Made by a program: the position numbers and the translations under genes | Notes under the pieces: generated by a model | Databases searched by the model: none | Told to the model about the DNA's origin: nothing | What the model saw: only the letters and a program-made list of their open reading frames with translations | Shown here: in pieces, positions 1 to 48,006 of the stretch | Layout: each line of letters starts with the position of its first letter | Numbering within the stretch: the stretch's first letter is position 1 | Assembly: GCA_001789205.1 (NCBI GenBank) | Contig: MFYT01000050.1 | Location: forward strand, 1-48,006 | DNA: 48,006 nt | Direction: 5' to 3' | From: Candidatus Raymondbacteria bacterium RIFOXYA2_FULL_49_16 | GTDB lineage: Bacteria > Fibrobacterota > OXYB2-FULL-49-7 > XYB2-FULL-49-35

Positions 1-48
1 GGCCGTGATTTGTTCACGCGAACGCGTAAAATGATGATGATGAAATAG
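1..48 (+). CDS. possible 3' end of an upstream gene (partial)
   Basis: The frame is open from the first base to a TAG at 46-48. It reads GRDLFTRTRKMMMMK, a basic tail with four consecutive Met codons. Fifteen residues are too few to name a family, and the frame could be open by chance. It is kept only because the window begins inside it and a riboswitch leader follows about 110 bases later. Confidence 0.25.
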   Translation, partial: GRDLFTRTRKMMMMK

Positions 49-160
49 GGCTGTTGCCTTTGATGCGTATGTGTGCAAAAAAAATCTGTAAAAAGCTTGC
101 GCGTTTCTGAATTTAAATGTATCTTTTTTGCGTTCGATATTTGAAAAGTTTGTTTTTTCA

Positions 161-315
161 GGTTCCGTTGCGGATTGAAAGGGAATGCCGTGAAAACCGG
201 CAGCGATCCCGTCACTGTAACGGGCAATGACCTCGGCCATTTATGCCACTAGCCCGATTAATCCCGGGCCGGGAAGGCGGCCGCAGCGAGCCCGGAGCCA
301 GGAGACCTGCCTGAA
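161..315 (+). promoter_or_regulatory. cobalamin (AdoCbl) riboswitch
   Basis: The B12-box elements appear in the right order. There is a G-rich start with GGGAATGCCGTGAAAACCGG near 180-199, then CACTGTAACGGGC, then GCCACTAGCCC. GGGAAGGCGGCC is near 270, and the closing AGCCAGGAGACCTGCC ends near 312. Such aptamers bind adenosyl- or methylcobalamin and usually switch B12 genes off. All nine genes downstream concern cobamide salvage or uptake, which agrees. A hairpin with a T-rich tail at 366-393 is the likely expression platform. Bases 49-160 hold only the leader and presumably the promoter; I could not place a convincing -35/-10 pair there. Confidence 0.93.
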
Positions 316-345
316 AATTAAAAATCCTTCGCGGAAAGGTTGCGC

Positions 346-1182
346 ATGCAGTCCGACCATCATGTGCCGTCCGAAGGGACGGCATTTTTATTTAAAAACA
401 TTTTCCCTTTTTCTCTTTCTGTCCCGTCGTATATTTATCCAGCGGGAATAAAAGAAAATATTTTATTGCTCAAGGACATGGTCGATGAGATCGAGCTTGT
501 ATTGTTTGAGAGTTATGACGCGTCCAACATTCCCACACCATCTGATATTCGTGAGTTCAAGGATATTGCAACAGACGCGGGTATCAGGTTCAATGTGCAT
601 CTGCCGCTCGATGCTGATCTTGCCCATCCTGAAGAAGGGCCGCGCAGACACGCTCTGGACACGGTAAACGAAATCATTCATTCCACCTGGCCGCTTGATC
701 CTACAACATACACACTGCATATAAACAAACCTGAAAAACAGGAGCACGCACAGTGGCTCGACACTGTTCAGGAATCACTCATGCATGTTCAATGCCCTTC
801 TCGGCTTGTGTCAATCGAAAATCTGAATTACGATCTTATTGAGATAGGGCCCGTTATCGAATCCATGGATTTTTCTGTCTGTATGGATATAGGCCATCTT
901 ATTGTCGATAAATATGATATAGCTTCATTCTTCAACCATTTTCGAGACAGACTTACCACCATTCATCTTCACGGTGTTGATGAAAACGGCAAAGATCATT
1001 TACCATTAAACGTGCTGCCTGAAGAAACATTGTTCACAATTGGCGAAACTATTCTTGAGCATGATTTCAAAGGGACATTGTCCATTGAAGTCTTCAGCTA
1101 CGACCATCTCATGGCATCGGGTGGAATACTTGCCTGGAAAGCGTTGAAGAATTTTACCATGCGGCCCCAACAAGGATTTTAA
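346..1182 (+). CDS. cbiR: CbiR-like cobamide-remodelling phosphodiesterase (AP-endonuclease/xylose-isomerase-type TIM barrel)
   Basis: The protein is a sugar-phosphate-isomerase-like TIM barrel of about 279 residues. Barrel strands carrying typical metal-site residues are visible: VDEIELVLFES, FNVHLP, TLHIN, SIENLNYD, CMDIGHL, TIHLHGV and LSIEVF. CbiR enzymes of this fold, described in Akkermansia, cut the nucleotide loop of cobamides. The resulting cobinamide-phosphate can be rebuilt with a preferred lower ligand. Position right after a B12 riboswitch and 2 bases before cobU supports that role over a generic sugar isomerase. The start is uncertain. ATG 346 has GGAAAGG six bases upstream, but the riboswitch terminator then falls within codons 7-16, and homology seems to begin only near 400 (FPFSLSVPSYIYP). 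TTG 340 and GTG 364 are alternatives. Confidence 0.8.
   Translation: MQSDHHVPSEGTAFLFKNIFPFSLSVPSYIYPAGIKENILLLKDMVDEIELVLFESYDASNIPTPSDIREFKDIATDAGIRFNVHLPLDADLAHPEEGPRRHALDTVNEIIHSTWPLDPTTYTLHINKPEKQEHAQWLDTVQESLMHVQCPSRLVSIENLNYDLIEIGPVIESMDFSVCMDIGHLIVDKYDIASFFNHFRDRLTTIHLHGVDENGKDHLPLNVLPEETLFTIGETILEHDFKGTLSIEVFSYDHLMASGGILAWKALKNFTMRPQQGF
366..393 (+). terminator. probable riboswitch-controlled intrinsic terminator
   Basis: GCCGTCC at 366-372 pairs perfectly with GGACGGC at 377-383 across a GAAG loop, and ATTTTTATTT follows. This is a compact intrinsic terminator 50 bases after the B12 aptamer, where an expression platform is expected. It lies inside the open frame of the first gene, which makes that gene's start uncertain. 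Whether it acts at transcription or through the ribosome site cannot be told from sequence. Confidence 0.65.
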
Positions 1183-1184
1183 TA

Positions 1185-1709
1185 ATGGCAAAAATTATTC
1201 TGGTTACCGGAGCATGCAGGAGCGGAAAATCAGCTTTTGCCCAAACCAAGGCCGCGGCCTTTGGTGAAAAGGCTGTTTTTGTGGCAACAGCTGAAGCAAT
1301 TGATGGTGAGATGGCTGAAAGAATCGCAAAGCATAAACAAAACCGGAATCCCAATTGGGAAGTACTGGAAGCGCCTGTTGAAATTGGTTTGGCAGTTGGA
1401 TCAGCACTTACTCACGTGCCTATTGTAATTGTCGATTGTATAACTATTTGGGTGGCGAATCTCATGCATTACAGCAGTGTTTTTAATGAGGAAAAGGCAG
1501 CATCTGTTGCAGAGGAACTGGTTAAAACTCTGTCCCAGGTTGAGGGTTCGGTTATTTTTGTTACCAATGAAGTAGGGTGGGGAATTGTTCCCGCAGACCC
1601 TCAGACCCGTCTGTACAGGGACTGCGCAGGACGTATAAACCAGATTATCGCAAATGCTGCTGATGAGGTATACATGTGTGTCTGCGGTATTGCGCAGAAA
1701 ATAAAATAA
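1185..1709 (+). CDS. cobU: bifunctional adenosylcobinamide kinase / adenosylcobinamide-phosphate guanylyltransferase
   Basis: CobU phosphorylates adenosylcobinamide and transfers GMP to it, giving AdoCbi-GDP, the activated corrin for nucleotide-loop assembly in the cytoplasm. The 174-residue length is normal for the family. A P-loop GACRSGKS lies at residues 9-16. The conserved RIAKHKQNR segment contains His50, which matches the guanylylated histidine of CobU. The VDCITIWVANL strand follows the family pattern. The gene begins 2 bases after the CbiR stop and ends 9 bases before cobT, so it is part of the riboswitch operon. Its substrate would be cobinamide taken up from outside or released by CbiR; no corrin-ring biosynthesis gene is in the window. 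Confidence 0.95.
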   Translation: MAKIILVTGACRSGKSAFAQTKAAAFGEKAVFVATAEAIDGEMAERIAKHKQNRNPNWEVLEAPVEIGLAVGSALTHVPIVIVDCITIWVANLMHYSSVFNEEKAASVAEELVKTLSQVEGSVIFVTNEVGWGIVPADPQTRLYRDCAGRINQIIANAADEVYMCVCGIAQKIK

Positions 1710-1718
1710 GGGCAAAAA

Positions 1719-2771
1719 ATGATTAAAAAAACCATTGAGAACATATCTGAGCCCAACCAGGCCGCCATTGCACTGGCGAAAAAGCGCAGCCAGGAGCTTC
1801 TGACCCCTTTACGCGCATTGGGCGAATTACTGACAATAGCTGAAAAAGTCGCGGGAATTACAGGGACTTTAAACGCTGATCTTTCGCGTAAAGCCATTGC
1901 AGTCATGGCTGGTGACCATGGAGTGACAGCAGAGGGCGTGAGCGCCTATCCAAGCGACATCACGGGCCTCATGGTGCAGAGCTTTGTGAAGGGCATGGCA
2001 GCCATCAATTCATTGGCAAAGAGCGGGAATATTGACGTCAAGGTCATTGACATGGGATGTAAGGCTGATTTCTCGGCCCTGGCAGCAACAGGTGCGATTA
2101 TTGATAAAAAAGTGAAATCAGGCACGGACAACTTTGCGCAAGGACCTGCCATGAGCCAGAAAGAGGCGCAGCGGTCAGTGGAAAATGGCATTTCCATAGC
2201 ACAATTGCTCATAGACCAGGGATACACTTTCATTGGCACAGGCGATATGGGTATTGGTAATACGACCCCATCAACGGCAATTGCCGCAACAGTGTCGGGA
2301 AAGCCTGTTCGCGAGATAACCGGCAAAGGAGCAGGCCTCGATGATGCTGGTTTGCAGAAAAAAATTGCCATTATCGAAAAGGCGCTGCTTCTGAACAAAC
2401 CCGACCCTGCGCAGGGCATGGAGCTGTTGGCAAAGATGGGCGGTTTTGAAATCGGCGGCATTGCGGGAGTTGTTTTAGGATGCGCTGCACACAAGATACC
2501 TGTTGTCATTGATGGCGTCATTTCAACAGCAGGCGCCTGCATTGCCTATCTGCTTTGTCCGCGCGTCAAAGAGTATATGTTCGTTGCCCATGAATCGGAA
2601 GAAAAAGCGCAAAGGGCAATGCTCGAATTCATGGGTTTGCAGTCAATGCTCAATTTTCATATGAGGCTGGGAGAGGGGAGCGGTTGCGCACTGGCAATGC
2701 CTATTATCGAAGCAGCAATCAAAGTACATGGGACCATGGCCACTTTTGCCGATGCAGGGATTGCGCAATGA
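1719..2771 (+). CDS. cobT: nicotinate-nucleotide--dimethylbenzimidazole phosphoribosyltransferase
   Basis: CobT moves phosphoribose from nicotinate mononucleotide to a lower-ligand base, giving alpha-ribazole phosphate. The 350 residues match the usual length. Family blocks are clear: MAGDHGVTAEGVSAYPSDIT, GTGDMGIGNTTPSTAIAA, and RLGEGSGCALAMPIIEAA near the C-terminus with the catalytic Glu at about 319. A start at ATG 1719 follows the weak purine-rich AAGGGCAAAAA. The stop overlaps the cobS start in an ATGA, which implies translational coupling. No bluB or cobC is nearby, so the base and the phosphatase step must come from elsewhere. Confidence 0.96.
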   Translation: MIKKTIENISEPNQAAIALAKKRSQELLTPLRALGELLTIAEKVAGITGTLNADLSRKAIAVMAGDHGVTAEGVSAYPSDITGLMVQSFVKGMAAINSLAKSGNIDVKVIDMGCKADFSALAATGAIIDKKVKSGTDNFAQGPAMSQKEAQRSVENGISIAQLLIDQGYTFIGTGDMGIGNTTPSTAIAATVSGKPVREITGKGAGLDDAGLQKKIAIIEKALLLNKPDPAQGMELLAKMGGFEIGGIAGVVLGCAAHKIPVVIDGVISTAGACIAYLLCPRVKEYMFVAHESEEKAQRAMLEFMGLQSMLNFHMRLGEGSGCALAMPIIEAAIKVHGTMATFADAGIAQ

Positions 2772-3502
2772 GTAGTGTTTTACGCGCCTTTTTTACTGCC
2801 ATTGCCTTTTGCACCATTATTCCGATTCCAGGGTTTCTGCAGGAGAAAAACCGGTCGCTTTTCATGTTGTATTTGCCTATTGCAGGACTTAGTATCGGAA
2901 CACTTGTTTCTTTGGTTGCCTATGCGTCTCTGCTTTTTGCAGGTCCTTTTGTTGGTGCGTTTCTCAGCCTGCTCTTTTATTGTGTTTTGACCGGCTGTCT
3001 GCACCTGGATGGCTTGGCTGACTGCGCTGATGGTTTTTATGGGAAAAAACCGCGCGAAAGAGTACTTGAGATCATGAAAGATTCCCGTATCGGCGTCATG
3101 GGAGGTGTGGCCATTGGGATGGCGCTCTTGGGCCGTTTTGCGGTTTTTTCCACCTTAAAGGTGGATTCTTTGATTAATGCGCTGCCCTTCTGCTGTATGC
3201 TGTCGCGGTCGCTTCCTCTTGTTTTTCCTCTGGTTGCGGACTATGCACGGCAAGAGGGAATATTGGCGTGTACGCCTCTGCCCGCACGGCTTGCTCTTTT
3301 TATCGCAGCCTTTATCTGCGCAGGAACTGTGTGCGCGTTTTTTCCCCTGCCTGGTGCTATTGCCCTGGCAAGCGGTATTGGGTTCATTTTCTACTGCAGA
3401 CACAAGATCAGCGGCTATACAGGCGATTGCATGGGTGCGGTCATTGAAATAAGCGAGATTGTTTTCCTGATAATGTTTCTGATTGTGGAACGCCATGGAT
3501 AA
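2768..3502 (+). CDS. cobS: adenosylcobinamide-GDP ribazoletransferase (cobalamin synthase)
   Basis: CobS is the inner-membrane enzyme that joins AdoCbi-GDP to alpha-ribazole (phosphate), completing the cobamide. The 244-residue product is very hydrophobic with several membrane segments. It carries the signature HLDGLADCADG at about residues 79-89, followed by KDSRIGVMGG. The frame is open further upstream, but the start was set at ATG 2768. That start overlaps the cobT stop by ATGA and gives the family's usual N-terminus. The end overlaps the next gene's ATG at 3495 by eight bases. Confidence 0.94.
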   Translation: MSSVLRAFFTAIAFCTIIPIPGFLQEKNRSLFMLYLPIAGLSIGTLVSLVAYASLLFAGPFVGAFLSLLFYCVLTGCLHLDGLADCADGFYGKKPRERVLEIMKDSRIGVMGGVAIGMALLGRFAVFSTLKVDSLINALPFCCMLSRSLPLVFPLVADYARQEGILACTPLPARLALFIAAFICAGTVCAFFPLPGAIALASGIGFIFYCRHKISGYTGDCMGAVIEISEIVFLIMFLIVERHG

Positions 3503-5531
3503 TTGCAGAATAAAAAGACCGGGATTTGCCGTTATGGTCGCTTTGGCGTTTTGCCCGCTTTTTGCGCAGGTTGATTCAAATTATGAGATCACCGTAATTG
3601 GAAAACGTGACCTGCGGGAATTGACTTCAGCCACGGTAACGGTCATCAACAAAGAGCAGTTCCAAGGCAGCAGCGCAACTCTGAACGAGGTCATTGATGA
3701 GCAGGCAGGCATCAAAGTGCAGCGCATGGGCGGGCTTGGTGAATATTCGCCGGTGAGCATCAGGGGTTCGACTGCGGAGCAGGTGAAGGTCTATATGGAC
3801 GGCATACCATTGAATTCAGCGAGCGGCAGTCTCGTGGATCTTTCGAAGATCCCTTTGTCGCAGGTGGAACGCATTGAAATATACAAGGGCAGTATTCCAT
3901 CCTGTTTTCAGGGGGGAAATGGCAGCGCCGGCGTCATCAACATCATTACTGCTGAGGCAAAGACCCGGTTTGTCTCTGCCCAGGCAGGTGGTGGAAGCTT
4001 TGGCACCCGTTCTATTGGCGCTGCTGCTTCGCGGTTAGTGGGACCGGTTCGTCTGCTCACAGCCATCGACTACCAGCATTCTGCCAATGATTACGAGTGG
4101 CTCGATGACCGCGGCACAACCCTGGGCCGCAATCCGGAGCGCGACGATACCCTGCGCATTATGGAGAACAATGATTTTACCTCGTACAATGGCCTTCTCA
4201 AGGCTTCGTGGCAGCCCTTTCCCATGGACAGGTTGGAGGCTGTTGTGTCAGCGAATATGTACAACAAAGGTTTCTTTTCAACCCTGCAGGCGCCACCCTT
4301 CCGTTCACGATCCGAGAACAACAGGAATTCAGCCCAGGCCTCATGGAACCATGTTGGCCAGGCATACTCGCTCTCTCTCGAAGGTAGCGTTCGTTCAATG
4401 CGCAACGATGTACACGACCCAGATGGCAATCTTTTCTATGCTCCCCGGGATATAAAAGAAAACAGCCGGGCCTATGGTGCAAAGGCGGGAATCGGTTTTG
4501 TCCAGACCCAACAGGCATTTCTCGACCTGCTTTTTACTGGCGAACGGGAACGATACTGGGAGCAGGAAGTCGGTTCTGCTGCGGTGACGCGGCCGAATGC
4601 CGAACGCACCAGCGCTGCTTTCTCAATCAGCCAGACCCTATATCTGTTTGCGGAGAAATTGTCATTGAACGGTTCGTATACTGCTGATATGCGCATTTCG
4701 CGCGCTGATTCCATTGATTTCAGCAGACAATGGCATGCCACCACAGGATCCGGCCGGATTATGAAGAGTTATTCAAACTGGACCGTGGGAGCAAAGGCGC
4801 GACTGCCCTTTGGTTTTGCGCTCAAGGCAAATACAGGCACGTATTACCGCGTACCCGATTTTTTCGAACTGTACGGAAGCAATGCTTTTTTTATAGGTAA
4901 TGCTTACCTTCGGCCTGAAACAAGCCGGAATACGGATGTTACTCTTTTATTCAACAGGTGTCTGCCATGGAAGTCAGAGCTCTCGACAGCCCTTTCAGCA
5001 TTTTACAATACAATGGATGACCAGATTATCTACCGAATGTATGCGCATAATGTAAGCAAACCGGTCAATTTTGGTGATGTAGTCATTCGGGGCATTGAAC
5101 ACGAATTGGTCCTCAAACGCACAACCGTGAGTGCGGGAAACCAGCTTACACTCATGGTCTCCGAAATAATACGCACTGAGGCTGATCAATCCCTCTGTGT
5201 TGGGAAGGAACGGTCGTATCTGCCGCGGGTAAAAGAGAACGCCTATGTACGCTGGCGTTTTCATTCCCATGCTGAAGCTGGTTATGACCTCAATTTCCGA
5301 TCAGAATATTTCAAGAGTGAATACAATTCCGCAATTGTGCCGTTAACCCTGACGCATGACCTTACGCTCCGGGGTTTTCTCCTTGGCGATCAGATAAAAA
5401 TCACCGCTGAGATAAAGAACATAACTGATGAAACAATCCACGATGTTGAGGCTTTTCCTCTTCCGGGCAGGGCCTTTTATCTGACAACCATGGTTCAATT
5501 ACATGTTTCAACAAATAAAAAGGAGTTTTAA
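3495..5531 (+). CDS. btuB: TonB-dependent outer-membrane receptor, BtuB-like cobamide transporter
   Basis: The 678-residue protein has a signal peptide ending near FAQ. A TonB-box-like segment, YEITVIGKRD, comes next. A plug domain then includes VSIRGSTAEQVKVYMDGIPL, VERIEIYKGSIPS and GVINIIT. A long beta-barrel ends in Phe, as usual for outer-membrane barrels. TonB-dependent receptors import large or scarce ligands. Membership in a B12-riboswitch operon between cobS and btuFDC makes cobamides the likely cargo. ATG 3495 was preferred to the upstream TTG 3483 because it gives a clean signal peptide. The next gene starts at the base after the stop. Confidence 0.9.
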   Translation: MDNCRIKRPGFAVMVALAFCPLFAQVDSNYEITVIGKRDLRELTSATVTVINKEQFQGSSATLNEVIDEQAGIKVQRMGGLGEYSPVSIRGSTAEQVKVYMDGIPLNSASGSLVDLSKIPLSQVERIEIYKGSIPSCFQGGNGSAGVINIITAEAKTRFVSAQAGGGSFGTRSIGAAASRLVGPVRLLTAIDYQHSANDYEWLDDRGTTLGRNPERDDTLRIMENNDFTSYNGLLKASWQPFPMDRLEAVVSANMYNKGFFSTLQAPPFRSRSENNRNSAQASWNHVGQAYSLSLEGSVRSMRNDVHDPDGNLFYAPRDIKENSRAYGAKAGIGFVQTQQAFLDLLFTGERERYWEQEVGSAAVTRPNAERTSAAFSISQTLYLFAEKLSLNGSYTADMRISRADSIDFSRQWHATTGSGRIMKSYSNWTVGAKARLPFGFALKANTGTYYRVPDFFELYGSNAFFIGNAYLRPETSRNTDVTLLFNRCLPWKSELSTALSAFYNTMDDQIIYRMYAHNVSKPVNFGDVVIRGIEHELVLKRTTVSAGNQLTLMVSEIIRTEADQSLCVGKERSYLPRVKENAYVRWRFHSHAEAGYDLNFRSEYFKSEYNSAIVPLTLTHDLTLRGFLLGDQIKITAEIKNITDETIHDVEAFPLPGRAFYLTTMVQLHVSTNKKEF

Positions 5532-6659
5532 ATGAGAATGTTTGCAGCAACGCTTGTGGCAGCGATGCTTTTCGCACATTGTGCAAAGGATGCGCCAACT
5601 GCGCCGGAAAAAAAGATACCGGTAGCGGATACGACAACCGCGGATACCGCAACTCACATTGCTTTTACCACGTCGGTTGCTTTTACGGAAGGCGATCTGG
5701 GGTATCTGGGCGAAGATGCGGATACGTGCACGGGGGGAGGCATAGGTCTATCTGGCGATGCAGCGGTGTTTTCTTATCAGAACGCACTCTATGTTATTGA
5801 CAGGACCAACAGCGTGCTTACCAGACTCGAAGGCGGGGTTGATACACCCAACGTTGCGTATCAATCAAATGTGGGAACCGGGTCAAACCCTAAGAACATT
5901 CTTTTCATCTCTTCCACCAAGGCCTACATCACCCGTTACAACATCGCGAGCCTGTTGATTATTAATCTTGAGACAGGGGATTCAACCGGTCATATTTCCC
6001 TTGCACCCTATGTTGCTTTTGCCGGCACAGACTCGGCAAAAACAGCCCCACAGATGGATGCTGGCTGCATTGTTGCCGGCAAAGTCTACATTGCCTGTCA
6101 ACGTCTTGATCCGGACGCCTGGTTCGCTATTGCCGATACCTCTCTGGTCCTGGTCATTAATGGATCTACCAATGCTGTTGAAAAAGCCATACGTCTGAGC
6201 CTCAGGAATCCCGTGGACATGAAGGCGCACGGAGGGAAGCTCTATGTTTCATGTGTAGGTGCATATGGTATAAACGACGGCGGCATTGAAGTCATTAATC
6301 TCGCCACAGGGGCTAGCGAAGGAGTCATTATCGACGAAGCTGGTTTTTATGGTGATATGACCAATTTTATTCTTTCAGGTTCCAGGGGATTCATGATGGC
6401 GGGCGCAATGGTTGGTGGTGAATATCTGACAAAGATAGTACCCTTTGATTTGTCAGACTCAACTGTTGATGCTGCACTTTCGTATATTTCAGATGGTTTT
6501 GGCGGTCTTGCCACTGACAACGAATATGTGTATGTTGGTGAGCGGGGAGGATCGACCCCGGGCATTGTGGTCATTGACCCAGTAACAGGAGTAAAAGTAA
6601 AGGGTCCGATTGCAACCGGTATGGCGCCCTATAGCTTGGCCCTGTGGACAGTACAATAA
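5532..6659 (+). CDS. YncE-like beta-propeller lipoprotein, possible BtuG-type cobamide-binding partner of BtuB
   Basis: The 375-residue product has a lipoprotein signal, LFAHC, with Cys at about 17. A Pro/Thr-rich linker follows, then repeated beta-blade units such as NALYVIDRTN, KAYITRYNIASLLIINLETG, GKVYIACQR and EYVYVGERGGSTPGIVVIDP. These are YncE/NHL-style repeats, probably six or seven blades. In Bacteroides, the surface lipoprotein BtuG is a seven-bladed propeller that captures B12 and passes it to BtuB. This gene starts directly after the btuB stop in the same riboswitch operon. A BtuG-like role is therefore a good inference, but sequence similarity to BtuG itself was not tested. The lipid anchor is clear; surface exposure is assumed. 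Confidence 0.72.
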   Translation: MRMFAATLVAAMLFAHCAKDAPTAPEKKIPVADTTTADTATHIAFTTSVAFTEGDLGYLGEDADTCTGGGIGLSGDAAVFSYQNALYVIDRTNSVLTRLEGGVDTPNVAYQSNVGTGSNPKNILFISSTKAYITRYNIASLLIINLETGDSTGHISLAPYVAFAGTDSAKTAPQMDAGCIVAGKVYIACQRLDPDAWFAIADTSLVLVINGSTNAVEKAIRLSLRNPVDMKAHGGKLYVSCVGAYGINDGGIEVINLATGASEGVIIDEAGFYGDMTNFILSGSRGFMMAGAMVGGEYLTKIVPFDLSDSTVDAALSYISDGFGGLATDNEYVYVGERGGSTPGIVVIDPVTGVKVKGPIATGMAPYSLALWTVQ

Positions 6660-6663
6660 ATAC

Positions 6664-7506
6664 ATGAAATATATTATTGCAGTTTTGGTATGTTGTCTGG
6701 TTCTTGCATCATGCGGCATTATTGGAAAACAAAAAAAACAGGGCCAGGGAATTGTTTCCCTTATTCCCAGCGCCACTGAGATTATATGCGCCCTTGGACA
6801 CGAGGCTGACCTCACAGGCGTGACTACCTATTGCACCTATCCTCCTGAGGCAATTGCCAGGATAACAAAGGTGGGCGATTGCATTAATCCGAACCTTGAA
6901 GCCATTGTACGGCTGCGTCCCGCGTATGTTTTTGCCGGTGATATGCAGAAGGAGGTGGCTTCGAAACTCAGGGGGCTTGGCCTGCGGACTGTTGTGCTGC
7001 CCGAACAGCGGCTCGATGATATCTATGCCTCAATCACTGAAATTGGCCGCCTCCTGGGATGCCCTGAACGCGCCACTGCACTGGTACGTTCTGTCCGTGA
7101 TTCGCTTATGGCGCTTGCCAACAAACAGCCTGGAGAAAAGAAAAAGCGGGTCCTTCTTGTGGTTGGCAGGGACAGCGATAATCTGACCAATATTTTCACT
7201 GTCAATCGGAATACCTTTCTTTCCGAACTCCTGGATATTGCTGGTGGCGAATCCGTGTTCGACGATGCTGCCATGGTGTGGGCCAGTATTTCAGTCGAAG
7301 AGATCATCAGGCGCAATCCAGAGTATGTCATAGAATTGACCTCTGACAGCATGGGAACAGCGCTCTGGCAGCGGCTCGGAAGCGTTTCCGCGGTCAAACA
7401 GAACCATGTGCATGCCCTGACCAGCGATTTTGTCTTTATTCCCGGGCCGCGGGTGGTGGAAACCGCCCGTCTGTTGCAGGAGATCCTTTGCAGGGGAGAG
7501 CAATGA
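6664..7506 (+). CDS. btuF: cobamide ABC transporter substrate-binding lipoprotein, BtuF-like
   Basis: This is a class III helical-backbone binding protein of 280 residues. It opens with a lipoprotein signal peptide, CLVLASC. The GIVSLIPSATEIICALG and GVTTYCTYP segments are typical of BtuF/FepB proteins. NPNLEAIVRLRPAYVF and the C-terminal IPGPRVVETARLL also match. It would deliver cobamides in the periplasm to the BtuCD pump. Most proteobacterial BtuF proteins are soluble, so the lipobox is a difference. ATG 6664 was chosen because the open frame upstream overlaps the previous gene and lacks a signal peptide. The stop overlaps the btuD start. Confidence 0.9.
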   Translation: MKYIIAVLVCCLVLASCGIIGKQKKQGQGIVSLIPSATEIICALGHEADLTGVTTYCTYPPEAIARITKVGDCINPNLEAIVRLRPAYVFAGDMQKEVASKLRGLGLRTVVLPEQRLDDIYASITEIGRLLGCPERATALVRSVRDSLMALANKQPGEKKKRVLLVVGRDSDNLTNIFTVNRNTFLSELLDIAGGESVFDDAAMVWASISVEEIIRRNPEYVIELTSDSMGTALWQRLGSVSAVKQNHVHALTSDFVFIPGPRVVETARLLQEILCRGEQ

Positions 7507-8291
7507 TTCGCGCCAAGGACATTTCATTTTCATACAATGGCAAGCCACTGCTCAATATGCTCAATCTGACCGTGGGAGAGGGAGAACTGCATTGCATCAT
7601 CGGGCCGAACGGCGCTGGAAAATCGACCCTCCTGCGTCTTATCGGCGGCCTGCTCGAACCCAGCGCCGGAGAGATCGCTTTAAACAGCGTGCCCATACGT
7701 TCGCTCTCCTTTGATGAGCGGGCCAAAACCATTTCTTTTGTGTTCCAGGAAAATTATACCGGGTTTCCCTTTACCGTGTATGAAGTTGTGCTTCTGGGCC
7801 GCCACCCGCGCCAGGACTCATTTTTATTTGATTCAGACGAGGACCGCGCCATTGCGGACGAGATGCTTTATCTGCTGGGAATTTACCAGTTCCGCCATAG
7901 GCTTTTCCGCACCCTGAGCGGCGGGGAGAAGCAGCGCGTGGCAATTGCCGCTGCGCTTGTGCAAAAAACCCCGATAATTCTCTTTGACGAGCCAACAGCT
8001 TACACTGATATCCGGTACCAGACCGAAATCTACCGCCTTATTCATGACATTACCCGTCAGCAGAATCTTACCTCCCTGGTAGTCACCCACGACATAAATC
8101 TTGCGTCATTGTACTGTGACAGGGTTTCAGTGCTCCATGACGGAAAAATTACCGCCTCGGGCAAGCCTGCCGAGGTCTTGACCGAGGCATTACTCTACCA
8201 GACCTATGGCTTGGGGGTAAAAATCGTCCGCCATCCTCTTGCCGATGTCCCTGTGGTCATCCCCATCAGGGAAGGGGATAACAATGCATAA
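7503..8291 (+). CDS. btuD: cobamide ABC transporter ATP-binding protein, BtuD/FecE-like
   Basis: This is the ATPase of the importer. Walker A GPNGAGKS is at residues 34-41, the signature LSGGEKQR at 138-145 and Walker B IILFDEPTA at about 158-166. A VTHDINLA switch histidine follows. Length (262) and the FYxxFPFTVYEVVLLGR-like region fit the iron-siderophore/B12 subfamily. ATG 7503 overlaps the btuF stop (ATGA). The stop overlaps btuC by eight bases, so subunits F, D and C should be made together. Confidence 0.93.
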   Translation: MIRAKDISFSYNGKPLLNMLNLTVGEGELHCIIGPNGAGKSTLLRLIGGLLEPSAGEIALNSVPIRSLSFDERAKTISFVFQENYTGFPFTVYEVVLLGRHPRQDSFLFDSDEDRAIADEMLYLLGIYQFRHRLFRTLSGGEKQRVAIAAALVQKTPIILFDEPTAYTDIRYQTEIYRLIHDITRQQNLTSLVVTHDINLASLYCDRVSVLHDGKITASGKPAEVLTEALLYQTYGLGVKIVRHPLADVPVVIPIREGDNNA

Positions 8292-9279
8292 GCGGCATCC
8301 TATGCGGGCGCTTATGCTGTTTGCGGGTCTGGCGATAAGCGCCATTGTTATTTGTCCCATGATTGGATCTGAGTGGATTAGCTGGAAGGTCCTTTTTTCT
8401 GCTGGATCGAGCATGGACCATGAGATTTTTTTGCGTGTGCGTCTGCCGCGCATGTTTCTGGCCCTGCTCGTTGGCGCTACGCTGGGTGTATCGGGTGCTG
8501 TGTTTCAGTCCCTTTTCCGGAATGCGCTTGCCTCGCCTTTTACCCTGGGAACCGCTTCTGGCGGCACATTTGGGGCGGTTTGCGCAATAAAATTTGGCCT
8601 CGATTTTTCAGTGTTCGGGTTCTCATCCGTCACTATTGCCGCTTTTTTAGGTTCGCTGATTGCCATAGCGATTGTCTACCGGATCGGACGCCAGCGCGGG
8701 GGCATAACCACCTCCACCATGCTGCTTGCGGGCGTTATCACCGGTTTTTTCTTTTCCGCACTCACCATGTTCCTCCATTTTATGATGGATTTTTCACAGT
8801 CGCGCCAGACCGTTGTGTGGACCATGGGAAGCCTGGCGATAACAGAGTATGCTGCGCTTGTAAAAATAGCGCCGTTTATCCTTGTGTCGCAGGCGGTTGT
8901 CCTTTCCATGGCGCGGAGCTACAACCAGCTCTGCCTGGGAGAGGAGATGGCGCGCACGCGGGGCGTGCATGTGGAACGGGTAAAGACAGCGAGCTTTGTG
9001 GTTACCTCGATAATGATAGGCGCCGCGGTTTCAGTTGCCGGGCCCATTGGTTTTGTGGGCCTCATTGTTCCGCATACGCTCAGGCTCATTCTGGGCGCTG
9101 ATTACCGGCTTCTGCTTCCCGCATCGCTCCTTGGAGGAGGCGCTTTCCTTGTGGTATGCGATACTATAGCGCGAGTGGTGGTTGCGCCTTCGGAACTGCC
9201 TGTAGGCGTTATTACCGCTCTTTTGGGCGGGCCCTTTTTCATCTTTTTGCTATTGAAGAAATCGCCGGAGAGTTTTTAA
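8284..9279 (+). CDS. btuC: cobamide ABC transporter permease, BtuC/FecCD family
   Basis: The 331-residue product is hydrophobic throughout, with about ten membrane segments. FecCD-family motifs are present: RLPRMFLALLVGATLGVSGA, NALASPFTLGTASGG, and the cytoplasmic coupling region GPIGFVGLIVPHTLRLILG. It forms the membrane channel with BtuD and receives cobamide from BtuF. The start was set at ATG 8284, which overlaps the btuD stop. This is the last gene of the riboswitch operon; it converges on nagA with only six bases between their ends. Confidence 0.93.
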   Translation: MHKRHPMRALMLFAGLAISAIVICPMIGSEWISWKVLFSAGSSMDHEIFLRVRLPRMFLALLVGATLGVSGAVFQSLFRNALASPFTLGTASGGTFGAVCAIKFGLDFSVFGFSSVTIAAFLGSLIAIAIVYRIGRQRGGITTSTMLLAGVITGFFFSALTMFLHFMMDFSQSRQTVVWTMGSLAITEYAALVKIAPFILVSQAVVLSMARSYNQLCLGEEMARTRGVHVERVKTASFVVTSIMIGAAVSVAGPIGFVGLIVPHTLRLILGADYRLLLPASLLGGGAFLVVCDTIARVVVAPSELPVGVITALLGGPFFIFLLLKKSPESF

Positions 9280-9285
9280 ACGCTG

Positions 9286-10443
9286 TCAGCGCCATGTTCC
9301 CGCTATCATGACGCGATGGGCGGTAAAGTCATCGTCAAACAGTACAAGATCAGCGTCCTTGCCAGACTCAATACTCCCTTTTTTCTTTTCAATGCCTAAA
9401 ACACGCGCGGGCGTGAGTGATGCCATGCGCACTGCACAGTGCAGGGGAATTGAGACAGCGTTTACCAGGATGGGGATCATTTTGTTCAACAGCGTAGTGC
9501 TGCCGGCAAAGGCTGAATGGTCAGGAAGCATGGCGACCCCGTCGTTTACCTCAGCGTCAATGTCTCCGATCTTGAAATGCGAACCTTCGGGCAGGCCCGC
9601 ACCTGTGCTGGCGTCCGAGATCGCGCATAAACGGTCCGGCCCAATGCAGGTATAGGCGAGTTTCATGAGGGTGGGGGGGAGGTGCCTGTTGTCAGCAATC
9701 ATCTCAACGGTCAGAGTGTCATAGGTGAGTGAAACTTCGAGCAGTCCGGGCTTGCGCCATGGTCCTTCGCGCACGGTTGTTGATTGGGCGCTCCAGATGT
9801 GGGTTATATGGCGCACGCCTGCGCGAATCACAGGCGCAGCTTCCTCTTCTTTTGCGGCGCTGTGGCCTGCCGCGAGTACAATGCCTTTTTTGGCGAGTTT
9901 CCGCGCAAGGTCGGCGCTGCCGGGCAGTTCAGGCGCCAATGCGAAGATACGGATAAGTTCTCCGTATTTGAGGAAAATCTCAGCTGAACCGTCGTTCGGC
10001 GTGCGGATATGTTTGGGATTGAGGGCGCCTGCCATGGCAGGCGAAATGTAGGGACCCTCAAGGTGGAGGCCGAGTATTGTGGCGCCTTCAGTTAATTGGT
10101 CTTTATACTGTTGGAAAAACTTGAAGCATTTTTCAAGGTCGGGCAGGGAAGCGGTAACAAGGGTTGCGCACAGGGAGGTTATGCCGTTGCGCTCATGTTT
10201 GCGCGTTATTTTGGACCAGGCGCCGGCAGAGGGCTGATTGAAGGAATAGCCCATTGCGCCGTGCGTGTGGATATCGATGAGCCCCGGGCAGATCAGCCTG
10301 TTGTCCGCATCAATGATTTCGCACGACTGGGGAAGTGCGTTTTTTTCCACTACCGAATGTATGGCGCCTTTTTCGACAATAACGGCCTTGTCAGATACAA
10401 CCTTATCGGAAAGAACTATACGCCCATTTACCAGTGCCAGCAC
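9286..10443 (-). CDS. nagA: N-acetylglucosamine-6-phosphate deacetylase
   Basis: NagA removes acetate from GlcNAc-6-phosphate in amino-sugar or cell-wall recycling. The 385 residues carry an amidohydrolase metal site. HTHG holds His59/His61, LHLEGPY holds Glu129, GHS holds His194 and RHITH holds His215. The catalytic Asp277 is in ISDAS. The usual THLFNAM and VTDA blocks are changed here to THIWSAQ and ISDAS. It may therefore be a divergent subfamily member, perhaps acting on a related substrate. Translation begins at GTG 10443 behind GGGGTG. No nagB or sugar transporter lies beside it. Confidence 0.88.
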   Translation of the reverse strand: MLALVNGRIVLSDKVVSDKAVIVEKGAIHSVVEKNALPQSCEIIDADNRLICPGLIDIHTHGAMGYSFNQPSAGAWSKITRKHERNGITSLCATLVTASLPDLEKCFKFFQQYKDQLTEGATILGLHLEGPYISPAMAGALNPKHIRTPNDGSAEIFLKYGELIRIFALAPELPGSADLARKLAKKGIVLAAGHSAAKEEEAAPVIRAGVRHITHIWSAQSTTVREGPWRKPGLLEVSLTYDTLTVEMIADNRHLPPTLMKLAYTCIGPDRLCAISDASTGAGLPEGSHFKIGDIDAEVNDGVAMLPDHSAFAGSTTLLNKMIPILVNAVSIPLHCAVRMASLTPARVLGIEKKKGSIESGKDADLVLFDDDFTAHRVMIAGTWR

Positions 10444-10456
10444 TTTTTCACCCCTG

Positions 10457-10492
10457 CATATATTATATTATTGTGCATTAATATAATATATG
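10457..10492. promoter_or_regulatory. palindromic divergent promoter region between nagA and the CBS-domain gene
   Basis: CATATATTATATTA at 10457-10470 and TAATATAATATATG at 10479-10492 are perfect 14-base inverted copies around an 8-base centre. Each arm holds a TATAAT reading outward: 10482-10487 on the plus strand and 10467-10462 on the minus strand. No good -35 is seen on either side. The simplest reading is back-to-back -10 elements, possibly with a dimeric regulator site. The T/A-only stem makes an intrinsic terminator unlikely. Confidence 0.5.
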
Positions 10493-10527
10493 TTCTGTTC
10501 CACTGAAACAAACCCTTTTCGAGCAGC

Positions 10528-11556
10528 ATGACGCACCTCGTTATTGCCACGGTATCAGCACTGGCCATTTCAGCCATGTGTTCCCTGTTTGAGGCAGTGC
10601 TATATGCAACGCCCTGGAGCGCCATCTCCCGCATGATAAAGGCGGGGCATGGGTCGGGAAAGCTTTTTGAACAGCTGCGCATACATGTGCACAAGCCCAT
10701 AACCGCCATTCTTTCACTCAACACAATCGCCAATACTCTTGGCGCCGCGCTTAGCGGCGCTTTTGCCGCGGCGCTTTTCGGACAGAAGTGGTTTATTCTT
10801 TTTTCAATCTGTTTCACTCTTGTCATGCTCATTTTTTCAGAAATACTGCCGAAAACCATCGGCGTCATCTATAGCCGCAGACTGGCGCGCTTTGTCGCCT
10901 ATCCCATCCAGGTCATTGTCTGGATTTTTACCCCTTTTGTCTGGACCGTGGACAAAATCACCGCGATTTTTTCGCTCAGACGGAAGTATCAGGTAGATCC
11001 GCAGGACATTGTGGGCCTTGCCAGCATGGGCAGGAAAGAGGGCGTCATAGAATTCATGGAGGAAAAGGTCATTGAAAACATCCTTGTGCTGAAGCACAAA
11101 CAGGCGCACGAAATTATGACCCCGCGTTCCGTGGTTTTTTCCCTGTCCGCCGACCTTACCCTTTCCCAGGCCATTTCAGGCGGGACTGCGTGGCCCCATT
11201 CGCGGGTGCCTATATACAAGGACGACCCTGAAGATATCGTGGGCATTCTCATGCATCGCGACGCGCATTCCATGCTGTGCGCAGGCCTTGAACAGAAAAA
11301 GCTGGCTGACATTATGCGACCGGTCCATTTTGTGCCCACGTATGCGCGTGCTGACAAACTGCTCAAAGAGTTTCTGGACAAGCGCCAGCACCTTTTTGCC
11401 GTGGTGGACGCAAAGGGCAATTTCGCCGGGGTCATAACGCTTGAAGATGTCCTCGAAGAGATCATTGGCAGGGAGATCGTCGATGAATTCGATCCTGCCA
11501 TAGACATGCAGGAATTGGCGCGCAAGCGTCGCATGCAGGCGGTAAAAAACATCTAA
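10528..11556 (+). CDS. CNNM/DUF21 membrane protein with paired CBS domains (hemolysin C/CorB-like)
   Basis: The N-terminal half is a DUF21 transmembrane region of three or four segments, with NTIANTLGAALSGA and FSEILPKTIG typical of the family. A CBS pair follows: IMTPRSVVFSL to VGILMHRD, then IMRPVHFVPTYARAD to GVITLEDVLEEIIG. CNNM/CorB proteins are linked to magnesium or other cation movement and membrane stress. At 342 residues it stops soon after the second CBS domain and lacks the C-terminal CorC/HlyC domain found in many relatives. It probably heads a short operon with the next two genes. Confidence 0.87.
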   Translation: MTHLVIATVSALAISAMCSLFEAVLYATPWSAISRMIKAGHGSGKLFEQLRIHVHKPITAILSLNTIANTLGAALSGAFAAALFGQKWFILFSICFTLVMLIFSEILPKTIGVIYSRRLARFVAYPIQVIVWIFTPFVWTVDKITAIFSLRRKYQVDPQDIVGLASMGRKEGVIEFMEEKVIENILVLKHKQAHEIMTPRSVVFSLSADLTLSQAISGGTAWPHSRVPIYKDDPEDIVGILMHRDAHSMLCAGLEQKKLADIMRPVHFVPTYARADKLLKEFLDKRQHLFAVVDAKGNFAGVITLEDVLEEIIGREIVDEFDPAIDMQELARKRRMQAVKNI

Positions 11557-11572
11557 GCACCGGGAGGAAGCT

Positions 11573-12244
11573 GTGGAAGGGGAGCAAAGCACAATTCAGG
11601 CCATTCGCGGGTCGCAGGAGGGCCGCATACTCTATTTAGGGCTTGCGCTGATCGGCGCGCTCCTTGTTGTGGTGCTTTTTTTTCTGGTCATTGACCCGCC
11701 CGTGGCGCGAACGCTGGTCTTCGCGTTTTTCGCCCATTCCATGGGCGGCAGGGCGGCGGGCATTGGTCTTTGTATCGCCACTGATTACGGAAGAATATTT
11801 ACCATTGCTTATAATTTTTATATTGAACTGGCGCTGGTGTTTGTCTCATACGCGTCGTTTGTGCTTACGCTCAAACATTACATCAATTTTAAATACCTTA
11901 GTATCGCGGTAAAAAACGCGGAAAAAAAGGCCCATAAACACGAAAAGATCATTTCCCGTTTCGGGTGGGCAGGACTTTTTATCTTTGTCATGGTGCCGTT
12001 CCCGCTTACTGGGCCGGTACTTGGTTCGTTTATGGGTTATCTGATAAAAATGAAAATGCGCAGCATCTTTTCCGCTGTTTTCAGCGGTACGCTCGCGGCC
12101 ATTGTGATGTGGACCTATTTTTTCAGCTATCTTGATAAAGGACTGCATATTTTCAAGTATGTTTTCGCGGTCATTATCGCCTTTGTCGTCATTTTCTCGT
12201 TTAAGTCGCTGAAGGGATGGTTCACCAAGGAAATACAGGACTGA
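11573..12244 (+). CDS. putative COG2426-type (small multidrug export-like) membrane protein
   Basis: The 223-residue protein has about five or six membrane segments. Its central RFGWAGLFIFVMVPFPLTG followed by GSFMGYLIKM resembles the COG2426/PF06695 family, where the pattern is glycine-rich with a conserved 'P-P-TG' loop. That family is labelled small multidrug export but its function is not established. GTG 11573 is used because GGGAGGAAG stands just upstream. The stop TGA is followed immediately by the ATG of a 59-residue Cys-rich gene. Confidence 0.6.
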   Translation: MEGEQSTIQAIRGSQEGRILYLGLALIGALLVVVLFFLVIDPPVARTLVFAFFAHSMGGRAAGIGLCIATDYGRIFTIAYNFYIELALVFVSYASFVLTLKHYINFKYLSIAVKNAEKKAHKHEKIISRFGWAGLFIFVMVPFPLTGPVLGSFMGYLIKMKMRSIFSAVFSGTLAAIVMWTYFFSYLDKGLHIFKYVFAVIIAFVVIFSFKSLKGWFTKEIQD

Positions 12245-12424
12245 ATGCCGTTTGTCAGAGTCTCCGGCATATCCGGACTGGTTTTTGAGCCTCCTACGGA
12301 ACAGCGAAAGAGAAAAAAACACATCTGCACGGATTGCTTTTTGTGCCAATGGTGCAGCGATGAACGGTGCGCGCTTTGTCTGAAGCGGCGCGTATGCGAA
12401 AGACAGGGAAAGAAAAAAAAATGA
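12245..12424 (+). CDS. small Cys-rich protein, 59 residues, unknown function
   Basis: An ATG directly after the previous stop opens a 59-codon frame ending at TGA 12422-12424, preceded by AGGA. The peptide has seven cysteines, C28-x2-C31-x2-C34-x2-C37-x4-C42-x2-C45-x5-C51, in HICTDCFLCQWCSDERC and the following LCLKRRVC. The C-terminus is strongly basic. This regular spacing suggests a zinc or iron-sulfur site rather than chance. I do not recognise a named family with certainty. The zero-base junction to the upstream gene suggests coupled translation and a linked role with that membrane protein. Confidence 0.6.
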   Translation: MPFVRVSGISGLVFEPPTEQRKRKKHICTDCFLCQWCSDERCALCLKRRVCERQGKKKK

Positions 12425-12495
12425 GAGAGTTGTTTCTGGAAAAGGGACGAGGATTGTTTTGAGGTGCGTGGCGCTATTCCGGTAGGGACCCCGGA

Positions 12496-13137
12496 TCACT
12501 TTTCATCGTTTGGGACAATAGGCTTGTCGAATTCAAGACCGTATTTAAGGCCCCGTTCACCAAAGGCCTTCCATACGATTGTTCCCTTTACAGGCTTGTA
12601 TTTTTCCTCGCCTTTGAGTTTGGCGTGCACCATGAGTTTTGCGCCAGAATCAAAAGAGAACCTGCTCTCAAATCCAATGCCGCCCAGGCTTACGTCCTGG
12701 ATAAAATCGACGCCATCTGATTCGGGATCAATGGCAAGGGCCTTATGCTTCTTGAATCGTTTAAAGATGCGTTCGTCGGTTTCAGGCAGCCCCGCCTCAG
12801 TTTGGCCAAGGAAGGTGAGCAACCCGGAGAGATCGTTGCGGACAAAGGATATGTCGGCCATATCCGCATGTTGGTTTGTAGTTTCCCGTTCGTGGCAAGA
12901 GAGCGCGATTTTGAAATGCCCGGAACTCTTCAGCTTGCGCAGTTTGGACGATGCCTGAGCGGGGAGTGATCCGGCAATGACCACATCCGTATTACTGTAT
13001 GGATACATTGAGAAAAACTGTTCCCAGTCTCTGCAGACGAAGAGATGTATAAATTCTTCTTTTTCGAGCGAAGCAAGCAGATGATTCAATTCATCGCGGT
13101 TTTTTTCAACAATGAATATTTTCAGCTTTTTCTCCAT
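12496..13137 (-). CDS. PilZ-domain protein with receiver-like N-terminus
   Basis: The first ~115 residues (LKIFIVEKNRDELNHLLASL and following) look like a degenerate response-regulator fold. The usual acidic pocket is not complete. The C-terminal ~90 residues resemble PilZ, with IQDVSLGGIGFES matching the D-x-S-x-x-G part. A basic stretch, KRFKKHK, stands in for the RxxxR arm, so c-di-GMP binding may be weak or lost. The gene sits 2 bases after the double-STAS gene on the same strand and is probably co-transcribed. A c-di-GMP-related output protein is the likely class; its target is unknown. Confidence 0.7.
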   Translation of the reverse strand: MEKKLKIFIVEKNRDELNHLLASLEKEEFIHLFVCRDWEQFFSMYPYSNTDVVIAGSLPAQASSKLRKLKSSGHFKIALSCHERETTNQHADMADISFVRNDLSGLLTFLGQTEAGLPETDERIFKRFKKHKALAIDPESDGVDFIQDVSLGGIGFESRFSFDSGAKLMVHAKLKGEEKYKPVKGTIVWKAFGERGLKYGLEFDKPIVPNDEK

Positions 13138-13139
13138 GA

Positions 13140-13799
13140 TTATTTCTTGATAGTGATGACAGTGTTCAGACCCGTATAGTTGAAGATGTTTTCAAGATCC
13201 TGGCTGAGCCCTTGCACGCAGAGTTCACCTTGCAGTTTTTTCAGGCGTTTGGCGGCCTCGGTAAAGACGCCTATTAGTTCGCTGTAGATATAGTGGACGC
13301 GGGTCAGATCGAGGACCAGGAAGCGTTTGCCCGAGTCTATGAGTGAGAAGAGGTGCTTTTTCAGACGCTCAGCGTCCGAAAGCATGGAAAACTCCTCCTC
13401 AATGCACAGTATCATGTATTTTCCCTCCGCATGCACAGCCATACGGACTTCGTCGGTGGAAGGGGGCGCTTGTATGGCGGTTATGAAGCTTTCCTCGGAT
13501 TCAAAGGTCCTGATGATGTTTTCGAGGTTCATGGTCTTAATCTTGTCCACAAGTTTCGGTTTGCCGATGATATACAGACTGCCATTTTTTTCGCCGATAA
13601 ATTTCCATACCCATACCAGGATGCTGATGCCGAAGCTGTTGATGCCGTTGATATTTTTTAAATTTACCAGGATACGGGGCTGGGTCGCCCTGATGTTCCT
13701 GATGATATAGCCGCGCAGGTCGTCGGTTTCTTCGCCGGTAAAATCGCCGGTGATATCGAAAACCTGGTATCCGGCAATCTCGCGTATTGAGATGTCCAT
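13140..13799 (-). CDS. tandem STAS-domain protein (anti-sigma-factor-antagonist-like)
   Basis: Two STAS-like domains lie head to tail in 219 residues. The first covers about 1-105, with RILVNLKNINGINSFGISILV. The second covers about 115-219, with LVLDLTRVHYIYSELIGVF. In classical STAS antagonists a Ser in the D-S-S/T-G loop is phosphorylated by an anti-sigma kinase. Here the loops read NSFG and YSELI, so a candidate Ser is present in each but the motif is altered. The ATG at 13799 has no obvious Shine-Dalgarno sequence. TATTATAC lies only about ten bases upstream, so the message may have a very short leader. Confidence 0.78.
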   Translation of the reverse strand: MDISIREIAGYQVFDITGDFTGEETDDLRGYIIRNIRATQPRILVNLKNINGINSFGISILVWVWKFIGEKNGSLYIIGKPKLVDKIKTMNLENIIRTFESEESFITAIQAPPSTDEVRMAVHAEGKYMILCIEEEFSMLSDAERLKKHLFSLIDSGKRFLVLDLTRVHYIYSELIGVFTEAAKRLKKLQGELCVQGLSQDLENIFNYTGLNTVITIKK

Positions 13800-13843
13800 T
13801 CTAGGTATAATATAATCAAAAACCTCATGGTGTTACAATTTCC

Positions 13844-13872
13844 TTGACATGGCACAGGACAAATCATTTATT
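13844..13872 (+). promoter_or_regulatory. candidate sigma-70 promoter for the MORN-repeat lipoprotein
   Basis: TTGACA at 13844-13849 is a perfect -35 box. It is followed after 17 bases by TTTATT at 13867-13872, which matches four of six -10 positions. A start site near 13880 would give a leader of about 50 bases to the ATG at 13931. Confidence 0.45.
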
Positions 13873-13930
13873 TCTTGAGTAGAGGCATTAGGAGGCGATA
13901 AAGGCTTTTTCCCTTAACCGGAGGTCCCCT

Positions 13931-14536
13931 ATGAAAACGCTGAAAACAAGCTGTATGCTATCGCTTTTTGCGGCTTTCCTCATTTTTTCTTTTTCCGCAT
14001 GCTCCAAGAACAAGAAAATAGAGTACAAATACTCCAATGGAAAATTGCAGGAGCAGTATGTCTGCGTTAAAGACGCTTATGGTAATATGGTGAAAAACGG
14101 GGTCTACCAATCCTGGTACGACAACGGCCAGATGATGCTCACTTGCGCCTATGTCAACGGGCTGCGTGAGGGACCTTTTACCGAATGGTACAACAACGGC
14201 AATAAGAAGGTTGAAGGCGCCTACAAAGGCGACAAGCGAGACGGCGTTGTCGCCGAATGGTTCGAGGACGGCAAGAAAAAAAGCGAACGTGGCTATGCCG
14301 CTGGCATCTTTCATGGAAAGACCCTGGAATATTATCCTGAAGGAAAAATCTGGCAGGAGGGCGAATACGCAAACGGCAAGGAAAGCGGCGTTTTTATTGA
14401 ATACTGGGAAAACGGCTCAAAGAAGGCTGAAGGTTCCTATGTCAACGGCAAGGCCGAAGGCGTGTTCATCCAATATGGCGAGACAGGAGCAAAGATATCG
14501 GAAGCTGAATTCAAAGACGGAAAACGGGCGAAATAG
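13931..14536 (+). CDS. MORN-repeat (YwqK-like) lipoprotein
   Basis: The 201-residue product has a lipoprotein signal ending FSFSAC, then seven or so repeats of the 'GxWxxYxxNGxKKxExxYxNGKxxG' kind. Examples are NGVYQSWYDNGQMMLTCAYVNG and, later, SGVFIEYWENGSKKAEGSYVNG, shown here as separate repeat cores. These are MORN_2 repeats, as in YwqK-type proteins. The toxin-antitoxin label often attached to YwqK has little support and should not be carried over. GGAGG stands before ATG 13931. The product is likely anchored in the outer membrane or periplasm; its role is unknown. Confidence 0.82.
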   Translation: MKTLKTSCMLSLFAAFLIFSFSACSKNKKIEYKYSNGKLQEQYVCVKDAYGNMVKNGVYQSWYDNGQMMLTCAYVNGLREGPFTEWYNNGNKKVEGAYKGDKRDGVVAEWFEDGKKKSERGYAAGIFHGKTLEYYPEGKIWQEGEYANGKESGVFIEYWENGSKKAEGSYVNGKAEGVFIQYGETGAKISEAEFKDGKRAK

Positions 14537-14559
14537 CCCTGGTGTCCAAAGGGAGAAAC

Positions 14560-14778
14560 ATGGCATTTTACACGCTTCAGGAACTCAAGGTCAAATACAA
14601 TCTGAACGACAAACAGAGAGCCAGAATTAAAGAGGCGATAAACAGCAGAAAGATCAGGTTCCAAGTAAACGAAGAACCGCTGCCAATGGTCACCGGTAAA
14701 AACAACCCGGGCCTTGATACGAAAATAGCGGTATTGAAGATAGACGAAGATGATGTCAGGAAAATATTGGAAATGTGA
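14560..14778 (+). CDS. small hypothetical protein, 72 residues
   Basis: ATG 14560 follows GGGAGAAAC, a good ribosome site, so it is preferred to an earlier in-frame ATG at 14542. The peptide starts MAFYTLQELKVKYNLNDKQ. It has a charged helical N-terminal half (KQRARIKEAINSRKIRF) and an acidic end, KIDEDDVRKILEM. The first half could be a small helix-turn-helix or an arm-binding fold. No family is recognised. It follows the MORN lipoprotein by 23 bases and is probably on the same message. Its end converges on the large secreted-protein gene with one base between. Confidence 0.6.
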   Translation: MAFYTLQELKVKYNLNDKQRARIKEAINSRKIRFQVNEEPLPMVTGKNNPGLDTKIAVLKIDEDDVRKILEM

Positions 14779-14779
14779 A

Positions 14780-16954
14780 TTATCTGCTCAGCACTATTGT
14801 TTTCGTCTGGATCTGGTTTCCTGTTCTTAGACGGACAAAATAGACCCCGGCAGGCTGTAAAGAGGCGTCCCATGCCAGTGCTATTGGAACGCGTCCCACG
14901 TCCGTGAAATCCTTAACCAGCTTTCCCTCAATGTTGAAAACGCGCAGTTGCACATCCGTTTCCCTAGCCGGGAGTTTCCCGATACGTATGGAAATCCTGG
15001 GGTTGAAAGGGGTGGGATAGCAGGAGAGAAGGCGCGTAATGTTCTTTTCCGCTTTTTTCTCAACCCCTATGGGATATCCAGTCCCAGCGAAGAGATCGTT
15101 CTCGACAGCCGGACAGGTAACACTGCTTTTTATACGTACAAAAGAAGAACATGCCCGCACATAGTGTTCATAGCCTGAAGGGTACTGGGAAAGATAGTTG
15201 TTGAGGGCGCGCAGCGTATGTTCGAGATAGGTATGGCCTGATCGCACCACTGTGTCGTTCTGCGAGAAATGAAAATAGGGCTGCTGGGGCGTACCTTGCC
15301 AGAAAGAGTAAAGTTTTTTTGGCGACCATGCGCTCAATCCAGCCACGGTTATCTGTTCGGGGAAGCGCAACGGATCGCCAGCCGCATCAAAGGCCTTGTG
15401 GGCAATGATACTCGTTGACATATGGTTTTGTTTGCCATATTCGCCGTATGCTGAGTCGTGTGTTATGACCACCAGCGGTTTCCAGCAGCGCATGGCCTCG
15501 ACAATCTGGGCCATCATCAGGTCTTCTGATCCTCCCCAGCTGCTTATTTCAGTCGCGTGATCGGTAAAAACATCAGTATCAAATTCATCGAGCGTCCGGT
15601 GGCCGGAGAAACCCGCGATTGCGGCCGCTGTGCGCAACTCGCATTTTTTTATTTCACCCTGCCTGCTAACATTATAGCCTCGTGCGTCTTTAGTTGTCCT
15701 GAGGGTGACAATGGGCACGGACGCATTAAGACCGTATTGTGCGCCCAGGCATCCGCCTCCCCAGATGACTTCATCGTCCCCGTGGGCGTGCACGATGAGT
15801 ATTGGCGCTATTGTGCCGTTGAAGGGTTGCGGTCCCCGCTGTTTTTCCCATGTTGCTCCGCCATCGTGCGTATGGATGATCTGGCCGCATTCTCCTACGG
15901 CCCAACCGTGGCGGCTATCAGTGAAGAAGATTGAATTGAACCAGCCAGGGCAGTCTGTCCGGACCCATTCCCAGGTTGCGCCGCTGTTCACTGTCCTTAG
16001 CACGCCATTTCCAAGGTTCGAAATGGCCCAGCCAGTATCGCTGCTGATAAAGCGTATTTTCTTTATGTCAGCCAGGTCCAAGAGGGGTGCGGAAAGGGGG
16101 AGGACCTGCTGGATCCATGTTGCGCCGCTGTTCACGGTTTTCAGCAAACAGGCATTGTCGCCCACGGCCCAACCGGTCTGTGCAGTAATAAAAAGCACAT
16201 CCCTGAAAAAGTTATATCGTTTGCCTTCATCAAAGGATTGAGTGACATCTGGCGCGTTGATGAGGGCCGCAGGCTCTTTTATATATGACCAAGTGACACC
16301 TCCATCAATGGTTTTTTTTATCAGGCTGTCCTCGCCAACAAGGAATCCGGTGGTTGCGTCGATAAAATCTATGCCAAAGAACCACTTGCCTGAAGCGGTA
16401 TCGTTTGTTCTACTCAGGCCACTGTAGGCGAATTGCTCCCAAGTCTGTCCAGCGTCCTGGGTGCGGTAGACCGATCCAAAGCTACCGCATACCCACCCTC
16501 TGAGGCTATCGATGAAATCCACATCAAGGAGCCATGCCGGGGGCTTTGAAAAGATATCGGGATAAAATGCCGGGACATTCTGTTCGTGCCAGGTAATACC
16601 GCCGTCATCGGTTTTCAGGATTATTCCCATTGCATTACGAGTGCCCGATGTATTGAGCAGCGCGGGGAAATCCGTCGCCTCGGTAAAGGTCAGACCGCCA
16701 ACAGCCCAGCCCAGGTGTTCGTTCACAAAGCAGAGCGCCTCAATAAAATATCCTTCAGGTACTGCGCCATTTTCCCAGGTTTCGCCGCCGTTGGCTGTTC
16801 TCAGGATTGTTCCGTTTGCTCCGCATGCCCAGCCATGGAGGCTATCGGCGAAACAGACGTCCGCAAGTGGTTCGAAACCGGTTTTATAGAGATAGCCCTG
16901 CTGGGCAAAGAGGGCGGTAACGCACACGAAAAGGAGGAAAAAAAACGACCGCAT
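14780..16954 (-). CDS. secreted Ycf48-like propeller / PIG-L deacetylase with C-terminal type IX-like sorting domain
   Basis: This is a 724-residue three-part protein. A signal peptide (about 1-18, ending LFAQ) is followed by seven Ycf48/BNR-type repeats to about 373, each with a '(D/N)xGxTW' turn such as KTDDGGITW or HTHDGGATW. A PIG-L-type deacetylase follows at about 383-610. HAHGDDE (389-395) supplies the zinc His and Asp, and GEYGKQNH (about 504-511) keeps the third-ligand His though the usual 'GHPDH' is altered. The tail from about 645 (CYPTPFNPRISIRIG to AGVYFVRLRTGNQ) resembles T9SS/por sorting or FlgD-like domains. PIG-L enzymes deacetylate GlcNAc-containing molecules. ATG 16954 was chosen because it gives a clean signal peptide; no ribosome site is clear. 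Confidence 0.83.
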   Translation of the reverse strand: MRSFFFLLFVCVTALFAQQGYLYKTGFEPLADVCFADSLHGWACGANGTILRTANGGETWENGAVPEGYFIEALCFVNEHLGWAVGGLTFTEATDFPALLNTSGTRNAMGIILKTDDGGITWHEQNVPAFYPDIFSKPPAWLLDVDFIDSLRGWVCGSFGSVYRTQDAGQTWEQFAYSGLSRTNDTASGKWFFGIDFIDATTGFLVGEDSLIKKTIDGGVTWSYIKEPAALINAPDVTQSFDEGKRYNFFRDVLFITAQTGWAVGDNACLLKTVNSGATWIQQVLPLSAPLLDLADIKKIRFISSDTGWAISNLGNGVLRTVNSGATWEWVRTDCPGWFNSIFFTDSRHGWAVGECGQIIHTHDGGATWEKQRGPQPFNGTIAPILIVHAHGDDEVIWGGGCLGAQYGLNASVPIVTLRTTKDARGYNVSRQGEIKKCELRTAAAIAGFSGHRTLDEFDTDVFTDHATEISSWGGSEDLMMAQIVEAMRCWKPLVVITHDSAYGEYGKQNHMSTSIIAHKAFDAAGDPLRFPEQITVAGLSAWSPKKLYSFWQGTPQQPYFHFSQNDTVVRSGHTYLEHTLRALNNYLSQYPSGYEHYVRACSSFVRIKSSVTCPAVENDLFAGTGYPIGVEKKAEKNITRLLSCYPTPFNPRISIRIGKLPARETDVQLRVFNIEGKLVKDFTDVGRVPIALAWDASLQPAGVYFVRLRTGNQIQTKTIVLSR

Positions 16955-17089
16955 AAATACTAATATACTATCTTGCGCCTTGCTTAGTGACAGTGGAAAA
17001 TAATGGTTTATCATATACATTTATGCTGCTATATTTGTTCTTTCTTTTTTCTCATAAGAATTTGTATTTTAACACATTAAGAAATTATT

Positions 17090-17163
17090 GGGCGATTGGC
17101 ACAGTTGGTTAGCGCGCGTGCTTCACATGCATGAGGTCGGAGGTTCAAGTCCTCTATCGCCCA
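17090..17163 (+). tRNA. tRNA-Val (anticodon CAC)
   Basis: A 74-base cloverleaf is visible. The acceptor GGGCGAT (17090-17096) pairs with ATCGCCC (17156-17162) and A follows as discriminator. The anticodon stem CGTGC/GCATG encloses TTCACAT, so the anticodon is CAC, reading GTG. The T-arm GGAGG-TTCAAGT-CCTCT is canonical. CCA is not encoded. A T-rich run follows and the ATG of the next protein gene begins 13 bases later. Confidence 0.93.
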
Positions 17164-17176
17164 TTTTATTTTTTTT

Positions 17177-17551
17177 ATGCATACAGAACCAACCTCTGTT
17201 TCCAGTCCTCTTCACCGGCAGTCATGTGTCGGGTGCGATGCCGCGTGCTGCAGATCGGTCTCGGTCCAGTGGGACAAACCAGTGACATCAGAGGATTGGG
17301 ACAGGATCAGGTGGCTTATTCTCCACAAAAACACCCAGGTATACGAAGACCACGAAGGCGACTGGTTCATTGATTTTTTCACTGACTGTGTCCATTTGCG
17401 CAGCGACCAGCGGTGCGGTATCTACGACAATCGGCCCGACATATGCAAGGAATACGCAAACGACGAGTGTCTGAAACATGGCGACGATAAGTACTACAAC
17501 CGTATTTTCAGGACACAGGAAGACATTGATGCATACCTGGCTTGCAATTAA
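17177..17551 (+). CDS. YkgJ-family cysteine-cluster protein (putative zinc/iron-chelating)
   Basis: The 124-residue protein carries the CxxCxxxCC-type cluster near its start (SCVGCDAACCRSV). Further cysteines lie at TDCVHL, QRCGIY, DICKEY and NDECLKH. This spacing fits the PF03692 (YkgJ/CxxCxxCC) family, thought to bind zinc or an iron-sulfur cluster; the biochemical role is not settled. The ATG lies 13 bases after tRNA-Val with a T-only spacer and no Shine-Dalgarno sequence. It may therefore be read from a tRNA-mRNA transcript after tRNA processing, or from a separate unseen start. Confidence 0.82.
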   Translation: MHTEPTSVSSPLHRQSCVGCDAACCRSVSVQWDKPVTSEDWDRIRWLILHKNTQVYEDHEGDWFIDFFTDCVHLRSDQRCGIYDNRPDICKEYANDECLKHGDDKYYNRIFRTQEDIDAYLACN

Positions 17552-17586
17552 CCGGGTATTAATGTACTTTTATCTGTAATACACCC

Positions 17587-18543
17587 ATGGAAGCGAAAAC
17601 CATGCAGCTTGCCGCGCTGGTCGGCATGAATTACCCTCAGAGCGTTCTTGACGAGGCCAAGACCATTCTTGCGGCCATTTTCCCCTCTTCGCCTTTTCAT
17701 CAGATCGAGACCGTATTCAACGATATTGTCAGACTTTTCCGGGGTGAGTTTCCAGGATACAAGAAATGCAATACCGAATATCACGATTTGCAGCACACCA
17801 CGGATGTTTTTATCGCCACCGCGCGCCTGGTGCATGGCGCTGTCCTGCACGGAAAAAAACTGAGCCACAAGGAGATCACTCTTGCCATGGTCTCAGCGCT
17901 TTTCCATGATGCGGGATATATCCAGTGCGAGTCAGAGGAAAACGGCACTGGCGCACAATATACCACAGTGCATGTCAAACGGAGCATCTCATTTCTTAAA
18001 GATTATTTTCGCGACCGCCAGCTTCTTGAACAAGATGCCCGTATTTGCGCTTTCATTATCGACTGCACCGAGATCAGCCAGGACATAAAGAAGACCCGAT
18101 TTCCCTCGCCTAGTATAGAACTTTTAGCAAGAATTCTTGGGACCGCGGACCTTGTGAGCCAAATGGCGGACCGAACTTATCTTGAAAAGCTGCTTTTTCT
18201 GTTCTATGAGTTTCTGGAGGGCGGTATCAAGGGATACGAGGCAGAGGTCGATATCTTACGGAAGACAATCGGTTTTTATGATTTTGCAAAGAAACGTATT
18301 TCAGACGACCTTGGCGGTGTCAACACCTATTTTCAAGCTCATTTTAAGGTTCGTTGGACCACTGATTCTGATTTGTACGAAATCGCGATAGCGCGCAACA
18401 TGGAATACCTCAAATATCTCATGGAAACCCATCAGACCGACTACCGGACAAAGCTGCGTCGCGGCGGTTTAGTGGAAAGGCTAGAGGAACAACTGAAGAA
18501 CAATGTTTACCCGGCAACAGGCGGAGGAACGGACAATGGCTGA
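17587..18543 (+). CDS. HD-domain phosphohydrolase, cyclic-nucleotide-phosphodiesterase-like
   Basis: The protein has 318 residues. YHDLQHTTDV (65-74) and ALFHDAGY (104-111) place His and His-Asp metal ligands in the manner of HD/PDEase folds. The first resembles the H-N-x-x-H helix of class I cyclic-nucleotide phosphodiesterases more than typical HD-GYP domains. There is no recognisable sensor domain. Substrate cannot be predicted beyond a phosphoester, possibly a cyclic nucleotide. Its last codons overlap the corrinoid-protein start by eight bases, so the two are likely coupled. No clear ribosome site precedes ATG 17587. Confidence 0.72.
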   Translation: MEAKTMQLAALVGMNYPQSVLDEAKTILAAIFPSSPFHQIETVFNDIVRLFRGEFPGYKKCNTEYHDLQHTTDVFIATARLVHGAVLHGKKLSHKEITLAMVSALFHDAGYIQCESEENGTGAQYTTVHVKRSISFLKDYFRDRQLLEQDARICAFIIDCTEISQDIKKTRFPSPSIELLARILGTADLVSQMADRTYLEKLLFLFYEFLEGGIKGYEAEVDILRKTIGFYDFAKKRISDDLGGVNTYFQAHFKVRWTTDSDLYEIAIARNMEYLKYLMETHQTDYRTKLRRGGLVERLEEQLKNNVYPATGGGTDNG

Positions 18544-19174
18544 TTTTACAGTGATGAAGGAAGGTTTGCTCGACGGCGACGCTCAGATCGTGGAGCAGGA
18601 AGTGAAAAGAGCGCTCGAACAGGGTTGTTCCGCGGAACAAGTGCTCCAGGAAGGGCTCATCAGCGGCATGGACATCATAGCGGGAAAGTTCAAGAAAAAC
18701 GAGGTCTTTGTTCCCGAGGTATTGCTGGCTGCCAGGGCCATGAAGGCGGGTATGGGCCATCTCGAAGCCATGCTTGCTAAAACCGGGGTTCAACCGTTGG
18801 GCAAGATACTCATTGGTACGGTTAAAGGCGACCTTCACGACATTGGTAAAAATCTTGTGGTCATGATGCTTCGGGGAGCGGGTTTTGAGGTCCACGATAT
18901 AGGCATTGACCAGCCGCCGGAGAATTTCGTGAAACAGGCGCTCGAAAACAACTATTCCCTGGTGGGTTGTTCCGCGCTCATCACAACAACCATGCCAATG
19001 CTTAAATCTGTTATTGACGCATTTTCCGCCGCGGGTCAGCGCGGCAAAGTGAAAATTGCCGTGGGTGGCGCTCCGGTTACCCGTGAATTCGCCGAACAGA
19101 TAGGCGCCGATGGTTTTGCCGACAATGCGGCAGGCGCTGTTGACGTGTTCAAAGGATTCCTCAAAAGCAGCTGA
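18536..19174 (+). CDS. corrinoid (B12-binding) methyltransferase protein, MtbC/MttC-like
   Basis: The 212-residue protein has the two parts typical of corrinoid proteins. A helical cap occupies about 1-88 (MDIIAGKFKKNEVFVPEVLL). A Rossmann-like B12 domain follows, with DLHDIGKN at 99-106, where His101 would coordinate cobalt. Downstream GSALITTT-like (CSALITTTM) and AVGGAPVT segments match the family. Such proteins carry methyl groups between a substrate-specific methyltransferase and an acceptor enzyme. Neither partner nor a reductive activase is adjacent. ATG 18536 fits the family N-terminus and overlaps the HD gene. It would be a consumer of cobamides from the 1-9279 operon. Confidence 0.9.
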   Translation: MADFTVMKEGLLDGDAQIVEQEVKRALEQGCSAEQVLQEGLISGMDIIAGKFKKNEVFVPEVLLAARAMKAGMGHLEAMLAKTGVQPLGKILIGTVKGDLHDIGKNLVVMMLRGAGFEVHDIGIDQPPENFVKQALENNYSLVGCSALITTTMPMLKSVIDAFSAAGQRGKVKIAVGGAPVTREFAEQIGADGFADNAAGAVDVFKGFLKSS

Positions 19175-19189
19175 TCCGGGCAACGCTGA

Positions 19190-19525
19190 TTAACTGAAGC
19201 TCTTTACCGCCTCATCAACAGTGTCGTACAGTTTTATTTCAAGCGACAGATTCGTGAATGAGAAAAGATTGCGTACCAGGTTGTTGGGGTTGGCTATCTT
19301 CAGGTCGCCGCCGTTGCCGCGCGCTTTGTTCCTGGCCGCGAAGATGACCGACAGACTCATACTGCTCAAGTAGTTCGTTTTTTCGATATTCAGCACGAGC
19401 CGGATTTTATTGGCATCGAGAAGGTCGTGGAGCGCTTTCTTGAAATGCGCGACATTCTCCTGCATGATGCCGCCTTCGATATTGATAATATCCACAGGCC
19501 CCACAACAGTTGTTTCGATCTTCAT
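19190..19525 (-). CDS. STAS-domain protein (anti-sigma-factor-antagonist-like)
   Basis: This is a single STAS domain of 111 residues. IRLVLNIEKTNYLSSMSLSVIF holds the loop around a candidate phosphoserine, and GGDLKIANPNN matches the strand after it. STAS antagonists relay partner-switching signals. Its ATG overlaps the TGA of the upstream GGDEF/HD-GYP gene, so it is translated with that gene and may control or report on its activity. Its end faces the corrinoid gene with 15 bases between. Confidence 0.85.
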   Translation of the reverse strand: MKIETTVVGPVDIINIEGGIMQENVAHFKKALHDLLDANKIRLVLNIEKTNYLSSMSLSVIFAARNKARGNGGDLKIANPNNLVRNLFSFTNLSLEIKLYDTVDEAVKSFS

Positions 19526-21168
19526 GCGTTTGTTCTTTCGATTAAGTCAATAAACACATCGGCCATGTCCTTGTGAAACTGGGTGCCGCCGCACCGCCGA
19601 ATTTCATCAAGCGCCTGGGTCTGGGACATTTTTTTCCGGTACGAGCGGTCCGTGGTCATGGCGTCGAATGAATCGGCTATGGCAAGGATGCGCGCACCAT
19701 AGGGAATTTCATTGCCATTGAGCCCGTGCGGATATCCTTTGCCGTCGAACCGCTCATGATGGTGCAGGACGATTGGTATTTCCTTTTCGAGGAACTTGAC
19801 GTCCTTGAGAATATTGGCGCCGATGAGCGGATGCTTCTTCATGATTTCGAATTCCTTGGCAGTAAGTCCGGTTTCCTTGATCAGGATTTCCTGTCCAATG
19901 CCGATTTTACCGACATCGTGCAGCAGGGCCGCGTTTTTTACCACATCGACTTCTTTTTCCGGCATATTGAGCGCTTTGGCGAGCAAGACCGAGTATTTTG
20001 CCACGTTTTGCGAATGTTCCTTGGTATAGTGGTCTTTGGCGTCAATGGCGCGCACCAGGGCGTTGGTCGATTCGACATAGGTGGTGCGCATACGGTTGGA
20101 GAGCTCGAGGAACTTTGATTTCAAATCGTCGATGCCGTATTGGTCCAGCACTGATTCCTCCACCTGTTCCTGCTCCTTCCAGATGCGGACAGTATTGCGG
20201 CCCTCGTGCTTTGCCTGGTAGAGCGCGGTATCGGCCCGTTCAATGAGCTGCTGCTTGGTGGTAATATCGTTCCGGTAATCGGCAATGCCCACACTGATGG
20301 TGATATGGATTGAGTGCGTTCCGTTCGAGAAGACGTTTTTCTCAACCGCTCCATGGATGCGTTCGGCGAAAATGGTGGCGTCTTGGAGCGAGAGATTGGT
20401 GAGAATCATGAATTCCTCGCCGCCATATCGTCCGCAGATGTCCACTTCGCGCGATTTCCGTTTCAGGATCTCGGCTATTTCGCATAGGACAAGATCGCCA
20501 AACTGGTGACCGTAGGTATCGTTGACTTGTTTGAAATGATCGAGGTCGATGATGAGGCAGGAGAGGAGGCCGCTGTACCGTTTCGCCCGCTTGAACTCGA
20601 AATCAAAGCGTTCCTGCAGAAAGCGGTGGTTGTAGAGCTTGGTGAGACCGTCGGTGATGGAGAGCTTCATCAGCTCCTTGTTTTTCTGGTCCAGCTCGTC
20701 GAGCAGCACTTTCTCCGATGCAAGCGCGAATTTCAGGTTGCTGAGGGCCTTTTTTAGTTTGCGTTCCGTCTCCTTACGCTCGGTCACGTCGCTGATAGAC
20801 CCTGCCATACGCACAGCTTCGCCCTCGTCGTTGCGTATGGCAATGCCCTTGCACAGCACCCAGCGGTAGTTGCTGTTCTTTGCCCTAAGCCTGAATTCGC
20901 TTTTTAAACGCGGAGTCGCGCCATGGAGATGCTCGTCAAGCTGCGATTTGAGCCTTGATATGTCCTCGCTGTGAACGCGATCGAACCATTCGTTGGGAGT
21001 ATCGGATATTTCCTCTTCTGAAAATCCGAGCAGTTCCTTCCAACGCGGGGAGAAATACATGGCATTGCTCGTGAGGTCCCAGTCCCAGATGCCGTCGTCA
21101 GATCCAAAAACAGCAAGCGCGTACCGTTCTTCGCTTATGCGCAGTTGATGATGGTCGTGTTCGCTCAT
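19522..21168 (-). CDS. PAS-GGDEF-HD-GYP cyclic-di-GMP enzyme
   Basis: The 548-residue protein has three domains. A PAS sensor covers about 8-130. A diguanylate cyclase domain covers about 165-330, with GGEEF at 249-253 and an inhibitory RxxD at 240-243. An HD-GYP phosphodiesterase covers about 355-548, with LLHDVGKIGI at 415-424 and HHHERFDGKGYP at 469-480. All key residues look intact, so it could both make and destroy c-di-GMP. PAS input would set the balance. No membrane segment is seen, so it should be cytoplasmic. tRNA-Ala and a terminator lie upstream on the same strand. Confidence 0.94.
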   Translation of the reverse strand: MSEHDHHQLRISEERYALAVFGSDDGIWDWDLTSNAMYFSPRWKELLGFSEEEISDTPNEWFDRVHSEDISRLKSQLDEHLHGATPRLKSEFRLRAKNSNYRWVLCKGIAIRNDEGEAVRMAGSISDVTERKETERKLKKALSNLKFALASEKVLLDELDQKNKELMKLSITDGLTKLYNHRFLQERFDFEFKRAKRYSGLLSCLIIDLDHFKQVNDTYGHQFGDLVLCEIAEILKRKSREVDICGRYGGEEFMILTNLSLQDATIFAERIHGAVEKNVFSNGTHSIHITISVGIADYRNDITTKQQLIERADTALYQAKHEGRNTVRIWKEQEQVEESVLDQYGIDDLKSKFLELSNRMRTTYVESTNALVRAIDAKDHYTKEHSQNVAKYSVLLAKALNMPEKEVDVVKNAALLHDVGKIGIGQEILIKETGLTAKEFEIMKKHPLIGANILKDVKFLEKEIPIVLHHHERFDGKGYPHGLNGNEIPYGARILAIADSFDAMTTDRSYRKKMSQTQALDEIRRCGGTQFHKDMADVFIDLIERTNA

Positions 21169-21210
21169 TGTTTTTTAAATATAACTTATTGGCAAGCTGT
21201 CGCCCTATGG

Positions 21211-21252
21211 GAAAAATAAAAAAGGACCTGCAGTGGTTTTCCCTGCAAGTCC
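21211..21252 (-). terminator. intrinsic terminator after tRNA-Ala
   Basis: On the minus strand GGACTTGCAG (21252-21243) pairs over ten positions, one a G-T, with CTGCAGGTCC (21233-21224). TTTTTTATTTTT follows. It sits ten bases after the tRNA-Ala 3' end and would separate the tRNA from the c-di-GMP gene downstream. Confidence 0.8.
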
Positions 21253-21261
21253 CTTGAATTG

Positions 21262-21334
21262 TGGAGCTTAGCGGACTTGAACCGCTGGCCCCAACGCTGC
21301 CAGCGTTGTGCTCTACCAACTGAGCTAAAGCCCC
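21262..21334 (-). tRNA. tRNA-Ala (anticodon GGC)
   Basis: Read on the minus strand from 21334, GGGGCTT pairs with AAGCTCC (one G-T). The D-arm is GCTC-AGTTGGTA-GAGC, and the anticodon stem CAACG/CGTTG encloses CTGGCAG, giving anticodon GGC for GCC codons. The T-loop is TTCAAGT. The length is 73 bases and CCA is not encoded. Confidence 0.94.
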
Positions 21335-21428
21335 GTGAAATTTTAAGATTAAATAATATACATTCAGGTTTGGGTGGATGGCAAGATTGGGTTCAGGACC
21401 AAAATTTTATTTTAATACCCCTTCATTT

Positions 21429-21458
21429 TTGACAATCACCCCCGCTATTGTTTATCTT
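21429..21458 (+). promoter_or_regulatory. candidate promoter ahead of the epimerase remnant and inserted cassette
   Basis: TTGACA at 21429-21434 and TATCTT at 21453-21458 are 18 bases apart. Only seven bases separate the -10 from ATG 21466, so transcription would start at or next to the ATG and give a leaderless message. It probably belonged to the epimerase gene before the insertion and now drives the inserted genes as well. Confidence 0.5.
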
Positions 21459-21465
21459 TCCCATA

Positions 21466-21499
21466 ATGAAAACATATCTCGTCACCGGCGCAGCAGGCT
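21466..21499 (+). repeat. upstream copy of a 34-base direct repeat (duplicated epimerase start)
   Basis: These 34 bases match 22083-22116 at 32 positions; the differences are at repeat positions 12 and 33. The repeat is the first 11 codons of the epimerase gene. The two copies bracket a two-gene insertion, so the repeat looks like a target duplication or a recombination-restored gene start. Confidence 0.85.
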
Positions 21500-21504
21500 A
21501 CTGA
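21466..21504 (+). pseudogene. 12-codon remnant of the epimerase gene start
   Basis: ATG 21466 reads [12 protein letters not shown] and stops at TGA 21502-21504. The first 11 residues equal the N-terminus of the intact epimerase at 22083. The stop overlaps the next start as TGATG, so ribosomes ending here could restart on the inserted gene. It is the leftover 5' end of the interrupted gene, or a coupling leader derived from it. Confidence 0.75.
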
Positions 21505-21809
21505 TGGATCGCGAATATCTTGTCTATTTAGATGAGAAAGAAAGATATCGTCATAGGCATAGACGTACAGGAAGGGAAATAGTCGGATTCGCCATCCAAT
21601 ACGAAATGCTTTTTAAAGACAAATGGCTGCCCGTTGTTAGATTTGATTCGTGGCACGGTTTCTCGCACCGGGATCTGTATCATCGGGATGGAACAGTGAC
21701 AAAGACACCATTGTTTATCAGTGATCTGAACGATGCGCTGACTTTTGCCGAAGAAGACTTGAAGGCAAATTTTAAAAAGTACCGGGATTCCTTTTTGAAA
21801 GGGGAATGA
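21504..21809 (+). CDS. DUF7718-like small protein of an inserted two-gene cassette
   Basis: The protein has 101 residues from ATG 21504. It is rich in His and Arg near the start (ERYRHRHRRTGREIVGF), followed by QYEMLFKDKWLPVVRFDS and HGFSHRDLYHRDG. It ends in NDALTFAEEDLKANFKKY. From memory it resembles the family called DUF7718, often found beside a DUF5647 gene as here; this should be confirmed by search. Function is unknown; a toxin-antitoxin-like pair is conceivable but untested. The start is embedded in a TGATG junction with the epimerase remnant. An earlier in-frame start would run through unrelated promoter DNA, so it was rejected. Confidence 0.72.
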   Translation: MDREYLVYLDEKERYRHRHRRTGREIVGFAIQYEMLFKDKWLPVVRFDSWHGFSHRDLYHRDGTVTKTPLFISDLNDALTFAEEDLKANFKKYRDSFLKGE

Positions 21810-21811
21810 AC

Positions 21812-22069
21812 ATGAGCCTGACCGAAAAGAATGTTGAGTTAGCCTCTGAATTCAGCAAGTATATCTTCGATCATCCGGAACTTGAATCCAGGATTCCGGG
21901 AGATGCCTCTATTGTTTTATTGCCGGAATATGACAAAGTTCTACGCAGCCACAACCTGAAGACTGGAAAACAGATGGAAAAAGGCGGAAAGAATGTCTTT
22001 TATATCCGCATTAAAAGCCTCCGTCCAAGAGTTCTCTCTAGGATCGAGCATGTTGCCATGGGTGCTTGA
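21812..22069 (+). CDS. DUF5647-like small protein of the inserted cassette
   Basis: The 85-residue protein starts MSLTEKNVELASEFSKYIFD. It contains HPELESRIPGDASIVLLPEYD and VFYIRIKSLRPRVLSRIEHV, matching what I recall of the DUF5647 family. No enzymatic motif is seen. ATG 21812 stands eight bases after AAAGGGG and is preferred to ATG 21806, which overlaps the preceding stop but has no spacing for a ribosome site. It ends 13 bases before the rebuilt epimerase start. The steady pairing of these two families suggests the products act together. Confidence 0.72.
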   Translation: MSLTEKNVELASEFSKYIFDHPELESRIPGDASIVLLPEYDKVLRSHNLKTGKQMEKGGKNVFYIRIKSLRPRVLSRIEHVAMGA

Positions 22070-22082
22070 GGTTTCCAAAAGA

Positions 22083-22116
22083 ATGAAAACATACCTCGTC
22101 ACCGGCGCAGCAGGTT
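22083..22116 (+). repeat. downstream copy of the 34-base direct repeat
   Basis: This copy forms codons 1-11 and part of 12 of the intact epimerase. It matches 21466-21499 at 32 of 34 positions. The distance between the repeat starts is 617 bases, which defines the inserted unit plus one repeat. Confidence 0.85.
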
Positions 22117-23039
22117 TCATCGGGTTCCATGTATCCCAGTTTCTTCTGAAACGGGGTGATACTGTGGTTGGCTTGGACAGCGTAAATAATTACTACGACG
22201 TCACTTTGAAAGAATCCCGCCTTAAAATCCTGCACGAACAGAAGAACTTCTCGTTTAACAAGGTGAACATCGCCGATGCCGCAGGAGTCAAGGCCGTGTT
22301 CGATGCACACCATTTCGATGCGGTCTGTCATTTGGCTGCCCAGGCGGGCGTGCGTTATTCCATCACCAATCCGCGCGCATATCTCGAATCAAATGAGATT
22401 GGTTTTTTCAACATCATCCAGGAGTGCAGGGAGCATAAAATTGGCAACTTGGTCTACGCGTCATCGTCCAGCGTTTACGGGAGCAATAAAAAGGTCCCTT
22501 TTTCAGTCGAAGACAGGGTCGACCACCCCATTTCGCTCTACGCGGCAACAAAGAAGGCAAACGAACTGATTGCCCATACATACTCCCATCTTTTTGGTTT
22601 GCACACAACCGGCCTTCGTTTTTTTACCGTCTATGGCCCCTATGGAAGGCCGGATATGGCTCTTTTCCTGTTCACCAAGGCTATTCTGGAAAACAAACCC
22701 ATTGATGTATACAACTTCGGCAATATGAAACGGGATTTTACGTATGTGGACGATATTGTCAGCGGCATACTAGCCTCGTTGGACAAACCCCATGTGTACG
22801 AAATTTTCAATCTGGGCAATCATAGTACGGTAAATCTTCTCTATTTCATCGAATGCATTGAAAAAGAGCTTGGGAAAACCGCCGCAAAGAACATGTTGCC
22901 CATGCAGCCGGGAGATGTTGAGGCGACCTGGGCCGATATTGATCATTCGGAGAAGATGATCGGTTTTGCGCCCAAGATTAAAATAGAAGAGGGTATTCGC
23001 AGGTTTATTGCCTGGTACCGGGAATACTATGGCGTATGA
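22083..23039 (+). CDS. NAD-dependent sugar-nucleotide epimerase, UDP-glucuronate 4-epimerase-like
   Basis: This is an extended short-chain dehydrogenase of 318 residues. The NAD loop GAAGFIG is at 8-14. A Ser-rich strand YASSSSVYG lies at about 125-133, and the catalytic YAATK is at 153-157. The [17 protein letters not shown] segment and [15 protein letters not shown] block are typical of UDP-glucuronate 4-epimerases, which make UDP-galacturonate for surface polysaccharides. UDP-glucose 4-epimerase activity cannot be excluded. The start is a repeat copy restored after a cassette insertion; the original promoter is now over 600 bases upstream. The stop overlaps the rnhA start. Confidence 0.88.
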
Positions 23040-23488
23040 AAAGAGTTGATGTTTTTACTGACGGCGCATGCAAGGGCAATCCTGGCCCTGGCGGATATGG
23101 TGCCATTCTCAGATGCAATGGAAGGGAAAAAGAGATTTCCGGCGCTGAAGCAAATACCACCAATAATCGGATGGAACTCACCGGTCCTATCGTCGCGCTA
23201 AAACAACTCAAAGAGCCTTGCCAAGTATCAATTTGCAGCGATTCACAATATCTTTCCAAGGGCATAACCGAATGGATTGTCCGTTGGAAGCGGAACGGGT
23301 GGCGGACCGCGGCACGGAAACCTGTGCAAAACGAGGACCTGTGGCGCGAGATAGACACACTCTGCCAGACCCACACGGTTGCCTGGAAGTGGGTGAAGGG
23401 CCATGCGGGCCACACGGAAAATGAACGGTGCGATTTCCTGGCAAACGAGGCCATCGACCGTATGGCAGGTGTGTACCACAAAACATAA
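23036..23488 (+). CDS. rnhA: ribonuclease HI
   Basis: RNase HI cuts the RNA strand of RNA-DNA hybrids during replication and repair. The 150-residue length is standard. The catalytic set is visible: Asp9 in [16 protein letters not shown], Glu47 in NRMELTG, Asp69 in ICSDSQYL, and His123 with Asp133 in [17 protein letters not shown]. The start ATG 23036 overlaps the epimerase stop as ATGA, so the two are read together, and the gene shares the fate of the cassette-disrupted message upstream. Confidence 0.96.
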
Positions 23489-23515
23489 AAGATGGAAAAA
23501 AACTACAAAAACTAC

Positions 23516-23545
23516 TTGACGAGAGATATTCAATATTTTTATCTT
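23516..23545 (+). promoter_or_regulatory. candidate promoter of the small HTH gene
   Basis: TTGACG at 23516-23521 and TATCTT at 23540-23545 lie 18 bases apart. This is the same spacing and -10 as the promoter at 21429. A start near 23552 would give a leader of about 50 bases before ATG 23602. Confidence 0.42.
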
Positions 23546-23601
23546 ATTATCAAAGAAATAGTATATTTAGGGTCCATTAACCTTTAACGTAAGGAGTGTC
23601 C

Positions 23602-23904
23602 ATGGCACGAATCAGCAAAGAAGAATTGGTAAAGCTTCAGAAGAATCTGAAGACCGATGCGGCAATCGGTGCGAAGTACGGAATCACCCGACAGGCTGTC
23701 CACCAGCTCAGGGTAAAGTACGGCATCGATTACAACCGTAAGAAGAACCTTGACCGCGACCAGAAGATCGTGGGTCAGTATAAAAAAGGCAAAACCGGCG
23801 CCGATATCGCGAAAGATATCGATCTTTCGATTTCGCAGATCTATCGCGTCATCAAGAAATACTCAAAGGGCAAAGCGGCCAAGCGCGGAAGAAGGAGAAA
23901 ATAA
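23602..23904 (+). CDS. small basic tandem helix-turn-helix DNA-binding protein
   Basis: The protein has 100 residues. An HTH-like unit occupies about 5-45 (DAAIGAKYGITRQAVHQLRVKYG). A second, resolvase-like HTH lies at about 52-90 (GADIAKDIDLSISQIYRVIKKY). The Lys/Arg tail ends AKRGRRRK. There is no recombinase catalytic domain, so it is not an invertase remnant by length alone. It may be a compact regulator or nucleoid-associated protein. AAGGAG precedes ATG 23602. The gene stands alone between its own candidate promoter and a strong terminator. No family name is certain. Confidence 0.75.
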   Translation: MARISKEELVKLQKNLKTDAAIGAKYGITRQAVHQLRVKYGIDYNRKKNLDRDQKIVGQYKKGKTGADIAKDIDLSISQIYRVIKKYSKGKAAKRGRRRK

Positions 23905-23930
23905 GCGTTTAGCCTTTTGATGGCAGATTT

Positions 23931-23966
23931 AAAAACGGCCCTCGGAAACGGGGGCCGTTTTCTTTT
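23931..23966 (+). terminator. intrinsic terminator after the HTH gene
   Basis: AAAACGGCCC pairs with GGGGCCGTTTT across a short TCGGAAAC-containing loop, and TCTTTTATATTTT follows. It begins 27 bases after the HTH stop and ends just before uvrC, so uvrC needs its own start of transcription. Confidence 0.85.
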
Positions 23967-23981
23967 ATATTTTATCCAACC

Positions 23982-25790
23982 ATGATTTCCAACCATCAGG
24001 AACGGCTAAAACTCTTGCCGCAGCTGCCCGGCATATACCAGTTTTTGGAAAAAGGGATCATTATCTATGTAGGAAAAGCCAGGGTCCTGCGCGACAGAGT
24101 CAGATCGTATTTTACCCCTTCAAATAGCGACCTGAAGGTGCAAGCCATGGTCTCGCGCGCCGATGATGTTGAGTGGATCGTCACTGGATCGGAAATTGAA
24201 GCGCTTATTCTCGAAAATACCCTGATAAAGAAGCACCGGCCCCGCTACAATATAGACCTCAAGGATGATAAACGATATCCCTATCTTCATGTCACGCTCA
24301 ACGAGCCCTTCCCGCGCATCGAAGTTGTGCGTTCGCTAGCAAAAAGAGGGGGGCGCTACTTTGGTCCCTATGTCGATACGGCAAGCATGCGGCGGGTGCT
24401 TAAAATGGCCGAGGAGGTCTTTCATCTGCGTACATGCGCCAAGGCGCTTCCGCTGAACAAACCCGGCAGGCCGTGCATCAATTTCCAGATGGGAAAATGC
24501 CTGGGACTCTGTTCCGGGGTTGTCATCGGCGAACAGTACCGGCAACAGGTTGACCAGGCCCTTCTTTTTCTCTCTGGAAAGAACAAGGCGCTGGTGAACG
24601 AGCTTGAGGACGCAATGGTGTGCGCATCAGGTGACCTCGAGTTTGAAAAAGCGGCTGGTCTGAGGGACGCCATTGCCGCCATTCGCTCGGTTATCCGCAA
24701 ACAACACATGGCTTTCAACGAAGCCATTGACCGGGACATCATTGCCGGCGCAATGCGCGGCAAAGACGCCTGCGTCACGCTTTTCATGGTCCGTGAAGGC
24801 GCGGTGACAGGACGTCACCATTATTTCATGAAAATAAGCGGCAATGAAAGCGACCCCGAGCTTTTTGAATCATTCATAGAAAACTATTACAAAAAGGAGC
24901 TCTATATCCCCGGTGAAATCTATGTCCAGTCTTTGCCGGCAAACAGCGACATGCTCAATCCATGGCTTTGCCATGAAGCAGGAAGGCCGGTTTCCATTGT
25001 CCAGCCCCAACGAGGCGAAAAGGTACGTCTCATGGAACTGGCGCGACAGAACGCCGAACTGCTCCTGCACGAGTTGTTCCTCAAACGGGACAAGTATGCT
25101 GCCAGGACAGCTCCTTCCGTGGAATTTCTGATGAAGGACCTTGGCCTTTCTCTTTTACCGTGGCGGATAGAAGCGTACGACATCTCCCATATACAGGGCA
25201 GCGACACCGTAGCCTCGCAAGTCACTTTTATCAACGGCAGACCTCAGAAGAGCGAATACCGACGGTATGCCATACGCAGCGCAGGCGGGTCAGACGATTA
25301 TGCGGCAATGAAAGAGGTGATTGAGCGGAGGCTTGCGCGGACCAGCGGCGATGCGTCAAAACTACCCGACCTTTTTCTCATTGACGGCGGCAAGGGCCAG
25401 CTCTCTTCAGCCGTTGGGGTGCTTGCGGGCCGCGGTCTCGAACACCGGCAGATAGTATCCCTCGCAAAGCGCCTTGAAGAGGTCTTTGTGCCGGGCAAAG
25501 AGGAGCCCATCGTCATCTCCCGGCGCTCGCCCGGACTCAGGCTCCTGCAGCGCATCAGGGACGAGGCGCACCGGTTTGCCGTGAGCTATCACCGGAACAA
25601 GAGGGCCAAACGCCTTTTGCACTCTGAACTCGATGCGCTTGCGGGCGTGGGGGAGAAACGAAAGGCGCTTCTGTTAAAAAAATTCGGATCTGTCGAAATG
25701 GTCAAGAGGCAGGACGCTGAAAGCCTGGCTGCCGCGGGGCTTCCGCGTACGCTTGCCGAGACGCTTGTCGCCTTGTTCCAGAGCGGTTAA
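23982..25790 (+). CDS. uvrC: UvrABC system protein C
   Basis: UvrC makes both cuts around a DNA lesion in nucleotide excision repair. The 602 residues include the N-terminal GIY-YIG nuclease (PGIYQFLEKGIIIYVGKA). A Cys-containing segment (TCAKALPLNKPGRPC) and a UvrB-contacting region (LEDAMVCASGDLEFEKAAGLRDAI) follow. The RNase-H-like nuclease has YDISHIQGSDTVAS and LFLIDGGKGQL, and a C-terminal helix-hairpin-helix (LDALAGVGEKRKALLL) closes it. No Shine-Dalgarno sequence precedes ATG 23982, and TATATTTTATCC upstream suggests a very short leader. The stop overlaps the converging htrA-like gene by four bases. Confidence 0.97.
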   Translation: MISNHQERLKLLPQLPGIYQFLEKGIIIYVGKARVLRDRVRSYFTPSNSDLKVQAMVSRADDVEWIVTGSEIEALILENTLIKKHRPRYNIDLKDDKRYPYLHVTLNEPFPRIEVVRSLAKRGGRYFGPYVDTASMRRVLKMAEEVFHLRTCAKALPLNKPGRPCINFQMGKCLGLCSGVVIGEQYRQQVDQALLFLSGKNKALVNELEDAMVCASGDLEFEKAAGLRDAIAAIRSVIRKQHMAFNEAIDRDIIAGAMRGKDACVTLFMVREGAVTGRHHYFMKISGNESDPELFESFIENYYKKELYIPGEIYVQSLPANSDMLNPWLCHEAGRPVSIVQPQRGEKVRLMELARQNAELLLHELFLKRDKYAARTAPSVEFLMKDLGLSLLPWRIEAYDISHIQGSDTVASQVTFINGRPQKSEYRRYAIRSAGGSDDYAAMKEVIERRLARTSGDASKLPDLFLIDGGKGQLSSAVGVLAGRGLEHRQIVSLAKRLEEVFVPGKEEPIVISRRSPGLRLLQRIRDEAHRFAVSYHRNKRAKRLLHSELDALAGVGEKRKALLLKKFGSVEMVKRQDAESLAAAGLPRTLAETLVALFQSG

Positions 25791-26878
25791 TTGTTCCGCG
25801 CGCCCATCACCGCTTTTATCGCAAGTTTTTTACCCTGTCTGAGGATTTTACATTCAACGGATTTATGCGGTGCGCTATGGGCGACCATGTTCCGCAGTTC
25901 GTGAATGGAATGGATATCCCTGCCATTGAACGCGAGAACAACATCCCCATTTTGCAGTCCGGCCTCTTCAGCGGGGGATTTTGGCTGAACGCGGGCGATC
26001 AGGGCGCCTTCCGCTGATTGCAGGTCAAGGGCGTTGGCAAGATCGGGATCAATGGCCTGGAGATCAACACCCAGCCATCCGCGACGCACATGTCCTGTTT
26101 TTATGATGGATTCGGCCACCCAGGCGATCAGGTTTGAAGGAATAGCAAATCCAATGCCAATGTTTTCCGAGTTTGGCGTTAGGATCAGGGTATTCATACC
26201 TATAAGTTGGCCATCAAGATCTATAAGCGCGCCACCGCTGTTGCCGGGATTAATAGGCGCATCGGTCTGGACATAATCAACATACAGGTCGGAAGTGAAT
26301 GTGGTGTGGCGTCCAACAGCACTCACAATGCCCGAAGTGACTGAATTTTGAAGGCCCATGGGACTGCCGATTGCAATGACCCATTGGCCCGTGTTCAGCG
26401 AGTCGGAATTTCCAATGGGAATGGGTTTTGTGGAAACGTCGATTTTGAGCACCGCGATATCCGTGAGCGAATCGATCCCGAGCACGCGCGCCGCGTATTC
26501 CTGCCTGTTTTCGAGCGCAACAGTGATGGTTTGGGCCGCTTTCACCACATGGGCATTAGTAGCTATATGGCCTTTCCGTGAAATGACAATTCCCGAACCG
26601 CTGCTTTGGGACTTAAGTTGGGCAGGAGAGCCAAATAGAGGCACCACTGTATCAGTACGTTCGGTTTTAATAAGTACTACCGATGGACTGAGCTTTTCAA
26701 CAATATACGAAGCAAGAAGACCCTGGGCGTCTTTTTTCCGCAGGACCTCAGGGGCCAGTTGGGCGCCGCCAAGGAAGCTGGTTTTTGGCAACCGGGGCAG
26801 GATATGGGATTGGAAAACAACAACCAGGCCAATACCGAGCACGAAGATAAACAAAGCCTTTTTATAGAGTGATCCCAT
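25787..26878 (-). CDS. HtrA/DegP-like trypsin-type serine protease with PDZ domain
   Basis: The 363-residue protein has an N-terminal membrane anchor at about 6-22. Its protease domain holds the triad His110 (TNAHVV), Asp140 (LTDIAVLKI) and Ser214 (GNSGGAL). One PDZ domain lies at about 265-350 (PAEEAGLQNGDVVLAFNG). One PDZ plus a membrane anchor is like DegS or two-component stress sensors more than soluble DegP. It should act on misfolded envelope proteins or in regulated proteolysis. It is the last gene of the tatC-tatA/folate-rlmB operon, starting six bases after the rlmB stop. Confidence 0.93.
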   Translation of the reverse strand: MGSLYKKALFIFVLGIGLVVVFQSHILPRLPKTSFLGGAQLAPEVLRKKDAQGLLASYIVEKLSPSVVLIKTERTDTVVPLFGSPAQLKSQSSGSGIVISRKGHIATNAHVVKAAQTITVALENRQEYAARVLGIDSLTDIAVLKIDVSTKPIPIGNSDSLNTGQWVIAIGSPMGLQNSVTSGIVSAVGRHTTFTSDLYVDYVQTDAPINPGNSGGALIDLDGQLIGMNTLILTPNSENIGIGFAIPSNLIAWVAESIIKTGHVRRGWLGVDLQAIDPDLANALDLQSAEGALIARVQPKSPAEEAGLQNGDVVLAFNGRDIHSIHELRNMVAHSAPHKSVECKILRQGKKLAIKAVMGARNN

Positions 26879-26884
26879 TGTGCA

Positions 26885-27652
26885 TCAGTCCTTGTGTTTA
26901 CGGGCCTTGCAGGCGCGCTGCCGCACTGCCTCAAAAATGACCACAGCCCCGGCCGCTGAAACGTTCAGGGAACCAATAGGGCCCTGTGAAGGAATATGGA
27001 CCACTTCGTCGAGGTTGCGCCTCACGTGGGGCCGTATGCCCACATTTTCCCCTCCGAGCACCAGGGCAATGGGACCCGAGAGATCAGCGTCATGGAGGCT
27101 GCGGCCTTGTCCTGATTCGCATCCCACAATCCGGATGCCCTGTTCCTTCAGCGACTTCAATGTAGCAGGCATGTCGTTTACCCGGGTAATGTCCATATAG
27201 GTGATTGCGCCCGCGGAGGCCTTTTCCGTCCCATAACTCAGACCTGCCGCTCCTGTACGAGGCAGAATGATCCCATGCATACCAGCGCACAGCGCGGTAC
27301 GTACGAGCGCGCCCAGGTTTTGCGGGTCTTCGACGCCCTCGGGAATAAGCAAGAAGGGGCTCTCCTTTTTTTCGTTAACAGCAATAAGAATTGTGTCAAG
27401 CGATGCGTATTCCTTTACCGAACAGCGCGCAAGAACGCCCTGGTGGTTGCCTTTGTATATCTTGTCCAGCTTGGCGTGAGGAACAAGGTTGACCGGTATT
27501 TTCCGTTGGCGGGCTATCTTTAGGATTTCAAAGAGCCGTTGGTTTTTCAGGTCGTTCTGAATAGTGACGCTTTCAAACGAGCGGCCTGCCACAAGGGCCT
27601 CGCGGACGGGATTTATTCCCGCTATAAGCTGAACGCTGTTTTCATTTTCCAT
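26885..27652 (-). CDS. rlmB: 23S rRNA (guanosine-2'-O)-methyltransferase RlmB, SpoU/TrmH family
   Basis: The 255 residues comprise an N-terminal RNA-binding part (LIAGINPVREALVAG) and a SPOUT methyltransferase. The knot motifs are visible: GVEDPQNLGALVRTA, ALVLGGENVGIRPHVR, and IPSQGPIGSLNVSAAGAVVIFE. RlmB methylates the ribose of a guanosine in 23S rRNA; other TrmH-type targets cannot be excluded from sequence. Its start overlaps the upstream fusion gene by 11 bases, so it belongs to the Tat-containing operon. Confidence 0.92.
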   Translation of the reverse strand: MENENSVQLIAGINPVREALVAGRSFESVTIQNDLKNQRLFEILKIARQRKIPVNLVPHAKLDKIYKGNHQGVLARCSVKEYASLDTILIAVNEKKESPFLLIPEGVEDPQNLGALVRTALCAGMHGIILPRTGAAGLSYGTEKASAGAITYMDITRVNDMPATLKSLKEQGIRIVGCESGQGRSLHDADLSGPIALVLGGENVGIRPHVRRNLDEVVHIPSQGPIGSLNVSAAGAVVIFEAVRQRACKARKHKD

Positions 27653-28427
27653 AGTTTGGGGCCTCTATTGTTTCAAGGGGTGAAAAGACGAGGTCCATGG
27701 GCACATCGTGCTCTTCCTTGGGAATGTAATATGCGTAAATCTGCTCATTGAATGCAATGCCCCAGAGCGGTTTTTTTCCTTCCAGGGGCGACAGGAAGCG
27801 GTCAAAATAGCCCATGCCGCGGCCCATCCGGGTACGGTTGCGGTCAAAGGAAACGCCTGGCACAATAAAGAGGTCTATGAGCAGCGGGGCCGAGGGAATG
27901 CGAAGCTTCTCGATTGGTTCGGGTATCTGGTAGGCGCCTGGCGCGCAATCAGCGTCAATGTCGCTGATATACGCCGCCCTCAATTCGCCGGTCTCCTTTA
28001 TGCAATAGGGAATACAGACTGATTTTCCCGCAGTAAGAGCGTTGCGTATCAGGGGCTGGGTATCGACCTCCTCGGGAAGGGACATGAAGCAGAAGAGCGT
28101 GCGCGCAGCTGCATAAGCAGGGTGCGAGGTGATTTTTACGGTTATCTCGGCGCTCTGCCGTGCGCGTTCCTCAATGCTCAATTCCTTGGCAAGGCGCAGA
28201 CAGTTTCTCCGGATGCTTTCACGTTCAGTTGTCCGGATCTTTTTCTCGTCGTGGGGAGGCTCGGTTATTGCCATGAGTTCCCTGGTGAATTCGTCCCGGT
28301 ATTTCTTGAGCGAACCGAACAGCTTTCCCAGGTCGCGCATGATACCCGAGACCCCCTTTGCACCGAAAAGAATAAGGACAAGGACTGTAACGAGAACAAT
28401 TTCCTGGAACCCGATACCGCTGTTCAT
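27642..28427 (-). CDS. TatA-like domain fused to 5-formyltetrahydrofolate cyclo-ligase
   Basis: Residues 1-50 form a TatA-type unit. It has a short periplasmic end, one membrane helix (VLVTVLVLILFGAKGV, about 11-26), then an amphipathic helix with the DLGKLFGSLKKYRDEF pattern. From about 65 the protein is a 5-formyl-THF cyclo-ligase, with RESIRRNCL and FMSLPEEVDTQP. Its nucleotide/substrate loop RMGRGMGYFDRFL lies at about 200-212. That enzyme turns 5-formyl-THF into methenyl-THF with ATP. The ATG overlaps the tatC stop, so this is also the operon's only TatA-like protein. An in-frame ATG at 28274 with AGGGA nearby could yield the folate enzyme alone. I do not know of this fusion as a standard architecture. 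Confidence 0.85.
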   Translation of the reverse strand: MNSGIGFQEIVLVTVLVLILFGAKGVSGIMRDLGKLFGSLKKYRDEFTRELMAITEPPHDEKKIRTTERESIRRNCLRLAKELSIEERARQSAEITVKITSHPAYAAARTLFCFMSLPEEVDTQPLIRNALTAGKSVCIPYCIKETGELRAAYISDIDADCAPGAYQIPEPIEKLRIPSAPLLIDLFIVPGVSFDRNRTRMGRGMGYFDRFLSPLEGKKPLWGIAFNEQIYAYYIPKEEHDVPMDLVFSPLETIEAPNYGK

Positions 28428-29167
28428 TTTTTTCTCCGCGCGCAGTAAGAGACGCCTATGCTGAGACCGTAGAGGACCAGAAGGGGGGCCGCCATGAGGG
28501 TCTGGCTGAAGACATCTGGTGGAGTGAGAATGGCGGAAATGATGAAAATGATCACGATTGCGTATTTATATTGGCGCACCAGAAAACCAGGAGTTATGAT
28601 CCCCAGCCGGGTGAGTATAAAAGAGAAAATGGGCATTTCAAAGACCAGCCCAAAGGCCAGGAGCAGCTTGACGATGAACCCGATATATATGTTGATTGAG
28701 AGCCGCGCGACAAGATCGACTGTGGAGAATTCAAGCAGGAAGTTAAAGGCCACGGGAAGCACCAGGAAATAGCAGAAGAGCACGCCGCCGACGAAGAAAA
28801 TCGTGGTGAAAAAAACAACCGGTACAATCAGGCGCTGTTCATCATGGAAAAGACCCGGCGCTATAAAGCGCCATACCTGGTAGAGGACAATGGGGATGGC
28901 GGAAAAAAGGCCGCCAAAGAGGGCTATCTTGATGCTGACCATAAAGGCTTCGGTCGGGTTGGTGTACATCAGTTCCGGAGGATGCTCGAGCCCGCTCAAG
29001 GGGTAGCCGGTGAATAGGGAGAGGATCTCTTTCCAGAAAAAATAGCAGGCGCTGCCGCAAACAAAAACGGCGATGACCGACTTAAGCAGCCTGAAACGGA
29101 GCTCGTCCAGGTGTTCGGCGAATGACATTTCCCTGCCGGTGACTTCTCCCATGGGATAAAGATACAT
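28424..29167 (-). CDS. tatC: Sec-independent protein translocase TatC
   Basis: TatC is the receptor for twin-arginine signal peptides in the inner membrane. The product is up to 247 residues with six membrane segments. The N-terminal SFAEHLDELRFRLLKS motif, the conserved FxSxxxP-like periplasmic loop region and FEMPIFSFILTRLG are present. The start is uncertain. ATG 29167 gives the longest form; ATG 29152 and ATG 29128 are also possible, and the last stands just behind CAGGGAA at the usual family start. It heads a minus-strand operon whose next gene supplies a TatA-like domain. No clear Tat substrate is in the window. Confidence 0.94.
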   Translation of the reverse strand: MYLYPMGEVTGREMSFAEHLDELRFRLLKSVIAVFVCGSACYFFWKEILSLFTGYPLSGLEHPPELMYTNPTEAFMVSIKIALFGGLFSAIPIVLYQVWRFIAPGLFHDEQRLIVPVVFFTTIFFVGGVLFCYFLVLPVAFNFLLEFSTVDLVARLSINIYIGFIVKLLLAFGLVFEMPIFSFILTRLGIITPGFLVRQYKYAIVIIFIISAILTPPDVFSQTLMAAPLLVLYGLSIGVSYCARRKK

Positions 29168-29255
29168 AATTTTATATTGCTATTGACAGTCTGGTATGCT
29201 ATATTATGCGCTGTCTTTATTTATGCGTTTAGTGGCCATATACAAGGAGTATGCG

Positions 29256-29957
29256 ATGTCCAGAGTGATTACCCTGCTTGTCATGGGCTTCATGGCGTTC
29301 TCGTGCCTTTCCTGCGCCAAGCTCAAATCCATTTCAGGCGCAAAGGGCGCAAAGACTGAACTGAAAACAGAGAACGAAAAGGCGAGTTACGCTCTTGGCA
29401 TGGATATCGGGACCCAGCTTAGAGACGTACAATCCAATATTGATTTTGACGCATTCGTACAGGGTATCAGGGACACGCTCGAGGGTAAAAAGACCCTGCT
29501 TACCCCGGAACAGGCCATGGCGATCAAAACTGAGTTTTTTCAGAAAATGCAAGCGGAAAAGTCGCAGAAAAACACTTCCGAAGGCGATCTGTTCCTTGCT
29601 GAAAACAAGAAAAAACCGGGCATTATTATCACTCCCTCTGGTCTCCAATATATTATTCTTACCGCTGGAAAGGGACCAAAACCCGTTGCCACGGACAAAG
29701 TCGTTGTCCACTATAGCGGAACCCTTATCGATGGGACTGAATTTGACAGTTCGTACAAACGGGGACAACCAGCGACATTTGTCCTCAATCAGGTCATCCC
29801 TGGTTGGACCGAGGCCATTCAGCTCATGAATGTGGGCGCCAAATACCGCTTTTTTATCCCTTCGCAGCTGGCCTATGGCGAGCGTGGCGCTGGCCCGCGT
29901 ATTGGTCCAAATGCAACGCTTATTTTCGAAGTGGAACTGATCAACATAGAAAAATAA
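29256..29957 (+). CDS. FKBP-type peptidyl-prolyl isomerase lipoprotein (Mip/FkpA-like)
   Basis: The 233-residue product has a lipoprotein signal with LSC. A helical dimerisation region follows (KASYALGMDIGTQL, FVQGIRDTLEGKK). A C-terminal FKBP domain has VVVHYSGTLIDGTEFDSSY, VIPGWTEAIQLM, and YGERGAGPRIGPNATLIFEV. It helps fold envelope proteins by turning prolyl bonds. ATG 29256 has AAGGAG upstream and gives the lipoprotein signal; the frame is open earlier but without one. The next gene starts six bases after its stop. Confidence 0.94.
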   Translation: MSRVITLLVMGFMAFSCLSCAKLKSISGAKGAKTELKTENEKASYALGMDIGTQLRDVQSNIDFDAFVQGIRDTLEGKKTLLTPEQAMAIKTEFFQKMQAEKSQKNTSEGDLFLAENKKKPGIIITPSGLQYIILTAGKGPKPVATDKVVVHYSGTLIDGTEFDSSYKRGQPATFVLNQVIPGWTEAIQLMNVGAKYRFFIPSQLAYGERGAGPRIGPNATLIFEVELINIEK

Positions 29958-29963
29958 TACCGC

Positions 29964-30947
29964 ATGCGCACACGAGCGCTGATACTTTCATTTTTGGTGA
30001 TAGTTATCTGCGCTTTTTTATTTGTTTTTATCAAGCAGCAGGAAATTTTTATCTGGGCGGCGAACCGGACCATCCGCGCGCATCTGGGGCCCAGGGCTTC
30101 TTTTTCAACCCTTTCTGTTTCGCATAAGACTATAACACTCCATTCATTCAGGTTTGGTTCCTATTTCAAGGCACAGGAGGTCATTATTGCCGCTGGTGCG
30201 CGCGCGTGGCTTTTGCCTGGAAAGGCCGCCGCATCAATGTGTTTCACAAAGGCCAAACTTTTTGGCATTGATCTGATTTCCGGAAACGCCGCCTTTTTAC
30301 GTAAAAAGGACGAGGCGCATTTTTTTAACGCTGAAGCGATTACCGCATACGGTACTCCGGGTGTCTTGGTAACTGTCTCAGGCCTATTTATCCCTAACGG
30401 AGAAAAGAAATTTCTGGCGGATACTGTCCGGTTTGCCGTATCAGGTTCAAAGGGATTTATAAGCGCCTGCACATTGAGTGAAGCGGGCTTTTCCGGAAGC
30501 CTGGGGCTTGCCGTGCAAGCGGACGATTTCAGAAAGGCATGCGGGCTTGAACGCCTCTTTGAAGGTGAGGTTGCTTTGTCCGGGAATGTGACCGGATCCG
30601 ACAAGGGGCTTTTGGGTGCCATGGAATTTTCTTCCAAAAGGCTGGCCACTGATTCCATCGCCCTTACTGATGTGGCGGGAAACGCATTTTTTTCAGCAAA
30701 AGAACTTGTCATACCTTCCGTTACCTTATCATTGTATGGCGGCAAGGCCCATGGCCGCATGGCCTTTGCTTACACCCAGAAAAGGAAGACGTATGATATC
30801 AGGCTCGCCATGAGCGGCATGGACCTCAACCAAGTAAAGTCCAAATCAAATCTCCTTGCCTTCAATGGACGGTATTCCGGTACGGTTGAACTGTCGGGAG
30901 AAGCTGAGACCTGGGCCAAGGTCTTGGAAAAAATGAAGCTATTCTAA
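29964..30947 (+). CDS. AsmA-like periplasmic protein, unknown function
   Basis: The 327-residue protein has one N-terminal membrane segment (LILSFLVIVICAFLFVF). A beta-rich periplasmic region follows, with repeats of the type 'SFRFGSYFKAQEV', 'AFAYTQKRKTYDIRLAMSG' and 'YSGTVELSGEAETWAKVL'. This pattern is like AsmA or the short relatives of TamB that act in outer-membrane lipid or protein transfer. It is much shorter than classical AsmA, and family membership is a guess from style. Co-transcription with the FKBP lipoprotein supports an envelope role. The end overlaps the converging HAD gene by nine bases. Confidence 0.55.
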   Translation: MRTRALILSFLVIVICAFLFVFIKQQEIFIWAANRTIRAHLGPRASFSTLSVSHKTITLHSFRFGSYFKAQEVIIAAGARAWLLPGKAAASMCFTKAKLFGIDLISGNAAFLRKKDEAHFFNAEAITAYGTPGVLVTVSGLFIPNGEKKFLADTVRFAVSGSKGFISACTLSEAGFSGSLGLAVQADDFRKACGLERLFEGEVALSGNVTGSDKGLLGAMEFSSKRLATDSIALTDVAGNAFFSAKELVIPSVTLSLYGGKAHGRMAFAYTQKRKTYDIRLAMSGMDLNQVKSKSNLLAFNGRYSGTVELSGEAETWAKVLEKMKLF

Positions 30948-31568
30948 TCCAATGCCGCGTTCAGCCAAAAGACCTGCTGTTTTTTCATATGATTCGTGGC
31001 GAATCGTTTTATATCCTGTTGCTGCCGCGGCATTGATGTTTTTTTCCATGTCATCAACGAACAGGGTCTTTTCCGGTGTAAACCGGTAGTTGGCCGCGAT
31101 CAGCTTAAAAACATCCGGATCGGTTTTTATTGCGCCACGTTTAAACGAGAGAATGGTCCCGGTGAATATGGCCTCAATGCCGTATTTTTTGTTCAGAAAT
31201 TCCCAGTGCAGGGGATCGGTGTCCGATAGCAGGAAAGTCCGGTATTTTTGCGCCAGGAACCTGACAAGCGCGAACATTTTCTGGTCGCTGGTAAAAATAG
31301 AGCACCATATTTCGCTAATAAGGGCCTCAGGCAGACCGCTCTCGAGCGTTTCGTTCACGCGCTGGCAGAAGCGGCGGACGCCCGCTCTTCCGGTATTGAA
31401 TTCATAAAAAAGGATTGCGCTGTCCGCACGGGAAAAGCGTTCTTCGACAAATTTCAGGGGTTTGCCGATTGCGCCGGCAAAACGGGTTTTTGCGATGGTA
31501 AAATCATAATGACAGAGGACGTTACCCAGGTCAAAGATGATCGTTGCTATTGGTGTGTTGCTGTTCAT
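30939..31568 (-). CDS. HAD-family hydrolase (YihX-like)
   Basis: The protein has 209 residues. The catalytic motif is IIFDLGNVL, where Asp is the nucleophile; the FDxGNV form is typical of YihX/epoxide-hydrolase-N-like phosphatases. Motif II LLSDTDPLHW and motif IV FVDDMEKNINAA are also present, with a helical cap between. YihX acts on alpha-glucose-1-phosphate, but substrate cannot be set here. It starts one base after the mnmE stop on the same strand. Confidence 0.86.
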   Translation of the reverse strand: MNSNTPIATIIFDLGNVLCHYDFTIAKTRFAGAIGKPLKFVEERFSRADSAILFYEFNTGRAGVRRFCQRVNETLESGLPEALISEIWCSIFTSDQKMFALVRFLAQKYRTFLLSDTDPLHWEFLNKKYGIEAIFTGTILSFKRGAIKTDPDVFKLIAANYRFTPEKTLFVDDMEKNINAAAATGYKTIRHESYEKTAGLLAERGIGLE

Positions 31569-31569
31569 G

Positions 31570-32916
31570 TTATTTGCCTATGCAAAAGGTGTTGAAGATG
31601 GTGTTCAGGATATCGTCGTCAGATACGTCCCCGGTAATGCGGCCCAACAGATTGAGCGCCTGGCGCAGTTCAAACGCATAGAGCTCTTCGCCGCCCTGGT
31701 TCTTCGCCAGGGACATACAGGAGTCAATGTGCGCGGCCATGGCCGTGAGTATGTCCCTCTGCCGTTCACTCACAAGAATTTCCTGGGCGCCATCGCTTGT
31801 GCGCGCAACAATCCTGCTCATGATCATTTTTTTAAGGCGGGTGATCCCTTGTCCGGTTTTTGCCGAGACCAGGAGGCCATGGCAGGTGCGGACATGTTTC
31901 AGGTCAGCTTTGTTGCATACAACAATCCGTTCGCTGGTACTGATCGCAGAAAAGAGACCCGCCTCATTTTTCGCGCATGGTTTGCCCGCATCGAACACAA
32001 CGAGCGACAGGTCAGCGCGTTTCGCCGCGTCCTTTGCGCGCGCAATACCGCGCGCCTCAACAGGATTGGAGCTTTTCCATATTCCAGCCGTATCAATCAG
32101 GGTGATTTTCATCCCCTCGATGGTGATGGTTTCCTCGACTGTATCGCGCGTTGTGCCAGGGTGCTCGTGTACAATCACCCGTTCCTTTTCGCACAGGGCG
32201 TTGAAAAGGCTTGATTTACCGGCATTAGGCGGTCCAATGATGGCCACGCGTACGCCTTGGGCGATCTTTTTGCCCGTCTGATACGAAGCGATCATTGCGC
32301 TGATTATTCCTTTGATAAACGCCAATTCTTTTTTCCCTGATGCCGGGTTGAATAGAGGTACTTCTTCTTCGGGAAAATCGATGGCAGCTTCAATCCCGCA
32401 CAGGAGGCTGGTGAGTTTTTCTTTCAGAAGCGTATAACGCTGTGAGAGCGTCCCCTGCAAGTGGTCGAGCGCAATCCGGTATGCTTGGTCCGAATCAGCG
32501 TGTATGAGGTGGGCCACGGCCTCAGCCTGCACCAGGTCCATTTTGTTGTTTAAAAAGGCGCGGCGGGTGAATTCGCCCGGGTTGGCCGGCCGGGCGCCAG
32601 ATTCAATTGCGCACCGAAGCACTTTTTCAACTACGAGAGGGTTGCCGTGGCAGCTTATCTCAAAAGTGTCCTCGCCAGTATACGACCGGGGCGCTTTGAA
32701 AACGGTCCCTAATACTCTGTCTACAAGCTGACCCTTCCAGTAGATGGCGCCGGGGAAGACCCGGCCGTGCTTCAGAACAGGACAGGCATTTTTATTAACA
32801 GAGCCAAATATTTTCCGCGCAAGGTCCAAGGCCTTGTTTCCGGAAATTCTGACCACTGCAATGCCTGCGTGGCCATGGGCCGTGGCAGCCGCGACAATGG
32901 TATCTGATTTGATCAT
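31570..32916 (-). CDS. mnmE: tRNA uridine-5-carboxymethylaminomethyl modification GTPase MnmE
   Basis: MnmE works with MnmG to modify the wobble uridine of certain tRNAs. The 448 residues have the folate-binding N-terminal domain (DTIVAAATAHGHAGIAVVRISG). A helical part surrounds a GTPase with G1 GPPNAGKSSLFN, G3 DTAG and G4 CNKADL. The C-terminal CIGK includes the catalytic Cys. The N-terminus diverges from the ferredoxin operon across 64 bases that must hold both promoters. Confidence 0.96.
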   Translation of the reverse strand: MIKSDTIVAAATAHGHAGIAVVRISGNKALDLARKIFGSVNKNACPVLKHGRVFPGAIYWKGQLVDRVLGTVFKAPRSYTGEDTFEISCHGNPLVVEKVLRCAIESGARPANPGEFTRRAFLNNKMDLVQAEAVAHLIHADSDQAYRIALDHLQGTLSQRYTLLKEKLTSLLCGIEAAIDFPEEEVPLFNPASGKKELAFIKGIISAMIASYQTGKKIAQGVRVAIIGPPNAGKSSLFNALCEKERVIVHEHPGTTRDTVEETITIEGMKITLIDTAGIWKSSNPVEARGIARAKDAAKRADLSLVVFDAGKPCAKNEAGLFSAISTSERIVVCNKADLKHVRTCHGLLVSAKTGQGITRLKKMIMSRIVARTSDGAQEILVSERQRDILTAMAAHIDSCMSLAKNQGGEELYAFELRQALNLLGRITGDVSDDDILNTIFNTFCIGK

Positions 32917-32980
32917 GGCGCTAATAAAAATAGTTATTTGCTTTGAAACTGGTGAATTACTTAATTATTTTTTATTGTAT

Positions 32981-33214
32981 ATGGCAAAAGGAAGAATCGA
33001 GATTGACCGGGACGCCTGCAAGGGGTGCGGAATATGTGTTTCCGCATGCAAACATGGCGTTATTTCCCTGTCTGAAAAAAACAGCACAAACCGGTTTGGG
33101 TACCGGTATCTTATCGTTATTGACGAAGCACGGTGTACTGGCTGTACCCTGTGCGGGGTCATGTGTCCCGATTCGGCAATAATGGTCTATAAAGAAGAAA
33201 CGGCAACCTGCTGA
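32981..33214 (+). CDS. 2x[4Fe-4S] ferredoxin, delta subunit of 2-oxoacid:ferredoxin oxidoreductase
   Basis: The 77-residue protein carries two clusters: CKGCGICVSACKHG and CTGCTLCGVMCPD. The second has the usual CxxCxxCxxxCP form. In KOR/VOR enzymes this subunit takes electrons from the pyruvate-synthase-like core and passes them to free ferredoxin. ATG 32981 begins MAKGRIEIDRDACKGCG; the longer open frame upstream crosses the divergent promoter region and was not used. It precedes the alpha, beta and gamma subunits, so the operon has a complete four-part enzyme. Confidence 0.9.
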   Translation: MAKGRIEIDRDACKGCGICVSACKHGVISLSEKNSTNRFGYRYLIVIDEARCTGCTLCGVMCPDSAIMVYKEETATC

Positions 33215-33272
33215 TTTTTCTTTTGCCGCTTGATTGAAATGTCTCACCGTATTCACGTATTGGGAGATACCT

Positions 33273-34382
33273 GTGGCTGAACGCGTGCTCATGAAGGGAA
33301 ACGAAGTGATAGGGGAAGCCGCGATCCGCGCGGGCCTCACCTGTTACTTCGGCTATCCCATAACCCCGCAGAACGAGCTTACTGCGTACATGGCCAAGCA
33401 TATGCTGGCAAAGGGACGGACGTTTATCCAGGCGGAGAGTGAAATCGCGGCCATCAACATGGTGTATGGCGCCAGCTCAGCAGGAGCGCGCGCAATGACT
33501 TCGTCCTCAAGTCCCGGGATCTCGCTGAAACAGGAAGGGATATCGTACCTGGTGGGTGCGCAATTGCCCGCGGTCATTGTCAATATCGTGCGCGGCGGGC
33601 CGGGCCTTGGCAATATTTCAGTCTCCCAATCCGATTATTTCCAATCGGTAAAGGGAGGGGGGCATGGTGATTACCGGATGGTGGTCTATGCGCCGTCCAA
33701 TCTTCAGGAAGCGGCTGACCTCACGGTAAAGGCCTTTGATACTGCTGACGCGTATCGGAACCCGGTCCTGGTGCTGGGAGACGCTATTCTTGGGCAAATG
33801 ATGGAACCGGTTGTATTCAAAGACATTGCACATAGGACATTTGACAAAAGCTGGACACTGGGCGGCAAACGCAATGGCAGGCCGGCAAATCTGGTAAATT
33901 CCCTTTCCCTGGAGGAAGGGGTCATTGAAAACTGGAATTGGGAATTCAGGCTCAAATATGAGTCCATGAAGAAAAATGAGCTCATGTTCGAAACCCTGTA
34001 TTGCGACGACGCTGACCTTATCATTGTCGCCTTTGGCACCACGGCGCGCATCTGCAAGGCAGTGGTTGCCCGTGCAAGGGCGCAGGGCCTCAAAGTGGGT
34101 CTTGTCAGGCCCATAACAGTCTGGCCTTTTCCCTACAAGGCTCTCAACGATATCGGAAGAAAAACAGGTGAATTTCTGGTTGTTGAAATGAACCTGGGGC
34201 AGATGATCGAGGATGTGCGCCTTGCTCTGCCCGATGCGTGCCGCATCCATTTCCATGGAAGGCCCGGCGGCGGTGTTCCCGAGGAGCGCGATATCTTTGA
34301 GATCATCGACCATGTGCTTGTGAAGAACAAAAAAGGGGCCATTACAACGCGCGGCACATTTATTAATTGGGAAATTTCCTAG
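33273..34382 (+). CDS. 2-oxoacid:ferredoxin oxidoreductase, alpha subunit (KorA/VorB type)
   Basis: The 369-residue protein starts at GTG 33273, which has GGGAG six bases before it and gives the family start VAERVLMKGNEV. The domains are a pyrimidine-binding TPP fold (CYFGYPITPQNEL, QAESEIAAINMVYGA, GPGLGNIS) and a C-terminal transketolase-like part (VGLVRPITVWPFPYKAL). The complex decarboxylates a 2-oxoacid to its acyl-CoA with CoA and ferredoxin, or runs the reverse. The adjoining branched-chain aminotransferase points to 2-oxoisovalerate-type acids, but 2-oxoglutarate is also possible. Confidence 0.92.
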   Translation: MAERVLMKGNEVIGEAAIRAGLTCYFGYPITPQNELTAYMAKHMLAKGRTFIQAESEIAAINMVYGASSAGARAMTSSSSPGISLKQEGISYLVGAQLPAVIVNIVRGGPGLGNISVSQSDYFQSVKGGGHGDYRMVVYAPSNLQEAADLTVKAFDTADAYRNPVLVLGDAILGQMMEPVVFKDIAHRTFDKSWTLGGKRNGRPANLVNSLSLEEGVIENWNWEFRLKYESMKKNELMFETLYCDDADLIIVAFGTTARICKAVVARARAQGLKVGLVRPITVWPFPYKALNDIGRKTGEFLVVEMNLGQMIEDVRLALPDACRIHFHGRPGGGVPEERDIFEIIDHVLVKNKKGAITTRGTFINWEIS

Positions 34383-34389
34383 GGAAGCG

Positions 34390-35127
34390 ATGAAAAAGAT
34401 ATTTGGCAAATCCCGGCTCTGGCTCAACAAGCCGCAGCCGTATTGTCCTGGGTGCGGCCACGGCCTAGTGCATCGTATTGTCTGCGAACTCCTTGAAGAG
34501 ATGGGCCTGGCTGATAATTGCGTTTTTATGGCGCCGGTGGGCTGTTCCATTCTTGCCTATAGTTTTCTCGATCTTGACGTATGCCAGCCAGCGCACGGAC
34601 GTACCCCGGCCGCTGCCACAGGGGTCAAACGCGCCCGCCCCGACACCTTTGTGGTTTGCTATCAGGGCGATGGCGACCTGGCCGCGATCGGCACCGCGGA
34701 GATCATCCATGCGGCAAACAGGGGAGAGAATTTTACCACAATCTTTGTCAACAATGCCGTGTATGGCATGACTGGCGGCCAGATGGCGCCTACCACGCTT
34801 CTTGGCCAAAAGACCGAAACCAGTCCCGAAGGCCGTTCGCTTTCCGCTGGCATGGGCCATCCCATCCGGGTGTGCGAACTGCTCCAGAGCCTTGGCGGAG
34901 TCGCCTATCTAGCGCGCACTTCGGTGCATACCCCTGGCAATGTTATCAAGGCAAAAAAGGCCATGAAAAAGGCCTTTGAAATCCAGATGGCAGGGAAGGG
35001 GTTTTCCCTGGTTGAGGTGCTTTCACCCTGTCCGGTGAACTGGAAATTATTGCCCCAGGAGGCGTTGGCGTATATTGAAAACAATATGATTCCCTATTAT
35101 CCCCTGGGCGAATTTAAAACTCCGTAA
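34390..35127 (+). CDS. 2-oxoacid:ferredoxin oxidoreductase, beta (TPP-binding) subunit
   Basis: The 245-residue subunit binds the diphosphate end of thiamine. YCPGCGHGL near the start and CYQGDGDLAAIGTAEIIHAA with IFVNNAVYGMTGGQMAPTT (the GDG...N motif) are clear. It starts seven bases after the alpha-subunit stop. It forms the catalytic core with alpha; the intact cofactor motif suggests an active enzyme. As in most KOR/VOR beta subunits there is no ferredoxin domain, which here is the separate small subunit at 32981. Confidence 0.94.
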   Translation: MKKIFGKSRLWLNKPQPYCPGCGHGLVHRIVCELLEEMGLADNCVFMAPVGCSILAYSFLDLDVCQPAHGRTPAAATGVKRARPDTFVVCYQGDGDLAAIGTAEIIHAANRGENFTTIFVNNAVYGMTGGQMAPTTLLGQKTETSPEGRSLSAGMGHPIRVCELLQSLGGVAYLARTSVHTPGNVIKAKKAMKKAFEIQMAGKGFSLVEVLSPCPVNWKLLPQEALAYIENNMIPYYPLGEFKTP

Positions 35128-35143
35128 CAACAGCGTCATACGT

Positions 35144-35680
35144 ATGGAGCATAAAGTTCTTATAGCAGGATTTGGCGGCCAGGGGGTCATTGTGACCGGT
35201 ACGCTGCTCGCCCATGCCGCAATGTATGCGGGAAAAAATACCACTTTTTACCCGGCATATGGTATTGCCATGCGCGGCGGCATGGCCAACTGCACGGTCG
35301 TGGTCTCCGACGAAGAGATTGGATCGCCTGTGGTGGCACACCCAACTGTCCTCATTGTCATGAATACCGAATCTCTCGATTATTTTCTTCCCCGTGTGGA
35401 GGAAGGAACAATCGTCGTGGTGAATGCGTCTCTCGTAAACAAGGAGGCGGACCGGAACGACGTACGGCCGGTATATGTACGCGCAAACGACATCGCCAAC
35501 GAATATGGCGACAGCCGCATGGCGAATATGGCCATGCTGGGCGGCATGATAAAAGCGACGGGCATGCTTCCGCTTGAAAGCGTACATGAAACCATGAAAA
35601 AAATTCTGACTGGCAAGCTGGCTCATATGCTCAAGCCAAACCAGGAAGTATTGAGAAAAGGGTTCGACTCCGTAAAATAG
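35144..35680 (+). CDS. 2-oxoacid:ferredoxin oxidoreductase, gamma subunit
   Basis: The 178-residue subunit has the standard fold of POR/KOR gamma domains. It starts with EHKVLIAGFGGQGVIVTGTLLA, and TFYPAYGIAMRGGMANCTVV and VLIVMNTESLDYF follow. It binds at the alpha subunit and contributes to CoA handling. It starts 16 bases after beta and ends ten bases before the aminotransferase gene, so all five genes look like one operon. Confidence 0.93.
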   Translation: MEHKVLIAGFGGQGVIVTGTLLAHAAMYAGKNTTFYPAYGIAMRGGMANCTVVVSDEEIGSPVVAHPTVLIVMNTESLDYFLPRVEEGTIVVVNASLVNKEADRNDVRPVYVRANDIANEYGDSRMANMAMLGGMIKATGMLPLESVHETMKKILTGKLAHMLKPNQEVLRKGFDSVK

Positions 35681-35690
35681 AAGGATCATT

Positions 35691-36719
35691 ATGGCAAAAA
35701 TAAAGATTGATTGGAGCAACCTGACCTTTTCGTTCAGGAAGACAAAGACAATGTATATGGCAACCTTTGGGAAAGACCGGAAATGGGACACAGGCTGTTT
35801 CCTTCCCTTTGGCAATGTCTCCATGTCGCCTGCCGCAGGTGTGCTCAACTATGGCCAAGGACTTTTTGAGGGGCTCAAGGCCCAGCATACGCGGGACAAC
35901 AAAATTGTGCTTTTCAGACCCATTGAAAACGGAAGGCGCATCGTCGACGGCTGCAAGCGGCTTTGCATGCCCGAATTTCCACCGCGCCGTTTTGTTGAAA
36001 TTGTCAAGGAATTAGTCAGGAAAAACAGGGAATATATCCCGCCCTATGGCAAAGGTTCTCTCTATATCAGGCCCTGTCTCTGGGGAACCGGGGCCATATT
36101 GGGAGTCGCGCCCGCGCCAGAATATACGTTTATCGCTTTTACCTGTCCGGTTGGGCCCTATTATAAAGGCGGTATGACGCCCATCAAAATCGAATTCACC
36201 GCGGATTTTCACCGTTCCGCGCCCAGAGGGACCGGACATGTGAAATCAATCTCCAACTATGCGGGGACCATGTATCCCTCCAAACTGGCCAAATCGCGGG
36301 GATATGCCGACTGCGCCTATCTTGACGCTCGTTCCGACCGTTTTATCGAGGAAGTGGGCGGCGCGAATTTTTTCTGCCTCAAAGGCAACAAGCTTTCGAC
36401 CCCTGTGACTGGTTCAATTCTTCCTGGTATCACGAGAAAGTCGGTCATGACCATTGCCCGCGATATTCTCAAACTCGATGTTCGCGAACGGGAGATACCT
36501 GTCGCGGAGGCCATGGCCGCTGACGAATGCTTCTGTACTGGCACTGCCGCGGTCATATCTCCTATTGGCGCGCTTACATTCAAAGGAAAAACGCATGTTG
36601 TTGGCGGGAAATTCCGGGTGGGGGAGACCACTTCCCGGTTATACAGCCTGTTGACAAAGATCCAGCTCCAGGAAGAAACGGACCGCTGGAATTGGGTTGT
36701 TGAAGTCCCGGTCCGTTAG
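35691..36719 (+). CDS. ilvE: branched-chain amino acid aminotransferase (PLP class IV)
   Basis: The 342-residue enzyme interconverts valine, leucine and isoleucine with their 2-oxoacids. The fold-type-IV blocks are present. NYGQGLFEGLKA and YIRPCLWGTGAILG form the first part, and the PLP lysine lies in the HVKSISNYAGTMYPSKLAK region. EEVGGANFFCLKGNKLSTP and GSILPGITRKSVM close the site. Its length and style are those of the larger BCAT group. Position after the 2-oxoacid:ferredoxin oxidoreductase suggests a route between branched-chain amino acids and branched acyl-CoAs. Its 3' end faces the secreted-protein cluster over 65 bases. Confidence 0.92.
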   Translation: MAKIKIDWSNLTFSFRKTKTMYMATFGKDRKWDTGCFLPFGNVSMSPAAGVLNYGQGLFEGLKAQHTRDNKIVLFRPIENGRRIVDGCKRLCMPEFPPRRFVEIVKELVRKNREYIPPYGKGSLYIRPCLWGTGAILGVAPAPEYTFIAFTCPVGPYYKGGMTPIKIEFTADFHRSAPRGTGHVKSISNYAGTMYPSKLAKSRGYADCAYLDARSDRFIEEVGGANFFCLKGNKLSTPVTGSILPGITRKSVMTIARDILKLDVREREIPVAEAMAADECFCTGTAAVISPIGALTFKGKTHVVGGKFRVGETTSRLYSLLTKIQLQEETDRWNWVVEVPVR

Positions 36720-36784
36720 TCCCCGGAAAACTGTTACTGTTCGGCCACTACCGGTTTAGTCCCTAAAAACACCGCATTGCCGCA

Positions 36785-38092
36785 TTATCGATTGTGCTCT
36801 TCGTACTGCTTTGCGTGTTTTTCAAGAACTTTTGGATTGAAACGGATAAGGTAGGCTTTTGAGTCATTTGTTTTATCTGCTTTCATGGCCGTGGCTTTTT
36901 TTGACTCAGCATCTTCAGCTGATATTGACTGCCCGTGTCCGCCGAAATAGATATTTCCCTGCGCGTCGATGATGCCTGAGCCAGTAAATTCTGATACCTT
37001 TTTTAAACGGCTTATAACACGGACCTTCTTTGATTTCAGGTCCTTTTCGGCCAGGAACACGTCCTTCTTAACCGTATCAATGTACATGCCATGACCGCCA
37101 AGGCCATAATACATCTTACCGTCAAGGACGGCCATGTTGGGTGTATAGCCCAAAGAGAAAATACCGCCAGTATCAGGACCGAATGTGGGACCGAGGTCTT
37201 CCATGACCCCCGGGCCATTCTCGGCCGGGATGTAATGGAAGGCAATGCCCCAATAGGTGACGCCGTATGCAGAACCGTCGGGCATCATCTGGATGCCGAC
37301 AAAACCTGTTGCTGCCTGGTAGAATTCCGCTTTTCCTGCGCGGGGCAGGGCCACTCGGAGATCAACCAGTTCCTTCTTTTTCCAGTCGAATTTGATAAGC
37401 TCGCCGAAAATGTCCACGGTATAGCCATTTCCCCACTTGTCCGCGAAAAGCACGCGGGGCTGGTATTTGCCGTTAATGCGACCGTAATCGTTCAATTCGC
37501 CCGTGGCAACGTCGCAGGTAATAAAATGTTCCTGCGGGTCGGTATTACCCATTAGAAGGCCGCTTACTTCGCTATAGACACACCCTTTTACACTCCGATG
37601 CATTCCGTTAAGACCAAAGGTGCCCATGGCATGGGCAGCGGGGTCAAACCAGCACCAGTATCCGCCAATGTAGCCATAAGGATGCTCGACGATGGTTTCA
37701 GATCGGTATGTGCCAGCATCGGTGCCAAAAAAGAATTTTTTATATTTAGGACTCCAGTAGATATATGTGTGGATTTTGGACTGCCAGTGCTTCATGTTCA
37801 GATGAAGCATCTGCATGATGTTGCCCTCGAAAAAGAGCTGGTTCTTTTTCGAATCATAGGTGTACATGGCAATATTGTCCACATGGTTGGCAACGCCCAC
37901 AATGATAAGGCCGCTGGGGTTGATGGCAATTGATCCCCATATATTACTGCCCGCTTTGTCCACGTTCAGAGGAATATAGGCGATGTCCTCAATCAGCCAT
38001 GCTTTATCAAAGGGGATTGGGCCTTTTGGCAAAACCTGGGCGGTTACCAGGGCGGCAGTAACCAGCAGGCAAATAAGTAATGCATGTTTCAT
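36785..38092 (-). CDS. secreted protein of unknown family (paralogue A of a three-gene cluster)
   Basis: The 435-residue product has a signal peptide (ALLICLLVTAALVTAQ). Beta-rich repeats follow: IWGSIAINPSGLIIVGVANH, YWSPKYKKFFFGTDAGTYRS and GSGIIDAQGNIYFGGHG. This looks like a beta-propeller with substrate-facing Gly/Trp-rich loops. It is about 80% identical over long stretches to the product of 39356-40666. It lacks a lipobox and a T9SS-like tail, so it may be periplasmic or released. I do not recognise the family. It is last in the operon, eight bases after the middle gene. Confidence 0.8.
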   Translation of the reverse strand: MKHALLICLLVTAALVTAQVLPKGPIPFDKAWLIEDIAYIPLNVDKAGSNIWGSIAINPSGLIIVGVANHVDNIAMYTYDSKKNQLFFEGNIMQMLHLNMKHWQSKIHTYIYWSPKYKKFFFGTDAGTYRSETIVEHPYGYIGGYWCWFDPAAHAMGTFGLNGMHRSVKGCVYSEVSGLLMGNTDPQEHFITCDVATGELNDYGRINGKYQPRVLFADKWGNGYTVDIFGELIKFDWKKKELVDLRVALPRAGKAEFYQAATGFVGIQMMPDGSAYGVTYWGIAFHYIPAENGPGVMEDLGPTFGPDTGGIFSLGYTPNMAVLDGKMYYGLGGHGMYIDTVKKDVFLAEKDLKSKKVRVISRLKKVSEFTGSGIIDAQGNIYFGGHGQSISAEDAESKKATAMKADKTNDSKAYLIRFNPKVLEKHAKQYEEHNR

Positions 38093-38100
38093 AATTTACT

Positions 38101-39387
38101 TTATTCTCCTTTTGGGTAGCCCTGTTGCTTTGGCAGGCTTTGTCCCGTTGTAATAAACACAACGTGCCCGTCTCTATCGTTATCTCCAATAACAAGCGTG
38201 GTGTCCTTATAAAAAAAACAAGGACCGAGTTGGAATGTCCGGCAAGAATAATTGGCCGCAGGTATTTTGACATGCGGCACGCCATAGTCTATGTAATAAT
38301 GCTGTTTCGCGTCGTACGCCATTATATGGACATTGTTGTCTCTGTTGCCCGCGAGCATGTACACAAGATTGAATTTGTTCACCGCAATGCCGGGCATGCC
38401 GACCGAGTAATTGGGTTTGCCCAGGTTGCGACAAATTTTCTTTGCCGGATCAAAAGAGAACAGGATGCCATCGGCCCGAGTTCCGCCATAAATGATGCTG
38501 TCAGCCGACAAGACCCAGGACTGGACCCCGTTGATTTGTTCCCTGCCGCGGATGCTCGGCAGGAACACATCGTGGTATTGTATGGTGTCTTTTTTTACAT
38601 CAACGGTGAAGAATTGGCCTTCAAAACCAGTGCCCCAGATGGCGCCCGTTTTGTCGATGATCAGCTTTTCTCCGAAGAAACGGAACCTCGAACGGTTGTG
38701 CTCGTTCGTATCAACAGGCAAGAAATCGTACACGATCTTGCTTTTTTTGGCCGCAAGGTCGAATTTGAACAATTTCCAGTGGTCAGTGATGCCGTAGATG
38801 GCATTGCCGGGCTTGTACAGCACAAAGGAGTAAACACCTTCGCTGTCAACAGCGACCCCAAGATCGGTGATCTTGTCGAGGGAAGTGAACATGAAAAGAT
38901 GGCCCGCAGGCGGACGGATATCCTTTTCCTTGTTCTCATCGCGTGACATATTGGTGGTGATCTCCTGGAAGTCAAATTCCGGGAGCCATTTTCCCTGCCG
39001 CAGGTTCCGAGTAGAACCATAGACCGTACCCGTTGCGGCGTCATATTTGAGACAGGTGACAATGGATTGATTGGGAACCTTGTCCGTGAGGCACACTGCC
39101 TTGGCAACGTCTTTTTTCTCAACATCACCTTCAAAAAGCCATGCCGGTCTGCCCGCGATCGCATGGGTACCGCCGTAAAAAACGCTTCCTTTGGCAAGCG
39201 CCATCGCGCTTATACCAGCGTTTTCATTGCGCGGGACCGCGGCGTATTTGCCGTTGTGCCCGATTTGGGTGCCAGACATTTTATCAAAGTCCTTGTAGAA
39301 ATAGGATTGGGCCGCGCATGGCATGCACAGGCCTACGGCCAGAAGAGCGGCCGCTTTACTGATTGAACTTTTCATACTGTTTTGCAT
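38101..39387 (-). CDS. secreted beta-propeller-like protein, middle gene of the cluster
   Basis: The protein has 428 residues from ATG 39387, which has GGAG just upstream on the minus strand. The start lies within the last codons of the preceding gene, so translation is probably coupled. The signal peptide ends near MPCAAQ. Repeated units such as SVFYGGTHAIAGRPAWLFEG, DSIIYGGTRADGILFSFDP and VGMPGIAVNKFNLVYML suggest a propeller. It is related in style but not closely in sequence to its two neighbours. Earlier in-frame starts read through the neighbour's coding DNA and were rejected. Function unknown. Confidence 0.75.
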   Translation of the reverse strand: MQNSMKSSISKAAALLAVGLCMPCAAQSYFYKDFDKMSGTQIGHNGKYAAVPRNENAGISAMALAKGSVFYGGTHAIAGRPAWLFEGDVEKKDVAKAVCLTDKVPNQSIVTCLKYDAATGTVYGSTRNLRQGKWLPEFDFQEITTNMSRDENKEKDIRPPAGHLFMFTSLDKITDLGVAVDSEGVYSFVLYKPGNAIYGITDHWKLFKFDLAAKKSKIVYDFLPVDTNEHNRSRFRFFGEKLIIDKTGAIWGTGFEGQFFTVDVKKDTIQYHDVFLPSIRGREQINGVQSWVLSADSIIYGGTRADGILFSFDPAKKICRNLGKPNYSVGMPGIAVNKFNLVYMLAGNRDNNVHIMAYDAKQHYYIDYGVPHVKIPAANYSCRTFQLGPCFFYKDTTLVIGDNDRDGHVVFITTGQSLPKQQGYPKGE

Positions 39388-40666
39388 ATTTCTCCGCCAG
39401 TTTTTTTGGGTTGAACCGTACCAGGTATGCTTTTGAATCGTTTTTCGGTTTTGCTTTGACCGCTTTGGCCTCTTTGGACTCCGCGTCTTCAGCCGAAATG
39501 GACTGTCCGTGGCCGCCGAAATAGACGTTCCCCTGCGCGTCAATGATGCCTGAACCGGTGAATTCGCCGATCTTTTTCAACCGGCTAATGACGCGGACCT
39601 TTTTTGTTTTCAGGTCTTTTTCAACAAGGAAAACGTCTTTTTGGACCGTATCAATATAATGGCCATGGCCTCCCATGCCGTAATACATTTTATCGCCTAT
39701 GACGGCAATGTTCGGCGAATAGGTTTCATGCCACTTGCCCGAGTCTGGCCCCCAGGTGGGACCAAGGTCTTCCATGGTTCCCGGACCGCTTTCCACCGGA
39801 ATATAATGAAAGGCGATGGCGTATTGAGTGATTCCGTACACTGATCCATCGGGCATCATCTGTATGGACTTGAACCCAGAGGCGGCTTTATAGAACTCAG
39901 TTTTGTCCGCGCGGGGCATGGGAACACGGAGATCTATAAGCTCCTTTTTTTTCCAGTCGAACTTGATAAGTTCGCCGAAAATGTCGACAGTATAGCCGTT
40001 ACCCCATTTGTCCGCAAACAGAACGCGCGGCTGGTGAAGGGTGTTGATCCGCCCGTAGTCGTTCAGTTCGCCTGTTGAAACATCGCAGGTTATGAAATGT
40101 TCCTGCGGATCGGTATTTCCCATCAACAGGCCGCTTTTCTCGCTATACACGCACCCTTTTACGCTTCGGTGCATGCCATTGAGGCCAAAGGTGCCCATGG
40201 CATGCGAGGCCGGGTCGAACCAGCACCAGTATCCGCCAATATATCCAAAGGGATGTTCCAGAATGGTCTCTGAGCGGTAAGTACCCGCGTCAGTGCCGAA
40301 AAAGAATTTTTTGTGCTTTGGGCTCCAGTGGATGTACGTATGGATCTTAGACTGCCAGTGCTTCATGGTCATGTGCAGCATTTCCATGAGATCACCCTCG
40401 AAACGCAGTTCGTTCTTTTTGGTGTTCCAGGTATACATGGCCACGTTGTCCACGTGGTTTGCCACTCCAAGCATAACGAGTCCCTCAGGATTGATGGCTA
40501 TGGACCCCCAAATGTTGCAGCCGGCCTTGTCTACATTTAAAGGAATGTAGGCTATGTCATCAATGACCCATTTCTGGTCAAAGGGAATGGGGCCTTTGGG
40601 CGGAACCTGGGCTGCCGTATTGATGACAGTGAATAAAACCAGCAGAAGAGGAAAGGGTGTTTTCAT
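39356..40666 (-). CDS. secreted protein of unknown family (paralogue A' of the cluster)
   Basis: The product has 436 residues from ATG 40666 with a signal peptide (PLLLVLFTVINTAAQ). It matches the 36785-38092 product closely: KGPIPFD, IAYIPLNVDKAG, MKHWQSKIHTYI, FFFGTDAGTYRSET, GGYWCWFDPA and NTDPQEHFITCDV are shared. The pair looks like a recent duplication with the middle gene between. A start at 40741 is open but would put a second hydrophobic stretch first, so it was not used. It is the first gene of the three; its promoter should lie in 40667-40764. Confidence 0.8.
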   Translation of the reverse strand: MKTPFPLLLVLFTVINTAAQVPPKGPIPFDQKWVIDDIAYIPLNVDKAGCNIWGSIAINPEGLVMLGVANHVDNVAMYTWNTKKNELRFEGDLMEMLHMTMKHWQSKIHTYIHWSPKHKKFFFGTDAGTYRSETILEHPFGYIGGYWCWFDPASHAMGTFGLNGMHRSVKGCVYSEKSGLLMGNTDPQEHFITCDVSTGELNDYGRINTLHQPRVLFADKWGNGYTVDIFGELIKFDWKKKELIDLRVPMPRADKTEFYKAASGFKSIQMMPDGSVYGITQYAIAFHYIPVESGPGTMEDLGPTWGPDSGKWHETYSPNIAVIGDKMYYGMGGHGHYIDTVQKDVFLVEKDLKTKKVRVISRLKKIGEFTGSGIIDAQGNVYFGGHGQSISAEDAESKEAKAVKAKPKNDSKAYLVRFNPKKLAEKYAKQYEKFNQ

Positions 40667-40764
40667 GGCTTTGACCCTTGTTGAAAAATTTAATAAAATC
40701 GTGAAAATTAAGATACAATATGAGGGAATATATGTCAACAATAATCGAAGAAAAACCGCCTTTT

Positions 40765-41610
40765 TCAGGTTTTAATTCCCGTAAATTCAGCAAGCCTGTC
40801 GATGCTCTGGCGGTCGCCCATAAGAATGAGCTTTGCGCCTGATTTTATCACCGTACCCGCGGGTGGATTGAAATTCATTTCGCCTTTGTGGTCTGTGATA
40901 GCGAGTATGATGATATTGTGGGTGTTTTTTATGTTTGACTGCAGAATGCTTTTCCCAGCCAAAGGGGATTCCGGACCAATGGGAAATTCGTCAATGGTGA
41001 GTCCGAACTGGGTTGAAAGCGTGCTGGTTTCAACAAAGTTGAAGGCCGCTGGCCGCATGACAGCCTGGGCTATTCTCAGGGCGCCCATGAAATGGGGGGT
41101 AATGACCTTGTCTGTTCCCACCATCCTGAGCTTTTTTTCCGTTTCTGGCCCTTCAGCGCGCGCCACAATAAGCAGTGATTTGTTGATGGTACGGGCGGTA
41201 AGCGCCACCATCAGGTTGAGCGCATCATTCGCACTGGCAATGACAAGCGCTTTTGCGCGGTCAGCACCAGCTTCCCTGAGGACATTTTCAGCGCCCATGT
41301 CGCCGTGAATGGCCAGATGGCCCTGCTCGCGCGCGGAGGCGATCGCCGCATCGTTGGGGTCAACGATGACCAGGGGAAGCTGCTGTTGCTCAAATTGCCG
41401 GGCAATGGTGCGGCCCATGCGTCCATAGCCGCAGATAATGCAGTGGTTTCTGATTTTTTTAAGTTCATGTTCCATACGTGTTCTCCCCAGATATTTCCGG
41501 ATTGCACCTTGTGCCAGAAGGGCAGTGAGGCTTCCCGCGACCGAGGCGATAGCGACACACAAAATAATGGTCAACAGAATGGGAACCAGGCCAATCTCTG
41601 AAATGCTCAT
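40765..41610 (-). CDS. RCK (TrkA-N/TrkA-C) protein resembling a potassium channel without its pore
   Basis: The 281 residues have a single N-terminal membrane helix (LVPILLTIILCVAIASVAG). A TrkA-N Rossmann domain follows with CIICGYGRMGRTIARQF and IVDPND. TrkA-C lies at about 200-280 (DEFPIGPESPLAGKSIL). The helix-to-RCK junction (GAIRKYLGRTRMEHELKKI) is like the end of two-helix K+ channels. The first helix and the TVGYG selectivity filter, normally just before, are missing. No such sequence is found upstream in any frame. It may be a degraded channel or an accessory RCK subunit. Confidence 0.83.
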   Translation of the reverse strand: MSISEIGLVPILLTIILCVAIASVAGSLTALLAQGAIRKYLGRTRMEHELKKIRNHCIICGYGRMGRTIARQFEQQQLPLVIVDPNDAAIASAREQGHLAIHGDMGAENVLREAGADRAKALVIASANDALNLMVALTARTINKSLLIVARAEGPETEKKLRMVGTDKVITPHFMGALRIAQAVMRPAAFNFVETSTLSTQFGLTIDEFPIGPESPLAGKSILQSNIKNTHNIIILAITDHKGEMNFNPPAGTVIKSGAKLILMGDRQSIDRLAEFTGIKT

Positions 41611-41703
41611 AAATTACCACTAAAATAAACTCTGCCCCGGAATCTTTACAACTTCTTTGGCATAACATTATATTTCATGACCATTTAAAAAGGAAATTTC
41701 AGC

Positions 41704-43044
41704 ATGAAAAAAAAGAACGCGCGCGCCTGGTTCACCTGCATCAACGAGGCGTGCGGCCGTAGGTATGAACTCGATGAGATTGTGTATAAATGCCATACCT
41801 GCGGCGGCCTTCTGGAAGTTACGCACGACATGGCGCGGTTGAAAAAGGAGCGTTCCGCAAGTGAGTGGCGCGCCCTTTTCCAAAAACGGTGGAAAACAAC
41901 CAATTATCCGTATGGGTCAGGCATCTGGGGGAAAAAGGAGTGGGTGCTTCCGGATATTGACAACAACCATATCATCAGCCTGTATGAAGGCGACACCAAT
42001 CTCTGTTTTACCCGCAGGTATGGCGAGGCGCTTGGCGTCCCCGATCTCTATATCAAAATGTGCGGTAACAGTCATACAGGCTCTTTCAAGGACCTGGGAA
42101 TGACTGTGCTTGTTTCCCAGGTAAACCATATGATCCAGCATGGCGCCAAAATCCGCGCTGTTGCATGCGCTTCGACCGGAGACACATCGGCCGCACTTTC
42201 AGCCTACTGCGCATTCGCGGGCATTCCATCGATAGTGCTGCTGCCAAAGGGCAAGATATCAACAGCCCAGTTGGTACAACCTATTTCCAATAATTCAATT
42301 GTTCTGTCACTTGAAACTGATTTTGATGGCTGTATGAAAGTGGTGCAGGAAATAAGCAAACGCCCAGAGTTTTACCTCGCGAATTCCATGAATTCCCTGC
42401 GGGTAGAGGGTCAGAAGAGCATCAGTATAGAGATGGTGCAACAGCTTGAATGGGAAGTGCCTGATTTCATCATTATTCCCGGAGGCAACCTTGGGAATGT
42501 GTCGGCCCTTGGCAAGGGTTTCCAGATGATGCTCGACCTGGGTCTTATCAGGAAAAAGCCGCGGATAGTCCTTGCCCAGGCGCAAAAGGCCAATCCGCTT
42601 TACCAGTCATACCGTAATGGATTCAAGACTTTTGAACCAGTCAAGGCAGGGAAGACCCTGGCCAGCGCTATTCAGATAGGTAACCCGGTTTCCGTGAACA
42701 AGGCGATAAAAATGCTCAAGGCTTTTGACGGCATTGTGGAACAGGCCTCTGAGGCGGAACTTGCCGATGCCTGCGCTGAGGCGGATAAATTTGGATATTT
42801 CACATGTCCTCATACGGGTGTTGCCCTTGCGGCGCTAAAAAAAGTGATACGTCGGGGGATCATAACCCGCAAGCACAGGGTCATTGTCATTTCAACCGCG
42901 CATGGCCTCAAGTTCAGCGATTTCAAGGTCAAGTATCACGAAGAGAAGCTTAGCGGTATCAGGTGCAGGTTTGCGAACAAACCGATTGTTTTGGAACCAA
43001 AGGTCGATAAAATACTGGCTGTGTTGGACAAGAAAATACGGTAG
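41704..43044 (+). CDS. thrC: threonine synthase
   Basis: ThrC turns O-phosphohomoserine into threonine with PLP. The 446 residues start with a zinc-ribbon-like part (Cys12, Cys17, Cys30, Cys33). The PLP lysine is Lys129 in SHTGSFKDLGM. Phosphate-binding and cofactor loops (CASTGDTSAALSAYCA, IIPGGNLGNVSALGKG) are seen. An allosteric SAM domain is not evident. ATG 41704 follows AGGAAATTTC. No other threonine gene is beside it. Confidence 0.95.
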   Translation: MKKKNARAWFTCINEACGRRYELDEIVYKCHTCGGLLEVTHDMARLKKERSASEWRALFQKRWKTTNYPYGSGIWGKKEWVLPDIDNNHIISLYEGDTNLCFTRRYGEALGVPDLYIKMCGNSHTGSFKDLGMTVLVSQVNHMIQHGAKIRAVACASTGDTSAALSAYCAFAGIPSIVLLPKGKISTAQLVQPISNNSIVLSLETDFDGCMKVVQEISKRPEFYLANSMNSLRVEGQKSISIEMVQQLEWEVPDFIIIPGGNLGNVSALGKGFQMMLDLGLIRKKPRIVLAQAQKANPLYQSYRNGFKTFEPVKAGKTLASAIQIGNPVSVNKAIKMLKAFDGIVEQASEAELADACAEADKFGYFTCPHTGVALAALKKVIRRGIITRKHRVIVISTAHGLKFSDFKVKYHEEKLSGIRCRFANKPIVLEPKVDKILAVLDKKIR

Positions 43045-43057
43045 GATTTCCGAGCAG

Positions 43058-43741
43058 TCAGCGGGCAAGCACCAACCTGCACCCGGCACGGCCAGCTGGA
43101 TGCAGCAACTCCGCAATGTACACTCCCGATGCGACCGGCCGGCCCTGCAGGTCTCTTCCGTTCCAGGCAATTCCCTCGCGTAGTTCCCCTGCCCATGTCT
43201 TCAGTGAAAATACAATGCTTCCCCGCGCATTGAAAATGAGAAGTAGCGTGGGTTGGGTGTTTGAAAAAAACGGCCCGTACGCGATTATCCGGGTTGATGG
43301 ATTGAAAGGGTTGGGCATGGCCGAGAGTGAGACCTGCTGCCGGGTCTTGTCCACCGGTTGTTCAACTGCTATGCCCGGATTGCTGTCCTTATCGCCCGGA
43401 TTGGTGACTTTGTCAAGATTTGATCCGCACGGTCCTGAAATCCAGGAATAATTATTGGGACATTGGAGTTCGCGCTCATTGGTATAGAGATCGCCGTCAG
43501 AGTCTTTTGTAGCAAGCGACTGGTTCCATGAGTTTCCCGCAAGATTGAAATCATTGCCAAAACTATTCAGGGCCGCGGTTGAAGACGTGGGATTGCTGTA
43601 TTCGTGGCAGATTTGACACACACTTTTTCCAATAAGGTTTACCTTGTCGCCGTTGGGGATTTTATCTTCCCAGGTATTGTAGGCGGCCGTAAGGGAGTAC
43701 CCAAGGCAGATGGAAAATAGTATATTTCTAAAAGAATACAT
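43058..43741 (-). CDS. secreted temptin-like protein with C-terminal T9SS/FlgD-like sorting domain
   Basis: The protein has 227 residues with a signal peptide (ILFSICLGYSLTAAY). The region about 20-105 resembles a temptin domain: IPNGDKV, SVCQICHEYSNP, LNSFGNDFNLAGNSW, and KDSDGDLYTNERELQCP with paired cysteines. The tail from about 140 (PNPFNPSTRIIAYGPF and GRPVASGVYIAELLHPAG) is a sorting or FlgD-like domain like that of the 14780-16954 product. The CxxCH could bind heme, but in temptins this Cys pairs in a disulfide. ATG 43741 gives a good signal peptide. Confidence 0.7.
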   Translation of the reverse strand: MYSFRNILFSICLGYSLTAAYNTWEDKIPNGDKVNLIGKSVCQICHEYSNPTSSTAALNSFGNDFNLAGNSWNQSLATKDSDGDLYTNERELQCPNNYSWISGPCGSNLDKVTNPGDKDSNPGIAVEQPVDKTRQQVSLSAMPNPFNPSTRIIAYGPFFSNTQPTLLLIFNARGSIVFSLKTWAGELREGIAWNGRDLQGRPVASGVYIAELLHPAGRAGCRLVLAR

Positions 43742-43794
43742 TGTACTAGTAAATATAAGCAAAAAGAGACGTTTTTTCAACCGGATAAATCTTT

Positions 43795-44556
43795 ATGGTG
43801 CAAAGAGATGACCTGATCGCCTATCTTGCGGATTTTTTGAAAGTGGAAGAAATCGACGATGTTTGTCCCAATGGTTTGCAGGTTGAAGGCAAACGCGAGG
43901 TGAGAAAGGCCGTTGTTTCCGTGTCAGCGTCTGAAGAACTTTTTCAGCGCGCACGCGTAACAAAGGCTGATATGGTGATTGTACACCATGGGATAATCTG
44001 GAAAGGCGGCAGCGGTGTGGTCAAAGGCAGTTATCGAAAAAGGATTTGGGCCTTGCTCGAACCTAATATCTCTTTGCTGGCATACCATCTTCCCTTGGAC
44101 AGGCATGAATCCATTGGCAACAATGCTCTTGCGGCCCATGGATTGGGTTTACACGAAGTGCGGCCGTTTGGGAAATACCACGGGAAAATAATTGGTTTTG
44201 CCGGCATGCTACCCGATGGCGGCATGGGTGGTCCGCAATTTTTTAAAAAGGTCGAGGACTTTTATGGCAACAAATCCCTGGTCTTTTCCTTTGGTCCGGA
44301 GCGTATTGAACGCGTTGGTATCATTTCCGGTGGCGCGCAAGAGGATATCCACGAGGCTGTGAGCGAGAAGATGCACGCTTTTATCACAGGAGAAGTGAGT
44401 GAATACGTCATGCAACTCGCGAAAGAGGAACACATCCACTTTATCGCGGCTGGCCACTATGCCACTGAGAGGCTTGGCATCAAGGCGCTTGGCGCTCATC
44501 TTTCAGAGAATTTTGATATTGAGGTTGAGTATATAGACGTTCCTGTCCCTGTTTAA
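43795..44556 (+). CDS. Nif3-like dinuclear metal-centre protein
   Basis: The 253 residues have the Nif3/YbgI family blocks: VCPNGLQVEG, IVHHGIIWKGG, LLAYHLPLDRHESIGNNA and the C-terminal GHYATERLGIKALGAHL. These provide His, Asp and Glu ligands for two metals. The family is often labelled GTP cyclohydrolase 1 type 2, but its biological role is not settled. No Shine-Dalgarno sequence is seen before ATG 43795. It ends 26 bases before the PHP gene. Confidence 0.92.
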   Translation: MVQRDDLIAYLADFLKVEEIDDVCPNGLQVEGKREVRKAVVSVSASEELFQRARVTKADMVIVHHGIIWKGGSGVVKGSYRKRIWALLEPNISLLAYHLPLDRHESIGNNALAAHGLGLHEVRPFGKYHGKIIGFAGMLPDGGMGGPQFFKKVEDFYGNKSLVFSFGPERIERVGIISGGAQEDIHEAVSEKMHAFITGEVSEYVMQLAKEEHIHFIAAGHYATERLGIKALGAHLSENFDIEVEYIDVPVPV

Positions 44557-44582
44557 TTCTATACTTTAAAAAGGAGCAATAA

Positions 44583-45245
44583 ATGATTGATCTACATACA
44601 CATACAAGCTATTCCGATGGTGCCTATTCTTTGGCCGAGCATATTCGCCGGGCTGAACAATGCGGGTATCGGGTCATTGGCATCACAGACCATGGTGATG
44701 CGTCGAATGTTGAATCAATAATCCAACAGGTGAAAAAGGGCGTTGAAGAGAACAATAAATTCGCGAAAATAAAGGCTATCTGCGGCATTGAACTAACTCA
44801 CGTTCTTCCTGAGTCAATCGGAGAATTGGTGAAGCAGTGCAGGGCCTATGGCGCACAACTGGTGAATGTCCATGGCGAAACCATTGTTGAACCTGTTCCA
44901 GAGGGCACGAACATGGCGGCCATTGATGCGGGCGTTGATGTCCTCTGTCATCCGGGATTTATTACCGAGGAAGAGGCCGCCTATGCGGCTGAAAAGGGTG
45001 TGTTCCTAGAAATAACCTCCCGCGCGGGCCATTCATTTACCAACGCCCATGTGTTCCGGGTAGCAAAAGCAACGGGCGCCAAGCTGGTATTTGACAATGA
45101 CGCGCACACACACAGCGACCTTGTTTCCCAAGACCTGGCTGAAAAGATTATGCTTGGATGCGGTATTCCCAGGAATGAAATACCAGTGATTTTTGCCCAT
45201 TCAGAGGAGATAGCCAGGCGATTGCTGCAGGGTTTGTTTATTTAG
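44583..45245 (+). CDS. PHP-family phosphoesterase (histidinol-phosphatase-like)
   Basis: The 220 residues start MIDLHTHTSYSDG, followed by GITDHGD, CHPGFI and FDNDAHTHSDL. These are the metal-binding motifs of the PHP family. It is annotated in many genomes as histidinol-phosphate phosphatase domain protein. The hisG gene 1.3 kb away on the other strand is suggestive but weak evidence for a histidine role. AAAAAGGAGC precedes the ATG. Its last codons overlap the converging phosphofructokinase gene by eight bases. Confidence 0.87.
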   Translation: MIDLHTHTSYSDGAYSLAEHIRRAEQCGYRVIGITDHGDASNVESIIQQVKKGVEENNKFAKIKAICGIELTHVLPESIGELVKQCRAYGAQLVNVHGETIVEPVPEGTNMAAIDAGVDVLCHPGFITEEEAAYAAEKGVFLEITSRAGHSFTNAHVFRVAKATGAKLVFDNDAHTHSDLVSQDLAEKIMLGCGIPRNEIPVIFAHSEEIARRLLQGLFI

Positions 45246-46596
45246 GTTTTTTCTTTGTTCCCGCGGGGTTGGTCATGTTCATGGGCTGGCCCGTGGTTTC
45301 CAGAACGTTCCACCACAGAGTGCTTTCAGGTGAGATAAAATTCTTTTTGTTAATGATTGCTTCGAGCGGAATATGGGTGAAAATGCCATTGCACCTGCCA
45401 ATGAGCACATCTGTTTTTCCCGCCATGCCCGCATGCACCGCGTTTTGTCCAAGCTGTGCGCAAAAGATGGCATCGTTGGGTACTGTGGGGGCTGAGCGGA
45501 TGATATAACTGGGGTCTATGTATTTGATCTCAGCAGGCAGGCCGATATCCTTGAAATGACGGGAGATCATATCTTTCAGAAAGATACCGATATCAGCGAG
45601 CTTTTTGTTTCCCGATGCATCGGTACGCACGTTGCGACGGTCGGCCACGAACCACTCCTGGCCAACACCCTCGGCAACCACAATGACCGCATGGTGCCGT
45701 TTGCGCAGCCGTTTTTCAAGGTGCTCGAGCAGCCCGTTTTCTCCCGAAAGGTCGAATTTTACCTCTGGGATAAGGACAAAATTTACCAGATTGACCGCAA
45801 GCGCCGCGTTTGCCGCAATATATCCGCTCTGTCTGCCCATGAGCTTAACAATCCCAATGCCGTTTTTAGCGCCCTGGGCCTCGGTGCTTGCGGCCTCAAT
45901 TGCCTGGACCGCGATTGAAAAGGCGGTTTCAAAGCCAAAGGACCGGTCAACATAGACGATGTCGTTATCAATTGTTTTTGGAATGCCGACAACAGAGAGT
46001 TTCAATTTCCGTTTTTGCGCTTCCTGATAAATGGCATGGGCCCCGCGCTGAGTGCCATCGCCGCCAATGGTGAAGAGAATATTAATGTTAAGTCTCTCAA
46101 GCGCGTTGACGATTTCAACCTGGTCACTGCCGCCGCGCGACGATCCCAGGATTGATCCTCCTTCAAGATGAATGTCGCGGACCAGGTCCGGGGTAAGCAT
46201 GATGGGTTCGTAGCCTTCCTGGGGAAGAAAGCCATGGTAGCCGTAGCGTATACCATAGATGGATTTGGCGCCATACCGGTGATAGGATTCCATGACAATG
46301 GCGCGTATGACATTGTTGAGCCCCGGGCAGAGGCCGCCGCAGGTGACAATGGCCACACGGATCTTTGTGGGGTCAAAATAAATGTGTTCACGCGGACCGG
46401 CCATCTCAAAACAAGGAGGTTCAACGTGCTTGGCGCGGTATAAGTTGAAGCCTTTCAGGGTAATGTCGTAGAGGACCTTGTCAGAGTCGTTGAGATAGTC
46501 GTATGTGGTGTCGCCGGGATGGTTGCCCAGTTTGAGAGGAGAGGACACAGTGCGTTTTCCGAGCGTGCTGACCGTGAACCAGTTTTTTACAGCCAT
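45238..46596 (-). CDS. pfkA: 6-phosphofructokinase, plant-like/long ATP-dependent type
   Basis: The 452 residues comprise an N-terminal extension of about 75 residues and a single PFK domain. VTCGGLCPGLNNVIR, GGSILGSSRGG, TIGGDGTQRGA, PKTIDNDI and KLMGRQSGYIA are the key blocks. In this family Gly in GGDGT with Lys in PKTIDND is the combination of ATP-using plant-type enzymes. PPi-using enzymes have Asp in the first position. It should phosphorylate fructose-6-phosphate in glycolysis. It lies 16 bases after hisG on the same strand. Confidence 0.9.
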   Translation of the reverse strand: MAVKNWFTVSTLGKRTVSSPLKLGNHPGDTTYDYLNDSDKVLYDITLKGFNLYRAKHVEPPCFEMAGPREHIYFDPTKIRVAIVTCGGLCPGLNNVIRAIVMESYHRYGAKSIYGIRYGYHGFLPQEGYEPIMLTPDLVRDIHLEGGSILGSSRGGSDQVEIVNALERLNINILFTIGGDGTQRGAHAIYQEAQKRKLKLSVVGIPKTIDNDIVYVDRSFGFETAFSIAVQAIEAASTEAQGAKNGIGIVKLMGRQSGYIAANAALAVNLVNFVLIPEVKFDLSGENGLLEHLEKRLRKRHHAVIVVAEGVGQEWFVADRRNVRTDASGNKKLADIGIFLKDMISRHFKDIGLPAEIKYIDPSYIIRSAPTVPNDAIFCAQLGQNAVHAGMAGKTDVLIGRCNGIFTHIPLEAIINKKNFISPESTLWWNVLETTGQPMNMTNPAGTKKKPK

Positions 46597-46612
46597 GATG
46601 GAGATGCTCCGG

Positions 46613-47482
46613 TTAGGGAATGACTTTGTTCAGGGGATATTCGACAATGCCTTCTGCGCCAGCTTTTTTCAGTTTGGGAATAATAACTCGCACAATACTT
46701 TCGTCTACAATGACCTCTATGGCCCGCCATGCATTGTCAGCAAGCGATGAGATGGTCGGGGTATTGAGTGAGGGTAATATGGCGAGTACTGCGTCCTGGT
46801 CTTTTGTCCGGCAGTTCAGTTTGATGCCTACCAGACTTTCGGCCTTGAGCGCGCCTTTGAGCAGCAGGGAGATGCTCTCCAATTTTTCGCGTTTTTCCGG
46901 AATATCCCAGGCTGTCTTGTTGCAGATGAACTTGTTGGCAACAGTAAGGACCGTGTCTATGATACGCAGTTTGTTCGCTTTCAGCGAACTGCCGGTTTCA
47001 GTGATCTCGACAATAGCGTCCGCAAAGACCGGGGGTTTGACTTCGGTTGCGCCCCAGGAAAACTCAACTTCAGCCTGTACGTTATTTTTTTTCAGGTAGT
47101 TTTTCGTAACATTGATCAGTTCCGTGGATATCCGTTTGCCATTGAGGTCTTTCACGCTTTTAAAGGGGGAATCTTCGGGTACCGCAAGCACCCACTTGCA
47201 CGCGGTAATGGATGTTTTGGCATACACCAGTTCGGCCACGGTTGTCACGGTGGCTTCATTGTCTTCGATCCAGTCACTGCCGGTTATACCGCAATCAAGG
47301 ATGCCCTTTTCAACGTATTTACCCATTTCCTGCGCACGGATAAGCATGCACGAGATATCAGGGTCGTCTATGGAAGGGTAGTATGAACGGGAACTGACTG
47401 AAATGTTGAATCCTGCTTTTTTAAACAGGGCCACGGTTGAGTCCTGAAGGCTGCCTTTTGGTATTCCGAGTACCAGCTTCAT
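46613..47482 (-). CDS. hisG: ATP phosphoribosyltransferase (long form)
   Basis: HisG is the first enzyme of histidine synthesis. The 289 residues include the catalytic part ([40 protein letters not shown]) and a C-terminal regulatory ACT-like domain. The latter makes it the long form, which works without HisZ and is feedback-inhibited by histidine. ATG 47482 stands eight bases after AGGAG; an earlier in-frame ATG at 47503 lacks a site. No other his gene is nearby. Confidence 0.93.
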
Positions 47483-48006
47483 GGTGTTTGCTCCTATGTT
47501 CATTTTCTTTAATATATATGATTTTTAAAATTTAAATATAGATTTGTTCTCTGGAAAAAACAACACTTGAAAATAACGTGTTCGCTGCAAATTGGAACTA
47601 TAAATAACGATCGTTTTTTTTGGCTTTTTATACGCTGATTTTTTGCGTTAAAATAATTAACTTCAGGGGAAGATAACAACTCAATGATATACAACGAATA
47701 ATGATGGCATAAAATTAACATAGAGGCAAAGGTTAATTTTGTTAAACTTGAAAACTGATATTAAGTTAATTTATTAAGCCAACATAACATTCTGACATAT
47801 CGAAAGATAGGCATGCTCAGCTACTTTATCTGAATTGTTGGAAAACCTATTTGTATAGTTTATGGCTGGCGAATCGTAAAAAATGATATAAAACAAAAAG
47901 AAAATATGCCTTTTTTTACAAAAAGTATGTAGGTCAGCTCTGACGATTAGCTGATTTTTCGCACTCCCCCCCCTCGGACAATCGCTAAATCCTTCGAAAT
48001 TCCAAG
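47483..48006. other. AT-rich intergenic region without a recognisable gene
   Basis: The stretch upstream of hisG is strongly AT-rich to about 47930, with short frames only and no ribosome site or codon pattern that looks coding. A C8 run occurs near 47967. The hisG promoter should lie at its left end. I see no tRNA, repeat array or clear hairpin; the feature on the right may lie beyond the window. Confidence 0.6.

Follow-up and report, generated by a model that had tools for sequence, protein, structure and literature searches.

The window analysed here, a stretch of 48,006 nucleotides that forms contig 50 of a 5.43-Mb genome in 112 contigs, carries a gene in which a domain of the TatA/B family is joined to the folate enzyme 5-formyltetrahydrofolate cyclo-ligase (MTHFS). 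Such a locus raises the question of whether the fusion is a genuine gene, which Tat subunit it supplies, and whether an enzyme tied to the translocon is a passenger or a regulator of export. Our preferred answer, to which we give a probability of about 0.7, is that the gene encodes an old, maintained bifunctional protein, TatB and MTHFS in one, in which the enzyme would be a tolerated passenger without a regulatory link to export.

No earlier description of a TatB–MTHFS fusion was found in the literature searched, which left most subscription papers and domain-architecture databases outside its scope, and we regard the fusion as new on a provisional basis. In the figure legend of a survey of TatC proteins, an MTHFS gene is given among the genes of the tatC neighbourhood, and that legend entry does not mention a fusion (PMC3827258).

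A Tat domain and a folate enzyme in one reading frame

The fusion is a single ATG-initiated open reading frame encoding 261 amino acids; the plus strand of the same interval is not open (Table 1). Both domains are recognized in this one frame: TatA_B_E (PF02416) at residues 5–50 with 26.4 bits (cut-off 21, E = 4e-6), and 5-FTHF_cyc-lig (PF01812) at residues 70–249 with 136.7 bits (cut-off 27, E = 1e-39). A first, sequence-only reading of this DNA had proposed a Tat domain fused to a complete cyclo-ligase, with an RMGRGMGYFDR loop and an overlap with tatC; the cyclo-ligase domain is complete, the loop lies at residues 200–210 of the fusion protein, the overlap is 4 nt, and the fusion itself proved genuine, both by its two Pfam domains and by its recurrence in the 46 genomes described below.

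Table 1. Features of the fusion locus, numbered by position in the window
Feature	Position	Strand	Basis or remark
TatB–MTHFS fusion gene (TatB being the most likely assignment)	27642..28427	-	Open reading frame, Pfam, relatives, AlphaFold2 model
TatA/B-family domain, residues 1–55 (membrane helix and amphipathic helix)	28263..28427	-	PF02416, alignment, model
Linker, residues 56–69	28221..28262	-	Gap between Pfam domains; pLDDT <50 at residues 56–58
5-formyltetrahydrofolate cyclo-ligase domain, residues 70–249	27681..28220	-	Pfam, Foldseek
In-frame ATG, codon 52	28272..28274	-	Not conserved; a weak AGGG precedes it by 5 nt
tatC	28424..29167	-	Pfam; overlaps the fusion by 4 nt
rlmB (23S rRNA 2'-O-methyltransferase)	26885..27652	-	Overlaps the 3' end of the fusion by 11 nt
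Trypsin-like/PDZ protease gene	25787–26878		Follows rlmB at a distance of 6 nt

An AlphaFold2 model of the fusion has a mean pLDDT of 82.7. Confidence in the MTHFS domain is 76–97 per ten-residue block, the last residues excepted, and a Tat helix spanning residues 7–55 is modelled with pLDDT of 55–74. Purifying selection acts on both halves: in close pairs where dN/dS was computable (saturation affects some pairs, and the short linker does not allow a judgement), the ratio is 0.06–0.37 for the TatB part and 0.11–0.24 for the MTHFS part.

The fusion recurs in most families of Fibrobacterota

Searching 60 relatives gave full-length matches in many families, and a profile search of named genomes returned 14 full-length fusions, all from Fibrobacterota MAGs (Chitinispirillaceae, Chitinivibrionales and records named Fibrobacter or Fibrobacteres). 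Extending the search to 392 genomes, of which 168 are Fibrobacterota (the window's own included) and the remaining roughly 220 belong to other phyla, gave end-to-end profile matches in 35 genomes, every one from Fibrobacterota and one of them (G089) with an in-frame TAG. Reading of the loci confirmed shorter fused proteins in 11 further genomes of family f3 (hereafter, families, genera, genomes and loci are designated f, g, G and L, respectively). The fusion at L035 is identical to that of G045, which belongs to the window's phylum, and this match assigns the window to Fibrobacterota. In total, 46 of the 168 genomes of the phylum carry the fusion; they represent 11 of the 14 families seen, and every one of them possesses tatC. 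Among the matches listed, it was not found in the approximately 220 genomes of other phyla, and hits outside the phylum with N-terminal extensions (L051–L054 and L061) showed no Tat domain when their loci were read. In most families of this phylum, the Tat system would then have its TatB tied to a cytosolic folate enzyme, with a tatB gene that is easily overlooked, being hidden by the enzyme's name.

This recurrence decides whether an assembly error or a missed stop created the reading frame, an explanation that now has next to no probability: among the 46 genomes are G032, whose assembly is one contig of 3.1 Mb, and MAGs that were deposited separately and come from several sources. The objection that a frameshift or missed stop joins two genes fails on the same evidence, with 35 genomes matching end to end and the 11 shorter proteins confirmed at their loci. 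We rejected the artefact explanation because relatives carry the same fusion, which is real and no accident of assembly.

Two irregularities were seen among these copies. The in-frame TAG of G089 (L093, G089:C54) falls at the conserved Tyr of the GKGFYDR loop and is probably a sequence error. In two genomes of genus g13, the fusion apparently begins at an ATC where ATG would be expected, preceded by a strong GGAGG (L013, approximately 2256 on the minus strand; L019, 1501 on the plus strand).

The Tat half is most likely TatB

The Tat-family helices that the sequence-only reading recognized at the N terminus are present, and the domain keeps E9, F21, G22 and K24, which are invariant in alignment A1. 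That reading named the domain TatA and took it for the probable working Tat subunit of the operon. The domain is complete and most likely a working subunit, but gene order, a separate TatA and the scores of relatives make TatB the likelier label.

Gene order places the fusion where TatB would be expected. Across relatives of many families, the commonest arrangement is tatA–tatC–fusion, often with 4-nt overlaps, and tatA still precedes tatC and the fusion in G001, a member of the window's own order. The window's genome no longer has tatA at this place: the fused Tat domain adjoins tatC, and a stand-alone TatA of 57 amino acids lies elsewhere (G000:C95:26870). The fusion and this stand-alone gene are the two TatA/B-family genes of the genome.

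Ten sequences were scored against the NCBIfam models tatB (TIGR01410, cut-off 56.5 bits) and tatAE (TIGR01411, cut-off 53.9 bits): three proteins of TatA type and seven sequences from the TatB position, the latter comprising the domain of the window, two stand-alone peptides and four further fused domains. The TatA proteins from Fibrobacterota genomes score 60–71 bits as tatAE; the separate TatA of the window's genome, at 64.9 bits, passes the cut-off. For each of the six TatB-position sequences other than the window's, tatB is the better-scoring model, the tatAE match being weaker or not listed. Two of the relatives' fused domains reach 43.9 and 46.3 bits as tatB versus 24.0 and 25.4 as tatAE, and the stand-alone Fibrobacterota TatB peptides, at 41.6 and 44.3 bits, also stay below the tatB cut-off. 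The window's copy is reversed, with 37.1 bits as tatAE versus 31.2 as tatB, below both cut-offs.

This reversed score, together with an FG hinge typical of TatA, favours a domain that works as TatA, or as TatA and TatB both. We nevertheless consider that very unlikely, as a separate TatA above the tatAE cut-off is encoded in the same genome and as the tatA gene of relatives precedes tatC, leaving the fusion in the place of TatB. The unfused ortholog, at the corresponding site behind tatC, is a TatB of 53–54 amino acids. Orthology, gene position and a true TatA encoded elsewhere in the genome decide the assignment to TatB, the window's profile score being insufficient by itself. Like known TatB (TIGR01410, PF02416), the fused domain has a membrane helix, a hinge and an amphipathic helix and lies beside tatC, and its relatives score best as tatB; unlike TatB, it lacks the long cytoplasmic helical tail and carries the MTHFS enzyme there instead.

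Some loci depart from the common arrangement. At L008/L040 and L078 (G039), tatA adjoins the fusion and tatC is on another contig. Genera g3 and g18 of family f3 have a tatA–tatC pair with a divergent TatC (L083, L084 and L085), which in g18 is a second pair; no TatB was found after the pair at these three loci.

The enzyme half has the features of an active MTHFS

The MTHFS equivalog model TIGR02727 matches residues 70–249 with 142.9 bits, well above its cut-off of 84.9. In alignment A3, R73, E120, F194, D195, R200, G202, G204 and D209 are invariant, and in an alignment to solved MTHFS the position of human K10 is occupied by R69. Foldseek matches the model of the fusion to known enzymes of this family, with a TMt of 0.88 to MTHFS of B. 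anthracis (2jcb) and 0.86 to human MTHFS with ADP (3hy6). The window's domain thus has the conserved active-site residues, including the active-site loop, and the fold of the known enzymes; it differs from these soluble proteins in being anchored to the membrane through its N-terminal TatB domain, as we read it. The Fibrobacteraceae-type fusions of f3 lack the K..LR segment, which forms the first helix of MTHFS, and the activity of those copies is less sure for this reason.

Since the window's genome holds a single tatC and a single MTHFS, the fused one, the fusion protein probably serves the cell as TatB and MTHFS alike. Residues 1–55 would pair with TatC as the TatB subunit of the Tat receptor complex. 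The C-terminal domain, held at the cytoplasmic face of the membrane, would be an active enzyme and the cell's only one to convert 5-formyl-THF, with ATP, to 5,10-methenyl-THF.

One product is favoured over two

We infer that the gene yields a single, membrane-anchored bifunctional protein. A second, soluble MTHFS, made from the internal in-frame ATG or released by linker cleavage, is an unlikely addition to the full fusion. That ATG is codon 52, at the position given in the sequence-only reading; a weak AGGG precedes it by 5 nt, and the model shows poor order in the linker, both of which would suit two products. However, the codon-52 ATG of a same-order relative has no ribosome-binding site, and no start codon occurs between codons 41 and 95 at L005, L010, L015 and L041. 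As no conserved internal start was found in the linker among the relatives compared, and some relatives have none at all, the suggestion that the gene is an accident of fusion with an internal start loses its footing.

The fusion is probably old and has been split several times

Not all Fibrobacterota keep the halves together. The split is seen in f4, in two genera of f6 (g8 and g9) and in genus g32 of f3, where MTHFS is encoded elsewhere and the gene behind tatC, if one was found, codes for a bare TatB of about 53–54 amino acids. In the MTHFS tree, the enzymes of g8 and g9 and that of G037, a genome without tatC, nest within a fused clade (support 97/88), and the Fibrobacter-type and other stand-alone enzymes of f3 nest within a second (99/93). 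Several stand-alone MTHFS genes still adjoin rlmB (for example, in g15 and g3 of f3), and loss of the first MTHFS helix is common to the f3 fusions and the stand-alone enzymes of g3. This nesting, retained adjacency and common loss support an order of events in which the fusion came first and splits followed in several lineages.

Linkage of rlmB to MTHFS recurs across the phylum. The gene lies directly downstream of the fusion in the window and f3, 1.1–1.4 kb downstream in f8, and upstream in divergent orientation in many members of f6. The tree keeps two fused clades apart, one with the window's order, f5–f7, f9 and f10 (A) and the other with f8, f13, f14 and f3 (B), and a single fused clade is not rejected (AU p = 0.42). 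Common gene order and rlmB linkage favour one origin; two origins are possible. We propose that the fusion arose early in Fibrobacterota from operon neighbours in the order tatA–tatC–tatB–MTHFS, beside rlmB, and that it would have been kept because the cell needs both halves and neither is harmful to the other, with several splits since.

The enzyme is probably a passenger, not a regulator of export

Experiments in Escherichia coli bear on how a folded enzyme could be carried by TatB. When TatB is cut to about 50 residues, physiological substrates are still exported, and the membrane-extrinsic part has been assigned to folding quality control (PMC9436932). The truncation implies that the fusions keep the part used for transport, with MTHFS standing where the tail would be; an enzyme there would be tolerated because about the first 50 residues of TatB suffice for transport and the tail faces the cytoplasm. 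Related genera provide natural minimal TatB peptides of 53–54 residues, and the fused and split forms together amount to a natural experiment on the function of the TatB tail.

The same arrangement could be read as a functional link, in which MTHFS, tethered where E. coli TatB has its tail for folding quality control, would adjust export or the quality control of substrates through its bulk or through the state of folate or ATP. We think this quite unlikely. In favour of a link, the fusion is old, widespread in the phylum and always in genomes with tatC, the enzyme occupies the site of the E. coli quality-control tail (PMC9436932), and folate-related genes appear among tatC neighbours in the TatC survey (PMC3827258). 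Against a link, several lineages have split the gene into a bare TatB of 53–54 residues and an MTHFS elsewhere, and MTHFS is also joined to RNase D-like and MgsA/RarA-like AAA+ proteins, which indicates that it accepts unrelated partners. The link between one-carbon state and export offered in the sequence-only reading has no positive evidence, and the splits and unrelated partners speak against an obligatory one. It is similarly doubtful, at long odds, that in the Fibrobacterota Tat receptor a folate enzyme has replaced the quality-control tail of TatB and that the choice of folded proteins for export depends in part on the state of this enzyme or on the ligands it binds. In the passenger reading, which we prefer, it is probably genome history that keeps the halves joined, rather than regulation.

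The other MTHFS fusions lie in different lineages. Two open reading frames of 584 amino acids in g32 (L058, 1277–3031, and L055, 1094–2848) have MTHFS at their C terminus, and the N-terminal part of L058 is RNase D-like (Pfam DNA_pol_A_exo1 and HRDC). Outside the phylum, L052 (1086–3035) encodes MTHFS fused to an MgsA/RarA-like AAA+ ATPase in a protein of 649 amino acids. Both L058 and L052 resemble the window's fusion in carrying MTHFS C-terminally on an unrelated protein, and differ from it in that their partner is no membrane translocase.
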